DNA of 64,000 bases from Xenophilus sp. AP218F (lineage in GTDB: Bacteria; Pseudomonadota; Gammaproteobacteria; Burkholderiales; Chromobacteriaceae), in assembly GCA_002213445.1 (NCBI GenBank), contig NJIE01000009.1, positions 62,001 to 126,000 on the forward strand, read 5' to 3'. Within the stretch, counting starts at the first letter, position 1; each line of letters opens with the position of its first letter. The notes beneath the pieces are model-generated. The model was not told where the DNA came from, made no database searches, and saw nothing but the letters and a program-made list of their open reading frames with translations. The position numbers were made by a program, and so were the translations under genes. This document shows positions 1-64,000 of this stretch, one piece after another.

Positions 1-437
1 AGAGAAGCGCGCCGTGCGATCAGGCGTTCGTAGCCGGCGGCCAGCGTCAGGCCCATCGCCAGCCACACCAGCCAGGGCCGGCCTGCGGCGAGCAGGGTTT
101 CCGCATGCCAGCCGCCCACCGCCAGGTTCATGACCAGGCTGCGCAGCAAGCGCCCCTGGGTCGCCAACCCCAGCGCGGCGACGAGCAGCCCGCGCCGCCA
201 GACACCGCCCGCCGGCAGCTTGTCGTACAGCAGGCGATAGACGCAGACCAGCGCCACGCCGCTTTCCAGCGAGGTGGCGGCGGCGAGCAGGGTTATGCTC
301 CAGCTGTAACTCATGGCGGCGGCTTCGCCCGCCAGCCAGCGGCTGAACACATCCACATCCAGCACGTGCAAGAGAAAGCCAGACAGGCTGGTCGCGGCAG
401 CTACCCCGGCGTAACATCCCAAACGTTTGATTCGCAT
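1..437 (-). CDS. hypothetical integral membrane protein (3' end beyond window)
   Basis: The reading frame opens at an ATG whose first base is 437 and stays open to the window edge, giving at least 145 residues. It begins MRIKRLGCYAGVAAATS and has several hydrophobic stretches (about residues 8-25, 42-65, 82-100 and 120-138), so it is very likely a multi-pass inner-membrane protein. I do not recognise the family. It lies about 100 bases downstream of the secreted-protein gene of the adjoining two-component cluster and in the same direction. It may therefore be the last gene of that operon, in the position where Vibrio vxr operons carry extra small genes; that link is inference only. Confidence 0.6.
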   Translation of the reverse strand, partial: MRIKRLGCYAGVAAATSLSGFLLHVLDVDVFSRWLAGEAAAMSYSWSITLLAAATSLESGVALVCVYRLLYDKLPAGGVWRRGLLVAALGLATQGRLLRSLVMNLAVGGWHAETLLAAGRPWLVWLAMGLTLAAGYERLIARRAS

Positions 438-540
438 TTCATTCCTTCGCCCAAAATCGGTCATTTCGGCAGCCGCCGCGGCTTGGCAGGCAAGCCTGGG
501 CATTGAAACGCAAAAAACGCCGCCAATTGTCAGGCGAATG

Positions 541-1356
541 TCAGAACCGCTCGAACGGTCCGGCTACGCGCTGGACGCGCTGGACGCTGACCGCGCCGCG
601 AAAGCTCGCCTGCGTGAGCGAAACGCTGGCCCAGAGCCCGCTGTCTCGCAGGCGGGCGGGCCAGGGCTGCAAGCGGGCCGCCTCGCCGCGGGATGACCAT
701 ACCGCGTCGAAAGCCGGCCGGCGCAACAGCCTCTGCTCCAGCCACGGCGCCGGGCAGGCGCGGCCGCGCGGCGGCGGCCGCAGCGCCAGGCCGCCGCCCT
801 CGCGGCGCAGCCAGTCCAGGGCGGCCGTCGCCGGCAAGGGCAAGGCCTGCCGCCACTGCTCGCCGCCGCTGCGCACCGTCAGCCAGTAGACGCCCAGCGG
901 AAACGCCGCGCCGGCTTCCTTGCTCTCCACCCGGAAAACATTGCCGGCGCCGTAAGCGGCGGCGGCGTTCAGCAACAGGTCGCGGCCGTCGGGCAGCCGC
1001 AGCGATACCGAGAGATCGCGGCGCGGACTGATGCCGCGCAATTCGGCCTGATACACCCGGCTGAGCGGGATGTCGCGCTGCCGGAGTTCCAGCTCCAGCT
1101 CGGACAACCACTGCGGCGGCGTTTGCGGCATGTCGCGGCCGCACTGCGCCGCCAGCAGGCTGTCCTGCAGATCGGCCCAGGCCCGGCGCTGGGTGGCGCT
1201 GGACAGGCTGTGCCACAGCTTGGCCAGTTGCCGCCAGGCGTCGGCGCGATCGCCCCCCAGCAAGGCGTGATAGGCCGGCTCCAGCGGCGTGGCCGGCAAC
1301 AGCGGCTGCGCCGCCGCGCCGCCGCAGCAGGCCAGCCAAACCAGCCAGCGCTTCAT
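541..1356 (-). CDS. secreted DUF2861-like protein of a two-component operon (VxrC-like)
   Basis: This encodes 271 residues starting MKRWLVWLACCGGAAAQP, a signal peptide with likely cleavage near residue 17, followed by a soluble domain without obvious catalytic motifs. Its ATG overlaps the response-regulator stop by four bases (ATGA), so translation is probably coupled. Placement after a sensor kinase with a periplasmic domain and an OmpR-type regulator matches the Vibrio vxrABC order, where the third gene is a DUF2861 protein. The family assignment rests on gene order and general resemblance recalled from memory, not on a search. A periplasmic accessory role to the kinase is inferred. Confidence 0.65.
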   Translation of the reverse strand: MKRWLVWLACCGGAAAQPLLPATPLEPAYHALLGGDRADAWRQLAKLWHSLSSATQRRAWADLQDSLLAAQCGRDMPQTPPQWLSELELELRQRDIPLSRVYQAELRGISPRRDLSVSLRLPDGRDLLLNAAAAYGAGNVFRVESKEAGAAFPLGVYWLTVRSGGEQWRQALPLPATAALDWLRREGGGLALRPPPRGRACPAPWLEQRLLRRPAFDAVWSSRGEAARLQPWPARLRDSGLWASVSLTQASFRGAVSVQRVQRVAGPFERF

Positions 1357-2000
1357 GCCGCCGGCTCCCGCAGGCGATAGCCGACGCCGCGCACCGTCTC
1401 GATGGGCAGCTCGGCCAGCTTTTGCCGCAATTGCAGCACATGGGTGTCCACGGTGCGGGTGGAGGGGAAACGCTGGTAGCCCCACACCTGATTGAGCAAC
1501 TCGTCGCGGGTGAATACCCGGTCCGGCATCCGCGCCAGCATCGCCAGCAGCTCGAACTCGGTGCGGGTCAGCGCCACCTCCGCGCCGCGCCACGCCGCCG
1601 CCAGCCGCGCCGGAAACAGCTGCAGCGCGCCGCAAGCCAGTTGCCCTTCGCCCAGCGGCCGCAGCTGGGCGCGAATGCGGGCCAGCAGTTCGACGTGGGC
1701 GAAAGGCTTGGTCAGGTAATCGCGCGCGCCGGCTTCCAGCCCGGCTACCCGGTCCTCCAGCTCCACCCTGGCGGTGAGCACGATCACCGGCAGCGCCTTG
1801 AGCGCCAGCCATTGCGGCAAGAGACGCAGCGAATCGCCGTCCGGCAACTGCCGGTCGAGGATGGCCAGCTCGGCCTGCCGCCAGCGCTCGGCCACCTCGG
1901 CGCTGTCCCGCAGCCAAACGCAGGCGTAGCCCTGCTGCTGCAGGAACCGGCGCAACCCCGCGCCCAGCTCGGCGTCGTCTTCAATCAGCAATATCGTCAC
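1353..2000 (-). CDS. OmpR-family response regulator (VxrB-like)
   Basis: This 215-residue regulator has an N-terminal receiver domain (about 1-115). The acidic pair is D8/D9, the phospho-acceptor is D49 in LAILDRQLPDG, the switch Thr lies in VIVLTAR and the Lys in LTKPF. A winged-helix DNA-binding domain follows (about 125-212), ending in the FPSTRTVDTHVLQLR recognition region typical of OmpR/PhoB proteins. It overlaps the upstream kinase gene by 20 bases and the downstream secreted-protein gene by four, so the three are surely one operon. By analogy with VxrB it may control cell-wall or secretion functions, but no target can be read from this window. Confidence 0.9.
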   Translation of the reverse strand: MTILLIEDDAELGAGLRRFLQQQGYACVWLRDSAEVAERWRQAELAILDRQLPDGDSLRLLPQWLALKALPVIVLTARVELEDRVAGLEAGARDYLTKPFAHVELLARIRAQLRPLGEGQLACGALQLFPARLAAAWRGAEVALTRTEFELLAMLARMPDRVFTRDELLNQVWGYQRFPSTRTVDTHVLQLRQKLAELPIETVRGVGYRLREPAA

Positions 2001-3363
2001 ACGGCAACTCCAGCACGAAAGTGGTTGGCGGCCCTTCCAGCCGCAAGTTTCCGCCCAGCCGGGCCATCACCCGGCGCACGATGGCGAGGCCCAGCCCCAT
2101 GCCTTCGCCGCCGGCCGCCTGGCGGCCAAGCCGCGCCAGCCGATAGCGGGGCAGCATGCCCCCGTCGCTCACCGCCAGCCGCAGCCGTCCGGCTCGCCAG
2201 GCGGCGTGGATGCGCACCGGCGGACGGCCATGGGTCAAGGCGTTGCGCAGCAGATTGTCCAGACACAAGCCCAGCCAGTACGCCGGCAAGGCCAGCGTGC
2301 GATCCCGCTCCAGGCAGTACGCCACGCCGTGGCGCTCCGCCGCGGCGTCCAGCCATTCGCCCAGCGGCAACGGCTGCGGCGGCTCCAGCCCGCCCCTGAC
2401 CGACAGATAGTGGCGGCTGGCCTCGGCCAGCTGGCGCAAACGCAACACGCCGTCCGCCAGCCGGCCGAAGCCGTCGCGCGCGCCGTCCGGCAGCCGGTCG
2501 AAATCGGCGCGGAAAGCTTCCACCGCGTTGCCCAGGCCGGCGATCGGCGTGCGCAGCTCATGGGTCAGCATCTGCAGGACGAACTGGCGCTCCTTGAGCA
2601 GCCTGCGCCGTTGCCAGACGCCGTAAGCCAGCACGCCGCCGGCCAGGAACAGCGACAGCGCCGCCGCGGCCCGCCACCACCACGGCGCAGGCGGCAGCTG
2701 CCTGACGCACACCTGGCCCAGCACCCGGTTGCAGCTCATGCCCTCCGCGAAAGGGAGCAAGGCCAAACCGGCCCGCCGGGCCAGCGGCCGCCACCGCGTC
2801 TCGTCGTAGCGCAGCCATGCGCGCCCGTCCTGCCGCCACAGCGCGCCGCCTTGCAGCAGCCAATCGTCGCCGCCCAGCAACGCGGCCAGATTGTCGTCGG
2901 ACAGCCGGCCGAGGCCGCCGAAGGCGTCGGGACGTTCGCGCAGATGCAAGAAGGGCTGCAGGCTGCCGGCGGCCTCCGGGTGGCGCTGCAGGTAATGCCA
3001 GGCGTAGCTGCCGCCCAGCGGATGGATGCGGTGGCGGGCGAACCAGGCGACGGGCAGCGTCTCGCCGCGGCAGAGCGCGGTTTCGAAACGCCTGAGCTCG
3101 GCCGGCATCGCAGGGGCGGCCGACGGGCACTGCCGCCGGTAGCGATAGATGGCCTGCAATCGGGGCAAGGGCGCGCGTCCGAGCGACGGATACAGCGCCG
3201 CCGGCTGCAACAGCGACAAATCCAGCGCTTGCAGCTCGGCCAGGGCCACCCGCGCCTGCGGGGCGGCGGCGCGCAAGGACGCCTCCAGCGCGGCGACGTC
3301 GGCGCGGGCAGAAAACGACAGCAGGGCCAGCCACCAGGGCAACAAGCGAACAAGAACGGGCAT
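1981..3363 (-). CDS. membrane sensor histidine kinase with periplasmic DUF3404-like domain (VxrA-like)
   Basis: This 460-residue kinase has a signal peptide (about 1-21, ending in SARAD), a periplasmic sensor region (about 22-228) with four cysteines (C79, C98, C211, C219), one transmembrane helix (about 229-250), and a HisKA domain with phospho-acceptor H268 in LTHELRTP. An ATPase domain ends it, with the G-box GMGLGLAIV. The single large N-terminal periplasmic domain and the order kinase-regulator-secreted protein resemble VxrA of Vibrio, whose sensor is classed as DUF3404. The ATG at 3363 directly precedes the signal peptide. It is divergent from earP with only 66 bases between starts, so both promoters lie in that gap. 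Confidence 0.88.
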   Translation of the reverse strand: MPVLVRLLPWWLALLSFSARADVAALEASLRAAAPQARVALAELQALDLSLLQPAALYPSLGRAPLPRLQAIYRYRRQCPSAAPAMPAELRRFETALCRGETLPVAWFARHRIHPLGGSYAWHYLQRHPEAAGSLQPFLHLRERPDAFGGLGRLSDDNLAALLGGDDWLLQGGALWRQDGRAWLRYDETRWRPLARRAGLALLPFAEGMSCNRVLGQVCVRQLPPAPWWWRAAAALSLFLAGGVLAYGVWQRRRLLKERQFVLQMLTHELRTPIAGLGNAVEAFRADFDRLPDGARDGFGRLADGVLRLRQLAEASRHYLSVRGGLEPPQPLPLGEWLDAAAERHGVAYCLERDRTLALPAYWLGLCLDNLLRNALTHGRPPVRIHAAWRAGRLRLAVSDGGMLPRYRLARLGRQAAGGEGMGLGLAIVRRVMARLGGNLRLEGPPTTFVLELPCDDIAD

Positions 3364-3429
3364 GCGGCGATTATAAGCGGGACAACCGTGATAAGCTGCC
3401 GCCGTTTGCCACTCGCCACTGTTCGCCCC

Positions 3430-4575
3430 ATGTCACACCGCAGCTGGGATATTTTCTGTACCGTCATCGACAACTTCGGCGATATCGGCGTCGCCTGGCG
3501 GCTGGCGCGCCGGCTGGCCCATGGCGGCGAGGGCGAGGTCCGGCTATGGGTGGACGACCTCTCCAGCTTCGCCCGCATCGCCCCCGAGCTGGACCCGATG
3601 CTGGACGAACAGACGCTGGGCGACATCCAGGTCCGCCGCTGGCGGGCCGACGGTTTTCCCGCCGACGTCGTTCCCCGCGACGTGGTGATCGAGGCCTTCG
3701 GCTGCCGGCTGCCGGAATGCTTCGAGGCGGCGATGGCCGCGCGCGCGGTCAAACCGGTGTGGATCAATCTGGAATACCTGTCCGCCGAGGACTGGACGCT
3801 GGACTGCCACCTGCTGCCCTCGCCCCACCCGCGCCTGCCGCTGACCAAGCACTTCTTCTTCCCCGGTTTCAGCCCGCGCAGCGGCGGCCTGATCTGCGAG
3901 GACGGCCTGATCGCCGACCGCCGCGCCTGGCAGGCCGACACCCTCAAACAGCGCGCGCTGTGGCAGCTGTACGGCGTGCCGGAAAAACGCGCCGGCGAGC
4001 TGCGCGTCAGCCTGTTCGCCTACGAAAACCCGGCGGCCACCGATCTTTTGGCCGCCTGGGCCCTGGGCGAGCGCCGCGTCAGCTGCCTGGTGCCAGCCGG
4101 CAAGGTGCTGGCCGACGTGGAAAAGGTGGCCGGCTGCCGGCTCGCCGCCGGCCAGCACGTCCGCCAGGGCAATCTGGACATCTACGTGCTGCCGATGACC
4201 GACCAGGACGGCTACGACCTGACGCTGTGGTCCTGCGACTTCAATTTCGTCCGCGGCGAGGACAGCCTGGTGCGCGCGCAATGGGCCGGCCGGCCGATGG
4301 CCTGGCACATCTATCCGCAGGACGACGAGGCGCATATCGCCAAGCTGGAGGCGTTTCTGTCGCAGTATTGCGACGGCCTGCCAGCCGAAGCCGCCGCCGC
4401 CATCCGCGGCTTGAACCTGGCCTGGAACCGCGGCCAGGACATGGCGGCCGCCTGGCGGGCCGCCGAGCCGTTTCTTGAGCTTTGGCAACAACATAGCCAA
4501 AACTGGCCCGAGCAACTGCTGAAAGACGGCGATCTGCTTGCGAGACTACTGCACTTTGTTTCCGAAATCGGCTAG
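3430..4575 (+). CDS. earP: EF-P arginine-32 rhamnosyltransferase EarP
   Basis: EarP moves rhamnose from dTDP-L-rhamnose onto Arg32 of elongation factor P, which lets EF-P rescue ribosomes stalled at proline runs. The 381-residue protein is a GT-B inverting enzyme. The N-terminal [15 protein letters not shown] segment carries D14 and D18, and the RGEDS motif near the C-terminus carries E277; these correspond to the D13, D17 and E273 reported as essential in Pseudomonas putida EarP. The start is the ATG giving [18 protein letters not shown]; upstream in-frame sequence is antisense to the kinase gene and is not used. efp follows 61 bases downstream, and its Arg32 confirms the pairing. Confidence 0.97.
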
Positions 4576-4605
4576 AATGCCACGTTTTTCGGAAATCATT
4601 TCCGA
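4559..4605 (+). promoter_or_regulatory. efp promoter region with repeated TTTCCGAAA elements
   Basis: A good -10 box, TAGAAT, lies at 4573-4578, overlapping the end of earP. It is framed by TTTCCGAAA (4559-4567), its reverse complement TTTCGGAAA (4587-4595) and another TTTCCGA (4599-4605). The last two form a perfect 15-base palindrome CGGAAATCATTTCCG (4590-4604) around the expected start site. Whether this is an operator or chance symmetry is not shown. No clear -35 is visible. Confidence 0.5.
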
Positions 4606-4636
4606 CTTCAATTCAAGAGTTTGGGACTCATACGCA

Positions 4637-5200
4637 ATGAAAACCGCACAAGAACTGCGCGCTGGTAACGTATTCATGGTTGGCAGCGAGCCGATGGTCG
4701 TTCAAAAGGCCGAATTCAGCAAATCCGGCCGCAACGCTTCCGTCGTCAAGATGAAGATGAAGAACCTGCTGACCGGCGCCGGCACCGAAACCGTATACCG
4801 CGCCGACGACAAGTTCGACGTGATCGTGCTGGACCGCAAGGACTGCACCTACTCCTACTTCGCCGACCCGATGTACGTGTTCATGGACGCCGAGTTCAAC
4901 CAGTACGAAGTGGAAGCCGACAACCTGGGCGACACCATCAACTACATCGTTGACGGCATGGACGAGGTTTGCCAGGTTACCTTCTACGATGGCAAGGCCA
5001 TCTCCGTAGAATTGCCGACCACCGTGATCCGCGAAGTGGAATACACCGAGCCGGCCGTGCGCGGCGATACCTCGGGCAAAGTGCTGAAGCCGGCTCGCCT
5101 GGTTGGCACCACCTTCGAAGTTCAGGTTCCGGCTTTCGTCAACACCGGCGAAAAGATCGAAATCGATACCCGCACCAACGAATTCAAGAAGCGCGCCTAA
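4637..5200 (+). CDS. efp: translation elongation factor P (arginine type)
   Basis: EF-P binds between the P and E sites and speeds peptide-bond formation on polyproline stretches. The 187-residue protein has the normal three beta-barrel length. The modified loop reads [10 protein letters not shown], so residue 32 is Arg rather than the Lys used by EpmA-type systems. This is the form rhamnosylated by EarP, encoded just upstream. The start ATG gives [16 protein letters not shown], the conserved N-terminus. The gene probably has its own promoter inside the earP end and stops before a strong intrinsic terminator. Confidence 0.98.
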
Positions 5201-5222
5201 GCCCTTCTCATCGTTGCCGGAC

Positions 5223-5250
5223 AAAAAAGCGCCTTCGCAGGCGCTTTTTT
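5223..5250. terminator. bidirectional intrinsic terminator after efp
   Basis: AAAAAAGCGCC-TTCGCA-GGCGCTTTTTT is a GC stem flanked by an A run on the left and a T run on the right. It can end efp transcription on the plus strand and the hybrid-kinase operon, which converges from the minus strand. Confidence 0.9.
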
Positions 5251-5274
5251 CATATCCGCCGCCGTCGCGACGGA

Positions 5275-8200
5275 TCATGGCGCGGATGGCGGCGACGCCT
5301 CCCCGACCCGCCATCGGGCGGCAAGCGCGAGCCAAGCGTCCAGTTCGGCTTCGGCGGCGCGCAGCAGCGGCTGGCAATCGGCCAGCCCGGCGCCGACGCC
5401 CTCTTCCAGCTCGCGCAAAGCCTCGACCAGACGCCGCGCGCCGAAAGACGCGACGCTGCCGCGCAAGGCGTGCAACGTCCGCGCGCACGCCTCGCGCTCC
5501 CCCGCAGCCAGGCTGCCGGTGGCCTCCGCCATCCGCGCGCGGCTGTCGCGCGCCAGGTTGCGCAACAGCTCCGCCAGACGCTGCCTGCCGCCGTCGCTAT
5601 GGCCGACCAGACGCAACAGATCGGCCGGCAATCCTTCCTCAGCCGATGGCGCTTCCACGCTCGCCTCCACTTCCGCCAGCGGCAGATAGCGCCCCAGCAC
5701 CGCCCGCACCTCCCGCAAGGACAAAGGCTTGGCGAGGAAGGCGTCCATGCCGGCGGCGAAGCAGGCTTCGCGCTCCGCCGCCGAAACGCCGGCGCTCATC
5801 GCCACGATGGGCAAATCCAGCCCCAGTTGCCGCCGAATCCGCCGGGTGGCGGTATCGCCGTCCATTCTCGGCATCTGCCTGTCCATCAGGATCAGCGCGT
5901 AACGCTCCGGTTCCCGGCCCAGGCGCTCCAGCGCCTGCTCGCCGTCGACAGCCGCCTCCGCCTGCAAGCCCAGGTGGCGCACCATGGCTGCCGCCACCTC
6001 GCGGTTGACCGCGTTGTCGTCCACCAGCAAGACGGTGGCCGGCGCGAATGGCCGCGCTTGCCGCGACGGCTGCGGCTCCGCCGGGCTGGCCGGCTGCAAG
6101 GCCGTCCGCAACGCGGACGGCCCCAGCGGCTTGATCAGCGCGCCATCCAGCAAACCGGCGTCCGCTTGCGACTCCAACGCTTGCTGGTCGCCGGCGTCCA
6201 CCAGCATCCACAGCGCCGCGCGTCCGCGCGCACGCGCCTGCCGGCACCACGCCAGGCTGGCCGCTCCCTGCCAGTCCAGCAGCACGGTCGCGCCGCCGTC
6301 CTGTTCCCAGTCCGCCAGCCAAGCCAGCGCCTGATCGCCATCGGCCGTCGCCCGGGCCTGGCAGCCTTGCCGCTCGGCAAGGCAGACCACCGCGTCGCGG
6401 GTCAAGGCGCTCGCGCTCACCGCCAGCACCCGGCGCGCGCCCGCGGCCGGCGCGGCAGGCGGCTGGGCGGGCGCTTGCGGCAAGACGAACCAGAAGCGGC
6501 TGCCCAATCCCGGCCGGCTCTCCACCCGGAGGCTGCCGCCCATCAGCGCCACCAGCCGGGAGGCGATCGCCAACCCAAGCCCGGTGCCGCCGTAACGGCG
6601 GGTGGTGGAGGCGTCGGCCTGGGCGAAAGCGGCGAACACCTTGCGCTGCTCTTCCTCCGACATGCCGATGCCGCTGTCCGCAACCGAGAACAGCACGCCG
6701 TCCGGCTGGCTCTCCACCGTCAGCGCCACCTCGCCGCGCTCGGTGAACTTGATGGCGTTGCCCACCAGATTGATCAGCACCTGCTGCAGCCGCAGAGGAT
6801 CGCCGCGCAATTGCGCCGGCGCGGATGGCCGCACCGCCAGCGCCAGCGTCAGCCCGCGGTTGGCCCCGTGCATCGCCATGATGGCCGCCAGGGTGTCCAG
6901 CACTTCGTCCAGCGCGAAATCAGCCTGGTGCAGCGCCATCTTGCCGGCCTCTACCTTGGAGAAGTCCAGGATGTCGTCCAGAATCGACATCAAGCCCCGG
7001 CAGGAGCGCTGGATCATGTCCAGGCAGCGTTGCTGGCGCGGGCTGAGCGCCGTGTTCTGCAACAACTGCAAGCTGCCGAGCATGCCGTTCATCGGCGTGC
7101 GGATTTCATGGCTCATATTGGCGACGAACTCGCTCTTGGCGCGGCTGCCGGCTTCGGCCTGCTCTTTGGCCAGACGCAGGGCGAGCCGCGCCTCGCGCTC
7201 GAGGCGAACGTCCTTGGCGATGCAGACGAAGCCCGACAGCCAGCCATCCTGCCAGATGCCGGTCAAGGCCACGCTGACCGGCAAGACGCTGCCGTCGCGG
7301 CGGCGGAACGTCCACTCGCCCACATCCGCGCCGCCGCGGGCGGCCTTGGTGGTCAGCGCCGCCAGGCCTTCCAGGCCATCGCCGCGCGCCGCCAGTTCCT
7401 CCGGCAGAAAGAACGTCGGCAGCGAGCGGCGCGCCACGATTTCTTCGGCGCGATAGCCCAGCATCCGCTCGGCGCCGGGGCTGAAGATATTGACTTGGCC
7501 GCGCACGTCGGCGGCGATGATAGCGAACTCGCTGGCCGAGTCGATGATGCCCTGCAGCCTGGCCTGCAGCTGCAGCTGGCCTTCCTGCGCCTGCTTCAGC
7601 GGCGTGATGTCGGAAACGAATACGTAAAACCCCCGCACCGCGCCCTCGACCACATGCGGCACGTAGCTGGCCAGCCCGTGGCGGTCGCGCCCCTGGGCAT
7701 CGACGATGCGGCGTTCGAACATGCAAGGCTCGCCCGCCAGCGCGCGGCGAACATAAGGCTGGTTCAAGGCATAGCGCTCGTCGCCCAGCACCTCGCGCAA
7801 GGACAAGCCGCGCATCCGCTCCGGCGTCCAGCCCAGCCAGGCCAGGTAGGCGTGATTGGCGAACCGGTTCTTCTCTTGCGCGTCCCAATAACCCACCATG
7901 GCCGGGATGTTGTCCAATACCGCTCGCAACTCCTCGCGAGCCTGTTGCAAGGCCAGACGCGTCGCCATCTGCTGGCTGATATCCTCGACATGCAACACCA
8001 GCTCCGCCGAGCCGGACTCCAGCCGCGCCGCCTGCACCCGGCGCCATGCGCCCGCCTCCGGCGGCCCGTGCCGGATTTCCAGCGGCGCGGCGGCCGAACC
8101 GGCCATCACCGCCCGAAACAGTTCATCCAGACGCGCCGCCTCCTCCGCGTCGCAACACGCCAGATAGCGCCGCCCAAGCAAGGCCTCGCGCTCCGCGCCG

Positions 8201-9165
8201 AGCAGCCGGCACAGGTGGTCGTTGATCTCCGCGATGCGTCCTTCCTGGTCAAGCAGGGCAAAACCGGTGGCCGCGCCCGCCAGCGCGCCCCGCAAACGGC
8301 TTTCGCGGCGCAAGCCTTCCTGCACCCGCAGCTGGCTATGCCGCGCGCTGGCGGCGATCACCAGCGCGATCAGCCAGCTCAGCATCGCCGGCCCCGCCGC
8401 CTCCAGTTCTTGGCTGGAAAAAATCTGCTGATACGGCGGCAGCGCGCCCAAAGCGCCATGCAGGGCGGCGGACAGCGTGAACATCAGCAAGGCCGCCTCG
8501 AAGCGCAGCCAGACGGCTGCCAGCAGCAGCGGAACAATCGCGTACAGGAAGTGGAAAGGGGAATAACTCAGCACCAGCCAGGAGGCGGCCGCATGGATGG
8601 CCAGCATCGCCGCGCAACGGGCCGGCTGCCAGTCCAGATTGCGGTTGCCAAGGTAAAACAGCAGCGGCAATGCCGTCAGTCCGGCGATCTGCATCGAACA
8701 GAACCAGCCCATGGCGTCGGAGTCGGCCAAACCGACCTGCGGCAAGGTCGCCAGCAGCCAGGCCAGCGCGGCCAGGCCGGGCAGCGCGCTGCCCAGGAGG
8801 CACAGCGTCAGAACGCCGCGCGCCGAATCCGGGAAACCCTGCCGCCGCGCCCAGAACCGTGACAGCAGCCAGGCGCCCAGGCCGGCCTGCATGAGATCCG
8901 CGCCGGCAAACAGCGCCGCCGCCAACGCGCCCTGCCCCGGCCAGTTTCCAAGCCAGAACGCCACCCCCAGCCCCGCCGCCCAGCGTCCATGCCGGTCGCG
9001 CCGCGCCAGCGCGTACAGCGCCAGCATATTGCCGAAACCGGGACTGAACCAGGTTTCGCCCAGCCATTGCTGACCCCGCGCGATCAGCGTCAACGCCAGC
9101 GTCGCAGCCAGCCACAGGGCCGGCCGGGCTGCCGCGCCGGGCGGCCAGACATTCAGATTCCGCAC
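5275..9165 (-). CDS. membrane-anchored hybrid sensor kinase (MASE1-like, PAS repeats, HisKA, HATPase, two REC, Hpt)
   Basis: This large phosphorelay kinase has 1296 residues from the GTG at 9165, chosen because GGGAG lies eight bases upstream; a GTG at 9201 overlapping the previous stop is the alternative. An N-terminal multi-helix membrane region (about 10-270) resembles MASE1 sensors. Two or three PAS segments follow (about 285-670). The HisKA domain has H686 in NMSHEIRTPMNG and is followed by an ATPase domain (GGTGLGLAIASRL). A first receiver-like domain lacks the acidic pair. A complete receiver has D1095 in LILMDRQMP. A C-terminal Hpt domain has H1232 in ARTLHALRGS. It is co-directional with and nearly overlaps the REC-PP2C gene, its likely phosphotransfer partner. 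Confidence 0.88.
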   Translation of the reverse strand: MRNLNVWPPGAAARPALWLAATLALTLIARGQQWLGETWFSPGFGNMLALYALARRDRHGRWAAGLGVAFWLGNWPGQGALAAALFAGADLMQAGLGAWLLSRFWARRQGFPDSARGVLTLCLLGSALPGLAALAWLLATLPQVGLADSDAMGWFCSMQIAGLTALPLLFYLGNRNLDWQPARCAAMLAIHAAASWLVLSYSPFHFLYAIVPLLLAAVWLRFEAALLMFTLSAALHGALGALPPYQQIFSSQELEAAGPAMLSWLIALVIAASARHSQLRVQEGLRRESRLRGALAGAATGFALLDQEGRIAEINDHLCRLLGAEREALLGRRYLACCDAEEAARLDELFRAVMAGSAAAPLEIRHGPPEAGAWRRVQAARLESGSAELVLHVEDISQQMATRLALQQAREELRAVLDNIPAMVGYWDAQEKNRFANHAYLAWLGWTPERMRGLSLREVLGDERYALNQPYVRRALAGEPCMFERRIVDAQGRDRHGLASYVPHVVEGAVRGFYVFVSDITPLKQAQEGQLQLQARLQGIIDSASEFAIIAADVRGQVNIFSPGAERMLGYRAEEIVARRSLPTFFLPEELAARGDGLEGLAALTTKAARGGADVGEWTFRRRDGSVLPVSVALTGIWQDGWLSGFVCIAKDVRLEREARLALRLAKEQAEAGSRAKSEFVANMSHEIRTPMNGMLGSLQLLQNTALSPRQQRCLDMIQRSCRGLMSILDDILDFSKVEAGKMALHQADFALDEVLDTLAAIMAMHGANRGLTLALAVRPSAPAQLRGDPLRLQQVLINLVGNAIKFTERGEVALTVESQPDGVLFSVADSGIGMSEEEQRKVFAAFAQADASTTRRYGGTGLGLAIASRLVALMGGSLRVESRPGLGSRFWFVLPQAPAQPPAAPAAGARRVLAVSASALTRDAVVCLAERQGCQARATADGDQALAWLADWEQDGGATVLLDWQGAASLAWCRQARARGRAALWMLVDAGDQQALESQADAGLLDGALIKPLGPSALRTALQPASPAEPQPSRQARPFAPATVLLVDDNAVNREVAAAMVRHLGLQAEAAVDGEQALERLGREPERYALILMDRQMPRMDGDTATRRIRRQLGLDLPIVAMSAGVSAAEREACFAAGMDAFLAKPLSLREVRAVLGRYLPLAEVEASVEAPSAEEGLPADLLRLVGHSDGGRQRLAELLRNLARDSRARMAEATGSLAAGEREACARTLHALRGSVASFGARRLVEALRELEEGVGAGLADCQPLLRAAEAELDAWLALAARWRVGEASPPSAP

Positions 9166-9197
9166 AGTTCGCGCTCCCGTCCGGCCGCCTGGCCGCG

Positions 9198-10859
9198 TCA
9201 CAAACGATACACCGCCTCTACCCGATTGCCGCGCCCCGAATAGCGCAGGCTGACGCATAGCCGGCGCGCCGATTCCATGCCCCGGCCGCCGACAGCCTGA
9301 TGATCGAATCCCGCGCCGCTGTCTTCCAGCACCAGGCGCGCCACTTCGCCCTCCGCCTCCCGGCATCGCTCCAGGGCAAGATCGATCCTGCCTTGCGTCA
9401 GCGTCTGCAAGCGCTCGCGCCGCAGGCTGAAATAGCGCGCATAGCCATCCGGTTGCGACTTGAGCGCCGAGTCCAGCTGCAAGATGCCGTGATCCAGCGC
9501 ATTGCCGAACAGCTCCGCGGCGATCCGCAACATGTCCCGGAACGCAGAACCGTCAAAGCCCAGCTGATTGAGCCAGCCCACCAGCGTCGGCATCGCCAGA
9601 TCCTGGCGCAAGGATTCGGCATCGAAGCTCAGGCTGACCCGCCACTGCGTCGGCAGCCCCCGGTTCTGGCGCGTCGGCGGGCGGCGCGCCGGCTCGGCCG
9701 GGGCGATGCCCGCATCGCCCAGGCGCACCACGCCCAGCGAAATGTCGTCGTGGCGCGGCGCGTCGCCGCAATGGCGCAAGCAGGCGTCGCGCACCGCCTC
9801 CAGCGCTGACGGGCAAGGAGGCCGCAGGGCCGCCAGCACCCCATCCAGCCCGAACTGCCGGCCGCTGGCGTTCATCGCCTCGGTCAAGCCGTCTGAGCAC
9901 AGGACCAAGTGGCCGGGGCGATCCCAGAAATACAACTCGGTTTCGCAGAGAAAATCGGCTGGCGGCAAGATGCCCAGCGGCGGATGGCGGGATACCCACT
10001 GCCTCAGCAAGGCGCCGTCGTCGCCGCTGAAGATGACGCAGGGGATGCCGCCGTTCCAGATTTCCACGCAACCCAGCTCGTAGTCGATCATCGCCAGCGC
10101 CGCCGCCACGAAACGGCCGACCGGCAGCAGCCGGTTGAGCTTGGCGTTGATTTCCTGAGCCAGCGTCTCCAGCGGAAAGCCGCGGCCGACCATGGCGTGA
10201 AACACGTCCACCGCCGGCAAGCCGGCCAGCGCCGCGGCCAGGCCGTGGCCGGTGCTGTCCGCCAGCATCAGGAACAGCTGGCCGCCCGGCGAATACGCGC
10301 AGGCCAGCACGTCGCCGCTGAACTGTTCGGCCGGCTCCAGCCAGTTGTTTCCTCCCGGCCACTGCCGCCCTTCGCCGCCGACGATGCTGTCCAGCACGTG
10401 CCTGGCGAACTGCTGCTCGCGTTCATTGTTGTAGAAGTAATCCAGCAGCTGCTTGCCGGAATCCGCCAGCCGGCGCTGCATGTCGCTGATGCGCTGCATG
10501 ACCCGCACCTTGGCGGCCAGCATGACCAGATTGACCGGCTTGGACAGATAATCGTCGCCGCCTTCGTCCAGGCTGTTGATATGCGACGCGTCGTCGCTAC
10601 GCGCGCTGAGAAAGATGATGGGCAGCCAGCGCTCGCCGCACAGCTGGCGTATCCGGCGCGTCGCCTCCAGCCCATCCATCACCGGCATCATCACGTCCAT
10701 CAGGATCATGTCCGGCAGCTGTTGGCGACAATACGCCACCGCCTCCTCGCCGTTGGCCGCGTACGCCACCTGATGCCCCATTTCTTCGATCACCAGCCCC
10801 ATCAGCAGGCGGGTGGTTTCGACATCCTCGGCGATCAGAATGGTGAAGCTGCGCGGCAT
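9198..10859 (-). CDS. response regulator with PP2C/SpoIIE phosphatase and HATPase (HsbR-like partner-switch protein)
   Basis: The 553-residue protein has three parts. A receiver domain comes first (about 1-120, phospho-acceptor D55 in LMDVMMPVMDG). A PP2C-type serine phosphatase follows (about 165-375, metal-binding patterns FSGDVLA, LADSTGHG, SDGLTEA and RHDDISLGV). A GHKL ATPase of the anti-sigma kinase type is C-terminal (about 410-553, AELFGNALDHG and ESARRLC). This architecture is that of HsbR in Pseudomonas aeruginosa, which sets the phosphorylation state of an anti-anti-sigma factor. No STAS-domain partner gene is present here, so the target must lie elsewhere. It precedes and probably is translationally coupled to the hybrid kinase gene. 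Confidence 0.9.
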   Translation of the reverse strand: MPRSFTILIAEDVETTRLLMGLVIEEMGHQVAYAANGEEAVAYCRQQLPDMILMDVMMPVMDGLEATRRIRQLCGERWLPIIFLSARSDDASHINSLDEGGDDYLSKPVNLVMLAAKVRVMQRISDMQRRLADSGKQLLDYFYNNEREQQFARHVLDSIVGGEGRQWPGGNNWLEPAEQFSGDVLACAYSPGGQLFLMLADSTGHGLAAALAGLPAVDVFHAMVGRGFPLETLAQEINAKLNRLLPVGRFVAAALAMIDYELGCVEIWNGGIPCVIFSGDDGALLRQWVSRHPPLGILPPADFLCETELYFWDRPGHLVLCSDGLTEAMNASGRQFGLDGVLAALRPPCPSALEAVRDACLRHCGDAPRHDDISLGVVRLGDAGIAPAEPARRPPTRQNRGLPTQWRVSLSFDAESLRQDLAMPTLVGWLNQLGFDGSAFRDMLRIAAELFGNALDHGILQLDSALKSQPDGYARYFSLRRERLQTLTQGRIDLALERCREAEGEVARLVLEDSGAGFDHQAVGGRGMESARRLCVSLRYSGRGNRVEAVYRL

Positions 10860-10995
10860 GGCGGACTCTCTCGATAGGCGGAAAAACGGCTTGCCCCGGC
10901 AGCGCGGGCTTGCGCCCCAGGCAGCCTCTCAACGACCGGATGCCGTCGCGGCGCCAGCCAGGTGGATGGCGGTTCGCCGCCACGGCCAGGCCAAC

Positions 10996-11042
10996 CGCTT
11001 GGCATGCCAGCTTGCTGTTAGATATGGCCCACATGCCAAGCG
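10996..11042. promoter_or_regulatory. 11-bp inverted repeat between divergent signalling genes
   Basis: CGCTTGGCATG (10996-11006) and CATGCCAAGCG (11032-11042) are perfect inverted repeats separated by 25 bases. They lie in the roughly 330-base gap between the REC-PP2C gene (start 10859) and the MHYT kinase gene (start 11189). Each arm holds a TTGGCA that could act as a -35. A GATATG/TAGATA -10-like sequence lies between them on the plus strand. Nearer the kinase start, AAAATGAC occurs twice 12 bases apart (11119-11138). An operator or hairpin role is inferred; nothing else is recognisable in the gap. Confidence 0.4.
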
Positions 11043-11188
11043 CTGTCAAACCCGCGCGCCGGCGCGGCTTGCGGCCGGAATCGCGCGTTTGGCCAGCAAT
11101 CCTGCGGCGGCGCGACTAAAATGACTCACAAAATGACAATAAAATCAATCGGATAGTGCAGATTAGTACAATGCTTTGGGAGCAGCGC

Positions 11189-14100
11189 ATGCTTGGATCG
11201 TTCTTCATCTACGACGCATCACCGTCCCTGGCCATGCAGACCAGCTACAACCCATGGCTGGTGGCCCTGTCGCTGCTCATCGCCATCCTCACCTCCGGCC
11301 TGGGCTTGCAAATCGCCGGCATCGCCCGCCAGGCGCGAGAGCGTTGGCTGCGCCAGGCCGCGCTGCTCTCGGGCTCGATTTCCATGGGCGGCGGCATCTG
11401 GGCGATGCACTTCATCGGCATGCTGGCGTTTTCCATCTGCAGCGCCGTCCAGTACGCCTTCCTGCCCACGCTGCTGTCCATGACGCCGGCCATCTTCGCA
11501 TCCTGGATCGCGCTGCGCATGCTGGCGCAAGAAAGAATCCGCACAAGCCAGCTGCTGGCCGGCGGCGCGCTGATGGGTTGCGGCATCGGCGTCATGCACT
11601 ACAGCGGCATGGCGGCGCTGCGGATGGCCCCGCTGCTGCGCTACGACCCGTTCTGGTTCGCCGCGTCGATCGCTGTCGCCATCGCGCTCAGCACCGCGGC
11701 GCTGTGGATACGCTACGGCCTGCGCCGCGTCAGCCTGGATGGCGCGGTCAGCCTGGGCCTCAGCAGCGTGGTGATGGCCGGCGCCATCGCCGGCAGCCAT
11801 TACTTCGGCATGACCGCGGCGCGCTTCATCGGCGCTGAGCAGCCGGGCTTTCAGCCCTCCTACAACGAAGCGGGCTACCTGGCGCTGGCCATCGCCCTGC
11901 TGGTGGCCGCGCTGGGCAGCCTGGTGATGGGCGGCAACATCCTGCTGCGCTATCGTCCGCTGTATCTGAGAAGCCAGGCCAGCGAGGCCAAATTGCAAGC
12001 CATCCTCGACACTACGCTGGACGGCATGATCACGATAGACGCCAAGGGCACGATCTTGACCGTCAATCCGGCCGTCGAGCGTTTCTTCGGCTGGCAAGCG
12101 GCCGAGCTGCAAGGCCAGAACATCAAGACGCTGATGCCGGAGCCCTACCGTTCCGAGCACGACGGCTACCTGCTCAAGCATCAGCTGACCGGCGTCGCCA
12201 AGATGATGGGAGCGGAGCGCGAGGTGACGGCGCAACACCGCGACGGCAGCCTGCTGCCGATCTGCCTGACGGTGGGTAAGGCCGCCTTGCCCGACCAAAC
12301 CCTGTACGTCGGCGTGATTCGCGACATCAGCGGCCGCAAGCTGATGGAGCGCGAGCTGGCCGCCAGCGAACAGCAGTTCCGCTCGCTGATCGGCAACATT
12401 CCCGGCGTCACCTTCCGCAGCCTCGCCCAGGAGCCCTGGCTGAAAATCTTCATCAGCGGCGCCATCGAAAAACTCTGCGGCTGGCCGGCTCAGGTATTTC
12501 TCAACGGCAGCCTGACGCTGTTCGACCTCGCGCATCCGGACGACCGAGAGCCGATCCGCTGGAGCGTCAAGCAGGCCATGCAGCAGCAGCGCACCTACGT
12601 CATCGAATATCGCATCCGCTGCAAGGACGGCAGCGAACGCTGGGTATCGGAAAGCGGTTGCGGCGTCTTCGACGACAATAAACAGGCCATGCTGATCGAC
12701 GGCGTGATACTGGACATCACAGAAACCAAGCGCCGGCGCGCCGAGCTGGAAGGCACGGTGCACGCCATCAGCCGCGCCATGGCGATGGCGGAATTCGACC
12801 TGGACGGCCACATCCGCCACGCCAACCAGCAATTCCTGAAACTGACCGGCTATCGGCTGAACGAACTGATCGGCCAGCACCATTCGCTGTTCTGCCTGGC
12901 GGGAGAACAGGAATCGGTCGACAATCAGGAGTTGTGGCAAGCCTTGCGCAAGGGCCTGTTCCGCAGCGGCGAATTCTGCCGCCGGACCAAGGACGGCTCG
13001 CTGATCTGGATTCAGGCCTACTACAACCCCATCCTGGGCGCGGATGGGCGGCCATGCAAAGTCATCAAGCTGGCGGCCGATCTCACCGAGCGCAAGCTGA
13101 TCGAGATCGATCTGGTGGAGGCCAAAAACCGCGCGGAAGCGGCCACTGCCTCCAAAAGCGCCTTCCTCGCCCACATGAGCCACGAGATACGCACGCCGAT
13201 GAACGCCATCATCGGCTACGCCCAGCTGCTGCTGGAAACGCAGCTGGACGCCCAGCAGAGACAGCATCTGGAAATCGTCCACCAGTCGGCCGACAACCTC
13301 CTGGGCTTGCTCAACGACATCCTGGACACCGCCAAGCTGGAACACGGCTCGATAGAGCTGGACATCCAGCCCTTCTCCCTGCGCGAGCTGTGCCAGCAAA
13401 CGCTGGATACCCTGCGCCTGGGCGCGGAAAGCAAGGGTCTGAAGCTGACGCTGGATTACCCCTCGCAGCTGGGAGACATCTTCCAGGGCGACGCCTACCG
13501 GCTGCGGCAAATCCTGCTCAACCTGCTGGGCAACGCCATCAAGTTTACCGAGCGAGGCGAGGTGAGCCTTGCCGTGTCGCGCGCCGCGCCGTGGCTGACG
13601 CTGGCCGTGCGCGACAGCGGCATCGGCATGAGCCCGCAGACGCTGAACAAGATTTTCCAACCCTTCGCCCAGGCCGACGCCTCCACCGCGCAACGCTTCG
13701 GCGGCACCGGCCTCGGGACCACGATTGCCCGGCAACTGGCGGAACGGATGGAAGGCAGGATCGAAGTGGAAAGCGAGCTGGGCAAGGGCAGCGTGTTCAA
13801 GGTTATCCTGCCGCTGCAGCGCGGCGAGCTGCCGCCCAAGCACATCCGCAGCCCCTCCGGCGGTTTGCCGATGCCGCCGCTGGACATTCTGATCGTCGAC
13901 GATGTGCCGCAGAATCTGAACCTGCTGCAAATCCTGCTCAAACGCAGAGGCCATCACACCAGCCTGGCGGTCAATGGCCAACAGGCGCTGGAACAGACGC
14001 GGCACCATCAATTCGATCTGGTGCTGATGGACGTGCAGATGCCGGAAATGGACGGTTTGACCGCCTGCCGCCTGATCCGGGAGGGCGAAAACAAACGGCA

Positions 14101-14254
14101 AGCGCCGCCGGTGCCCATCATCGCGCTGACCGCCAGCGTGCAGCAGGAGGACAAGCTGGCGGCGCTGGAGGCCGGCATGAGCGGCTTCGCCTCCAAGCCG
14201 ATCAATGTGCTGGAACTGGAGGCGGAGATCGCCCGCGTGCTGGACTTCGCCTGA
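11189..14254 (+). CDS. MHYT-domain hybrid sensor kinase (MHYT, PAS, HisKA, HATPase, REC)
   Basis: The N-terminal membrane sensor shows the three MHYT motifs: WAMHFIGMLAF, GVMHYSGMAAL and AGSHYFGMTAA. The His/Met residues are thought to bind copper and sense a diatomic gas. At least three PAS segments follow, the first FixL-like (ILDTTLDGMITIDAKG). Next come a HisKA domain with H665 (HMSHEIRTPMNAI), an ATPase domain and a C-terminal receiver with D948 (VLMDVQMPEMDG). The ATG at 11189 was chosen because GGGAG lies six bases upstream and MHYT proteins start close to their first helix; a GTG at 11156 would add 11 residues. From this start the protein has 1021 residues. It is divergent from the HsbR-like gene. 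Confidence 0.9.
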   Translation: MLGSFFIYDASPSLAMQTSYNPWLVALSLLIAILTSGLGLQIAGIARQARERWLRQAALLSGSISMGGGIWAMHFIGMLAFSICSAVQYAFLPTLLSMTPAIFASWIALRMLAQERIRTSQLLAGGALMGCGIGVMHYSGMAALRMAPLLRYDPFWFAASIAVAIALSTAALWIRYGLRRVSLDGAVSLGLSSVVMAGAIAGSHYFGMTAARFIGAEQPGFQPSYNEAGYLALAIALLVAALGSLVMGGNILLRYRPLYLRSQASEAKLQAILDTTLDGMITIDAKGTILTVNPAVERFFGWQAAELQGQNIKTLMPEPYRSEHDGYLLKHQLTGVAKMMGAEREVTAQHRDGSLLPICLTVGKAALPDQTLYVGVIRDISGRKLMERELAASEQQFRSLIGNIPGVTFRSLAQEPWLKIFISGAIEKLCGWPAQVFLNGSLTLFDLAHPDDREPIRWSVKQAMQQQRTYVIEYRIRCKDGSERWVSESGCGVFDDNKQAMLIDGVILDITETKRRRAELEGTVHAISRAMAMAEFDLDGHIRHANQQFLKLTGYRLNELIGQHHSLFCLAGEQESVDNQELWQALRKGLFRSGEFCRRTKDGSLIWIQAYYNPILGADGRPCKVIKLAADLTERKLIEIDLVEAKNRAEAATASKSAFLAHMSHEIRTPMNAIIGYAQLLLETQLDAQQRQHLEIVHQSADNLLGLLNDILDTAKLEHGSIELDIQPFSLRELCQQTLDTLRLGAESKGLKLTLDYPSQLGDIFQGDAYRLRQILLNLLGNAIKFTERGEVSLAVSRAAPWLTLAVRDSGIGMSPQTLNKIFQPFAQADASTAQRFGGTGLGTTIARQLAERMEGRIEVESELGKGSVFKVILPLQRGELPPKHIRSPSGGLPMPPLDILIVDDVPQNLNLLQILLKRRGHHTSLAVNGQQALEQTRHHQFDLVLMDVQMPEMDGLTACRLIREGENKRQAPPVPIIALTASVQQEDKLAALEAGMSGFASKPINVLELEAEIARVLDFA

Positions 14255-14272
14255 CCCGCCGCCTCGCAAAGC

Positions 14273-14304
14273 AAACAGCCCTTGAGCGACTCAAGGGCTG
14301 TTTT
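14273..14304. terminator. bidirectional intrinsic terminator
   Basis: AACAGCCCTTGAG-CGA-CTCAAGGGCTGTT is a 13-base perfect stem followed by TT and preceded by A residues. It sits between the convergent MHYT kinase and EAL-HDOD genes. Confidence 0.9.
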
Positions 14305-14327
14305 CATGTCGGCGCGCGGCGCGGGCG

Positions 14328-15746
14328 TCAGACGGAATCGACGTTGTTGTTCACCTCGCTGTCGCGCAACACCACCTGCGCCCACACCACGGCGTCCAGA
14401 TAATACTGGTTGACCAGCTCGAGATCGAAATCCAGCACCCTGGCCTGCGCCTCGATCCGCGCGTTGTCGCCTTGCTCGCAAGCCAGCCCCAGGGCGAGGT
14501 ACGGCGCGAAGATGCCGCGTTGCTCGATCACCGCCTCGCGCACCGGCGACGCCAGCTCCAGCGGATCCAGCACGTCTGGGAAAGGCACGCCCAGCAATAC
14601 GTCCAGCAGCGAGAACATGCCGGTCAGAAACAGATGTTCCGACTCCACCTTGTTGCCGCGATAGCCGCCCAGCTTCTCCAGAAAGCGCGCGCGAATCAGC
14701 GATTTTTCCAGAATCGCCACCGCGGTGCCGTCCTCCTTGCGCGACGTGAACAGCAGCATGGACAGCCACTTGAACAAGGTTTCCCGTCCCAGCAGCAGCA
14801 GGGTTTCCTCTATGGTCTGCACCTTGCGCGCCAGGCCGTGCACCGGCGAATTGATGAAGCGCAACAGCTTGAACAGCAGCACGGAGTCCAGCTTGAACTG
14901 GGCCTCCACTTCCTTGGGGTCGGCGTTGGCGCGCAACAGGCGCATGATTTGCAGCACCCGGGTCTGGCTGGCGTCCACCTTGCCGCCCTCCAGCGCATTG
15001 CCGGTGGTGACGAAAGGGCCGTGGAACAGGGCGAAACGGTTGTGGCCCGGCGCGCGCAGACAGACGTCCACATCCTCCGCGGTGCCGATATTGCGCGCCA
15101 TCCAGCGGGCATTGGGATAGCGGCGCGGCAGCTGATCCAGAATCGGCGCCAGCACCCGGGTGGACGGCGCGGCGAAATCCAGCACCATGAACTCCACCCG
15201 GCTGAACAACTCGGGCTGCATCGCCGCCGGCAACTGGGATGAATCATAAGCCGCCGGCTCCACGGCGAAGCGCATGCCCTGCTTGCGCAAGGCGTCCAGT
15301 TGCGCCAGCAGGGCATCGCCTACCGGAAAGCCGGCGACCGGCTCCAGCACGAAGATCACGCTATTGGCCGGCATGCTCTGCAACAGCGGTTCGTTCAAGG
15401 CGGTGATGGCGATATGGACGAAGGCGCGGCGGAAGGCCAGCAGACGGAAGATATCCATGTTCTGGAGGGTGCTGAGCAGCAGGCGGTCGAACTCCGGCTG
15501 CTTGCCGCCCTCCGGATGATGCCTGCCCTGCCGCACGAAAAAATCATAGGCGACGACGCGCAATTGCCTATCCATCACCGGCTGGTGCGAAACGAAGCCC
15601 AGCGTCGCCGGCAGCTCCCCCAGTTCCAGCGGTTCGGGCGCGCGCGGCTCGGCCGCCGCCTCCGGCGCGGGCTCGACGGCTGGCGCCGCCTCCTCCGCCG
15701 TTTTCTTCAATCGCCCCGTCAGTCCATCAAGCAAGCTTTTCAGCAT
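14328..15746 (-). CDS. EAL-like plus HDOD signalling protein (catalytically degenerate EAL)
   Basis: This 472-residue protein has an Ala/Pro/Glu-rich N-terminal linker (about 15-45), an EAL-fold region (about 50-260) and a HDOD domain (about 265-460). The EAL signature motif is replaced by AYDFFVR and other metal ligands are not evident, so it is unlikely to hydrolyse cyclic-di-GMP and more likely acts as a binding or scaffold protein. The combination is that of the YuxH/CdgJ group, which affects motility and biofilm in several bacteria. The start ATG gives MLKSLLDGLTGRLKK. It is a single gene between two other minus-strand genes and has a terminator after it. Confidence 0.85.
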   Translation of the reverse strand: MLKSLLDGLTGRLKKTAEEAAPAVEPAPEAAAEPRAPEPLELGELPATLGFVSHQPVMDRQLRVVAYDFFVRQGRHHPEGGKQPEFDRLLLSTLQNMDIFRLLAFRRAFVHIAITALNEPLLQSMPANSVIFVLEPVAGFPVGDALLAQLDALRKQGMRFAVEPAAYDSSQLPAAMQPELFSRVEFMVLDFAAPSTRVLAPILDQLPRRYPNARWMARNIGTAEDVDVCLRAPGHNRFALFHGPFVTTGNALEGGKVDASQTRVLQIMRLLRANADPKEVEAQFKLDSVLLFKLLRFINSPVHGLARKVQTIEETLLLLGRETLFKWLSMLLFTSRKEDGTAVAILEKSLIRARFLEKLGGYRGNKVESEHLFLTGMFSLLDVLLGVPFPDVLDPLELASPVREAVIEQRGIFAPYLALGLACEQGDNARIEAQARVLDFDLELVNQYYLDAVVWAQVVLRDSEVNNNVDSV

Positions 15747-15806
15747 GGTGATATCCCAGAGTCGCGCCGGATCCGGGCCGGCATCTATCTTAGCTATCTT
15801 AACAGT

Positions 15807-16907
15807 CTAGCTGATGCGGCCAGCAATTCTTGGCGTTTCCACCCGCGCGTCGCCGCATTGGGCGCGGTGACGCAAAGCATGGTCGATCAACACCAGCGCC
15901 AGCATCGCCTCGGCGATGGGCGTGGCGCGAATGCCGACGCAAGGGTCGTGGCGGCCGTGGGTTTCCATCATCACCGCCTCGCCCTGCCTGTTGATGGAGC
16001 GGCGCGGCTGGGCGATTGAAGACGTCGGCTTGATGGCGATGGAGACTTCGATGTCCTGGCCGGTGGAAATGCCGCCCAGCACGCCGCCGGCGTGATTGCT
16101 GGCGAAACCGTCCGGCGTCAGCTCGTCGCCGTGCTCGCTGCCCTTCTGGACGACGCAGCCGAAGCCCGCCCCGATTTCCACGCCCTTGACCGCGTTGATG
16201 CTCATCATGGCGTGGGCGATGTCGGCGTCCAGTCGGTCGAACACCGGCTCGCCCCAACCCACCGGCACGTTCTCGGCCACCACCCGCAACCGCGCGCCTA
16301 TCGAATCCAGGCTCTTGCGGATGCTGTCCATATACGTCTCCAGCCGCGGCACCACGTCGGGGTCGGCGCTGAAGAAGGGGTTGGCGCTGACGTGCTCCCA
16401 GCTCTTGAACGGGATGTGCACCTCGCCGATCTGCGTCATGTGGCCGCGGATGACGATGCCGTAGCGCTCGTTCAGCCATTTCTTGGCGATGGCCCCGGCC
16501 GCCACCCGCGCCGCGGTTTCGCGCGCGGAGGAGCGGCCGCCGCCGCGCGGGTCGCGCACGCCGTACTTGTGCCAGTAGCAATAGTCGGCATGGCCCGGGC
16601 GGAAGGTGTCGGCGATATTGCCGTAGTCGCGCGAGCGCTGGTCGGTGTTGCGGATCAACAGCGCGATAGGCGTGCCGGTGGTTTTGCCTTCGTACACGCC
16701 GGACAGGATTTCCACCGCGTCCGGCTCACGCCGTTGGGTGACGTGGCGGCTGGTGCCCGGCTTGCGCCGGTCCAGATCCGCCTGGATGTCGGCCTCGCAC
16801 AGCGCCAGCCCCGGCGGGCAGCCGTCCACCACGCAGCCTATCGCCGGCCCGTGGCTCTCGCCGAATGAAGTTACCGAAAACAACAGGCCCATGCTATTGC
16901 CAGACAT
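15807..16907 (-). CDS. aroC: chorismate synthase
   Basis: AroC converts 5-enolpyruvylshikimate-3-phosphate to chorismate using reduced FMN, the last step of the shared aromatic pathway. The 366-residue length is normal. The family signatures are present: [18 protein letters not shown] near the N-terminus, [14 protein letters not shown] and [18 protein letters not shown] in the middle, and [18 protein letters not shown] near the C-terminus. A GGGGAAG Shine-Dalgarno precedes the ATG. It is followed by an unrelated gene on the same strand upstream, and no operon partner is evident. Confidence 0.98.
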
Positions 16908-16964
16908 CTTTGCTTCCCCAGTCTTTTATCATGATCGCCGTCGATAATAGCATGGGCCGCGCGG

Positions 16965-18167
16965 CTAGCCAGCGACGGCGTCCGGGGCCGCCCGGCAGGC
17001 TTCCTCGCCGCGCCGCAAGCGCTCGGCGCGACGCACCAGCGCCAGTCCCAGCAGGCAGGCGCCGGCCAGAGTCCACAGCAGCGCCGGTGCCGGCAAGGCC
17101 GCCAGCATCAGACCGGAGAGCACCGGATTGGCGGCGCTGCCGACAAAAGCCAGGCTGTGGGCGCCGTAATAACTGCCCTTGAGCGCCTCCGGTGCCAGCG
17201 CGTCGACGTACAGATACTCCGCCGGAATGATGATCACCTCCCCCAGCGTGAACACCGCCATCCAGGCGCACCAGGCGAACAGCGTTCCGGAGTGGGCGAA
17301 GCCCAGCATGGACGCCGCCAGCAACAGCGAGGACAGCGCGATCCAGCGCAACAGGTGCCGCTGCCGCATCCAGCGCCCCAGCGGGTATTGCAACGTCACC
17401 ACTACCAGCGCGTTGGTCAGGATCAAGGCCGACATCCAGCGCAGCACCGTGGCGTCGTCGTGCGTTTTCAGCAGGTACATCGACAGATAATCGGCGAAGC
17501 GGCCGTGCACCATATAGGCCAGCAGGCTGCCCAGGATGAACAGCAGCAGCACCCGGTCGCGCCCCAGCACGCGCAGCGTGGCGGCGAAGCCCGCCGGCCG
17601 CGCGCCGGCCGCCGCAGCCCGCCCCGGCAATCCACGCAACAGCGGCAGGCCGGACAGCAGCAGCGCGCTGGCCAGCCAGAACGGCCAGGCCGGGTCTTTT
17701 TCCATCAGCAAGCTGCCGATGAAGGGGCCGATGGCGAAGCCGATATTGACCAGCGTATAGCGCAGCGAGAACAGCCGGCCGCGCGAAGCCGGCGGCAACA
17801 GGTCGCTCAGCGCCGCCTTGGCGGCGATGCCGAACAGGGAGAACGCGCCCTCCACCAGCAGCAGGCCGCAAGCGGCCATGCCCACCCCGCTGCTGACGGG
17901 AATCAGCGCGAAACCGACCGCCACCAGCGACAGGGCCAGGCTCATCAGCCGGCGCCGGTTGAACCGATCCACCAGATAACCCAGATACAGGCTGGACAAC
18001 GTCGCGCTCAGCAACACCGCGCCCAGCAACAGCCCGATCTCGGCCGAGGCCAGCCCCAGCCGCCGCCCCAGGGTCAACACCAGCAAGGGCGCGACTACGG
18101 CGCGACCCACCGCCGTCAGCCAGGACAACGCCAGCAACTGCCCGATCCTGCGCCGGTTTTCATGCAT
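16965..18167 (-). CDS. MFS transporter, possible sugar or drug exporter
   Basis: This 400-residue protein has the twelve hydrophobic segments of the major facilitator superfamily and the loop motif GYLVDRFNRRRL after the second helix. The start is the ATG at 18167 (MHENRRRIGQLLALSW) with GGGAG upstream; an in-frame extension would run into the divergent promoter. It is divergent from a SgrR-type regulator gene. In Escherichia coli sgrR is divergent from sgrST-setA, where SetA is an MFS sugar exporter. A similar substrate is therefore possible but not shown. Confidence 0.8.
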   Translation of the reverse strand: MHENRRRIGQLLALSWLTAVGRAVVAPLLVLTLGRRLGLASAEIGLLLGAVLLSATLSSLYLGYLVDRFNRRRLMSLALSLVAVGFALIPVSSGVGMAACGLLLVEGAFSLFGIAAKAALSDLLPPASRGRLFSLRYTLVNIGFAIGPFIGSLLMEKDPAWPFWLASALLLSGLPLLRGLPGRAAAAGARPAGFAATLRVLGRDRVLLLFILGSLLAYMVHGRFADYLSMYLLKTHDDATVLRWMSALILTNALVVVTLQYPLGRWMRQRHLLRWIALSSLLLAASMLGFAHSGTLFAWCAWMAVFTLGEVIIIPAEYLYVDALAPEALKGSYYGAHSLAFVGSAANPVLSGLMLAALPAPALLWTLAGACLLGLALVRRAERLRRGEEACRAAPDAVAG

Positions 18168-18225
18168 GTTCCACTCCCGATCATCCCGATCAGGCCAGTA
18201 TCCCGAAGAAAGCAGAAGACAAAAA

Positions 18226-18267
18226 CGGATGAATGACATGAAAATAGCTTCCGCTTTTATTCATCCG
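18226..18267. promoter_or_regulatory. inverted repeat at the sgrR start, candidate operator
   Basis: CGGATGAAT (18226-18234) and ATTCATCCG (18259-18267) are a perfect nine-base inverted repeat 24 bases apart. They lie between the MFS start (18167) and the most probable sgrR start (18277). The inner sequence GAAAATAGC/GCTTTTATT is also nearly symmetrical. It overlaps two alternative sgrR ATGs (18229 and 18238), which argues for the later start if it is an operator. Autoregulation by SgrR is inferred. Confidence 0.4.
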
Positions 18268-18276
18268 GAACCCCGC

Positions 18277-19947
18277 ATGAGGCTGGAACAACAATACGCG
18301 CTGCTTTACCGCGAGTTCGGCGAGCGCGCCGCCCATCCCGGCCTGCCGGCGCTGGCCGCGCTGCTGGCTTGCAGCGAACGCAACGCGCGGCTGCAGTTGG
18401 CCAAGATGGCGGACAGAGGCTGGCTGGCCTGGCGGCCGGGCCGCGGCCGCGGCCATCGTTCGGAGCTGCGGCTATTGCTGACCCCGGACGAGATGGCGCT
18501 GGGCGACGCGCGGCGGCTGGTGGCGCGCGGCGAGCTGGAACAGGCCTTCGCGCGGCTGAACGCGCCCTTGCGCCGCCAGTTGCTGACGCGGCTGCCGCAA
18601 CTCTTCGCCCAGGACGATGACCGCAGCCGGCTGCGCATGCCCATCGCCCGCCCCGTCCACACCCTGGACCCGATCAAGGCCTACCATCGGCTCGAAGCGC
18701 ACATCGTCCGCCAGCTGTTCGACTGCCTGTGCGACTTCGACGCCGCCAGCCAAAGCCTCAGGCCGGCGCTGGCCCACCACTGGGAAGCCGACGCCGACGC
18801 CCGCCGCTGGCGCTTCTGGCTGCGCCCCGGCCTGCGCTTTCACGACGGCAGCCCGCTGGACGCCGCCGCGGTGGCCGCCAGCGTGCTGCGGCTGCGCGAC
18901 GAAGACGGCCCTATGCGGCATATGTACCGGGGGCTGGAAGCGGTGGAGACCCATCATCCGCTGTCGCTGAGCTTCCGCCTCGCCCACGGCGACTGGCTGT
19001 GGCCGCAGCGGCTGTACACCGTCAACGCCGCCATCGCGCCGCCGGCGCGCGCCGCCGATTTCGACAGCCATCCGGTGGGCTGCGGTGCGTTCCGCCTGCA
19101 GCGCCACAGCCCGCAGCGGCTGGTGCTGGAGGCCAATCCGCACTACTACCGCGAGCGGCCCTTGCTGGAGCGCATCGAACTGTGGGTGCTGGGCGGCGCG
19201 GACAGCCCGTCCTGCTTCGACCTGCGCCAGGATGCGGCGACGCGCTCGCCCGACGATCCCTTGCAATCGGCCTGCACCTACCTGCTGCCCAACCCGGACG
19301 GCCCGTTCTTCGCCGGCGACGACGCCCGCCGCCGCGGCCTGCTGCGCTTCTTGTCGCAGCCGACGCCGCTGACGGCCGGCGATCCGGAACGCGAGCCGGC
19401 CCTTGGCCTGCTGCCCGGCTGGCGGCAACCGCCGGTGGCCGCCGACGCCGACACTGCCTTGCCGCAAGGCGGCGCGCTGCGGCTCTGCACTTACGACCTG
19501 GCCAGCCCCCCCGGCCTGATCCGCGCGCTGGAGGCGCGGCTGGCCGGCATCGGCGCCAGGCTGGAGGTGACGCGCATCGCCTACCCGGATTTCCACCGAT
19601 ACCGCTGGTGGCAACAGGCCGATCTGGTGCTGATGAGCGAGGTATTGCACGACGACCGCGACTACGGCCTGTATGAATGGCTGGGCGGCAACCCCGGCTT
19701 GCGGCGCAGCCTGCCGCCTGGTCCCCGCGCCCGGTTGGACGCCGATTTGCTGGCCATCCAGCAGTTGCCGGAGCGGGCCGCCCGGATGCGCGCCTATCAG
19801 GCCTGCGCCGACTGGCTGGTGCGGGAAGGCTGGCTGCTGCCGCTCAGCCACGAACGAGAGGGCCTGCAGGCCGGCGACGATATCGCCGGCCTCAGGCAGG
19901 GATTGAGCGGCTGGGTGGATTTTCGCAGCTTGTGGCGCAAGGATTGA
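18277..19947 (+). CDS. sgrR: SgrR-family transcriptional regulator with solute-binding domain
   Basis: SgrR proteins combine an N-terminal winged helix-turn-helix with a C-terminal periplasmic-binding-protein-like domain (SBP_bac_5 type) that senses a small molecule. Here the DNA-binding part is about 1-110 (ALLACSERNARLQLAKM) and the binding domain about 125-540. From the ATG at 18277 the protein has 556 residues, close to the 551 of E. coli SgrR, and its first residues (MRLEQQYALLYREFG) align with that protein. ATGs at 18229 and 18238 are alternatives. In E. coli SgrR activates the sRNA SgrS under glucose-phosphate stress. No SgrS-like RNA can be seen, so only the divergent MFS gene is a likely target. 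Confidence 0.85.
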   Translation: MRLEQQYALLYREFGERAAHPGLPALAALLACSERNARLQLAKMADRGWLAWRPGRGRGHRSELRLLLTPDEMALGDARRLVARGELEQAFARLNAPLRRQLLTRLPQLFAQDDDRSRLRMPIARPVHTLDPIKAYHRLEAHIVRQLFDCLCDFDAASQSLRPALAHHWEADADARRWRFWLRPGLRFHDGSPLDAAAVAASVLRLRDEDGPMRHMYRGLEAVETHHPLSLSFRLAHGDWLWPQRLYTVNAAIAPPARAADFDSHPVGCGAFRLQRHSPQRLVLEANPHYYRERPLLERIELWVLGGADSPSCFDLRQDAATRSPDDPLQSACTYLLPNPDGPFFAGDDARRRGLLRFLSQPTPLTAGDPEREPALGLLPGWRQPPVAADADTALPQGGALRLCTYDLASPPGLIRALEARLAGIGARLEVTRIAYPDFHRYRWWQQADLVLMSEVLHDDRDYGLYEWLGGNPGLRRSLPPGPRARLDADLLAIQQLPERAARMRAYQACADWLVREGWLLPLSHEREGLQAGDDIAGLRQGLSGWVDFRSLWRKD

Positions 19948-19975
19948 ACCTGGGCCGGATGAAAACGCGCCAGCC

Positions 19976-20605
19976 TTACCAGCGCACGCTGTCGATGCGG
20001 CGTCGGTACCAGCCGGTCACCGACAGCCGCTGCCGCCGCGCCGGCAGCACCTCGTGCCAGAAGCGGTCGGACAGGAACAGCACCAGCGTGCCGGCTTCCG
20101 GCTTGACGTCGATGAATTCGGCGCAAGCGTCGTCCAGATACAGCCGGATTTCGCCGCCGGCGTCGTCCGGCCAGTCCTGATTCAGATACAACACCGTGGT
20201 CAGCGTGCGGGCGTCGTCGTCGCGGAAGCGGTCCAGGTGCTTCTTGTAGAACGCGCCCTCCGGATAGACGGCGAAGTGCGACTCCAGCTCGGCCAGGCCC
20301 AGATACAGCCCGCGATTGACCGCCAGCATGATCTCGTCCATCGCCGCCTGATAGGCGCGCACCGCCGGCAGCTCCGCCGCCTGGTCCAGCCACAGCACCG
20401 AATCGCTGCGGATCTCGGCGCGGCGCGCCTGGCCGTCGGCGCGGCCGGTGGCCGCCTCGTGGAAACGCCCCTGGTCCCATACCTCGACGCACGCCTCCCG
20501 CAATTCGCCGGTCAGCGTGGCCGGCATGGCGTTGGGGATGACGACCCAGCCGCGTTCGGCCAGGGTGTCGATAACGGTATCGAGATTGAAAAGCAGTTGG
20601 GACAT
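19976..20605 (-). CDS. 2OG-Fe(II) dioxygenase, prolyl-hydroxylase-like (PPHD-like)
   Basis: The 209-residue protein has the iron facial triad and 2-oxoglutarate arginine of P4H-type oxygenases: H and D in FYKKHLDRFRDDD, the distal H in SDRFWHEVLP, and R in RRQRLSVTGWYR. Length and the segment EIRSDSVLWLD resemble the Pseudomonas protein PPHD, which hydroxylates a proline in EF-Tu, and the animal PHD enzymes. That function is a reasonable hypothesis rather than a certainty, since related proteins act on free amino acids or unknown targets. It stands alone, convergent with sgrR. Confidence 0.8.
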   Translation of the reverse strand: MSQLLFNLDTVIDTLAERGWVVIPNAMPATLTGELREACVEVWDQGRFHEAATGRADGQARRAEIRSDSVLWLDQAAELPAVRAYQAAMDEIMLAVNRGLYLGLAELESHFAVYPEGAFYKKHLDRFRDDDARTLTTVLYLNQDWPDDAGGEIRLYLDDACAEFIDVKPEAGTLVLFLSDRFWHEVLPARRQRLSVTGWYRRRIDSVRW

Positions 20606-20850
20606 GATGGCGAATAAGCCTCGCGAATGCGGTGCGGATTTCTACCACAAGCCGGCCGCGCTGGCGAATGCCGAAAGTCAATTATTTCAAACATTTTGCA
20701 CCCCATCCGGATAGGATGCCGCCCGCCCGCTGCGCGGCGCCCAACCCGCCGCCGCCAGGGTAAGAGGCATGACATCCGGATGGCCGCGCCCGGCGCGGCG
20801 CGCCGTCGGGAACGCCTGAGGAAAATGGCAGACTGCCCGCCGCCGGCCGG

Positions 20851-21768
20851 TCAATAATTCTCCGCCACTTCGCAAAAACGTCCGGCCAGCCACTCCAGCG
20901 CCAGCGGGAAATGATCGCGTGCCGCGTCCGGGTGCGTCAGCAATGAGACGTGGTTGTAGTCGTGCAGATGGCCGGTCTTGCGCGCCAGCAGATGCAGGCA
21001 GGAGCGATGCGGGCCGCTTTCGTCGCGGAAGCGGCGCACGTCTTCCGGGTGGCCGCGGCAGGGATCGTTGATCGCGGCGAAATACAGCGTCGGCGGCAGG
21101 CCGTGCCGGCGGGCGGCCGCGGCGTAGTCGAAGCCGTCGTCGCTATCCACCCAGGGCTTGGGCTGCGCCCACAGCTTGCTTTGCAGATGGCTCTTGTCGC
21201 TTTCGTTGTCTGCTCCCAGCCGGATGCGGCGCGCCGGCAGATAGCCGCAGGCGCGGATCAGCAGCCGCGAGGCGACGTTCCACATGAAGTCCACTTCGAT
21301 CAGCTTGTTGAGATTGCGCACCCGCACGCTGCGCTTGGAGCCGAAATACACTACGCTTTTCACTTGCCGGGCGATTTCCGGAAAGCGAACCAGACAGCTC
21401 GTCATATGCACGCCGCCCCAGGAGTGGGCGATCCAGTGCAGCGCCTGTTCGCCTTTCAGCTGGCGGATGAAGCGATGCAGCGCCGGCAGGTCCTCGCAGA
21501 TGGTTTCGGTCTGGCCGTGGCGCGAGGCGCGGCTGATGCTGGGCGTGCTGCGGCCCCGGCCGCGCAGATCGGCGACGAACACGTCGTAGCCGGCGTCGGC
21601 CAGAAAGTGGGCCAGCCCCTTGCCTGAATCGGAATAGAAGGTGCGGCCATTGGCCATCACGCCGTGCAGCATCAATACCGGCTCGCCGTCCGGCCGGCCG
21701 CAGATCCTCTTCAAGAACAGCCGCTCCCCGGCTACCGGCACAAACAGATCCTGCTGCAGTTTCTCCAT
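20851..21768 (-). CDS. alpha/beta-fold hydrolase
   Basis: This 305-residue hydrolase has the oxyanion region LMLHGVMANGRTF, the strand VFVADLRGRGRS, and nucleophile S116 in IAHSWGG, a GxSxG variant with Ala first. A late Asp (AINDPCRG) and His (YNHVSLL) could complete the triad. The arrangement recalls lipase/esterase-like hydrolases, but the substrate cannot be told. There is no signal peptide, so it is probably cytoplasmic. It is followed by 245 bases without a gene, in which ATCCGGAT occurs twice (about 20706 and 20775). Confidence 0.8.
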   Translation of the reverse strand: MEKLQQDLFVPVAGERLFLKRICGRPDGEPVLMLHGVMANGRTFYSDSGKGLAHFLADAGYDVFVADLRGRGRSTPSISRASRHGQTETICEDLPALHRFIRQLKGEQALHWIAHSWGGVHMTSCLVRFPEIARQVKSVVYFGSKRSVRVRNLNKLIEVDFMWNVASRLLIRACGYLPARRIRLGADNESDKSHLQSKLWAQPKPWVDSDDGFDYAAAARRHGLPPTLYFAAINDPCRGHPEDVRRFRDESGPHRSCLHLLARKTGHLHDYNHVSLLTHPDAARDHFPLALEWLAGRFCEVAENY

Positions 21769-21884
21769 GTTCTCCTCGCTAAATGGCGCCCTCGCCGTCT
21801 GCGCGGCGATTCAAGCAAACGCTTGATCATGACAAAGAATGAGGCCAGGAGGAAGGCCGCCCGCGCCGATCGGCCGCAAGCGGA

Positions 21885-21916
21885 TAAAAAAACACCGCGC
21901 CGAAAACGGCGCGGTG
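21885..21916 (-). terminator. intrinsic terminator after pepN
   Basis: On the minus strand CACCGCGCCG-TTTT-CGGCGCGGTG is followed by eight T residues. It lies 20 bases beyond the pepN stop. Confidence 0.92.
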
Positions 21917-21935
21917 CGGGCGAAGCGGGCTGGCG

Positions 21936-24557
21936 TCAGGCTTCCAGGATTTTGGAGACGATCTCGTACACGTCCTTGGAGAGTTTGGCTTCGCTCATGC
22001 GCTTGAGCTCGGCGCGCATCAGCGCCTGGCGGCCCGGCTCCAGCTTCTTGAGCCGGCGGAAGGCGCTGACGATGCGGCTGGCCACCTGCGGGTTGATGGC
22101 GTCCAGCGCCAGCACCTGGTCGGCCAGGAAGCGGTAGCCGCTGCCGTCCGCCGCGTGGAAATGCGCCATATTGGCGCCGAAGCTGCCGATCAGCGCGCGC
22201 GCCTTGTTCGGGTTCTTCAGCGAGAACGCCGGATGGCTCATCGCGTGGCGCACGTGCTCCAGCGTGCCTTCGAGCTGGCTGCCGGCCACCAGGGAGAAGA
22301 ACTTGTCCATCACCAGCGCATCGCCCTGCCAGCGCGAGGCGAAGGCGGTGTAGCACTCGTCGCGTTCCTCGCCGTCGCGGTCGCGCAGCGCCAGCATCGC
22401 GCCCATCTGGTCGGTCATATTGTCCGTTTCCAGGCACTGCTTGGCGGCGGCTTCGGCCGGCCAGGCGTCGTCCAGGCGGTTGAGCATCTGCAAGGCGCGG
22501 TTCTTCAGGCTGCGCTTGCCGCTGTCCTGAGGCTTGTAGTCGCGGGTGAGGTTGAGTTCGTACGCCTCGCGCCAGTCGCCGCGCAGCGCGCGCGCCAGCT
22601 CGTCGAGCACGAAATCGCGCACCTGGTGGATGACAGCCGGATCGGCCACGTCCACCATTTCCAGGATTTCGGCTTCGGACGGCAGATTGAGCATCAACGC
22701 CTTGAAGGCCGGGTCGGCGGCGTGATCCTTCAGCACCGCGCGCATGGCGGCGATGAAGGTGTCCGGCAGCTTGAGCGCGCGGCCGGCGGCCACGTCGGCG
22801 ATCAGCTGCTTGAACAGGCGCTCGGCGAAGGTCTGGCCGGCCTCCCAGCGGCAGAAGCTGTCGCTGTCGTTGGCCATCAGGAAGGCGAGCTGGTCGTCGC
22901 GCCAGTCGCATTCCAGCTTGACCGGGGCGGAGAAGCCTCGCAGCAGCGAGGGCACCGGTTCGGCCGGCACGTCGACGAAGACGAAGGTCTGCTCGGCGGC
23001 CTTGACGTCCAGCACGCGGGTGGCGGCGCCGGCAACGGCTTCGCCTTCCAGCCGCAGCGGCAAGTCCTTGCCGTCCGCGCCCACCAGGCCCAGGGCCAGC
23101 GGAATGTGGAACGGCAGCTTCGCGTCCTGGCCCGGGGTGGCCGGGCAGCTTTGGCTGACATGCAAGACGTAGCGCTGGCCGGCCGGGTCGTAGCTGCCCT
23201 TGACGCTCAGGCGCGGCGTGCCGGCCTGGCTGTACCACAACGCGAACTGGGTCAGATCGACGTCGTTGGCGTCGGCCATCGCGGCGCGGAAGTCGTCGCA
23301 GGTCACCGCCTGGCCGTCGTGGCGCTTGAAGTAGAGCTGCATGCCCTTCTGGAAACCGGCCTCGCCCAGCAGCGTGTGGTACATGCGGACCACTTCGGCG
23401 CCCTTTTCATACACCGTCATGGTGTAGAAGTTGTTCATCTCGATGTAGCTGTCCGGGCGGATCGGATGCGCGGTGGGGCCGGCGTCTTCCGGGAACTGGC
23501 TGGCGCGCAGGCCCTTGACGTCCTCGATGCGCTTGACGGCGCGGCTGTTGAGGTCGGCGCCGAACTCCTGGTCGCGGAACACGGTCAGGCCTTCCTTCAG
23601 GCTCAGCTGGAACCAGTCGCGGCAGGTGACGCGGTTGCCGGTCCAGTTGTGGAAGTATTCGTGGCCGATGACGCGCTCGACGCCTTCGAAGTCGAAGTCG
23701 GTGGCGGTGTCCTTGCGCGCCAGCACGTACTTGGTGTTGAAGATGTTGAGGCCCTTGTTCTCCATCGCGCCCATGTTGAAGTCGCCCACCGCCACGATCA
23801 TGTAGATGTCGAGGTCGTACTCCAGGCCGAAGCGGGTTTCGTCCCACTTCATCGAGTGCTTGAGCGAGTCCATCGCGTGCTGGGTCTTGTCCTGGTCGGC
23901 CGGCTCGGTCCAGATCTCCAGCGCCACTTCGCGGCCGCGCATGGTGGTGAACTTGTCCTTCAGCGCGGTGAGCTTGCCGGCCACCAGCGCGAACAGGTAG
24001 GACGGCTTGCGGTACGGGTCCACCCACTTCACCCAGTGGCGCTTCTTGTCCACCATGCCCTCGCCCACCTTGTTGCCGTTGGACAGCAGCACCGGGTATT
24101 TCTGCTTGTCGGCCTTGATGGTGGTGGTGAACTTGGCCATCACGTCCGGACGGTCGAGGTAATAGGTGATCTTGCGGAAGCCTTCCGGCTCGCACTGGGT
24201 GAACAGGTTGCCGCTGGAAGCGTACAGGCCCATCAGGCTGGTATTGCTGGCCGGGTCCAGTTCGGTTTCGATTTCCAGGATGAAGCTGTCCGGCACCTCG
24301 CGCACGGTCAGCACGTCGTCGGCCAGCGAATAGCGGCCATCGTCCAGCTTGTCGCCGTCCAGCGTCACCGCCAGCAGCCTGGCGCTGCCGTCCAGGCGCA
24401 AGTCGCGCTCGGCGCGGCCTTCGGCGCGGGTGATGACCAGCCGCGAATGCACGCGGGTGGCCTCGTCTTCGATGTCGAACACCAGATCGACGCGATCGAT
24501 CAGAAAGGCCGGAGCCGCGTAATCCTTGCGGTACTTCACTTCCGGTTGTTGCGCCAT
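21936..24557 (-). CDS. pepN: aminopeptidase N (M1 family)
   Basis: PepN removes N-terminal amino acids from peptides in the cytoplasm and is a main housekeeping aminopeptidase. The 873-residue length is typical. The zinc site is H299-E300-x2-H303 in [19 protein letters not shown] with the downstream Glu in [12 protein letters not shown]. The substrate-binding signature GAMENKG appears just before it ([15 protein letters not shown]). The N-terminus [13 protein letters not shown] fits the family. It lies downstream of an M61 peptidase gene on the same strand, about 120 bases away, so both may be one transcript. A strong terminator follows. Confidence 0.97.
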
Positions 24558-24678
24558 GCGTATCTCTCCCTCGGGGCCGGCTAGCCGGCCATTGACAGGC
24601 CGCGGCGCATTGCTGCGGCGCCGCGAGAATATTCGGTTTTCGGCGAAGCGCCGGCGCGACGGGCGTCGGCGCGTTCGC

Positions 24679-26472
24679 TCAGCGGTTGTTGATCCACTTG
24701 CCGCCGCCGGCGGCCACCCGCAGACGGCAGGTATCGGCGGGCGCGGCCTGCAGCCTGGCGTCCACCGCGATCAGCTCGTCGCGGCGGAAGGCGTGCAGCT
24801 TCACCTTGTCGCCCGGCGCGAAACGGGCCAGCGCCTTGTCCAGGTCGCCGGCGCGCAACCAGTCTATCGCCACCAGCACGTCGCCGCCGGAGAGGCCGGC
24901 GGCCTGCGCCGCGCCGCCATCCAGCACATGCGTCAGCTTCACGCCCTGGGCGTCCGGGACGCTGCGCACGCCCAGCACGGCCTTGCCCGGTTTGTCGGCG
25001 AACGCCTCCACCACGCCGCCCTTGTCGGCCGCGCCCTGGCCCGGCTCGAATCTGAGCTCCACGCCCTGCGACGCCAGCAGCTCGGCCAGCGGCAGATCAG
25101 CGGTGGAGCGCAAGGCGGCGTCGAAGAAAGGCTTGAGGTCCAGCCCGGTGGTTTCGATCGCGACGCGTTCCCACTCGTCCTCGGCCAGACCCTTGCCGTC
25201 GGCCAGCCACTTGGCCCACAGCGCGCGCATCACGTCGTCCAGCGATTGCTTGCCCTTGCTGTCGCGGCGGATGAGCAGGTCCAGCGCCAGCGCGGCCAGC
25301 GCGCCCTTGGTGTAATAGCTGACGATGCTGTTGGGGCTGTTTTCGTCCTGGCGATAGTACTTGGTCCAGGCTTCGAAACTGGATTGCTCCAGCGTCTGCT
25401 TCATTCTGCCCGCGCCGCGTTGCACGCCTGTGATGGTTTCGGCCAGCAGGGCCAGATAGCGCTTCTCGTCGATCAGGCCGCTGCGCGCCAGAGCGAGGTC
25501 GTCGTAATAGGAGGTGATGCCTTCGAAGGCCCACAACAGGCGGGTATAGCCCTCCTGATTCAGGTCGTAGGGTGTGAACGCCGCCGGCTTCATGCGCTTG
25601 ACGTTCCAGCTGTGGAAGTATTCGTGACTGATCAGGCCAAGCAGCTTGAGGTAGCCCTCGCCGATCTCGGTCGCGCCTTCGGCCGGCAAATCGTCGCGAT
25701 TGGCCACCAGCGCGGTGGAGGCGCGATGCTCGAGGCCGCCGTAGATGTCCTTGCCGACAAACAGCATGAACACGTAGCGTTCGAACGGCGCGGGCTCGCC
25801 GAACAGGCGGATCTGGTATTCGCAAATCTTCTTGGTGTCGGCCGCCAGGCGCTTCAGGTCGCCCTGGAAGCGGCCGGAGACGACAAACTCGTGCGGCACG
25901 CCGCAGGCCTTGAAGGCGATGCGCTGGAACTCGCCCATTTCCACCGGGTGATCGAGCAGTTCGTCGTAGTCGGCGGCGCGGTAAAGGCCGAAGCCGGACT
26001 TTTTCTTGACGTCGACCGCGGGCAGGCTGGTCGCCACCTTCCACTCGGCATGCGCCTTGCCTTCCGGCGGCAGCAATTCCACCTCGCAAGCCTCGCCCTC
26101 ATAGCCGTCCGCAGCCAAAAAAACGCTGCTGGCATTAAAGAAGCCGCGCGCGCCGTCCAGGTACGCGCCGCGCACCGACAGATCAAACGCGTACACCTGA
26201 TAACGCAGCGTCAGCGGCCCGCGGCAAGGCTCCGCCTGCCAGCTGTTCTTGCCAAGCTGTTGCAAATCAACGGGTTTCCCGGCCGACTCGGCCCGAATGG
26301 CGCTCAGATTCCTGGAAAATTCACGGATCATATAACTGCCGGGAATCCAGGTTGGCAGCGAGAAAATCTGACCCTTCTTGGCGGGGCGCGCCACGGTCAG
26401 CATGACATCGAACAAATGCGCTTCCGGCGAGGCTGGGCGCAGGGTGTAGCGAATGGGTGCGGATACGGTCAT
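24679..26472 (-). CDS. M61 family peptidase with PDZ domain (glycyl aminopeptidase-like)
   Basis: This 597-residue metallopeptidase has a PepM61-type N-terminal domain, a catalytic thermolysin-like domain with H283-E284-x2-H287 in [16 protein letters not shown], the downstream Glu in [12 protein letters not shown], and a C-terminal PDZ domain (about 485-570, [15 protein letters not shown]). It prefers peptides with N-terminal Gly or Ala in studied relatives. The ATG at 26472 ([15 protein letters not shown]) was chosen because the extra in-frame upstream residues do not look like family sequence. There is no clear signal peptide. It neighbours pepN on the same strand, consistent with peptide catabolism. 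Confidence 0.9.
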
Positions 26473-26546
26473 GATCGGCCTGCAAGCGTTGCAAAACCTG
26501 ACAATTCTAGCACCGGGCACGATTTCCGGGTGTCATTTATGGCCAC

Positions 26547-26587
26547 TTGACCCAAGTCAAAGTTGGCGCGCGGAAGCCCAATACAAT
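26547..26587 (+). promoter_or_regulatory. class II FNR/ANR-type promoter of the cbb3 oxidase operon
   Basis: TTGACCCAAGTCAA (26547-26560) is a perfect palindrome matching the FNR/ANR pattern TTGAY-N4-RTCAA. A -10 box TACAAT lies at 26582-26587, so the centre of the site falls about 41 bases before the expected start near 26594, the arrangement of FNR-activated class II promoters. An FNR gene is present at 51041-51787. ccoN is the first gene downstream. Confidence 0.85.
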
Positions 26588-26594
26588 TGCATGC

Positions 26595-26921
26595 GGAGCA
26601 ACATGGATAATTCGTGTTTTTACGCTCGCTTGAAATAAGAAACGACTTACCGAAAGCCGCCGCTATTCCGCCTGCAACTGGCTCGCACTAGGTAATTGAT
26701 CTAGAATGCAAGGTTGAATAAATGGGGAGACGGTGCTGTCGCAGGGTCATCAAAACTGCTATCAAAGAGGATGACGCTGCGATGTCGGGTCCAGCACCTC
26801 ATTTTCTCTGAATCGGTTTTCCCGCGACCTGGGCTCCCGGCAGTAGATTGGGACACTCGCCAGGAGTTCAAGTCGCTACGGTTCGTCATGTTCTGAGTTA
26901 GCAACCTTGGAGATAACCTTA
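26595..26921 (+). other. long untranslated leader of ccoN
   Basis: About 327 bases separate the predicted transcription start from the ccoN ATG. The sequence is visibly less GC-rich than its surroundings. One TTG-initiated open frame of 60 codons (26714-26896) has no convincing ribosome site or family resemblance. No riboswitch or clear terminator is recognisable. A second, nearer promoter cannot be excluded. Confidence 0.4.
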
Positions 26922-28346
26922 ATGGAAACGCAATCCACTTATAACTATAAGGTGGTGCGCCAATTTGCCGTCATGACCGTTGTTTGGGGCATCGTCGGCA
27001 TGTTGGTGGGCGTCATTATTGCGGCCCAGCTGGTGTGGCCGGAGCTCAATTTCGGGCCCTGGTTCCACTTCGGCCGCCTGCGCCCCCTGCATACCAACGC
27101 CGTCATTTTCGCCTTCGGCGGCTGCGGTTTGTTCGCCACCTCCTACTACGTGGTGCAACGTACCTGTAACGTTCGCCTGATCTCGGACAAACTGGCGGCT
27201 TTCACTTTCTGGGCCTGGCAGCTGATCATCGTGCTGGCCGCCATCACCCTGCCGCTGGGCATTACCTTCGGCAAGGAATACGCCGAACTGGAATGGCCGA
27301 TCAAGCTGATGATCGCCGTGACATGGGTGGTATACGCCATCGTGTTCTTCGGCACCATCGCCATCCGCAAGGTCAAGCACATCTACGTGGCCAACTGGTT
27401 CTACGGCGCCTTCATCCTCGCCGTAGCCCTGCTGCACATCGTGAACTCCGCCTTCGTGCCGGTTACCCTGTGGAAATCCTACTCGGTCTACTCCGGCGCC
27501 GTGGACGCCATGGTGCAATGGTGGTACGGCCACAATGCCGTGGGCTTCTTCCTGACCGCAGCCTTCCTCGGCATGATGTACTACTTCGTGCCGAAGCAAG
27601 CCGGCCGCCCGGTATACTCCTACCGCCTGTCCGTCGTGCACTTCTGGGCGCTGATCTTCACCTATATGTGGGCCGGTCCGCACCACCTGCACTACACCGC
27701 CCTGCCCGACTGGACCCAATCGGTCGGCATGGTGTTCTCCCTGATCCTGCTGGCGCCTTCCTGGGGCGGCATGATCAACGGCATCATGACCCTGTCCGGC
27801 GCCTGGCATAAGCTGCGCACCGACCCGGTGCTGAAATTCCTGGTGGTATCGCTGTCCTTCTACGGCATGTCCACCTTCGAAGGCCCGATGATGTCTATCA
27901 AGACCGTCAACGCCCTCTCCCACTACACCGACTGGACCATCGGCCACGTGCACTCCGGCGCGCTCGGCTGGGTGGGCTTCATCACCATCGGCTCCATGTA
28001 CTACCTGATCCCGCGCCTGTTCGGCCGCGATTCGATGCACAGCGTCAAGCTGATCGAAGCGCACTTCTGGCTGGCTACCGTCGGCGTCGTGCTGTACATC
28101 GCCGCGCTGTGGATTTCCGGCGTGACCCAGGGCCTGATGTGGCGCGCCCTGAACCCGGACGGCACCCTGACCTACGCCTTCGTCGAAGCGGTCAAGGCAA
28201 CCTATCCGTACCACTTCGTGCGCTTCCTGGGCGGCGGCTTGTACCTGGTGGGCATGCTGCTGATGGCTTACAACACTTTCCGCACCATCGCCGCCGGCCG
28301 CGCCGTGGATGCCAAGATTCCTGCCATTGGCGCACAGGCACACTAA
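26922..28346 (+). CDS. ccoN: cbb3-type cytochrome c oxidase subunit I
   Basis: CcoN is the catalytic membrane subunit, holding haem b, haem b3 and CuB, and reduces oxygen with high affinity. The 474-residue protein has about twelve helices and the expected His ligands in [25 protein letters not shown] (CuB His with the cross-linked Tyr region), [16 protein letters not shown] and [14 protein letters not shown]. The ATG at 26922 is preceded by GGAG nine bases upstream; a TTG at 26907 in the same frame is not favoured. It heads ccoNOQP, with the FNR-type promoter upstream. Confidence 0.98.
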
Positions 28347-28364
28347 GGGGACGAGGGAAATATC

Positions 28365-28979
28365 ATGGACAAAATCCAGAAACTGGTCGAAGAGCACGTT
28401 GGTTGGCTGATCGTGTTCACCCTGCTGGTGATCAGCGTTGCAGGCCTGGTTGAAATCCTGCCGCTGGCCTTCCAGAAATCCACGACCGAGCCGGTCGCCG
28501 GCGTCAAGCCTTACACCGCGCTGCAACTGGCCGGCCGCGACATCTACATCCGCGAAGGCTGCTACAACTGCCACTCGCAGATGATCCGTCCGTTCCGCGC
28601 CGAAACCGAACGTTACGGCCACTACTCGGTAGCCGGCGAGTCGGTATACGACCACCCGTTCCAGTGGGGCTCCAAGCGCACCGGTCCGGACCTGGCCCGC
28701 GTTGGCGGCCGCTACTCCGACGAGTGGCAGCGCGTCCACCTGATCAACCCGCGCGACGTGGTGCCGGAATCCAACATGCCGGCGTTCCCGTGGCTGGCCA
28801 AGAACCTGGTCGACGCCGAAGTCGTGCCCAAGAAGATGGAAGCCCTGCGTCTGGTAGGCGTGCCCTACTCCGACAAGGAAATCCAGGAAGCGAAGGCACA
28901 GGTGGAAGGCAAGTCCGAAATGGACGCGCTGATTGCTTACCTGCAAGGCTTGGGTCTTGCGCTGAAGAACGTTCGTTAA
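28365..28979 (+). CDS. ccoO: cbb3-type cytochrome c oxidase subunit II (monohaem cytochrome c)
   Basis: CcoO passes electrons to CcoN. The 204-residue protein has one N-terminal membrane anchor (about 12-35) and one haem c site, C66-x2-C69-H70 ([10 protein letters not shown]), with the axial Met in [12 protein letters not shown]. Length and motifs are standard. It follows ccoN by 18 bases in the same operon. Confidence 0.98.
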
Positions 28980-28982
28980 GCC

Positions 28983-29174
28983 ATGGACTTGGTTACGATC
29001 GGGCGCTCGCTGTTCACGGTGGTCTGCTTCGCGTTTTTCATCGTGGTGCTGATCATCGCCTACAGCAAGCGCTCCAAGAACCGGTACGAGGAGGCAGCCA
29101 ACCTGCCTTTCCTTGACGACGACAAGGTGCAGGAAGCAGAACAAGACAAGGCTTCCAACGGAGCAAGAAAATGA
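28983..29174 (+). CDS. ccoQ: cbb3-type cytochrome oxidase small subunit CcoQ/FixQ
   Basis: This 63-residue single-helix protein (helix about 8-27, FTVVCFAFFIVVLIIAYS) is followed by a basic and then acidic tail with PFLDDD, as in FixQ/CcoQ. It helps stabilise the oxidase complex. The start is three bases after the ccoO stop, and its end overlaps the ccoP start by four bases (ATGA). Confidence 0.93.
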   Translation: MDLVTIGRSLFTVVCFAFFIVVLIIAYSKRSKNRYEEAANLPFLDDDKVQEAEQDKASNGARK

Positions 29175-30094
29175 GTGACTTCACTAGCGATTTTTGGAAT
29201 ATCTGGATCACCGCCATCGTTGTGGTCGGCATCATCGGCCTGACGCTGCTGGTTTTCACCCAGTCCAAAGCCACGGTCAAGAAGGGCGAGCAGGTGGAAA
29301 CCACCGGCCACGTCTGGGACGGCGACCTGGCCGAGTACAATCACCCGCTGCCGCGCTGGTGGATGCTGATGTTCTACATCACCCTGGTGTTCGGCGTGGT
29401 GTACCTGGTGCTCTACCCCGGCCTCGGCACCTTCAAGGGCATCCGCGGCTGGACTTCGGTCGGCCAGTACAAGGAAGAGCGCGCCCAGGCCGAAGCCAAG
29501 TACCAGCCGCTGTACGACAAGTACCTGAAGCAGGACATCAAGGCGGTAGCCGCCGATCCGCAAGCCCAGGAAATGGGCAAGCGCCTGTTCCAGACCTACT
29601 GCGTGCAGTGCCACGGCGCGGACGCTCGCGGCTCCAAGGGCTTCCCCAACCTGGTCAATCATGACTGGCTCTACGGCGGCGATCCGGCCACCATCAAGAC
29701 CACCATCATGAACGGCCGCCACGGCCAGATGCCGGCCTGGGGCGCGGTGCTCGGCGAAGAAAAAGTGAAGGACACCGCCAACTACGTGCTGCAGATCGCC
29801 GGCAAGAAGCACGACGCCGAGCGCGCCACCCGCGGCAAGGAAACCTTCGCGGCGCTGTGCTCGGCCTGTCACGGTCCGGACGGCAAGGGCAACCAGCAAC
29901 TGGGCGCGCCCAACCTGACCCACCCGTCCGGCAACTGGCTGTACGGCGGCACGGAAAAGACCATCATCGAAACCATCACCAACGGCCGCAACAACCAGAT
30001 GCCGGCCTGGAAGGATTTCCTGGGCGAAAGCAAGGTGCATGTGCTGGCCGCTTACGTCTGGGGCCTGTCCAACAATACCAAGGCTCCGCAGTAA
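29171..30094 (+). CDS. ccoP: cbb3-type cytochrome c oxidase subunit III (dihaem cytochrome c)
   Basis: CcoP receives electrons from cytochrome c and passes them to CcoO. The 307-residue protein has two membrane helices (about 10-30 and 63-85) and two haem c sites, C144-x2-C147-H148 (CVQCHGADARG) and C230-x2-C233-H234 (CSACHGPDGKG). Axial Met residues lie in GQMPAWG and NQMPAWKD. It ends the ccoNOQP transcript, since a strong hairpin follows. Confidence 0.98.
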   Translation: MSDFTSDFWNIWITAIVVVGIIGLTLLVFTQSKATVKKGEQVETTGHVWDGDLAEYNHPLPRWWMLMFYITLVFGVVYLVLYPGLGTFKGIRGWTSVGQYKEERAQAEAKYQPLYDKYLKQDIKAVAADPQAQEMGKRLFQTYCVQCHGADARGSKGFPNLVNHDWLYGGDPATIKTTIMNGRHGQMPAWGAVLGEEKVKDTANYVLQIAGKKHDAERATRGKETFAALCSACHGPDGKGNQQLGAPNLTHPSGNWLYGGTEKTIIETITNGRNNQMPAWKDFLGESKVHVLAAYVWGLSNNTKAPQ

Positions 30095-30104
30095 GCCTCG
30101 CGCA

Positions 30105-30140
30105 ACGCGCCGCCCGCCATTCGTGGGCGGCGCGTTTCTT
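30105..30140 (+). terminator. intrinsic terminator between ccoP and ccoG
   Basis: ACGCGCCGCCC and GGGCGGCGCGT form an 11-base stem with a nine-base loop, followed by TTCTTT. It may end most ccoNOQP transcription, so ccoG-fixH could have lower or separate expression. Confidence 0.75.
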
Positions 30141-30230
30141 TAAGCACGCCCCGCAAGCCCGACCCGCTCAGAGGTTTTCGTAGAACGCATCCCGTGGTGG
30201 GTTTTACCAAGTCCTCTTCAGGAAAACGAC

Positions 30231-31664
30231 ATGTCCGATTCGCTGAACAAAATTCCGATCAAAGTCGAAAATAGCGCCAAGCAGGAAGAAACCGTCTCGC
30301 TCTACGAATCCCACAAGAAGCTCTACCCGCGCGCCGTGCGCGGCGTGTTCAACAATTTTCGCCTGTTGTTCGTGATCGGCACGCAGCTGGTGTTCCTCGG
30401 CCTGCCCTGGCTGCAATGGAACGGACGCCAGGCCGTGTTCTTCGACATGATCAACCGCAAGTTCTATCTGTTCGGCCTCACCATCTGGCCGCAGGACTTC
30501 GTCTATCTGGCCGCCTTGCTGATGTGCTGCGCCTTCGGCCTGTTCGCCTGGACCACCATCGCCGGCCGGCTATGGTGCGGCTACTCCTGTCCGCAAACGG
30601 TCTACACCGAAATCATGCTGCTGATCGAGCAATGGGTGGAGGGCGACCGCAGCAAGCGCATGAAGCTGGACGCCGCGCCGATGAGCTTCGCCAAGCTCAG
30701 GCTCAAGTTCACCAAGCACTTCATCATGATCGTGTTTTCGTTGTGGACCGGCTTCACCCTGGTGGGTTACTTCACGCCGATCAAGAGCCTGGTCGCCGCC
30801 GCGCCCACCTTCAGCTACGGCCCGTGGGAAACCTTCTGGATGTTCTTTTACGCCGGCTTCACTTACCTCTTCGCCGTATTCATGCGCGAACAGGTATGCA
30901 AATACATGTGCCCCTACGCCCGCTTCCAGAGCGTGATGTTCGACGCCGACACGCTGATCATCTCCTACGACGAAGCCCGCGGCGAACCGCGCGGCGCGCG
31001 CAAGAAAGGCAGCAGCCCCAAGGAGCAAGGTCTGGGCGACTGCATCAACTGCGGCATCTGCGTGCAAGTCTGCCCAGTAGGCATCGACATCCGCAACGGC
31101 CTGCAATACGAATGCATCGGCTGCGCCGCCTGCATCGACGCCTGCGACGAAGTGATGGACAAGATCCACTCCCCGCGCGGCCTGATCCGCTACACCACCG
31201 AAAACGCGCTGGAAGGCAAATACCCCGAGAAAGCCATCCCCTCGCGGCTGAAACGCCCGCGGGTGGTGATGTACGTGCTGGTGCTGTGCATCGTCTTCGG
31301 CAGCGCCATCACCTCGCTGGCGCTGCGCAAGCCCTTCAAGGTGGACGTGATCCGCGACCGCGCCTCGCTGGTGCGCGAAACCGACGAAGGCTGGCTGGAA
31401 AACACCTACATCATCAAAATCATCAACACCACGGAACAGAACCAGCGTTTCCGCATCTCAGCTACAGGCATGCCGGAGATCAAGGTCAAGACCGACACCC
31501 CCGATCTCCAGGTCGGCGCCACGCTGACCCAGGACGTCACCGTCCACGTCCAGGTGGACCCGCAATACGCCACCAAGGGCAGCCACAAGATCCACTTCAT
31601 CGTCGAATCGGTCAACCACCCCGATTTGCGCGTGGAAGAAAAATCTAGCTTCATCGGAGAGTAA
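30231..31664 (+). CDS. ccoG: cytochrome oxidase accessory protein CcoG/FixG
   Basis: CcoG is a membrane ferredoxin-type protein that reduces copper so it can be delivered to the cbb3 oxidase. The 477-residue protein has several membrane helices in its first half, the CPYARFQ segment, two 4Fe-4S clusters of the pattern CINCGICVQVCPVG and CIGCAACIDACDEVMDK, another helix near 340 and a C-terminal periplasmic Ig-like domain. AGGAAAACGAC precedes the ATG. fixH starts three bases after its stop. Confidence 0.96.
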   Translation: MSDSLNKIPIKVENSAKQEETVSLYESHKKLYPRAVRGVFNNFRLLFVIGTQLVFLGLPWLQWNGRQAVFFDMINRKFYLFGLTIWPQDFVYLAALLMCCAFGLFAWTTIAGRLWCGYSCPQTVYTEIMLLIEQWVEGDRSKRMKLDAAPMSFAKLRLKFTKHFIMIVFSLWTGFTLVGYFTPIKSLVAAAPTFSYGPWETFWMFFYAGFTYLFAVFMREQVCKYMCPYARFQSVMFDADTLIISYDEARGEPRGARKKGSSPKEQGLGDCINCGICVQVCPVGIDIRNGLQYECIGCAACIDACDEVMDKIHSPRGLIRYTTENALEGKYPEKAIPSRLKRPRVVMYVLVLCIVFGSAITSLALRKPFKVDVIRDRASLVRETDEGWLENTYIIKIINTTEQNQRFRISATGMPEIKVKTDTPDLQVGATLTQDVTVHVQVDPQYATKGSHKIHFIVESVNHPDLRVEEKSSFIGE

Positions 31665-31667
31665 CGC

Positions 31668-32198
31668 ATGCAACACACCACCCACCCTCCCCGCCCCTGG
31701 TACAAGGAGCCCTGGCCCTGGATCCTGTTCGGCATCCCCATGGTCGCGGTTATTGTCGGCGTGTTTTTCCTGAACGTGGCCATCAAGACCGACGACGGCC
31801 TGGTGACCGACGACTATTACAAGAAGGGCAAGGCGATCAACATCGAACTGCGCCGCGACAACGCGGCGGTCAAGATGGGCCTGTCCGGCCAGCTGATGTT
31901 CGGCAGCGACCACCGCAGCGTCCGCCTGATCACCGCCAGCAAGCAAGCGCTGCCGGACGCCATCGTGCTGCGCATGATCCACCCGGCGCAGGACGACTTC
32001 GACCAGACCGTGGAGCTGCAACGCTCCGGCCCCAACGTCTACCAGGGGATGCTGCCGCAAGTCCCGACCAATGCCAACCACTGGTACGTGCAGCTGGAAG
32101 ACAAGGCCAACCAGTGGCGACTGCAAGGCGAATGGAAGCCGGCCGAAGGCGCCATGGTCAGCCTGGGCGTGCACATGCTGCAGCCGGCGGACAACTGA
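31668..32198 (+). CDS. fixH: FixH family protein
   Basis: This 176-residue protein has one N-terminal helix (about 18-38) and the FixH features PWPWILFGIP and DGLVTDDYYKKGKAIN. FixH/CcoH proteins take part in assembly of the cbb3 oxidase, probably with the copper exporter CcoI. No ccoI gene is present here. It follows ccoG by three bases, with a GGAGAG ribosome site inside the ccoG end. Confidence 0.9.
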   Translation: MQHTTHPPRPWYKEPWPWILFGIPMVAVIVGVFFLNVAIKTDDGLVTDDYYKKGKAINIELRRDNAAVKMGLSGQLMFGSDHRSVRLITASKQALPDAIVLRMIHPAQDDFDQTVELQRSGPNVYQGMLPQVPTNANHWYVQLEDKANQWRLQGEWKPAEGAMVSLGVHMLQPADN

Positions 32199-32220
32199 AG
32201 ATTGCCCACGCCCCCTATCA

Positions 32221-32247
32221 CGGCTCGCCATCCCGGCGGGCCGTTTT
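32221..32247 (+). terminator. intrinsic terminator after fixH
   Basis: CGGCTCGCC-ATCCC-GGCGGGCCG is a nine-base stem with one T-G pair, followed by TTTT. Confidence 0.75.
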
Positions 32248-32431
32248 GCTTAATATGCCCAATTCCCATTGACCGCGCTGGTTGGCGCCCAACGCGCCTC
32301 TGCCACTGGAAACAGGCGGATATCGTCCCTGTGGCGAATGATATCCGATCGCAAACAGGCAAGCCTTGCGTCGCGCTTGCGCCTCAAGCGGATGCGTCGC
32401 TACACTAAAGCCCCTCCCCCGATGACGCCCC

Positions 32432-33016
32432 ATGCTAAAACTCAATCTTGGCTGCGGCTACGACAAGCGCCCCGGCTTCATCAATGTAGATAGCGAAGCG
32501 GCTTGCCAGCCGGACCAGGTAGTCGATCTCGAGACCTTTCCCTGGCCATGGGCGGACAATTCGGTGAGCGAGATCCTGCTTAGCCACGTGCTTGAACACC
32601 TTGGCGCCGACACAAAAACCTATTTGTCCATCATCAAAGAGCTATACCGGGTCTGCGCTCCAGACGCTTGCGTCACCATCATCGTGCCCCACCCTCGCAG
32701 CGACAATTACCTGGCAGACCCCACTCATGTCCGTCCCATTACCGCCATGGGATTGCACATGTTCAATCAGGAGCTGAATCGGCAAAGCATGGCCGAGGGG
32801 CACGCCAGCACGCCCCTGGGCATTTACCTGGGGGTGGACTGGGTGATGGAGTCATCCGATCTGAAAATACTGGAACCCTGGGCCAGCCGCTTCAATAGCG
32901 GCCAGCTGCAGGAAGGGGACATCGCCATGGCGGTGCAAAACTTTTATAACGTGATCGGCGACTGCACATTCATGATGCGCATCCGCAAACCCGCCTTCTC
33001 TGCGGCAAGCGGCTAA
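32432..33016 (+). CDS. class I SAM-dependent methyltransferase-like protein
   Basis: The 194-residue protein opens with a motif I-like LNLGCGYDKRPGFINVD and has a motif resembling the post-motif region of methyltransferases, SEILLSHVLEHLG. Such proteins often act on sugars or lipids near surface polysaccharide loci, but this one is isolated and the substrate is unknown. Part of the sequence is less GC-rich than its neighbours, perhaps a sign of transfer. No clear ribosome site precedes the ATG, so the start is uncertain. Confidence 0.7.
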   Translation: MLKLNLGCGYDKRPGFINVDSEAACQPDQVVDLETFPWPWADNSVSEILLSHVLEHLGADTKTYLSIIKELYRVCAPDACVTIIVPHPRSDNYLADPTHVRPITAMGLHMFNQELNRQSMAEGHASTPLGIYLGVDWVMESSDLKILEPWASRFNSGQLQEGDIAMAVQNFYNVIGDCTFMMRIRKPAFSAASG

Positions 33017-33093
33017 GTCCGGCACCACCCCCAAAGGCGGCGGCATGCCTGCTGCCGGATGCGGCCAAGGCCGTCAGGCAGCAGGCCTAACCA

Positions 33094-34479
33094 TCACAGC
33101 GGACGCAGTCGCGCCATGAAATGTCGCAGGATGGGCGGCTCGTAATCGAAGTCCAGACCGCGAATCGACGCCGCGCGCCGCTTGACCTCGATCAGGCAGT
33201 CGGCGATGTAGTCCATGTGGTCATTGGTGTAGACCCGGCGCGGAATGGTCAGCCGCATCAGTTCGAACGGCGACGCCTCCTGCTGGCCGGTTTGCGGGTT
33301 GCGGCCCAAGAGCAGCGAGCCGATCTCCACCGCCCGCACCCCGCCTTCCAGATACAGCTCGCAAGCCAGGGCATGGGCCGGGAAGCACTCCGGGGCGATG
33401 TGCGGCAGCATGCGCTTGGCGTCGACGAATACCGCGTGGCCGCCGGTCGGCGTCTGGATCGGCACTCCGCCCGCGCGCAAGCGCTCGCCTAGGTAGGCCA
33501 CCTGGCCGATGCGGTAGGACAGGAAATCCGCATCCAGACCTTCCTTCAGGCCTATAGCCAGGGCCTCCATATCGCGGCCGGCCAGGCCGCCGTAGGTCAC
33601 GAAGCCCTCCATCGGCACGCAGCGCACCTGCACCGCGCGGAACAGCGCCTCATCCTCCCTGAAGCAGCACAGGCCGCCGATATTGACGAGACCATCCTTT
33701 TTGGCCGACATGGTGAAAACATCGCCGTAGCCGAACATCTCGCGCGCGATGGCGGCCAGGCTGTGGCCGGCGTAGTCGGCGTCGCGCTCGCGGATGAACC
33801 AGGCGTTTTCGGCGAAGCGGGCGGCGTCGATGATCACCGGGATGCCGCGCGCGCGCGCCAGCCGGCTCACCGCGCGGATATTGCCCATCGCCACCGGCTG
33901 GCCGCCGGCGCTGTTGCAGGTGATGGTGACGATGATGCCGGCGACGTTGTCGCCTTCGGCGGCGACGATGCGTTCCAGCCGCTCCAGATCGAAGTCGCCC
34001 TTCCAGTCATGCGGCGTTTCGGTGTCCAGCGCTTTTTCAGTCAGGACGTTGACGGCCCGGGCTCCGGCGATCTCCACGTGAGCCTTGGTGGTGTCGAAAT
34101 GGTAGTTGGACAGGAACAGCGGTTTGTCGCCGCGGCAACGCTTGACCAGCTCGGGGAACAGGATCTGCTCCGCGCCGCGCCCCTGATGGGTGGGGATGGT
34201 GTGCGCGTAACCGAACAGCTCGCGCACGGTGTCCGCCAGGTGGAAATAATTGCGGCTGCCGGCGTAGGCCTCGTCGCCCAGCATCAGCCCGGCCCATTGC
34301 CGGTCGGACATCGCGCCGGTGCCGCTATCGGTCAGCAAGTCGATGTAAACGTCTTCGCCCTTGAGCAGGAACGGGTTCCAGCCTGCCGCGATCAGAGCCT
34401 CGCGGCGATACTCGGGCGTGGTTTGCTTGATCGGTTCCACCATCTTGATGCGGAACGGTTCGGGAATGCGTCTTGCCAT
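33094..34479 (-). CDS. tnaA: tryptophanase
   Basis: TnaA splits tryptophan into indole, pyruvate and ammonia using PLP. The 461-residue protein matches the tryptophanase/tyrosine phenol-lyase family along its length ([11 protein letters not shown]-type motif, [26 protein letters not shown] lysine K261 in MSAKKDGL). Two residues point to tryptophanase: D129 in [10 protein letters not shown], where tyrosine phenol-lyase has Thr, and H453 in ILRHFMARL, where the lyase has Phe. It is preceded by a TnaC-like leader and a hairpin, so tryptophan-induced attenuation is likely. No tnaB permease is next to it. Confidence 0.93.
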
Positions 34480-34569
34480 GTCTCTCTCCTTGACGCGGGC
34501 AGGCCGCGCGAACGCCGCGGCGTCGGCCTGCTTGCGCGAACATCGTGAATTGTCTTGCGATGGGAACGG

Positions 34570-34588
34570 AAAACGGCCGCAGCGGCCG
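34570..34588 (-). terminator. terminator-like hairpin between tnaC and tnaA
   Basis: On the minus strand CGGCCG-CTG-CGGCCG is followed by TTTTCC and begins nine bases after the tnaC stop codon. A ribosome stalled at the end of tnaC would cover or block it, a different layout from the Rho-dependent site in E. coli. Function is inferred. Confidence 0.55.
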
Positions 34589-34596
34589 CGAGAGAG

Positions 34597-34704
34597 TCAG
34601 GCGCGGGGGAAGTCGCAGGACAGGATGATGTCCAGAGTGTACCAATGCAGGCGCGTCGCTTCGCGAAAGGTCAGCGCCGATTGCTGCTTTGCCGACGTAT
34701 TCAT
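34597..34704 (-). CDS. tnaC: TnaC-like leader peptide
   Basis: The frame from the ATG at 34704 encodes 35 residues and ends LHWYTLDIILSCDFPRA before a TGA stop, 117 bases before tnaA. W21, D25 and P33 reproduce exactly the W12-x3-D16-x7-P24 spacing of E. coli TnaC, the residues needed for tryptophan-dependent ribosome arrest. Two residues follow the proline, as in Proteus TnaC. AGGTG lies six bases before the ATG; another ATG lies two codons earlier (34710). By analogy, free tryptophan inhibits release at the end of tnaC and lets transcription pass into tnaA. Confidence 0.85.
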   Translation of the reverse strand: MNTSAKQQSALTFREATRLHWYTLDIILSCDFPRA

Positions 34705-34868
34705 TTGCATCACCTATTCAGCGAGTCAAAAGCCATGCCTTGCGGCGGGTTCAGCTTACGCCTGTTTCCCTCGCGCGTAACGCCACTGTTACAAAACTCC
34801 CACACAATCCGGCCTTGCCATTCGCATTTTTCTTGCTGGATACAATAAACATTAAGCATCTGACGCGC

Positions 34869-34897
34869 AGAATATTGATCATAAATGATCAATTCAA
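34869..34897 (-). promoter_or_regulatory. putative tna promoter with palindrome in the spacer
   Basis: On the minus strand TTGAAT (34892-34897) and TATTCT (34869-34874) are 17 bases apart, a fair sigma-70 pair for tnaC-tnaA. The spacer is filled by the perfect palindrome TTGATCATAAATGATCAA (34875-34892), whose half-sites resemble FNR ends but at the wrong spacing. A repressor site or a shared site with the divergent peptide transporter gene is possible. The rest of the 374-base gap (34705-35078) holds an imperfectly placed GTAAC-N6-GTTAC repeat (34777-34792) and a weak plus-strand -10, CATAAT, near 34938. Confidence 0.45.
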
Positions 34898-35078
34898 AGC
34901 ATAAAATTCGAAGTTTTCACTCTATTTATTGCCTAGTCATAATGGTTTCGTAAAAAAAACTTTCACATCCAAACAGTAACTGGCTATGATCGACCGCTGC
35001 CTACAATATACAAGGCAAATACAAAACAACTAAACATCGCTCGCTGGTGATGTTCTTCAAGTCACACAAGGAAAAAAA

Positions 35079-36455
<1,377 letters not shown>

Positions 36456-36475
36456 GCCCCGCCGTCGCCAAACCC

Positions 36476-36503
36476 AACGCCACGTCCCCGACGTGGCGTT
36501 TTG
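36476..36503 (+). terminator. intrinsic terminator after the peptide transporter
   Basis: AACGCCACGTC-CCC-GACGTGGCGTT is an 11-base perfect stem followed by TTGCG with a short T run. Confidence 0.88.
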
Positions 36504-36584
36504 CGTTGCCGCCGCAGCAGACGAGGCGGCCGGTCTATGGTAGCCTTGCCGCCACTCATTTCCGTCTGACCTCGAAAATCCCGG

Positions 36585-38057
36585 ATGAAAACCGCCCTCT
36601 CCTGGCAGAAAGCCGCCTGCTACGCGCTCCTCGCCCTGTTGCTGATCCGCCTGGCCAGCATGGGCCTGATTCCGCTGACCGACACCACCGAGGCGCGCTA
36701 CGCCGAAATCGCCCGCAAGATGCTGGAAACCGGCAACTGGGTGACGCCGCTTCACGATTACGGCGTGCCATTCTGGGCCAAGCCGCCGCTGTCCACCTGG
36801 CTGTCCGCCGCCAGCATGGGGCTGTTCGGCGTCAACGAACTGGCCGCGCGCCTGCCCTCGCTGCTGCTGGGCCTCGCCACTTTGTGGCTGACCGCCGACC
36901 TGATGCGCCGTCGCGCCGGCGGCGACGCCGGCCTCGCCGCCGCGCTGCTGCTGGCCGGCGGGCTGCTGTTCTTCGGCGCGGCCGGCACGGTGATGACCGA
37001 TCCCTCGCTGCTGTTCTGCGTGACGCTCAGCCAGGTCGCCTTCTGGCACGCGCTGCACGGCGGCGGCCGGCTCTGGCGCTACGCCTTCTTCATCGGCCTG
37101 GGCCTGGGCCTTCTGGCCAAGGGGCCGCTGGCCGTGGTGCTGGTGGGCATGCCCATCTTCTTCTGGGTGCTGATCCGCAATCAATGGCGGGCGCTGTGGC
37201 GCGAGCTGCCGTGGATTTCCGGCACCCTGCTCGCCGTCGCCATCGCGGCCCCTTGGTACGCCTGGGCCGAAATCCGCACCCCCGGCTTCCTCAACTATTT
37301 CATCATGGGCGAACACGTCAGCCGCTTCCTGGACTCGGGCTGGAAGGGCGACAAGTACGGCTTCGCCCACGCCACCCCGCGCGGCATGATCTGGCTGTAC
37401 GCGCTGGGCGCGCTGTTCCCGTGGTCCATCGCCATGCTGGTCTGGCTTGCCTGCCGCGCGCGCCGGCTGCCCGGCCTCATCCGCATGGGCCAGAGCGACG
37501 GCTGGCTGCTGTATGTGGCGCTGTGGACGCTGATGACGCTGCTGTTCTTCACCCTGTCCGGCAACATCATCTTCCCGTATTCGCTGCCGATGCTGCCCGG
37601 CGCGGCGCTATTGATGGCCGAACTGTGGCAGCGCGGCCGCAACGAACGCTCCGGCCGCGCCCTGCCGTGGCTGGCGCTGACAAGCGGCCTGATCTTCGCG
37701 CTTCTCACCGTGCTGCAATTCACCCACGACCAGCGGTATTTCCGCACCCAGAAGGAAGTGATCGCCGCCTGGCAAGCGCTGCGGCCGCCGGAAGGCAGCC
37801 AGTTGATCTACTGGGACAGCCGCCGCGAATTCTCGGCCGAGTTCTACTCGCAAGGCCGGGTGCGCACCACGATGGACGCCGGGAAGTTGCAAAACTTGCT
37901 GGCCGATGGCAAAAACCGCTATATCGTCACCGAGCAACGCGACATGGCCAGCCTGCCCGCCAAGACGCTGGCCGGCTTTGAGCCCATCGCCCATTTCAGC
38001 GTAATGAAGGACAATGTCTTGCTGCTGCGCGCCAAGCCGGCGCGCGGCCAACTGTGA
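36585..38057 (+). CDS. GT39-family glycosyltransferase, ArnT-like
   Basis: The 490-residue multi-pass enzyme belongs to the PMT/ArnT superfamily. The catalytic first periplasmic loop reads LTDTTEARYAEIARKM, corresponding to DxxExRYAE of ArnT, and is followed by FWAKPPLSTW. Such enzymes transfer a sugar from an undecaprenyl-phosphate donor to lipid A on the periplasmic side. The next three genes (GtrB-like, GtrA-like, YdjC-like) overlap or follow closely, making an aminosugar lipid A modification unit resembling Bordetella lgm or Francisella flmK/flmF2/naxD. The start of the GT2 gene overlaps its stop (GTGA). Confidence 0.85.
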   Translation: MKTALSWQKAACYALLALLLIRLASMGLIPLTDTTEARYAEIARKMLETGNWVTPLHDYGVPFWAKPPLSTWLSAASMGLFGVNELAARLPSLLLGLATLWLTADLMRRRAGGDAGLAAALLLAGGLLFFGAAGTVMTDPSLLFCVTLSQVAFWHALHGGGRLWRYAFFIGLGLGLLAKGPLAVVLVGMPIFFWVLIRNQWRALWRELPWISGTLLAVAIAAPWYAWAEIRTPGFLNYFIMGEHVSRFLDSGWKGDKYGFAHATPRGMIWLYALGALFPWSIAMLVWLACRARRLPGLIRMGQSDGWLLYVALWTLMTLLFFTLSGNIIFPYSLPMLPGAALLMAELWQRGRNERSGRALPWLALTSGLIFALLTVLQFTHDQRYFRTQKEVIAAWQALRPPEGSQLIYWDSRREFSAEFYSQGRVRTTMDAGKLQNLLADGKNRYIVTEQRDMASLPAKTLAGFEPIAHFSVMKDNVLLLRAKPARGQL

Positions 38058-39070
38058 ACCACGCCATGAACGATGCTTTCGTCCCCCCTTACCTGCTGAC
38101 GCTGCGCGCCAAGGAGCGCCCCGCCGACCCGCTGGTCAGCTGCGTCATCCCGGCTTACAACGAATCGGAGAACATCGCCCCCATGCTGCGCACCCTGCAC
38201 CGCCTGCTGAGCGAGGCCGGCCTGCGCCACGAACTGGTGGTGGTGGACGACGGCAGCCGCGACGACACCGTGCAGCAAGTTCTGGACCAGATCGACGCGC
38301 TGCCGGTGCGGCTGATCCAGCTGTCGCGCAACTTCGGCAAGGAAATCGCCCTGACCGCCGGCATCGACCATATCCAGGGCGACGTGGCGGTGCTGATCGA
38401 CGGCGACTTCCAGCACCCGCCGGAAATGGTGCCGGTGTTTCTGGCGCAATGGCGCGCCGGCTACGACATGGTTTACAGCGTGCGCGCCAACCGCGACAAC
38501 GAAACCCTGGCCAAGAAGCTGTTCACCCGCGCCTTTTACGCGCTGATCAACACCGGCGCGCCGCTGAAGATTCCGGAAAACACCCAGGATTTCCGCGTGC
38601 TGGACCGCTGCATCCTGGACGCCCTGCGCCAGATGCCGGAACGCAACCGCTTCATGAAGGGCCTGTACAACTGGGTGGGCTTCACCCAGCTGGCGGTGGA
38701 AACCGAAACCCGCGAGCGGCAGGCCGGCAAGAGCAGCTTCAATTTCCGCCGGCTGCTGGACCTCGGGCTTACCGGCCTCACCTCCTTCTCCAACATGCCG
38801 CTGCGCATCTGGACCTTGATAGGCTGCGTCATTTCTCTGCTGTCCATCGGCTACGCCGCGCTGGAAGTGGTGCGCACCCTGCTGTACGGCAACCCGGTCA
38901 GCGGCTGGCCGACGCTGGCGGTGGCGGTCACCTTCCTCGGCGGCGTGCAGCTGCTGTCCATCGGCATCCTCGGCGAGTACGTCGGCCGCATCTTCAACGA
39001 AGTCAAGGGGCGCCCCACCTATCTGGTCAGCCGCGTCCACGAGGCGGAACGACGGGACGAGGCGCGATGA
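38054..39070 (+). CDS. GT2-family undecaprenyl-phosphate glycosyltransferase (ArnC/GtrB-like)
   Basis: This 338-residue enzyme has a cytoplasmic GT-A domain (SCVIPAYNESENI, VVVDDGSRDDT, LIDGDFQHPPEM, KSSFNFRRL) and two C-terminal helices (about 255-280 and 290-315). ArnC/GtrB proteins load a sugar nucleotide onto undecaprenyl phosphate. The likely donor is a UDP-N-acetylhexosamine given the deacetylase in the same unit. The GTG at 38054 overlaps the previous stop; the ATG at 38066 is an alternative. It overlaps the gtrA-like start by four bases. Confidence 0.9.
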   Translation: MNHAMNDAFVPPYLLTLRAKERPADPLVSCVIPAYNESENIAPMLRTLHRLLSEAGLRHELVVVDDGSRDDTVQQVLDQIDALPVRLIQLSRNFGKEIALTAGIDHIQGDVAVLIDGDFQHPPEMVPVFLAQWRAGYDMVYSVRANRDNETLAKKLFTRAFYALINTGAPLKIPENTQDFRVLDRCILDALRQMPERNRFMKGLYNWVGFTQLAVETETRERQAGKSSFNFRRLLDLGLTGLTSFSNMPLRIWTLIGCVISLLSIGYAALEVVRTLLYGNPVSGWPTLAVAVTFLGGVQLLSIGILGEYVGRIFNEVKGRPTYLVSRVHEAERRDEAR

Positions 39071-39477
39071 ACCGCCAGCTGTTCTGGTTCGGCGTGGTGG
39101 GCGTGTCCGCCATGCTGCTGCATTTCGCGCTGGTGGCCTGGCTGCTGGTGCCGCTGGGCCTGCCGCCGCTGGCGGCCAATATCGTCGCCTTCCTGTGCGC
39201 CTTCCAGCTGAGCTACTGGGGGCATCGCCTGCAGACCTTCCAGGCGCGGCACATCCCGCACCGCCAGGCGCTGCCGCGCTTCTTCGGCGTGTCCTGCCTG
39301 AGCTTCGCCGTCAACGAAGCCATGTACTTCCTGCTGCTGCGTTGCACGGCGCTCGATTACCGCGTCGCGCTGCTGATCGTGCTGTTCAGCGTCGCCGCGC
39401 TCACCTTCGTCCTCAGCAAGCTGTGGGCCTTTGCCGGACACTCGTCCGGCGGGCTGCCCGCGGCCAAAAAAAATTAA
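39067..39477 (+). CDS. GtrA-like membrane protein, putative lipid-linked sugar flippase
   Basis: This 136-residue protein with four hydrophobic helices fits the GtrA family: FGVVGVSAMLLHFAL opens helix one, and the short loop SYWGHRLQTF lies between helices two and three. GtrA proteins are thought to move undecaprenyl-phosphate sugars across the membrane. The ATG overlaps the GT2 stop (ATGA), so the gene is translationally coupled and part of the same unit. Confidence 0.88.
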   Translation: MNRQLFWFGVVGVSAMLLHFALVAWLLVPLGLPPLAANIVAFLCAFQLSYWGHRLQTFQARHIPHRQALPRFFGVSCLSFAVNEAMYFLLLRCTALDYRVALLIVLFSVAALTFVLSKLWAFAGHSSGGLPAAKKN

Positions 39478-39532
39478 CGTTTGGATCATGATCTGGCGCA
39501 AACTTTGCAAACCCTCCGCAGTCGTACCTGGC

Positions 39533-40348
39533 ATGACGAAACGATTGACTCTCTGCGCCGACGACTTCGCCCAGTCGCCCGCCATCAGCCAGGGCATTCT
39601 TGAGCTGCTCGCCGCCGGCCGGCTATCCGCCACCAGCGTGATGAGCCAGTCGCCGCACTGGCCCGCGCTGGCCGGCGAGCTCAAGGCCTTCGACGGCCAG
39701 GCCGACATCGGCCTGCACTTCAATCTCAGCCACCCTTTCGGGCCGGACGCCAAGCCCTTGTCGCACTGGCTGATGAAAAGCCAGCTGCGCCAGTTGTCGC
39801 CGCGCGCCTTGCGCGACGCGCTGCTCTCCCAGCTGGACCGTTTCGGCGAGGCCTTCGGCCGCTTGCCCGACTTCATCGACGGCCACCAGCACGTGCACGC
39901 GCTGCCGGTGGTGCGCGACGCGCTGTTCGACGCCGTCGAGACGCGCTGGCAAACGCAGCCGCAGCCTTATCTGCGCGCCCCGGACAAGCTTGGCCACCCG
40001 GGCGACAACCGGCTCAAGGCGCTGATCTTGCGCAGCGTGTGCACCGGCTTCGCCGAGCAGGCGGAGGAGCGCGGTTTTTCGATCACGCCCTGGTTCGGCG
40101 GCATGTACTCGCTGACCCCGCAAGCCGACTTCCCCGGCCTGATGCGGCAATGGCTGGAACGCAGCCCGGACCGCGCGCTGATCATGTGCCATCCCGGCCA
40201 GCGCGCCAGCGACGCGGACGACCCGATCGCCGCCAGCCGCGGCGCGGAGTTGGCGTATCTCGCCAGCAACGCCTTCGTCGAGCACTGCCAGCGCCACCAG
40301 GTGAAGCTGGCACGTTTCGACTGCGCCCCCTGCGCCGTCGCCGCCTGA
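39533..40348 (+). CDS. YdjC/ChbG/HpnK-family deacetylase, NaxD-like
   Basis: This 271-residue protein has the family zinc and catalytic motifs: LTLCADDFAQSPAIS near the N-terminus, ADIGLHFNLSH, and FIDGHQHVHALPVV. Members remove acetyl groups from sugars; NaxD of Francisella and LgmC of Bordetella deacetylate a lipid-linked N-acetylhexosamine used for lipid A. Being fourth in the unit after the ArnT-like, GT2 and GtrA-like genes supports that role here. The ATG at 39533 matches family N-termini; an ATG at 39488 in frame would add 15 residues. Confidence 0.85.
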   Translation: MTKRLTLCADDFAQSPAISQGILELLAAGRLSATSVMSQSPHWPALAGELKAFDGQADIGLHFNLSHPFGPDAKPLSHWLMKSQLRQLSPRALRDALLSQLDRFGEAFGRLPDFIDGHQHVHALPVVRDALFDAVETRWQTQPQPYLRAPDKLGHPGDNRLKALILRSVCTGFAEQAEERGFSITPWFGGMYSLTPQADFPGLMRQWLERSPDRALIMCHPGQRASDADDPIAASRGAELAYLASNAFVEHCQRHQVKLARFDCAPCAVAA

Positions 40349-40357
40349 GCCCGGCGC

Positions 40358-40397
40358 AGCCAGAAAAAAGCCGCCCAAGAGCGGCTTTTTTCTGGCT
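40358..40397. terminator. bidirectional intrinsic terminator
   Basis: AGCCAGAAAAAAGCCGC and GCGGCTTTTTTCTGGCT are a 17-base perfect inverted repeat with a six-base loop, between the convergent deacetylase and pseudouridine synthase genes. Confidence 0.93.
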
Positions 40398-40400
40398 GAC

Positions 40401-41075
40401 TCAGGGCGCGGGCCACGGCCAATCCCAGGGCGCGGGCCAGTCCGCCAGCGCGCGCGCGCAATCGGCGCCGCGAAACCACTCGCCCTCTTCCGGCGGGCAA
40501 ACAAAGCTCAACTCCTCGCCATCCAGCGCCAGCCGCAAGGCGTAAGCGTGCAGATAACCGCGATCGGCCGGGCTGCCGCCGTACAAGGCGTCGCCGAGGA
40601 TCGGCGCGCCCTGCGATTTGAGCGCCACCCGCAACTGATGCGTCTTGCCGCTGCGCGGCCGCAACAAGAACAGCCGCAGGCCAGGCGTCAGACTCTGGCT
40701 GAAAAACTGCGTCACCGCCGGATTCTGCCGGCTCTTGAGCAAGCGCCACGCGCCGCCGCGCCCCTTGTCCATATCGCCGCAGATCTTGCCCTGCTTTTTC
40801 AGCGGTTTGCGATCGGACAAGGCCAGGTAATACTTCTCCACCTCCCGCCCGGCGAACATCTCGCCCAACCGCGCCGCCATCTTTGCCGAACGCGCCACCA
40901 GCAACAGCCCCGAGGTGATGCGATCCAGCCTGTGCACCGGCCAGAGCGCATCGTCGCCCAAACCGGCGCGCAATGCTTCCATCAGCCCCGCCTCCTCGCC
41001 TTCGCGGTGGAAACTGACGCCGGCGCGTTTGCAAACCAGATAGAAGCGGGGATCGGTATGGATCAGGGAAAACAT
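40401..41075 (-). CDS. RluA-family pseudouridine synthase
   Basis: This 224-residue enzyme has the catalytic segment [13 protein letters not shown], with the Asp needed for uridine isomerisation, followed by [11 protein letters not shown] and the [10 protein letters not shown] motif. It lacks an S4 domain, so it is closer to RluA/TruC-type single-domain enzymes. Its RNA target cannot be told from sequence. The ATG at 41075 ([19 protein letters not shown]) fits family N-termini; longer in-frame starts look unrelated. Confidence 0.88.
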
Positions 41076-41308
41076 CGGGCATCCAGACGGGAGAAAGGCC
41101 GGCATTGTACCGCATGCGGCCAAAGGACGGGCGGAGGGGGCAAGGCGAGCCGCTATTGATTTATGACAAAGAAATGCAACACAAATACACAAGTTTAGCT
41201 CAAGCAGCTTGCCTGTGCCGCATTGTTAATTATCATGGCATATTCTGTTTTTCGGCACCAGACATCGGCATAAGATGGCTGGGCAATTTAACCAGCAAGG
41301 AGTGTTCC

Positions 41309-41809
41309 GTGAAACGTACCATGCAACAGGGCTTTACCTTGATCGAACTGATGATAGTGGTAGCTATCATCGGCATTCTCGCCGCCGTCGCCATTCCCGC
41401 GTACCAGAACTACACCGCGAGAACCAAAGCGACCGCCGCTTTTGCCGAGCTGTCGCCGGCACGCACCGCCTATGAAGTTCGTCTGAACGATGGGCAAGGC
41501 ATCGTGACAGCCGGCACCACGGATGCCAGTCTCAACCCGATTGGCCTGAGAGATAACCCTTCCCAGCATTGCGACATGGAAACCCTGGGTACCGATGCGG
41601 CAACCGCAGGTATTCAATGCAATATTCAGCACGCCCCGCCTGCGCTCGGAAACACCCCCTTCATACGGGTTGTCCGCGGAGCCAGCGCCACGTGGGACTG
41701 CACAACCAACATCACAACACCAGAACACCGTCCGGCTGGCTGCGGCTCAGCAGCTGCAGCTGCAAATAACGGGGGCAACAATAATAACAACGGCAATGCC
41801 AACAGTTAG
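41309..41809 (+). CDS. type IV pilin-like protein with Asn/Gly-rich tail
   Basis: From a GTG at 41309, with AAGGAG upstream, the 166-residue prepilin has a short leader ending in Gly8 and the mature start [20 protein letters not shown] with Glu at position 5 and a single N-terminal helix. C88, C104, C131 and C145 could form two disulfides; WDCTT...RPAGC resembles the C-terminal D-region loop of type IV pilins. After C145 the sequence becomes [21 protein letters not shown], unusual for a pilin. No other pilus gene is nearby, so it could be an orphan major or minor pilin assembled by machinery encoded elsewhere. Confidence 0.88.
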
Positions 41810-41857
41810 ATCTCAAACCATCCTGTGATGCATGCCCGATGGCATTACCGGGTAGAC

Positions 41858-41886
41858 AAACGGGATGGCGACTGCCCATCCCGTTT
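41858..41886. terminator. bidirectional intrinsic terminator
   Basis: AAACGGGATGG and CCATCCCGTTT are an 11-base perfect stem with a seven-base loop between the convergent pilin and thioesterase genes. Confidence 0.85.
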
Positions 41887-41888
41887 GC

Positions 41889-42359
41889 TCACATTCCCTT
41901 CCTCTGCTCCATCTCCACCCGCAACTGCTTGCGCATTTCCGCCGCGCGGAAACGCTGGCGCTGTTCTTCGGTTTCCAGCACCAGCGTCGGCACCGGCACG
42001 GCCTTGCCGTTTTCGAAGGCCACCATGGTGAAATAGCAGCTGTTGGTGTGGCGCTGGCTGCGGCTCTGGATGTCCTCGGCCACCACCTTGATGCCCACCT
42101 CCATCGAGGTGCGGCCGGCGTGATTGACGCTGGCGTAGAAGGTCACCAGTTCGCCGACGTGGATGGGCTGCTTGAACAGCACCTGGTCCACCGACAGCGT
42201 CACCACATAGCGCCCGGCGTAACGGCTGGCGCAGGCGTAGGCCACCTGGTCCAGCAGCTTCAGCAACACCCCGCCGTGAACGTTGCCGGAAAAATTGGCC
42301 ATGTCCGGCGTCATCAATACCGACATCACCAGTTCGCGCTGCGCGCCTTCGCCTTGCAT
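41889..42359 (-). CDS. acyl-CoA thioesterase, hotdog fold (YciA-like)
   Basis: The 156-residue protein shows the hotdog thioesterase pattern GNVHGGVLLKLLDQVAY, and SRSQRHTNSCYFTMVA from the second half of the fold. Such enzymes hydrolyse acyl-CoA to free fatty acid and CoA. The ATG at 42359 is preferred because AAGGA lies seven bases upstream; an ATG at 42383 would add eight residues. Substrate length preference is unknown. Confidence 0.88.
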   Translation of the reverse strand: MQGEGAQRELVMSVLMTPDMANFSGNVHGGVLLKLLDQVAYACASRYAGRYVVTLSVDQVLFKQPIHVGELVTFYASVNHAGRTSMEVGIKVVAEDIQSRSQRHTNSCYFTMVAFENGKAVPVPTLVLETEEQRQRFRAAEMRKQLRVEMEQRKGM

Positions 42360-42496
42360 ACTCTGTTCCTTGTCTTGACTCATCCCTGAAGTCTATACGC
42401 CGCCGCGGATTCCAAGCGGATAATCTGCGCTCGCCGCCGCCGGCACGCATCGCGCGCCGGGGCTATATTGAAATGATCCTCATCAGGTTTGTCGCA

Positions 42497-43111
42497 ATGC
42501 GCATCGTCAGTCTCGCCTCCGCCGACAACAGCCCGTACTCCGCCGCCGCGCACGGGCCGGACTGCGCCTGCCCGGCCTGTCAGTCCTTGCGCAGCGACGC
42601 TGCGACGCCCGTCCCCGGCGCAGCCGGCGGCACGGGCGATCGCGTCACGCTTTCGGCCGAGGGCAAGGCGGCCCTGAGCGAAGCGCAGCAAAAAGAAGTA
42701 GCCGCGCTCAAGGCGCGCGACGACGATGTCCGTCGCCATGAGGCCGCGCATCAGGCCGCCGGCGGCGCGCTGGCCGGCGCGGCCAGCTTCAGCTATGAGC
42801 AAGGCCCGGACGGCAAGTCCTACGCGGTGGGCGGCGAGGTTCCCATCCGCATCAGCCAGGGCGGCTCGCCGCAGGAAACCATACGCAACGCCCAGACGGT
42901 GCGCGCCGCCGCGCTGGCGCCCGACGATCCCTCGGGCCAGGATCGCGCGGTCGCCGCCGAAGCCAGCCAGATCGAACAGCAGGCGCGGCAGCAGTTGTCG
43001 CAACAACAATCCGGCAATCAGAACCTGACGCCGCTGCAGAAAAGCCAGCAAGCGCAAGCCCCGGCCGAGGGCAAAACCGGGCCGGGACAATCGGTGGACA
43101 CCTACGCCTGA
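42497..43111 (+). CDS. SprA-related putative metalloprotease (HEXXH)
   Basis: This 204-residue protein has a region rich in Ala/Gln/Glu around a zinc-type motif HEAAH in DDDVRRHEAAHQAAGG, followed by YEQGPDGKSYAVGGEVPI and RAAALAPDDPSGQDRAVAAEA. These match the SprA-related family, members of which are found in many proteobacteria with little known function. An N-terminal CACPAC cysteine pair is also present. The C-terminal 50 residues are low complexity (QQQARQQLSQQQSG type). An ATG at 42473 in frame is an alternative start. Confidence 0.75.
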   Translation: MRIVSLASADNSPYSAAAHGPDCACPACQSLRSDAATPVPGAAGGTGDRVTLSAEGKAALSEAQQKEVAALKARDDDVRRHEAAHQAAGGALAGAASFSYEQGPDGKSYAVGGEVPIRISQGGSPQETIRNAQTVRAAALAPDDPSGQDRAVAAEASQIEQQARQQLSQQQSGNQNLTPLQKSQQAQAPAEGKTGPGQSVDTYA

Positions 43112-43131
43112 ATCCGCGCGGCCTGTCCAGT

Positions 43132-45525
<2,394 letters not shown>

Positions 45526-45552
45526 ATGCGCCTCCGTTGATACGCTGAGTGC

Positions 45553-45583
45553 ATTGCACACCCTGTAGTCGCTTCAGGGTCAA
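45553..45583. promoter_or_regulatory. MerR-type promoter/operator of the metal-pump gene
   Basis: Read on the minus strand, -35 TTGACC (45578-45583) and -10 TGCAAT (45553-45558) are 19 bases apart, longer than normal, and the spacer holds the dyad ACCCTG-N9-CAGGGT (45560-45580). Over-long spacers with this dyad are the hallmark of MerR-family regulation, here by the divergently encoded regulator. Confidence 0.85.
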
Positions 45584-45606
45584 GCGCTTTGTCTGGAGGA
45601 AACGCC

Positions 45607-46068
45607 ATGCTGATAGGAGAACTGGCCCGGCAAACCGGTTGCGAAGTGGAAACCATCCGCTATTACGAGCGCGAGGGGCTGTTGTCGTCGCCGCAGCGCT
45701 CGGCGTCCGGTTACCGCCGCTACACCGCCGAGCAACTGGGCGAGCTCAACTTCATCCTGCATTGCCGCTCGCTGGGCATGTCGCTGGCCGACATCCGCAC
45801 CCTCTCCGCGTTCAAGTCCGACCGAACCCAGGCCTGCGACGAGGTCAACCATCTGATCGATCAGCAAATCGGCAAGGTGCACCAGCAAGTCGAGGCGCTG
45901 CGGCTGCTGGAACAGCAGCTTCTGTCATTGCGCGATAAATGCCACGACCGCCACACCATCGCCGACTGCGGCATCGTGCAAACGCTGGAAGAAGCGGCCG
46001 AAGGCGCGCCCTGCGCCTGCCACACGCCTTTCGGCCAGGACGGCCCGCTGCATCCGACTACACTGTAA
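45607..46068 (+). CDS. MerR-family metal-responsive regulator (CadR/PbrR-like)
   Basis: The 153-residue regulator has an N-terminal winged helix (LIGELARQTGCEVETIRYYE), a long dimerisation helix and metal ligands C77, C112 and C121, which correspond to the three cysteines binding Cd/Pb in CadR and PbrR. A C-terminal CACH motif adds two more. GGAGG seven bases before the ATG at 45607 decides the start over the earlier in-frame codon. It should activate the divergent pump gene by untwisting the 19-base spacer promoter when metal binds. Confidence 0.92.
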   Translation: MLIGELARQTGCEVETIRYYEREGLLSSPQRSASGYRRYTAEQLGELNFILHCRSLGMSLADIRTLSAFKSDRTQACDEVNHLIDQQIGKVHQQVEALRLLEQQLLSLRDKCHDRHTIADCGIVQTLEEAAEGAPCACHTPFGQDGPLHPTTL

Positions 46069-46073
46069 CGGGC

Positions 46074-46105
46074 AAAAAAAATGGCCGACCCCACCAGGAT
46101 CGGCC
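46074..46105 (-). terminator. intrinsic terminator downstream of cidB
   Basis: On the minus strand GGCCGA-TCCTGGTGGGG-TCGGCC is followed by A and eight T residues. It lies about 120 bases past the cidB stop; that stretch holds no other recognisable element. Confidence 0.75.
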
Positions 46106-46225
46106 CTAACAACGCTCGTTTTGGGGAAGAGGAGAAACCTGCCGCACATCCCCCCACGGATACGCGGCCCACACAAGTACACCCCACGCCGCAAACCTCA
46201 CGGCGCTTACTACTACAACAAAAAC

Positions 46226-46909
46226 TCAAACCAGATGCGCGATCAGCGGCGCGGCGAACACCGTGGCCAAACCGCCCAGCATCATCGTCAGGCTGGCGAC
46301 TACGCCTTCTTCCTGGCCCAGCTCGGCCGCCTTGGCCGTGCCGGCGGCGTGCGCCGCCGCGCCGAACAAAGCGCCTCGCGCCATCGCCGAACGAACCGGC
46401 AGCACGGTCAGCAATAGCTGGCCCAGCATCATGCCGCTCACGCCGGTGATCACCACGAACACGGCGGTCAGATCGGGCGATGCGCCGATGCTGGAAGCCG
46501 CCGCCAGCGCGAACGGGGTGCTGATCGAACGCGGCGCCAGGCTCTTCTGCAGCAGATCCGACAGATCCAGCCAGCGCGCCAGCCACACCGAACTCAATAC
46601 CGCCACCGGCATCCCCACCAGCACGCCGCAGGAAAGCGACAGCCAATGGCGGCGAATCAAGGCGCGCTGCTCGTAGATCGGGATGGCGAAAGCCACCGTC
46701 GCGGGCCCCAACAGCCAGGTCAGCCAGCGGGTATCTTCAAAATAAGTCTGGTACGGCACCTTGGCCAGCACCACCAGACCGATCACCAGCAAAGGCACCG
46801 CCAGTATCGGCGTGCTCCACCAGTTGCGATTTTTCAGGTAATACTTTTTGACCAGCCAGTACAGCACCACGGTGAGTACAAAGCTGCCCAAAGCGATTTC
46901 ATGCTCCAT
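46226..46909 (-). CDS. cidB: CidB/LrgB family membrane protein
   Basis: The 227-residue protein has about seven helices and the LrgB features LLGPATVAFAIPIYEQ and KSLAPRSISTPFALAAASSIGA. LrgAB/CidAB proteins are holin-like factors linked to cell lysis and, in several bacteria, to export of pyruvate or related acids. It overlaps cidA by 11 bases. The divergent LysR gene upstream of cidA is the probable regulator. Confidence 0.9.
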   Translation of the reverse strand: MEHEIALGSFVLTVVLYWLVKKYYLKNRNWWSTPILAVPLLVIGLVVLAKVPYQTYFEDTRWLTWLLGPATVAFAIPIYEQRALIRRHWLSLSCGVLVGMPVAVLSSVWLARWLDLSDLLQKSLAPRSISTPFALAAASSIGASPDLTAVFVVITGVSGMMLGQLLLTVLPVRSAMARGALFGAAAHAAGTAKAAELGQEEGVVASLTMMLGGLATVFAAPLIAHLV

Positions 46910-47342
46910 GCGCTTCCGCCTTCAGTTGCGCGCGGCGGTTGCTGCCGCGGCGGCGCAGCCAGATTTCCAGCCGGTAGCAACGATCCACCACCAGCGAGGT
47001 CACTGCCATCACCAACAGAGTGGAGACCACGATCACCAGCACGATGCGAGCGCCGGCCGACATGATCACGTCCGGGTATTGCACCACCGCCACCACGGCC
47101 GGAATGAAAAACAGCAGCATCTCGGCCAACAGCCAGCGCGCGCCGTTCTTGCACCAGGCTAGCGGAAGCCACTCCAGCCAGAGTGCCGCCAGCACCAGGA
47201 ACATACCCAGCACCCCGGCGGGCACCACCGGCAGGAAATGACTGCTCAATTGGCTGGCAGCCATCCACACCAGACAAAGCAGCAGAACCTGGGAGATGGT
47301 CTGCAGCGTCTGCTTTGCCGCTGAAATTCGGATGCTTGCCAT
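46899..47342 (-). CDS. cidA: CidA/LrgA family holin-like protein
   Basis: The 147-residue protein has four helices and the signature LPVVPAGVLGMFLVLAALW and EMLLFFIPAVVAVVQY of the CidA/LrgA family. The start ATG at 47342 (MASIRISAAKQTLQ) was chosen because the in-frame extension enters the promoter region. It overlaps cidB and is divergent from a LysR regulator gene, the cid arrangement. Confidence 0.9.
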   Translation of the reverse strand: MASIRISAAKQTLQTISQVLLLCLVWMAASQLSSHFLPVVPAGVLGMFLVLAALWLEWLPLAWCKNGARWLLAEMLLFFIPAVVAVVQYPDVIMSAGARIVLVIVVSTLLVMAVTSLVVDRCYRLEIWLRRRGSNRRAQLKAEAHGA

Positions 47343-47397
47343 GATTGAGCCCACTACACAACACAGGGAGTGATGCCAGTATAAGCAGCGCGCACTC

Positions 47398-47412
47398 ATT
47401 CTAAAAATGAAT
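47398..47412. promoter_or_regulatory. candidate LysR-type box between cidA and cidR
   Basis: ATTC-TAAAAAT-GAAT is a palindrome of T-N11-A type, the usual LysR recognition pattern, in the divergent intergenic region (47343-47447). The region is visibly AT-rich compared with its neighbours. Confidence 0.55.
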
Positions 47413-47447
47413 TAAAATTATCGATACGATTCCAAAGAGGAATGAAA

Positions 47448-48338
47448 ATGGACATCCGCGCGCTGCGTTACTTTGTCGAGCTGGTGAAACGCCACAGCTT
47501 CACCAAGGCGGCCGAAGCGCTGTTCGTCACCCAGCCCACCATCAGCAAGATGGTCAAGCAACTGGAAGAGGAGCTTGGCATGCCGCTGATCCTGCGCGAC
47601 GGGCGCAGCTTCCACCTCACCGACGCCGGCCGCGTCACCTACGAACGCGGCATGGACGTGCTCTCGGCGATGAACCAGCTCAAGCACGAGCTCTCCGACC
47701 TGGCCGGCCTGAGCAGCGGCGAGCTGGTCGTCGGCCTGCCGCCGATGGTGGGCGTGGCCTTCTTCGCGCCAGTGGTCAGCCACTTTCGCCAGCGTTACCC
47801 CAACATCGAACTGAAAATGGTGGAGGACGGCGCGCTGGCCATCGAAAACAGCGTCAAGAGCGGCGAACTGGAAATCGGCGTGGCGGTGCTGCCGGTGGAC
47901 GGCCAGCTGTTCGACCAGTATTCGGTGGTGCGCGACCCGCTCTGCCTGGTGGCGCCGGCCGGCTCGCGCTGGCGCGGCCTGGGCGTGGTGCAGCTCTCCG
48001 ACATCGCCGACGAACCCATCGTGCTCTACCCGGAAGACTTCACCCTCGCCCACCGCGTCGCCGACGCCTTCCGCGAACTGGGCAAAGCCCCCAACATCGT
48101 CGGCCGCAGCGCCCACTGGGACTTCATCGTCGAACTGGTCGGCGCGCGCCTGGGCGTCACCCTGCTGCCGCTGAGCATCGTCGAACGGCTGGATCGCCAG
48201 GCCTACGACGTGATCCCGATCTACCACCCCAAGCTGGTCTGGCATCTGGCGCTGATCTGGCAGCGCGGCGGCTACCTGTCGCACGCCGCCCGCGCCTGGC
48301 TGGCGGTGACGCGTGACGTGCTGGGCGGCCAGGAATGA
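47448..48338 (+). CDS. LysR-family regulator of cidAB (CidR-like)
   Basis: The 296-residue regulator has an N-terminal helix-turn-helix (FVELVKRHSFTKAAEALFVTQ) and a substrate-binding domain. The segments GLPPMVGVAFFAPVV and AHWDFIVELVGARLGVTLLP are typical of the CidR/YwbI group that responds to acetate or pyruvate and drives cidAB. Start ATG at 47448, with GAGG seven bases upstream; the ATG two codons earlier (47442) is less likely. It is divergent from cidAB, and its stop is followed by a terminator. Confidence 0.9.
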   Translation: MDIRALRYFVELVKRHSFTKAAEALFVTQPTISKMVKQLEEELGMPLILRDGRSFHLTDAGRVTYERGMDVLSAMNQLKHELSDLAGLSSGELVVGLPPMVGVAFFAPVVSHFRQRYPNIELKMVEDGALAIENSVKSGELEIGVAVLPVDGQLFDQYSVVRDPLCLVAPAGSRWRGLGVVQLSDIADEPIVLYPEDFTLAHRVADAFRELGKAPNIVGRSAHWDFIVELVGARLGVTLLPLSIVERLDRQAYDVIPIYHPKLVWHLALIWQRGGYLSHAARAWLAVTRDVLGGQE

Positions 48339-48339
48339 A

Positions 48340-48362
48340 AAAAGCCCCGCGCAGGCGGGGCT
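48340..48362. terminator. intrinsic terminator between cidR-like gene and suhB
   Basis: AAGCCCCGC-GCAG-GCGGGGCTT with a flanking A run. It ends suhB transcription on the minus strand (T run) and can also act after the LysR gene. Confidence 0.85.
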
Positions 48363-48381
48363 TGGCGATAACAATCGTTGC

Positions 48382-49173
48382 TTACTTGGCGACGTGCGGC
48401 GTCAGCAGATGCAGCAGCTGGGCCAGCACCTTCGGGTTGGCGGCGACGATGTCGCCGGAATCCAGCCAGCCCTGTTCGCCGGTGAAGTCGGTGACGATGC
48501 CGCCCGCTTCCTGAACGATCAGGCTGCCGGCCGCGATGTCCCACGGCTTGAGATTCAGTTCGAAGAAACCGTCGACGCGGCCGCAGGCCACGTTGCACAG
48601 ATCGAGCGCGGCCGCGCCTTCGCGACGCACGCCGGCGGTCTTGCCGATCACGTCCTTGAGCATGCCCAGGTACTGGTCGAGATAGCTCAGGTCCGTCACC
48701 GGGAAACCGGTGGCGATCACGCACTCGTTCATCATGAAACGCTTGGCGACGCGAATGCGGCGGTCGTTGAGGAAGGCTCCCACGCCGCGCGAGGCGGTGA
48801 ACAGATCGTTGCGGCTCGGGTCATAAACCACGGCCTGCTGCACCTGGCCCTTGTGCGCCAGCGCGATCGAAATCGCATACTGCTGGTGGCCGTGCAGGAA
48901 GTTGGCGGTGCCGTCGATGGGGTCGATGATCCATTCGTATTCAGAGGAACCCACGCCTTTGGCGCCGGACTCTTCTGCTAGAATCGCGTGCTTCGGATAG
49001 GCTTCGAGAATGGTGGCGATGATGGCTTCTTCGGAAGCGCGGTCCACTTCGGTCACAAAGTCATTGTGCTTTTTCTTCTCTACGCGGATGGTATCGAGAT
49101 TAAGCGACGCGCGCTGGATAACACTGCCTGCGCGGCGAGCGGCTTTAACCGCGACGTTGAGCATCGGATGCAT
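48382..49173 (-). CDS. suhB: inositol-1-monophosphatase
   Basis: This 263-residue enzyme has the metal-binding motifs AILAEESGAKG and WIIDPIDGTANFLHG and the later KPWDIAAGSLIVQEAGG of the inositol monophosphatase family. SuhB also acts in rRNA transcription antitermination in E. coli, independent of its phosphatase activity. Start ATG at 49173 gives MHPMLNVAVKAARRAG, the family N-terminus. It stands alone and is divergent from trmJ. Confidence 0.96.
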   Translation of the reverse strand: MHPMLNVAVKAARRAGSVIQRASLNLDTIRVEKKKHNDFVTEVDRASEEAIIATILEAYPKHAILAEESGAKGVGSSEYEWIIDPIDGTANFLHGHQQYAISIALAHKGQVQQAVVYDPSRNDLFTASRGVGAFLNDRRIRVAKRFMMNECVIATGFPVTDLSYLDQYLGMLKDVIGKTAGVRREGAAALDLCNVACGRVDGFFELNLKPWDIAAGSLIVQEAGGIVTDFTGEQGWLDSGDIVAANPKVLAQLLHLLTPHVAK

Positions 49174-49317
49174 TGACGGCCTCTACACTTGAACGATGGC
49201 AGGCGTCCGCCGGATGACGCGACACCTGCTGGTAACAATCTGGGTTAAGGAACAAAAAAACCCGACGCAGCGCGCGGGCTTTTGGTATATGCCCGCTATT
49301 TTAATGTGAAAACGCCG

Positions 49318-50082
49318 ATGAATAAACCCCAAGTACCTGATTTTCTGAAAAACATTCGCATCGTGCTGGCGCGCCCCAACCATCCGGGCAACATCGGCTC
49401 GGCCGCCCGCGCCATGAAAACCATGGGGCTGACCCGGCTGTATCTGGTTGAACCGAAAGTGTTTCCCAGCGACGAAGCCAACGCGCTGGCCTCCGGCGCG
49501 GTGGACGTTCTGGAGCAGGCCACGGTGGTCTCCTCGCTCGCCGAGGCGCTCTCCGACGTCACCGTCGCCTGCGCGCTGACCAGCCGCCGCCGCGAGCTGA
49601 CCACTCCGCTGTCCACGCCGCGCGACACCACGCCGGAGCTGGTGGCGCGCGCCCGCGACGGCGAACAGGTGGCGCTGGTATTCGGCAACGAAACCTTCGG
49701 CTTGTCCATCGAGGAAGTCGAGCAGTGCAACCGCCTGGTCACCATCCCCGGCAACCCGGATTACTTCTCGCTGAACCTGGCGATGGCGGTGCAGGTCATG
49801 ACCTACGAGCTGTTCAGCCACACCGGCGTGGACGTGGAATACCTGCGAGCCGACGGCGAAACGGCCACCCAGAGCGAGGTGGACGGCATGTGCGGCCACC
49901 TGGAGCAAGCCATGGACGAAATCGGCTACTTCCGCCGCCGCAACAGCGAACGGCTGATGCGCCGCATGCGCACCATGTTCCACCGCGCCGGCCTGCTGCG
50001 CGAAGAGATCGACATCCTGCGCGGCTTCTTCAAACAGGTGCAGCGCGCCGCAGACGGCCAGTTGCCCAAGGATGAACGCTAA
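49318..50082 (+). CDS. trmJ: tRNA methyltransferase TrmJ
   Basis: TrmJ methylates the ribose at position 32 of some tRNAs using S-adenosylmethionine. The 254-residue length is normal for the SPOUT family. The segments ARPNHPGNIGSAARAMKTMG, LVFGNETFGLS and NPDYFSLNLAMAVQV form the trefoil-knot cofactor site. Start ATG at 49318 gives MNKPQVPDFLKNIRIV. The last bases overlap the start of a DUF1853 gene by 11, so they form an operon. Confidence 0.95.
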   Translation: MNKPQVPDFLKNIRIVLARPNHPGNIGSAARAMKTMGLTRLYLVEPKVFPSDEANALASGAVDVLEQATVVSSLAEALSDVTVACALTSRRRELTTPLSTPRDTTPELVARARDGEQVALVFGNETFGLSIEEVEQCNRLVTIPGNPDYFSLNLAMAVQVMTYELFSHTGVDVEYLRADGETATQSEVDGMCGHLEQAMDEIGYFRRRNSERLMRRMRTMFHRAGLLREEIDILRGFFKQVQRAADGQLPKDER

Positions 50083-50992
50083 GCCTTACGCCCTGCCCTA
50101 CGCGCACCCGGCGGTGCGCGATCTCGCCTTTTTGCTGACCTCGCCCTCCCCCTGGCGCAGCGGCGCCGACATCGACCCGGCGCTGCTGCTGGGCGGCGAC
50201 GGCCCCGAGCGTCTGCAAGCGCTCGATCAGCGGCCGCAAGCGCTGGCCGGCTGGCTGGCGCAGCGCCCCTGCCGCCGGCTGGGGCAATATGCTGAACAAC
50301 TATTCGACTACTGGTTTCAACACGCCCCGCACATCGAAGTCGCCGCCAGAAATCTCATCGTCATCAATCGCCAGCGCCGCACGCTGGGCGAGTTCGACTT
50401 CCTGTTGCGCATCGACGGCCAGCCCTGGCATCTGGAAACCACCAGCAAGTATTACCTCCAGCTGGGTAATAATGCCGACACCCTGCTGGGGCCGAGCTTG
50501 CGCGACGCCTGGCGGCTGAAAGCGACCAAACTTGCAACACAATTGCAATTGTCCAGACATGACGCAGCGCAAGCCTGGCTGCCGGAAGGCTTTGCCGGCT
50601 GCCGGGTCGGCGCGCGGCTGACCGGCTGGTTCTTCTACCCGCCGGATCGCGTTCCTGCGGATTTTACCGGTCTGGCCGGCTGGTACGCGCCCCTGCTGTC
50701 GCCCTGGCCGCAAAGCGGCGAGCACAGCCGCTGGCGCTGGCTGCCGCGCCTGGACTGGCTGGCGCCGGCGCGCGCAGACGAGACGCAAACCCTGAGCGAA
50801 GACGCGCTGCGGCAAACCCTGCTGCACAGCGACGCGCCGCAACTGGTGGCGGAACTGCGCCGGCAGGACGACGGCTGCTGGCAGGAGGCGGCGCGCGGCT
50901 TCGTCATTCCGCCGGGTTGGCCGGACGAAAGCCGCCTGCAAAGCCTGATGGCCAAGGTGGACGCTCTGGCGGGAGCCGAATCGACGCCATGA
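50072..50992 (+). CDS. DUF1853 family protein
   Basis: This 306-residue protein belongs to the uncharacterised DUF1853 family. Its middle region has RTLGEFDFLLRIDGQPWHLE and ETTSKYYLQLG, which resemble a nuclease-like fold pattern (E-x-D then ExK-like), though no catalysis is known. It overlaps trmJ by 11 bases, so it may be involved in RNA biology, but that is inference. An intrinsic terminator follows its stop immediately. Confidence 0.8.
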   Translation: MNAKPYALPYAHPAVRDLAFLLTSPSPWRSGADIDPALLLGGDGPERLQALDQRPQALAGWLAQRPCRRLGQYAEQLFDYWFQHAPHIEVAARNLIVINRQRRTLGEFDFLLRIDGQPWHLETTSKYYLQLGNNADTLLGPSLRDAWRLKATKLATQLQLSRHDAAQAWLPEGFAGCRVGARLTGWFFYPPDRVPADFTGLAGWYAPLLSPWPQSGEHSRWRWLPRLDWLAPARADETQTLSEDALRQTLLHSDAPQLVAELRRQDDGCWQEAARGFVIPPGWPDESRLQSLMAKVDALAGAESTP

Positions 50993-50993
50993 A

Positions 50994-51021
50994 AAAAGGC
51001 GCACCGCACGGTGCGCCTTTT
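50994..51021 (+). terminator. intrinsic terminator after DUF1853 gene
   Basis: AAAAGGCGCACCG and CGGTGCGCCTTTT are a 13-base inverted repeat just past the stop; it can also act for the convergent fnr gene on the minus strand. Confidence 0.9.
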
Positions 51022-51040
51022 GACGTTGGGCCGACGAGGC

Positions 51041-51787
51041 TTAGTGGCCGCCGGCGTGAATGCAGCCGGAAATCAGGTTCTTCAGCTCCTCCACCTTCAC
51101 CAGCTGGATGTGCTTGTGATCGACGGTGATCCAGCCTTGCTGCTGGAACTTGGACAGCGTGCGGCTGACGGTTTCCAGCTTGAGGCCGAGGAAGCTGCCG
51201 ATTTCCTCCCGGCTCATGCGCAGGATGAAGTCGTTGGCGGCGAAGCCGCGGGTGGACAGGCGCTGCGACAGGTTGAGCAGGAAGGCGGCCAAGCGCTCTT
51301 CGGCCTTCATGTTGCCAAGCAGCAGCATCACGTTCTGGTCGCGCACGATCTCGCGGCTCATCAACCGATAGAAATGGTGCTGCAGGCTGGGAATGTCGCG
51401 CCCCAGCAGCTCCATGCGGCTGAACGGCAGCTCGCACACCTCGCTGTCTTCCAGCGCGATGGCGTCGCAGCTGTGGTTACTGGTGGAAATGCCGTCCAGA
51501 CCCATCAGCTCGCCGGACATCAGGAAGCCGGTGACTTGCTCGCGGCCGTCCTGGCTGGCGACACAGGTTTTGAAGAAACCGGTACGCACTGCGTACAGGG
51601 ACTTGAAGCTCTCTCCGCTGCGGAACAGGTACTCGCCGCGCTTGAGCCTACGGCTTTGGCGGATCACCGCGTCCAGTTGGCTCATTTCCTCCCGATTGAG
51701 GCCAACCGGCAGGCACAGTTCGCGCAAGCTGCAGTTGGAGCAGGAGATTTTCAAGGTTTGCAGTGGATTATGGTTTTGATCAGGCAT
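51041..51787 (-). CDS. fnr: FNR-family oxygen-sensing regulator
   Basis: The 248-residue regulator has the 4Fe-4S cysteines C16, C19, C25 (CSNCSLRELC) and C118 (SEVCELP), a cAMP-receptor-like beta roll, dimerisation helix, and a DNA helix with ETVSRTLSKF. The E-x2-SR pattern recognises TTGAT half-sites, matching the sites before ccoN and hemN. Loss of oxygen lets it dimerise and bind DNA. The ATG at 51787 (MPDQNHNPLQTLKISCSNC) is preferred over an in-frame ATG far upstream at 51904, which would cover the divergent hemN promoter. Confidence 0.96.
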   Translation of the reverse strand: MPDQNHNPLQTLKISCSNCSLRELCLPVGLNREEMSQLDAVIRQSRRLKRGEYLFRSGESFKSLYAVRTGFFKTCVASQDGREQVTGFLMSGELMGLDGISTSNHSCDAIALEDSEVCELPFSRMELLGRDIPSLQHHFYRLMSREIVRDQNVMLLLGNMKAEERLAAFLLNLSQRLSTRGFAANDFILRMSREEIGSFLGLKLETVSRTLSKFQQQGWITVDHKHIQLVKVEELKNLISGCIHAGGH

Positions 51788-51814
51788 TCTATGTGTGCTG
51801 CAAGCTGGTGAAGC

Positions 51815-51828
51815 TTGACCCTTATCAA
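51815..51828. promoter_or_regulatory. FNR box between fnr and hemN
   Basis: TTGACCCTTATCAA matches TTGAC-N4-ATCAA. Its centre lies about 41 bases before a position near 51863, suitable for FNR-activated hemN, with a weak -10 CAAATT/AAATTT region. On the other strand it sits close before fnr, where it may repress fnr itself. Confidence 0.8.
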
Positions 51829-51893
51829 AGCGAAATTCGCAGGTTTTCCGCAAATTTACCAGTCCACCAGAAGTTTTTCCATCTGAATACGAC

Positions 51894-53300
51894 ATGAAAA
51901 CCACCCACCCGTTTTCCCCTGCCCATTTCGAGTTCGATCGAGAACTGATCGAGCGCCTCGATGGGTCAGGTCCAAGATATACGTCCTACCCGACAGCGGA
52001 TCGCTTTACGTCGGGTTTCTCCCCAAAAGACTATCAACACAGGTTGCAGCAACGCCAGATCGGCGCCAATCGCAAGCCTGTATCATTGTACGCTCATATA
52101 CCGTTTTGCAACACTGTCTGCTATTACTGCGGCTGCAACAAGATCATCACCAAGGACAAGAGCAAGGCCGACCTCTACCTCGACTATCTGGAACGCGAAG
52201 TCGAGATGGTGGCCGGCACGCTGGCCGCCCGCGAAAAGGTGATCCAGCTGCACTTTGGCGGAGGCACCCCCACCTTTCTCTCCGACGAACAGCTGCAAAG
52301 GCTGATCGGCATCTTCAAGAAGCATTTTGAATTCTTGAGCGATGGAGAATATTCCATAGAGATTGATCCGCGCAAGGTAAAGCGCGAAACCGTGCTTCAG
52401 CTGGCGAAGTTGGGATTCAACCGCATGAGCGTGGGCGTTCAGGATTTCGATCTGGACGTGCAAACCGCGGTCAACCGGGTGCAGACCGAAGAGGAAACGC
52501 TGGAGGTGATCAACGCCGCCCGCGAGGCCGGCTTCAAATCGATCAGCATCGACCTGATCTACGGCCTGCCGCGGCAAACCCGCGAGTCGGTGCGGCGCAC
52601 GCTGGAGAAGGTGATCGCCATCAGCCCGGACCGGCTGTCCTTCTACAACTACGCCCACCTGCCGACAGTGTTCATGCCGCAGCGGCGCATCGACGAGGCC
52701 GAGTTGCCCAGCCCCTCGCAGAAGCTGGACATCCTGCAGGACGCGGTGCAAATGCTCACCGATGCCGGCTACGTCTTCATCGGCATGGATCACTTCGCCA
52801 AGCCCGACGACGAGCTGGCCGTTGCGCTGCGTCAAGGGCGGCTGCAGCGCAACTTCCAGGGCTACTCCACCCACGCCGACTGCGACATGCTGGGCTTTGG
52901 CGTCTCGTCCATCGGCAAGGTCGGTTCCTGTTACTGCCAGAACGACAAGACGCTGGAGGGCTATTACGCCGCCATCGACGCCGGTCATCCGCCCATCGTC
53001 CGCGGCATGACCTTGACCAAGGACGACATCCTGCGCCGCACCATCATTCAGGCGCTGATGTGCCGCTTCTCGCTATCGGTTGAGGCGATGGAAGAAATCT
53101 ACGCCATCAATTTCGCGCAGTATTTCGAAGCGGAAATGCCCAGGATACGGGAGCTGCAGCAGGAGGGCCTGCTGTCTTTCGACGGCGACTTCCTGATGGT
53201 GGAACCGAAGGGCCGCTTCCTGATCCGCAACATCGCGATGATCTTCGACCGTCACCTGCGCGAGCGCGAAACCAAGGCGCGTTATTCCCGCACCATCTGA
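51894..53300 (+). CDS. hemN: oxygen-independent coproporphyrinogen III oxidase
   Basis: HemN is a radical SAM enzyme that decarboxylates coproporphyrinogen III in haem synthesis without oxygen. The 468-residue protein has the cluster-binding C72-x3-C76-x2-C79 followed by C81 (FCNTVCYYCGC), the SAM-binding region HFGGGTPTFL, and the expected C-terminal HemN domain ending RYSRTI. It is controlled by the FNR box upstream and thus fits the low-oxygen program with ccoNOQP and cydAB. Confidence 0.97.
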   Translation: MKTTHPFSPAHFEFDRELIERLDGSGPRYTSYPTADRFTSGFSPKDYQHRLQQRQIGANRKPVSLYAHIPFCNTVCYYCGCNKIITKDKSKADLYLDYLEREVEMVAGTLAAREKVIQLHFGGGTPTFLSDEQLQRLIGIFKKHFEFLSDGEYSIEIDPRKVKRETVLQLAKLGFNRMSVGVQDFDLDVQTAVNRVQTEEETLEVINAAREAGFKSISIDLIYGLPRQTRESVRRTLEKVIAISPDRLSFYNYAHLPTVFMPQRRIDEAELPSPSQKLDILQDAVQMLTDAGYVFIGMDHFAKPDDELAVALRQGRLQRNFQGYSTHADCDMLGFGVSSIGKVGSCYCQNDKTLEGYYAAIDAGHPPIVRGMTLTKDDILRRTIIQALMCRFSLSVEAMEEIYAINFAQYFEAEMPRIRELQQEGLLSFDGDFLMVEPKGRFLIRNIAMIFDRHLRERETKARYSRTI

Positions 53301-53320
53301 AGCGTTGCCTTGATATAAAG

Positions 53321-53349
53321 AAAAAGCCGATGGCATCCCATCGGCTTTT
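53321..53349. terminator. bidirectional intrinsic terminator after hemN
   Basis: AAAAAGCCGATGG-CATC-CCATCGGCTTTT is a strong stem with flanking A and T runs between hemN and the convergent symporter gene. Confidence 0.9.
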
Positions 53350-53367
53350 CTCTTATATACAACACTT

Positions 53368-54804
53368 TTACCAGATGCCCTGCTCCAGCTTGGCCGCCAG
53401 CTTGGGGTAACGGCTGGCGACGAACACCGGAACCGCCACGCCGGCGCGCAGTTGCTCCTGGTAATCCTTGAGCAAGACAAACACGTAGCGCGACAGCAAG
53501 GCGATGGCGACCAGGTTGACCAGCGCCATCATCCCCATCGCCGCGTCGGCCATGTCCCACACCAGCGGCAAGCTGGCCTTGCTGCCGAACAGCACCATGG
53601 CCAGCACCAGCAAGCGGAACGCCAGCAGCACCGGCTTGCTGTTGCGGATGAACTCGACGTTGCCTTCCGCGTAGGCGTAATTGCCGATGATGGACGTGAA
53701 GGCGAACAGGAACATCGCCAATGCCAGAAAATGGCTGCCGGCGCTGCCGAATTGCGACTCCACCGCTTTTTGCGTCAACTGCACGCCGCTCAGGCCGGAC
53801 TCGTGCGCGCCGGACAGCAGGATGATGGCCGCGGTGGCGGTGCAGATCACGATGGTGTCGATGAACACGCCGAACATCTGCATCACGCCCTGCGTCGCCG
53901 GATGGCGGGTGCTGGCGGTGGCCGCCGCGTTGGGCGCGGAACCCATGCCGGCCTCGTTGGAAAACAGGCCGCGGCGGATGCCCTGCATCATCGCCTGGCT
54001 TACCGCGTAGCCGGTAAGGCCGCCGGCCGCCTGCTCCAGCCCCAGCGCGCTCTTGACGATGAGCAAGACCAGACCCGGCAGCTCGGTTATATGCATGGCC
54101 ATCACGTACAGCGCCATCACCAGATAAATCAGCGCCATCACCGGCACCAGCCATTCGGCCACGCGCGCCACGGTGCGCACGCCGCCGAAGATGATGGGCG
54201 CGGTCAGCGCCAGCAGCAGCGCCGCCACCCAGTCCTCGTCCCAGCCCCAGGCGCCGGCAGTGGCCGCGGCGATGGAGTTGGCCTGCACCGCGTTGAACAC
54301 CAGGCCGAACGCCAGAATCAGGCAGAGGGCGAAAACCACGCCCAGCCAGCGCAGCCCCAGGCCGCGCTGAATGTAATACGCCGGCCCGCCGCGATAGGTT
54401 TCATCGTGATGGCTGGTCTTGAATAGCTGCGCCAGCGTCGATTCGGCGAAGGCGCTGGACATGCCGAGCAGGGCGGTCAGCCACATCCAGAACACCGCGC
54501 CCGGGCCGCCTACCGCGATGGCGATGGCCACGCCGGCGATATTGCCGGTGCCCACCCGGCTGGCGAGGCCGGTGGCGAAGGCCTGGAACGGCGAGATGTC
54601 GTTTTTGCTGTCGTGGCGGCGGCCGGACATCATCTCCTTCCAGCCGCGGCTGAACAGCCGGATCTGCACCGCGCCGGTGCGCCAGGTAAAGAACGCCCCA
54701 ACCGCCAGCAGCAGATAGACCAGCAGATTGCCCCACAGCACGCCATTGATGGCATTGATGAATTCGTGCAACAAATTGAAATACCCTATGAATAAAGTGA
54801 CCAT
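53368..54804 (-). CDS. AGCS-family alanine/glycine:cation symporter
   Basis: This 478-residue transporter has about ten or eleven helices and the family motifs TGLASRVGTGNIAGVAIAI (cation site), GGPAYYIQRGLG and RGLFSNEAGMGSAPNAAA. Such proteins take up alanine or glycine with sodium or protons. From the ATG at 54804 the N-terminus is MVTLFIGYFNLLHEFINAI; the ribosome site is weak and a TTG start a few codons later is possible. Genes on either side are unrelated. Confidence 0.92.
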   Translation of the reverse strand: MVTLFIGYFNLLHEFINAINGVLWGNLLVYLLLAVGAFFTWRTGAVQIRLFSRGWKEMMSGRRHDSKNDISPFQAFATGLASRVGTGNIAGVAIAIAVGGPGAVFWMWLTALLGMSSAFAESTLAQLFKTSHHDETYRGGPAYYIQRGLGLRWLGVVFALCLILAFGLVFNAVQANSIAAATAGAWGWDEDWVAALLLALTAPIIFGGVRTVARVAEWLVPVMALIYLVMALYVMAMHITELPGLVLLIVKSALGLEQAAGGLTGYAVSQAMMQGIRRGLFSNEAGMGSAPNAAATASTRHPATQGVMQMFGVFIDTIVICTATAAIILLSGAHESGLSGVQLTQKAVESQFGSAGSHFLALAMFLFAFTSIIGNYAYAEGNVEFIRNSKPVLLAFRLLVLAMVLFGSKASLPLVWDMADAAMGMMALVNLVAIALLSRYVFVLLKDYQEQLRAGVAVPVFVASRYPKLAAKLEQGIW

Positions 54805-55154
54805 ACCTGCAGCCGGTATCGCAAACCATTGGAAACTGCAGACCTTACGCAAAACCGATGCCGTTCCGGCGGAACCTGCGCATGACGTAACGACGGGCCG
54901 AAACCGACGCGCTTTTCGGCCGCGCTGATGAACTTGCGGATTGTTACAAAATGTAGCAAAGCCAAATTCGAGTCAATACCCTAGCCCCGTCTCGCGGCCA
55001 GTCAAAGCGTCAGCCCGCCCCATAAATGACAAATAATTTATCCGTGCAAATCGCCGCGCCGCGCAAAAAACCGCAACACGCGCCGGCGCATAGCCTATCA
55101 AGAACCATACCCTTGGCACTCACAGGCACCCATCGTCATAACCGGTGAACAATC
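54805..55154. other. 350-base intergenic region between symporter and chemoreceptor
   Basis: The divergent promoters of the symporter and chemoreceptor genes must lie here. I see an AT-rich stretch near 55020-55045 (AAATGACAAATAATTTAT) but no confident promoter, RNA gene or repeat. A GCCTATCA near 55093 is a partial match to a flagellar sigma-28 -10 without a clear -35. Confidence 0.4.
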
Positions 55155-57173
55155 ATGTCCTTCTCCGTTGCCCGTCTCATGCGCCGCATGAGTTATCCCA
55201 GCCGCTTCGCGCTGATCGGCGTCGTCTTCGCGCTGACGCTGCTGTATATGGTTTACGGCCTGTACCGTTCCAATCAGGACAATATCGACTCCACCGCCAA
55301 GGAAATCCTGGGCGTGGAATACCTGACGCCGCTGCAGCAAATGATGGTGACGCTGGAAGCGCAACAGGATCAGGCGGTGCGCGCCAGCCTGGGAGACGCC
55401 GCCGCCGCCGCCGGCAGCGCGCAGCAGCAGCTTGGCCAACAGCTGGCCAGCCAGTGGGACGCCTTGCGCCAGGCCAACGACAAGCTGGGGGCGGACCTGG
55501 CCAGCGGCGACGCCTGGAAGGCGGCGCAAGCGGGCTGGGAGCGATTCAGCAAGGCCCAGGGCGGCACACCGGCGCAGATCGTGGCGCGTTACAACGCGCT
55601 CAATGACCAGCTTGGCAACCTGCTGGGCGTGATCAGCGACAACTCCAACCTGACCCTGGACCCGGATATCGACACCTTCTACCTGATGGACGGCTCCACG
55701 GTGAAACTGCCCTCGCTGCTGGACAGCGGCGGCGAAGCCGCCGCCATCAGCGCCAAGGCCGAGGCCGGCCACGCGCTGGACCCTGCGGAGCGCGACCGGC
55801 TGGTGGAACTGCGACCGCTGCTGGCCGAAGCGGTCTCGGGTCTGGCTTCGGATATGGGCAAGGCTGTCGCCTACAACGCCACGCTGAAGGCTCCGGTCGC
55901 AGCCGAAGCCGACAAGCTCGCCGCCGCGCTCAAGCCCTTATCGGCAGCGGTGGACGCCGCCGTCGCCGGCAAAACCGGCGCCGAAATCAAGCTCAGCGGC
56001 AGCCAGGCCCGGATCGGCGCGGCGGTGGACAGCTACGTGAAAGTGGGATTCAAGAATCTGGACGACTTGCTGCACGCGCGGATAGACCGCATGGCCTCGC
56101 AGCGCAATCAATATATCGGAATCGGACTCGCCGCCATGCTGCTGGCTGTTTTCCTGTTCCATCAGCTCTATCTGTCCATCACGCATCAACTGGGAGGGGA
56201 ACCATTCTACGTGCAAGGCGTGGTCGATCAACTGGCGCAAGGCCGTCTCAATCTGGAAGTGAAGCTGCGCGACGGCGACCGCGACAGCCTGCTGGCCGCC
56301 ATCGACGTCATGCGCCGCCAGCTGCGCCAGACCGTGGCGCAGTTGCGCGACACCGCCGACGGCATGGATGAGGCTTCGGCGCAGCTGACCGACAACGCGC
56401 GCCAGGTGGCGCACGCCAGCGCCGCGCAAAGCGACGCCGCGCAGAGCATGGCCGCGGCAGTGGAACAACTGAGCACCAGCCTGGGCATCAGCGCGTCCCA
56501 GTCGCAAAACGCCAGCCAGCTCTCGCTCGCCGCCGCCGAGCACGCCGCCAGCGGCAACGAAGTGATCGAACGCGCGGTCCAGAGCATGGGCGGCATCGTG
56601 CGCGACGTATCGTCGGCATCGGAAACCATCGGCACCCTGAGCAAGCAATCGGAGGAGATCGCCGGCATCGTCGACGTGATCCGCGACGTCGCCGAGCAAA
56701 CCAATCTGCTGGCGTTGAACGCCGCCATCGAAGCGGCCCGCGCCGGCGAGTTCGGCCGCGGCTTCGCGGTAGTGGCCGACGAAGTGCGCAAACTGGCCGA
56801 GCGCACCGCGCTTTCCACCACCGAAATCGGCTCCATCGTCTCGGCCATCCAGAGCACGGCGCGCCAGGCGTCGGGCAATATGGACGCCGGGACGCAGGCC
56901 ATTTCGCGCGGCCGCGAGCATACCGCGCATGCGGGGGAAAGCATGAGCGATATCCGGCAGGCGGTGGACGCGCTGCGCGGCAGCATCAGCGAAATCGACA
57001 ACGCCTTGAGCGAGCAAAGCACGGCCAGCCAGATCCTGGCGCAAAACGTGGAGCGGGTGGCGCGGATGTCTGAAGACAACAGCCGCACGGCGCAGGAAAG
57101 CGCGGCGGCGGTGGAAGGGCTGACCCGGATGTCGCAACAGCTGAACGCGCTGGCGCGGCAATTCCAGGTTTGA
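55155..57173 (+). CDS. methyl-accepting chemotaxis protein
   Basis: This 672-residue chemoreceptor has a first helix (about 18-38), a long periplasmic sensor region (about 40-318) of helical-bundle type, a second helix (about 321-342), a HAMP-like linker, and a cytoplasmic signalling domain with the hairpin tip region [20 protein letters not shown]. The first helix follows a basic stretch MRRMSYPSR. The ligand is unknown. The gene stands alone with no che genes nearby, as is common for extra receptors. Confidence 0.93.
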
Positions 57174-57207
57174 TCGCCAGGGCGGCGGCGCGCGCCGCCG
57201 TCTCTTA

Positions 57208-57978
57208 TTACGGCTGGGCCGCCAGAGGGCGCTGCGCGGCCAGCTGGTCGATGCGATCGGTGCAGACGCTGTCCACGCCCCAGCCGCGCAGCGTTTTGGC
57301 GCGCGCCAGATCGTTCACCGTGTAACACAGCAGCTGATAGCCCGCGGCCTTGATTTCTCCCGCCTGCGCCTCGGTGAGCGTCGCGTGATCGCAGTGCAAG
57401 GCCACGCAGTCCAGCGCCTCCAGCGTCTCGCGCCAATCGGCCGGAATCGCTTCGCACAGGAAGGCGCGCGGCAGGTCCGGAGCGGCGTCCCGCGCCGCGC
57501 GCAGGGCGGCGGCGTCGAAGGAGGACAGCAAGGGCGGCGTTTGCGCGCCGGCCCACAAGCGCGCCGCCTCCTCCGCCACTCGCCGGCCGGTTTCTTCTTC
57601 CCGCCCCGGGCAGGGCTTGATCTCGATATTGAGCGATACGCCCTGCGCCCGGCACCAGGCCGCCACGTTGGCCAGCGTCGGCAAGGGTTCGCCGGCGAAG
57701 GCCGCGCCCTTCCAGCCGCCCGCGTCCAGCTGCGCCAGCTCGGCCATGGTCCAGGCGCGCGCCGGCCCCTGGCCGTTGCTGGTGCGCTCCAGGGTATCGT
57801 CGTGCAGCAGGAAACAGACGCTGTCTGCCGACAGCTTCACGTCGCACTCGGCGGCGCGATAACCGTAGCGCGCGCCTTCGCGAAAGCCGGCCAGCGTGTT
57901 TTCCGGGGCCAGCGCGCCGCCGCCGCGATGGGCGACGACTTCAGGATACGGCCAGGGCTGTTTGCGGCTCTGGGACAT
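57208..57978 (-). CDS. ugpQ: glycerophosphodiester phosphodiesterase
   Basis: UgpQ splits glycerophosphodiesters into glycerol-3-phosphate and an alcohol. The 256-residue protein has the catalytic segments [33 protein letters not shown] and NIEIKPCPG of the GDPD family and no signal peptide, so it is cytosolic. The ATG at 57978 with GGAGA eight bases upstream is preferred; it lies inside the end of ugpC (38-base overlap), making it the last gene of ugpBAECQ, the same order as in E. coli. Confidence 0.93.
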
Positions 57979-59050
57979 ATTCGATTCTCCGTTGAGTGGC
58001 CGGGTCAAAAAAATGCAGCGCGGACGCGGACAGCGTCAGGCGCAGTGTGCCGCCGGGCGCGGGGCGTTGTCCATGCGGCAGGCGCGCCGCCGCCTGGTGC
58101 GCGCCGATCCGGCCGTAAGCGTAGTTGTCCGCTCCCAGCATTTCCACGCTGTCCACTAGCAGGCTCAAGGCTTCGCCGTCGCCGCCCGGCTTCAGGTGCT
58201 CGGGGCGCGCGCCTACGATCAGTCTGCGGCTGGCCAGCTCGGGCCGCGGCTCGCCCAGTTCCAGCGTCACGCCGCCCTCCAGCCGCACGCGCCGGCCCAG
58301 CGCGTCCACCTCGCCCGGCCACAGGTTCATGCCCGGCGAGCCGATGAAGCCGGCGACGAAAACCGAGGCCGGCCGGTCGTAGATGTCGTCCGGCGCGCCG
58401 ATCTGCTCGATGCGGCCCTGGTTGAGCACGATCACCCGGTCGGCCAGCGTCATCGCCTCCACCTGGTCGTGGGTGACGTAGAGGCTGGTGGTGGCCAGCC
58501 GGCGATGCAGACGCTGGATTTCCAGCCGCATCTGGCCGCGCAGCTTGGCATCCAGATTGGATAGCGGCTCGTCGAACAGGAACACCGCCGGCTCGCGCAC
58601 GATGGCGCGGCCCATCGCCACCCGCTGGCGCTGGCCGCCGGACAGCTCGCGCGGCAGGCGGCCCAGCAGGGGCGAAAGCTCCAGGATGGCCGCCGCCTTG
58701 TCCACTCGGGCGGCGATCTGGGCGCGCGACAGGCCGCGCAGCTTGAGCGCGTAGCCCATGTTCTGGCCTACCGTCATGTGCGGGTAGAGGGCGTAGTTCT
58801 GGAACACCATGGCGATGTCGCGATCCTTGGGTTCCAGTTGGTTCACCAGCCGCTCGCCGATGCGGATCTCGCCCTCTTCGGCGCTTTCCAGCCCGGCCAC
58901 CATGCGCAGCAGCGTGGACTTGCCGCAGCCGGACGGGCCGACGATGACCACGAATTCGCCGTCGGCGATTTCCACCGAGATGTCTTCCAGCACCCGGCGT
59001 TCGCCGCCGGGATACTGCTTGCGGATGCTGCGTAAACTCAGCTTTGCCAT
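57941..59050 (-). CDS. ugpC: glycerol-3-phosphate ABC transporter ATP-binding protein
   Basis: The 369-residue ATPase has Walker A at 38-46 (GPSGCGKST), the signature [14 protein letters not shown], Walker B VFLFDEP and a C-terminal TOBE-type regulatory domain. It powers the Ugp permease. It is in order ugpB-A-E-C, with ugpE ending 12 bases upstream and ugpQ overlapping its end. MalK-like ATPases can serve several permeases, but operon context fixes this as UgpC. Confidence 0.93.
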
Positions 59051-59062
59051 TGCCGTATTCTC

Positions 59063-59902
59063 TTATTTCTCGTTGTCCACCAGGCCCTTGACGAACCAGC
59101 GCTGCATGCCCATCACCACCGCCAGCGGCGGCAGCAGCGTCAGCAAGGCCGCCGCCATCACCAGTTGCCACTGGGTGGCGCCCTCGCCCAGCATGCCCTT
59201 GATGGCGATCACCGCCGTCGACATCGCCGGGTCGTTGCTGACCAATAGCGGCCACAGATACTGGTTCCAGCCATAGATGAAGGTGATCACGAACAAGGCG
59301 GCGATATGGGTGCGCGACAGGGGCAGCGCCACGTCGATCAGGAAGCGGATCGGCCCCGCGCCGTCCATCCGCGCCGCTTCCATCAACTCTTTGGGCAGCG
59401 TCATGAAGAACTGCCGCAACAGGAAGGTGGCGGTGGCGGAAGCGATCAAGGGCAGCGTCAGGCCGGCATAGCTGTTGATCAGCCCCATCCTGGTCGCCAC
59501 CTCCACCGTCGGAAAGATGCGGACTTCCACCGGCAGCATCAGCGTGGCGAAGATCAGCGCGAAGCCGGTCTTGCGCAGCGGAAAGCGGAAATAGACGATG
59601 GCGTAAGCCGACAGGAAGGAAATGACGATCTTGCCGACGGCGATCAGCATCGCCATCGCGAAGCTGTTCCACAGCGTGCGCGCCAGCGGCACCGCCAATC
59701 CGCCGCTGCCGTGCCACAGCACAGTCTCGAAATTGCGCCATAGCTGGCTGCCGGGCAACAGCGACAGCGGCGCCCGCGTCGCCTGATCGGCGTCCTGGCT
59801 GGCGGCCGCGAACATCAGATACAAGGGAAACGCCACCACCAGCATGCCGGCGATCAGCATCGCGTGGCAGAACAGATCCAGCCCTTTGCGGTTCTCCACC
59901 AT
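59063..59902 (-). CDS. ugpE: glycerol-3-phosphate ABC transporter permease UgpE
   Basis: The 279-residue permease has six helices and the coupling-loop motif [20 protein letters not shown] contacting UgpC. The ATG at 59902 ([16 protein letters not shown]) shares a base with the ugpA stop (TGATG), so translation is coupled. It follows ugpA in the same operon. Confidence 0.93.
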
Positions 59903-60783
59903 CAGTACTGCACCTTTCTTTCCACGTAACGGAACTGGATCAGCGTCAACAGGCCGACCACTGCCATCAGCACCACCGACTGGGCCGCGGAACTGCCCAG
60001 ATCCAGCCCCTTGAAGCCTTCCAGATACACCTTGAGGATCAGGGTCTCGGTGGACTTGCCCGGCCCGCCGCCGGTGGCGGCGTCGATCACCGCGAAGGTA
60101 TCGAAGAAGGCGTACACCAGGTTCACCACCAGCAGGAAGAAACTGGTGGGAGACAGCAAGGGAAACACCAGGTCGCGAAAGCGCCGCAGCGGACCGGCGC
60201 CGTCTATCGCCGCCGCCTCGATCAGCGACGCCGGTATCGCCTGCAGGCCGGCGTAGAAAAACAGGAAGTTGTAGCTGATCTGCTTCCAGGCCGAGGCCAG
60301 CACCACCAGCAGCAGCGCCTGGCCGCCATTGAGCGCGTGGTTCCATTCGTAGCCGGCGTCGCGCAGCAGATGGCTGACCCAGCCCAGGCTGGGATTGAAC
60401 AGGAACAGCCACAAGGCCGCGACGATGGACGGCGCGACGGCGTAGGGCGCGATCAGTATCGTCTGGTACACCCGGCGGCCCCGGGTGATCTGGTTGGCCA
60501 TCGCCGCCAGGATCAGGGCGCTGCCCATGCCCAGCAGCGTCACCAGCGCGCTGAACAGCAACGTGGTCTGGAACGCGCCCAGGTATAGCGGGTCGGCGAA
60601 CAGCTGGCGGAAGTTCTCCAGGCCGACGAACTCGCCGGACAGGCCGAACGGGTCCTGCCGCTGCGTCGATTGCCACAGCGCCTCGACGGCCGGCCACAGG
60701 AAGAAGACCAGCGTGATGGCCAGCTGTGGGGCCATCAGCGCCAGCCCCAGCCAGCGCTGCGGAAAATGGGTGCGGTGTCGCAT
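59902..60783 (-). CDS. ugpA: glycerol-3-phosphate ABC transporter permease UgpA
   Basis: The 293-residue permease has six helices and the loop motif [20 protein letters not shown]. The ATG at 60783 gives [17 protein letters not shown]; in-frame sequence upstream belongs to another reading of ugpB and is not used. It lies 56 bases after the ugpB stop. Confidence 0.93.
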
Positions 60784-60839
60784 GGCTGCGCTCCGGCAGG
60801 GACAAGCAGGCGGCGAAAGGCCCGCCCGCCGCCCTCGCC

Positions 60840-62165
60840 TCAGTTGGCGGTTTTCTCGAAACGGCGCAGCAGATCGTTGCCGCGCGCCACGGCCGCGTCC
60901 AGCGCCGCCTTCGGCGTCTGCTTGCCGCTCCACACGCCTTCCAGCTCCTCGTCCACCACTGCGCGGATCTGCGGCATATAGCCCAGGCGCAGGCCGCGGG
61001 TGTAGGGCTTGGGCGGCTTGTTCATCATCTGGCGGGCTGGGATGTCCGCGCCGGGGTTCTTGTCGTAATAGCCTTGCTTGCGGCTCAGCTCGTAGGCCGC
61101 GCTCACCACCGGCAGGTAGCCGGTGTCCTGATGCCACTTGGCCGCCGTTTCCGGGCTGGACAGCATCTTCAGGAATCTGGCCACGCCCTTGTATTCGGCC
61201 GGCGATTTGCCGGCCATCACCCACAGGCTGGCGCCGCCGATGATCGCGTTCTGCGGCGCGCCCTTCACGTCAGGGTAATAGGGCAGCATGCCCATGCCGA
61301 AGGCGAACTTGGCGTTCTTGCGGATATTGGCCAGCGAGCCGGAGCTGCCGGTGATGATGCCGCACTCGCCGCTGTAGAACTTGAGCGTGGCCTCGTCCTT
61401 GCGGCCGGCGTAGCTGAAGGCGCCTTCCTTGGCCATCTTGGCCAGAAACTCGATGTGGCGCACCTGGATCGGGCCGTTGAACGCCAGCTTGGCGTCGGCA
61501 CCGCCGAAGCCGTTGTCGCGGCTGGCGAACGGCAGGTTGTGCCAGGCGCTGAAGTTCTCCAGCTGCACCCAGCCCTGCCAGCCGGTGCTGTAGCCGCAGC
61601 GCATGCCGGAAGCCTTGAGCCTGGCGGCGGCGGCGGCCAGTTCGGGCCAGGTTCTGGGCGGCGCGTCGGGCAGGCCGGCCTTCTTGAAAGCGTCCTTGTT
61701 GTAATACAGCACCGGCGTGGAGCTATTGAACGGCAAGGACAGCAGACGGCCGGTCTTGCCGTCCGAGTAATAACTGGCGACGGCGGGAATGAAGGCCTTC
61801 TCGTCCAGCTTTTCGCCGGCCTCGGCCATCACCTGGTACACCGGTTTCACCGCCTTCTTCGCCTGGATCATGGTGGCGGTGCCCACTTCGAACACCTGCA
61901 CGATGTCGGGCGCGTTGCCGCTGCGGAAGGCCGCGATGGCGGCGGACAGCGACTCGTCGTACTGGCCCTTGTACACCGGCACGACCTTGTAATCTTTTTG
62001 CGAAGCGTTGAACTGGGCGGCGATGGCGTTGACGCGCTCGCCCAGGCTGCCGTCCATCGAGTGCCAGAAGGAGATCTCGGTGAGGGCGTGCGCCGGCATG
62101 GCGGCGACAAGCGACAGGCCTGCGCAGACGGCGCGCAGGGAGAAGCGGCGGCAATTCATGAACAT
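60840..62165 (-). CDS. ugpB: glycerol-3-phosphate-binding protein UgpB
   Basis: The 441-residue periplasmic binding protein has a signal peptide ending in MPAHA (cleavage about residue 27) and the family segment [20 protein letters not shown]. UgpB captures glycerol-3-phosphate and its diesters for UgpAEC. CGGAG seven bases before the ATG at 62165 decides this start over an ATG two codons later. A Pho-box promoter lies upstream, so phosphate starvation should induce the operon. Confidence 0.95.
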
Positions 62166-62215
62166 CGTTTCACTCCGGGCGAAGGGTTGACTATGATTGA
62201 TGGTTTGCGCCGCGG

Positions 62216-62260
62216 ATTGTCACAGCCGGCGATGACAAAGACATGACAAGCACATGTCTG
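62216..62260 (-). promoter_or_regulatory. Pho box and promoter of the ugp operon
   Basis: Read on the minus strand, two exact TTGTCAT units (62243-62249 and 62232-62238) are separated by four bases, and CAGACAT (62254-62260) forms a third imperfect unit at the same 11-base period. This matches PhoB sites. A -10 GACAAT (62216-62221) follows ten bases beyond, so PhoB would replace the -35. It lies about 50 bases before the ugpB start. Confidence 0.85.
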
Positions 62261-62285
62261 TTTTGTTGAGAAAATCTGATAGCCG

Positions 62286-62323
62286 CAAACAAAACGGGGC
62301 GTCCCTCTCGCGAAGGACGCCCC
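62286..62323 (-). terminator. intrinsic terminator after cydB
   Basis: On the minus strand GGGGCGTCC-N10-GGACGCCCC is followed by GTTTTGTTTG, just past the cydB stop. Confidence 0.88.
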
Positions 62324-62346
62324 GTCTACGCCGGCAAGCTTAGGGT

Positions 62347-63357
62347 TTATTGGTAGCTCAAGCCGCCCGCCTTGCCCCAGAACACCCGGTAGGCAAACGC
62401 CGTGTAGGCGATGATGCACGGCAACACCGCCACCGCGCCCCACAGGATGATCCACAGCGCCGCCGGATCGGCCGCCCCCTGCCAGATATTCATCCGGCCG
62501 ATGACGATCTCCGGAAACACGCTGTAAGCCAGCCCCCAGAACGACAGCAGCACGATGCCGACGCTGGCGGCGAAAGGCAGCCAGCAAAAGCTGTCGTTGC
62601 CGGCGGCCTGGCGCCGGGCCAGCCGCGGCAGGCTGGCCTGCAACAGCGCGAACAAGGCCAGCGTCGCCAGCGGCAAGGGCAGCAGCAGCAAGAGCTGCGG
62701 CAGCGAAAACCACTTGGCGGCGATGGACGGGTTGGCCAGCGGAGTGACCAGCGACACCGCCGCCACCGCCGCGCCCGCGCCCAGCAGGCTGCGTCGCGCC
62801 CAGGCGGTCGCCTTGGCCTGCAGCGCGCCTTCGGTCTTCATCACCAGCCAGGTCGCGCCCAGCAGGGCGTAGGCCAGCGACAGGCCCGCGCCCGTCAGCA
62901 GGGCGAAGCCCCAGGCCAGCGCGCCGTCGGCGAAGCCGGTGAGATAGCGGCCCAGCATCACGCCCTGCGAAAACGAGGCCAGCAGTGAGCCGGCGGCGAA
63001 GGCCGCGTTCCACCACGGCTTGTGCGGGTCCTGCGCCTTGACGCGGAAGTCGAAGGCCACGCCGCGCAGGATCAGGCCCGCCAGCATCGCCAGCACCGGC
63101 AGGTAAAGCTCGCCGAACACGATGCCGTGCGCCATCGGAAACGCCACCAGCAACAAGCCCGCGCCCAAGACCAGCCAGGTTTCGTTGGCGTCCCAGAACG
63201 GGCCGATCGAGGCGATCATCACATCCTTCTTCTCGGCATCCGCCAGCGGCAGCAACAGGCCGACGCCGAGGTCGAAGCCGTCCAGCACCACGTACACCAG
63301 CATCGCCAGCGCCATCAGGCCGGCGAAGATCACCGGCAACCAGTACAGATCGTTCAT
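62347..63357 (-). CDS. cydB: cytochrome bd ubiquinol oxidase subunit II
   Basis: The 336-residue membrane subunit has about eight to nine helices and the family segments YVVLDGFDLGVG near the start and ASIGPFWDANETWLVLGAG. CydAB oxidises ubiquinol and reduces oxygen with high affinity and without pumping protons. The ATG at 63357 (MNDLYWLPVIFAGLMA) overlaps the cydA stop by four bases. A terminator follows. Confidence 0.96.
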   Translation of the reverse strand: MNDLYWLPVIFAGLMALAMLVYVVLDGFDLGVGLLLPLADAEKKDVMIASIGPFWDANETWLVLGAGLLLVAFPMAHGIVFGELYLPVLAMLAGLILRGVAFDFRVKAQDPHKPWWNAAFAAGSLLASFSQGVMLGRYLTGFADGALAWGFALLTGAGLSLAYALLGATWLVMKTEGALQAKATAWARRSLLGAGAAVAAVSLVTPLANPSIAAKWFSLPQLLLLLPLPLATLALFALLQASLPRLARRQAAGNDSFCWLPFAASVGIVLLSFWGLAYSVFPEIVIGRMNIWQGAADPAALWIILWGAVAVLPCIIAYTAFAYRVFWGKAGGLSYQ

Positions 63358-64000
63358 GCCAGTTTCTCCTCGAGTTTGGCCGCCGCTTGCGCGTCGGCCG
63401 CGGATGCCTTGCGCGCCAGATGGAACAGCACCGACACGTAAGCCAGCAGCAGGACCGCGTACAGCGCGAAATAGGTGGCTAGCGAAGTGGCCAGCATCGG
63501 CGTGGTGGCGGCGCCCACCGCATCGGCGGTGGTCAGCACCCCGGTCACCATCCACGGCTGACGGCCGATTTCGGTGACGTACCAGCCGGCCAGCGTCGCC
63601 AGCCAGCCGGAAAACGTCATGCCCACCAGGGCCTTGGCCAGCAGCGGCGACACGCTCTTGCGCCGCCACAGCTGCCAGGCGGCCAGCCAGGACACCAGCA
63701 GCATCAGCATGCCGACCCCGGCCATCACGCGGAAGCTCCAGAACACCTTGGCCACCGGCGGGTGCTGCTCGAATTCGTTCAGCCCCTTGATCTCGCCGTC
63801 CCAGCTATGGGTCAGGATCAGGCTGCCCAGCTTGGGCACGCCCAGCGCGTAATCGTTGCTGCGGGTTTCGCTGTTGGGCAGCGCGAACAGCAACAGCGGC
63901 ACTTCTTTTTCGGTATGCCAGATGCCCTCAATGGCGGCGAGCTTGGCCGGCTGGTGCTTGAGGGTGTTGAGGCCGTGCATGTCGCCTACCAGCACCTGCG
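63354..64000 (-). CDS. cydA: cytochrome bd ubiquinol oxidase subunit I (5' part beyond window)
   Basis: The C-terminal 215 residues of CydA are present. They include GDMHGLNTLKHQPAKLAAIEG, part of the conserved core near the haem b region, and the later GRQPWMVTGVLTTADA segment, in which the GRQPW motif is typical of CydA. The gene continues beyond the window edge. Its stop overlaps the cydB start (ATGA). An FNR- or Arc-type promoter would lie outside the window. Confidence 0.95.
   Translation of the reverse strand, partial: QVLVGDMHGLNTLKHQPAKLAAIEGIWHTEKEVPLLLFALPNSETRSNDYALGVPKLGSLILTHSWDGEIKGLNEFEQHPPVAKVFWSFRVMAGVGMLMLLVSWLAAWQLWRRKSVSPLLAKALVGMTFSGWLATLAGWYVTEIGRQPWMVTGVLTTADAVGAATTPMLATSLATYFALYAVLLLAYVSVLFHLARKASAADAQAAAKLEEKLA

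Follow-up and report, generated by a model that had tools for sequence, protein, structure and literature searches.

TnaC is a standard model of metabolite-dependent ribosome arrest. The structural study cited here worked on the 24-residue E. coli peptide and on its R23F variant, and it describes uL22 Lys90 as functionally important and Phe at TnaC position 23 as common in homologues, with R23F cutting the tryptophan needed approximately 30-fold (PMC8429421). In a second study, I19L matches the wild type, and the TnaC of Proteus vulgaris stalls the ribosome at the codon after the proline, Lys33 (PMC3902921). Literature searches, judged by titles and abstract beginnings, listed nothing on TnaC in Chromobacterium or on a tnaC that sequesters the tnaA Shine-Dalgarno (SD) sequence; the TnaC alignments of Cruz-Vera 2008 and 2009 may include such species, and in the excerpt of PMC8537960 tnaC serves merely as an exclusion term.

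The window considered here, the whole 64,000-nucleotide stretch of DNA that was analysed, contains a tryptophanase gene preceded by a short open reading frame (ORF). The reading favoured below, with reasonable though not strong confidence, is that this ORF belongs to the TnaC arrest leaders, Proteus-like in that further residues stand between Pro and the stop, and that its tryptophan-dependent arrest would free the tnaA SD sequence (translational attenuation).

The leader ORF and its surroundings

The earlier note had proposed a 35-codon frame with a TGA stop and a ribosome site at 34597..34704, and all three features are confirmed, with AGGTG upstream of the ATG (Table 1). The coordinates also hold, with the addition of the strand, which had been left unstated and is minus; a plus-strand reading of 34597-34704 was rejected, as the peptide is not encoded there and the reverse complement gives the 35 codons and TGA. 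Alternative starts are possible at an in-frame GTG and an in-frame ATG, 9 and 6 nt further upstream. The claimed W-x3-D-x7-P spacing was compared with the K-12 tnaC of NC_000913, which encodes MNILHICVTSKWFNIDNKIVDHRP, and W21, D25 and P33 match it exactly. Pro33 is followed by Arg-Ala and then the stop, with no stop directly behind the proline.

Table 1. Features of the tnaC-tnaA region, in window coordinates
Feature	Position	Strand	Description	Basis
tnaA, tryptophanase, 461 aa	33094..34479	minus	gene behind leader	NCBIfam
tnaC-like leader ORF	34704..34597	minus	35 codons + TGA, MNTSAKQQSALTFREATRLHWYTLDIILSCDFPRA	reverse complement read directly
Leader Shine-Dalgarno AGGTG	34711..34715	minus	8 nt between AGG and ATG	direct reading
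Arrest block W21..P33, WYTLDIILSCDFP	34606..34644	minus	conserved	pN/pS
W21 codon	34644-34642	minus		
D25 codon	34632-34630	minus		
L28 codon	34623-34621	minus		
F32-P33 codons	34611-34606	minus		
Predicted anti-Shine-Dalgarno arm	34590..34601	minus	leader's last bases, TGA, CTCTCTC; pairs with 34488-34476	predicted fold
GC-rich hairpin GCGGCCGCTGCGGCCGT	34573..34589	minus	7-pair stem, then TTTCC; terminator-like	
tnaA Shine-Dalgarno AGGAGAGA	34483..34490	minus	predicted sequestered without ribosome at leader end	

When the 600 nt upstream in the window are dinucleotide-shuffled, a frame of this kind arises by chance in 22 of 20000 cases. Among 108 tnaA loci for which 600 nt of upstream sequence exist, with some genomes counted twice (as named and unnamed records), it is present in 79, as compared to 50 of 21600 shuffles. 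Neither the peptide nor the leader has a match in Pfam, NCBIfam or Rfam, with nothing for the leader in Rfam up to E=1. The Pfam model PF08053 (Tna_leader, 24 positions) also leaves the window peptide unmatched, and a scan with it gave scores above cut-off in none of the 19 genus genomes and in one of 14 control genomes; this miss arises because the model was built on the short TnaC form, and does not reflect a functional feature. Judged by its sequence, the window peptide is a member of the TnaC leader kind.

The downstream gene scores 722 bits against TIGR02617, under the cut-off of 825.8, and 713 bits against PRK13238.1, over the cut-off of 285. No tnaB permease gene was seen after tnaA, the next likely gene in the ORF list being 32432-33016 on the opposite strand. 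Divergent to the leader is a plus-strand gene (35079-36455) with a minus-strand counterpart at 538-1944 in the Chromobacterium subtsugae locus L045; both presumably resemble POT-type peptide transporters. An 18-nt palindrome, TTGATCATTTATGATCAA, is located upstream of the leader at 34875-34892, and other palindromes are found near relatives' leaders (TTGAAGATTGTATTCAA in L010, TTGAATATTGTATTCAA in L014 and TTACATTGTAA in several). These palindromes are possible regulator sites.

Distribution and conservation of the leader

Within the genus Chromobacterium, tnaA is present in 12 of 19 genomes, and the leader is found in all 12, the window's own included, and in none of the seven genomes that lack tnaA. 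A leader profile, for which seven of 19 rows were drawn from the searched genus genomes themselves, matches all 12 at E 1.2e-9 or better and gives nothing better than E 0.48 in the other seven. A second TnaC in the window's genome was considered and rejected, the next profile match (E=0.19) not being credible.

The wider tnaA locus survey kept 80 of 291 found, and in a 112-locus set that includes some genomes as both named and unnamed records, 80 loci have the motif W...D.......P ahead of tnaA. These include all 29 named loci (L031-L058 and L065) from Chromobacterium, Aquitalea, Vogesella, Crenobacter and near kin, as well as loci from Aeromonas, several Enterobacteriaceae, Dickeya, Photobacterium and four Burkholderiaceae metagenome-assembled genomes (MAGs). 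The genera around Chromobacterium are taken here to be one family (Chromobacteriaceae), a placement that is partly assumed, and it includes L051, L052 and L054, whose record titles read Neisseriaceae or beta proteobacterium. The earlier note had named a lack of W, D and P conservation among close relatives as refuting its reading; this outcome did not occur, since W, D and P are kept in the 12 genus genomes and the 29 named loci alike. The leader of one Chromobacterium genome (L014) is strongly diverged, ending in WYTLDVVLNCDFPHPTRC, with a 74-nt spacer in which GTTCT behind the leader stop matches AGAAC before tnaA.

The 112-locus set gave no exact motif for its Mesorhizobium, Endozoicomonadaceae, Xenorhabdus, Parashewanella and Halioglobus loci, for L028 (65% identity) or for homologues at 51% identity or less; in the set, L071 and L093 have under 70 nt upstream, and the start of L111 is uncertain. 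In ten loci at approximately 73-75% identity (L074, L078, L080-L084, L089, L099 and L097), from Mesorhizobium and a record titled Mycobacterium sp. KBS0706, no short ORF with W...[DNE] (10-60 aa; ATG, GTG or TTG start) was found within 400 nt upstream of tnaA, which suggests that these tnaA genes are without such a leader.

A comparison of substitution rates divides the leader in two. In the 13 codons of the W..P block, pS is 0.534 and pN 0.039 across 11 Chromobacterium loci (ratio 0.074), as compared to 0.327 and 0.259 (ratio 0.79) for the 12 codons that precede W, aligned ungapped in the same loci. The corresponding ratios in Aquitalea, Vogesella and kin are 0.12 and 1.07. On this codon-level evidence, what is conserved in the leader is its amino-acid sequence, and only within the C-terminal block.

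The residues that make up this block were counted over 67 distinct W-to-stop strings rather than over loci, because genomes are duplicated in the locus set. In this count the invariance of W and D follows from the W...D filter itself, and the share with proline at D+8 (47 of 67) is biased upward because Pro was also in the filter for 80 leaders. Leu or Ile occupies D+3 in 61 of 67; the window residue is L28, at the position of E. coli I19. In the Pro-bearing strings, from which E. coli is absent, Phe precedes Pro in 47 of 47, Asp precedes that Phe in 42 of 47, Arg or His follows Pro in 42 of 47, and a stop directly follows Pro in none. With Phe before and Arg or His after the proline as the rule, the HRP-stop of E. 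coli is the outlier. The description of the window leader as a diverged arrest peptide is supported, with two additions: the residues before W vary freely, and at the C-terminus it is E. coli that is unusual. W, D and P had been singled out as the key positions and are conserved; F32 and R/H34, which went unmentioned, are conserved as well. Lys90 of uL22 is kept in this genome, as compared by eye, and L28, F32, P33 and R34 of the window peptide fit what is reported on TnaC residues.

The remaining 20 of 67 distinct strings have no Pro at D+8, although two have one at D+7 instead. These leaders (L124-L128, L133, L143-L150, L154, L155, L161, L163, L164, L166, L168, L092 and L100; examples are WYVIDESRSAFLLHF, WYNLDFRLAHSRFLFSQ, WYNIDHQLTCRLSSE and WYNLDYTLSLLSKESSLH, each followed by the stop) keep W-x3-D, with Leu at D+3 in 15 of 20, and may stall through another C-terminal solution.

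Predicted pairing of the tnaA ribosome-binding site

In the predicted mRNA fold of the window, a helix that the earlier note does not mention joins the tnaC stop and CTCTCTC to GAGAGAG and the tnaA start codon, and the seven CUCUCUC/GAGAGAG pairs have predicted probabilities of 0.99-1.0 at 25-37 C. The stalled state was modelled by holding the ribosome footprint single-stranded; the footprint is assumed to reach 15 nt upstream and 16 nt downstream of the first P-site base. With the ribosome at Pro33, the predicted cost of opening the tnaA SD drops from 13.1 to 3.2 kcal/mol (4.3 stalled when longer upstream context is folded), a relief of 9.9 kcal/mol that is reached by none of 30 spacer shuffles and none of 40 local shuffles. 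The local shuffle, which affects only the 16 nt after the leader stop and keeps their pyrimidine content, lowers the relief to 0.6 kcal/mol. The cost depends on the P-site codon, at 10.2-13.1 kcal/mol for codons 1-29, 9.4-9.0 for 30-31 and 2.3-4.3 for 32-36, and also on the 3' edge of the footprint, at 7.4 for +10 and 4.7-4.1 for +12 to +18 as compared to 12.1 when free. The mean unpaired probability of the SD in the ensemble is 0.23 free and only 0.49 stalled, so the predicted release is partial. The model thus predicts that the tnaA SD is sequestered by the end of tnaC and freed by a stalled ribosome.

Once identical spacers were removed, 70 of 80 leaders were retained for a wider comparison. 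Their mean relief is 3.9 kcal/mol, as compared to 0.5 in spacer shuffles; at most one of 30 shuffles reaches the observed value in 38 of 70 leaders, and 32 miss that mark. Under the local shuffle the contrast is 3.9 to 1.6 kcal/mol for all 70 (at most two of 40 shuffles reach the observed relief in 28) and 4.8 to 1.0 for the 38 family loci (25 of 38; Wilcoxon 2.5e-7, uncorrected for relatedness). In Chromobacterium, relief is at least 3.9 kcal/mol in 10 of 12 loci and nine of 12 pass the 1-of-30 mark; the relief test failed in L016 (1.0) and L019 (0.6). None of the four Burkholderiaceae MAGs (L072, L073, L075 and L077) passes the 1-of-30 mark, and the predicted relief in E. coli K-12 is 0.0. 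In a second set, which contains duplicate genomes (e.g. L079 and L124) and one row, L162, that took the wrong frame (WRAPD), at most one of 20 shuffles reaches the observed relief in 13 of 41 rows.

The position dependence of the relief is broad. With the P site at least 18 nt upstream of the Pro codon the mean does not exceed 0.25 kcal/mol; it reaches 2.4 at -6 nt and 3.4-3.5 between 0 and +12 nt, and hypothetical footprints at impossible P sites further downstream still give 2.6-3.0 at +18 to +30 and 1.2-1.6 at +36 to +48. Because these downstream footprints relieve nearly as much, the relief marks the end of tnaC and the start of the spacer, not one codon.

Covariation was assessed by comparing cognate with swapped arms. 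Permutations did as well in three of 20000 cases for 33 family arm pairs and in none of 20000 for 63 arm pairs of all taxa; the result weakens when 17 lineages are compared (551 of 50000), and with 12 representatives, roughly one for each genus, significance is lost (14286 of 50000). Much of the arm complementarity is generic CUCC/GGAG, and the covariation support is modest.

Some loci place the complementary bases elsewhere. In Aeromonas (L060, L062-L064, L066-L070), the DFPH codons (e.g. GACTTTCCTCACCGC) are largely complementary to the tnaA ribosome site (CGGTGAGGAGTC). In most Aeromonas loci the SD complement comes from these codons and not from post-stop bases, and in most the local shuffle leaves the mean relief unlowered; the anti-SD could thus be supplied by codons that the stalled ribosome covers. 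In two Burkholderiaceae MAGs (L073 and L075), mid-leader codons pair with the tnaA SD region, as with GTCGTCCTGA against TCAGGACGAC in L075.

Proposed mechanism and comparison with described systems

With plentiful free tryptophan, W21, D25 and L28 of the nascent peptide would form a Trp pocket with the exit tunnel, and Phe32-Pro33 would silence the peptidyl transferase centre, halting the ribosome with Pro33 in the P site and Arg34, rather than a stop codon, in the A site. The 3' edge of the halted ribosome would cover the tnaC stop and CTCTCTC, which could then not pair with the tnaA SD, so that tnaA would be translated. At low tryptophan, the ribosome would finish and leave, the helix would shut the tnaA start, and the untranslated C-rich spacer may also invite Rho. 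Tryptophan-dependent arrest of the window leader is very probable; that SD release is the main output, which depends on the fold model, has somewhat better than even standing.

The best-surviving alternative, though an unlikely one, is that the output is the classical E. coli one alone, with the stalled ribosome hiding a rut site and the SD pairing a by-product of a pyrimidine-rich rut region. Such an output is reported for E. coli and P. vulgaris (PMC3902921), and in the 38 family loci the first 50 nt after the stop have C at 0.27-0.50 and G at 0.16-0.27, a C-rich, G-poor spacer start that would suit Rho-dependent termination. However, the 16-nt shuffle, despite keeping the pyrimidines, removes most of the relief both in the family loci and in the window, which indicates that base order matters, and E. 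coli shows no such SD relief. Plain translational coupling, in which any ribosome terminating at the tnaC stop opens the helix with no Trp sensing, would agree with the low predicted opening cost at P-site codons 34-36, as a terminating ribosome would open the helix briefly, but leaves unexplained why W, D, L, F and P are conserved as amino acids with free synonymous change, and likewise the wider pattern; it is highly improbable. Equally little weight can be given to attenuation via the intrinsic-terminator-like hairpin directly after the leader: its seven-pair stem followed by TTTCC has the appropriate form, but the T run is short, and one common rule finds a hairpin in only one of 12 Chromobacterium spacers (the window's) and nine of 38 family spacers. 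This hairpin also begins beyond the assumed 3' edge of the footprint (34592) and would therefore stay intact with a ribosome at Pro33; it was rejected as a regulated element on both counts, and probably is not one. Least probable of all is a chance ORF or a simple leader without arrest function, for which the lack of database matches could be cited, against its rarity in shuffles, its co-occurrence with tnaA in the genus and the low pN/pS of the W..P block.

Arrest-driven SD release thus remains the preferred reading, and a broader form of it is slightly favoured: the TnaC sensor of Chromobacterium and its family would be wired to translation initiation, as it would be through different routes in Aeromonas and some enterobacteria. 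The sensor would then have two outputs, with Rho antitermination operating in E. coli and SD release in these bacteria, and its stalling domain would be replaceable as well, since several gammaproteobacterial lineages keep W-x3-D and mostly the D+3 Leu without the proline. If the SD-release reading is true, one nascent-chain sensor has two outputs in different bacteria; this output would be the new part, as the leader itself belongs to a known kind. The common sampled form is D-F-P-(R/H) with residues after the proline, and carries Phe at the position where R23F raises the sensitivity of the E. coli peptide about 30-fold, and the natural variants offer test pieces for separating sensor from stalling residues. 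In Chromobacterium, tryptophan also feeds violacein, and a tnaC switch would therefore sit at a metabolic branch point.

The window leader shares with E. coli K-12 TnaC the W-x3-D-x7-P spacing, a hydrophobic residue at D+3 (I19; here L28), a short ORF before tnaA and uL22 Lys90. It differs in length (35 residues rather than 24), in having Phe and not Arg before Pro, in its shorter spacer to tnaA (117 nt as compared to 220 nt), in its predicted SD relief (9.9 as compared to 0.0) and in lacking a visible tnaB where E. coli has tnaCAB. E. coli TnaC stops at Pro, whereas residues follow it here, and arrest should therefore block elongation rather than termination. In erm-type leaders, arrest frees an SD by the same principle, with an antibiotic being sensed. 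SecM-secA is similar in that arrest of a ribosome on the leader keeps the downstream SD out of secondary structure, and the review from which this is taken sets SD occlusion by SecM beside TnaC (PMC10501990); SecM senses secretion, whereas a TnaC-type leader should sense an amino acid. Proteus vulgaris TnaC shares the longer leader, the corresponding residues (W20, D24, L27 and P32) and residues after the proline, and differs in its Lys A-site residue, for which the window is predicted to have Arg, and in the Rho-based output described for it in PMC3902921.
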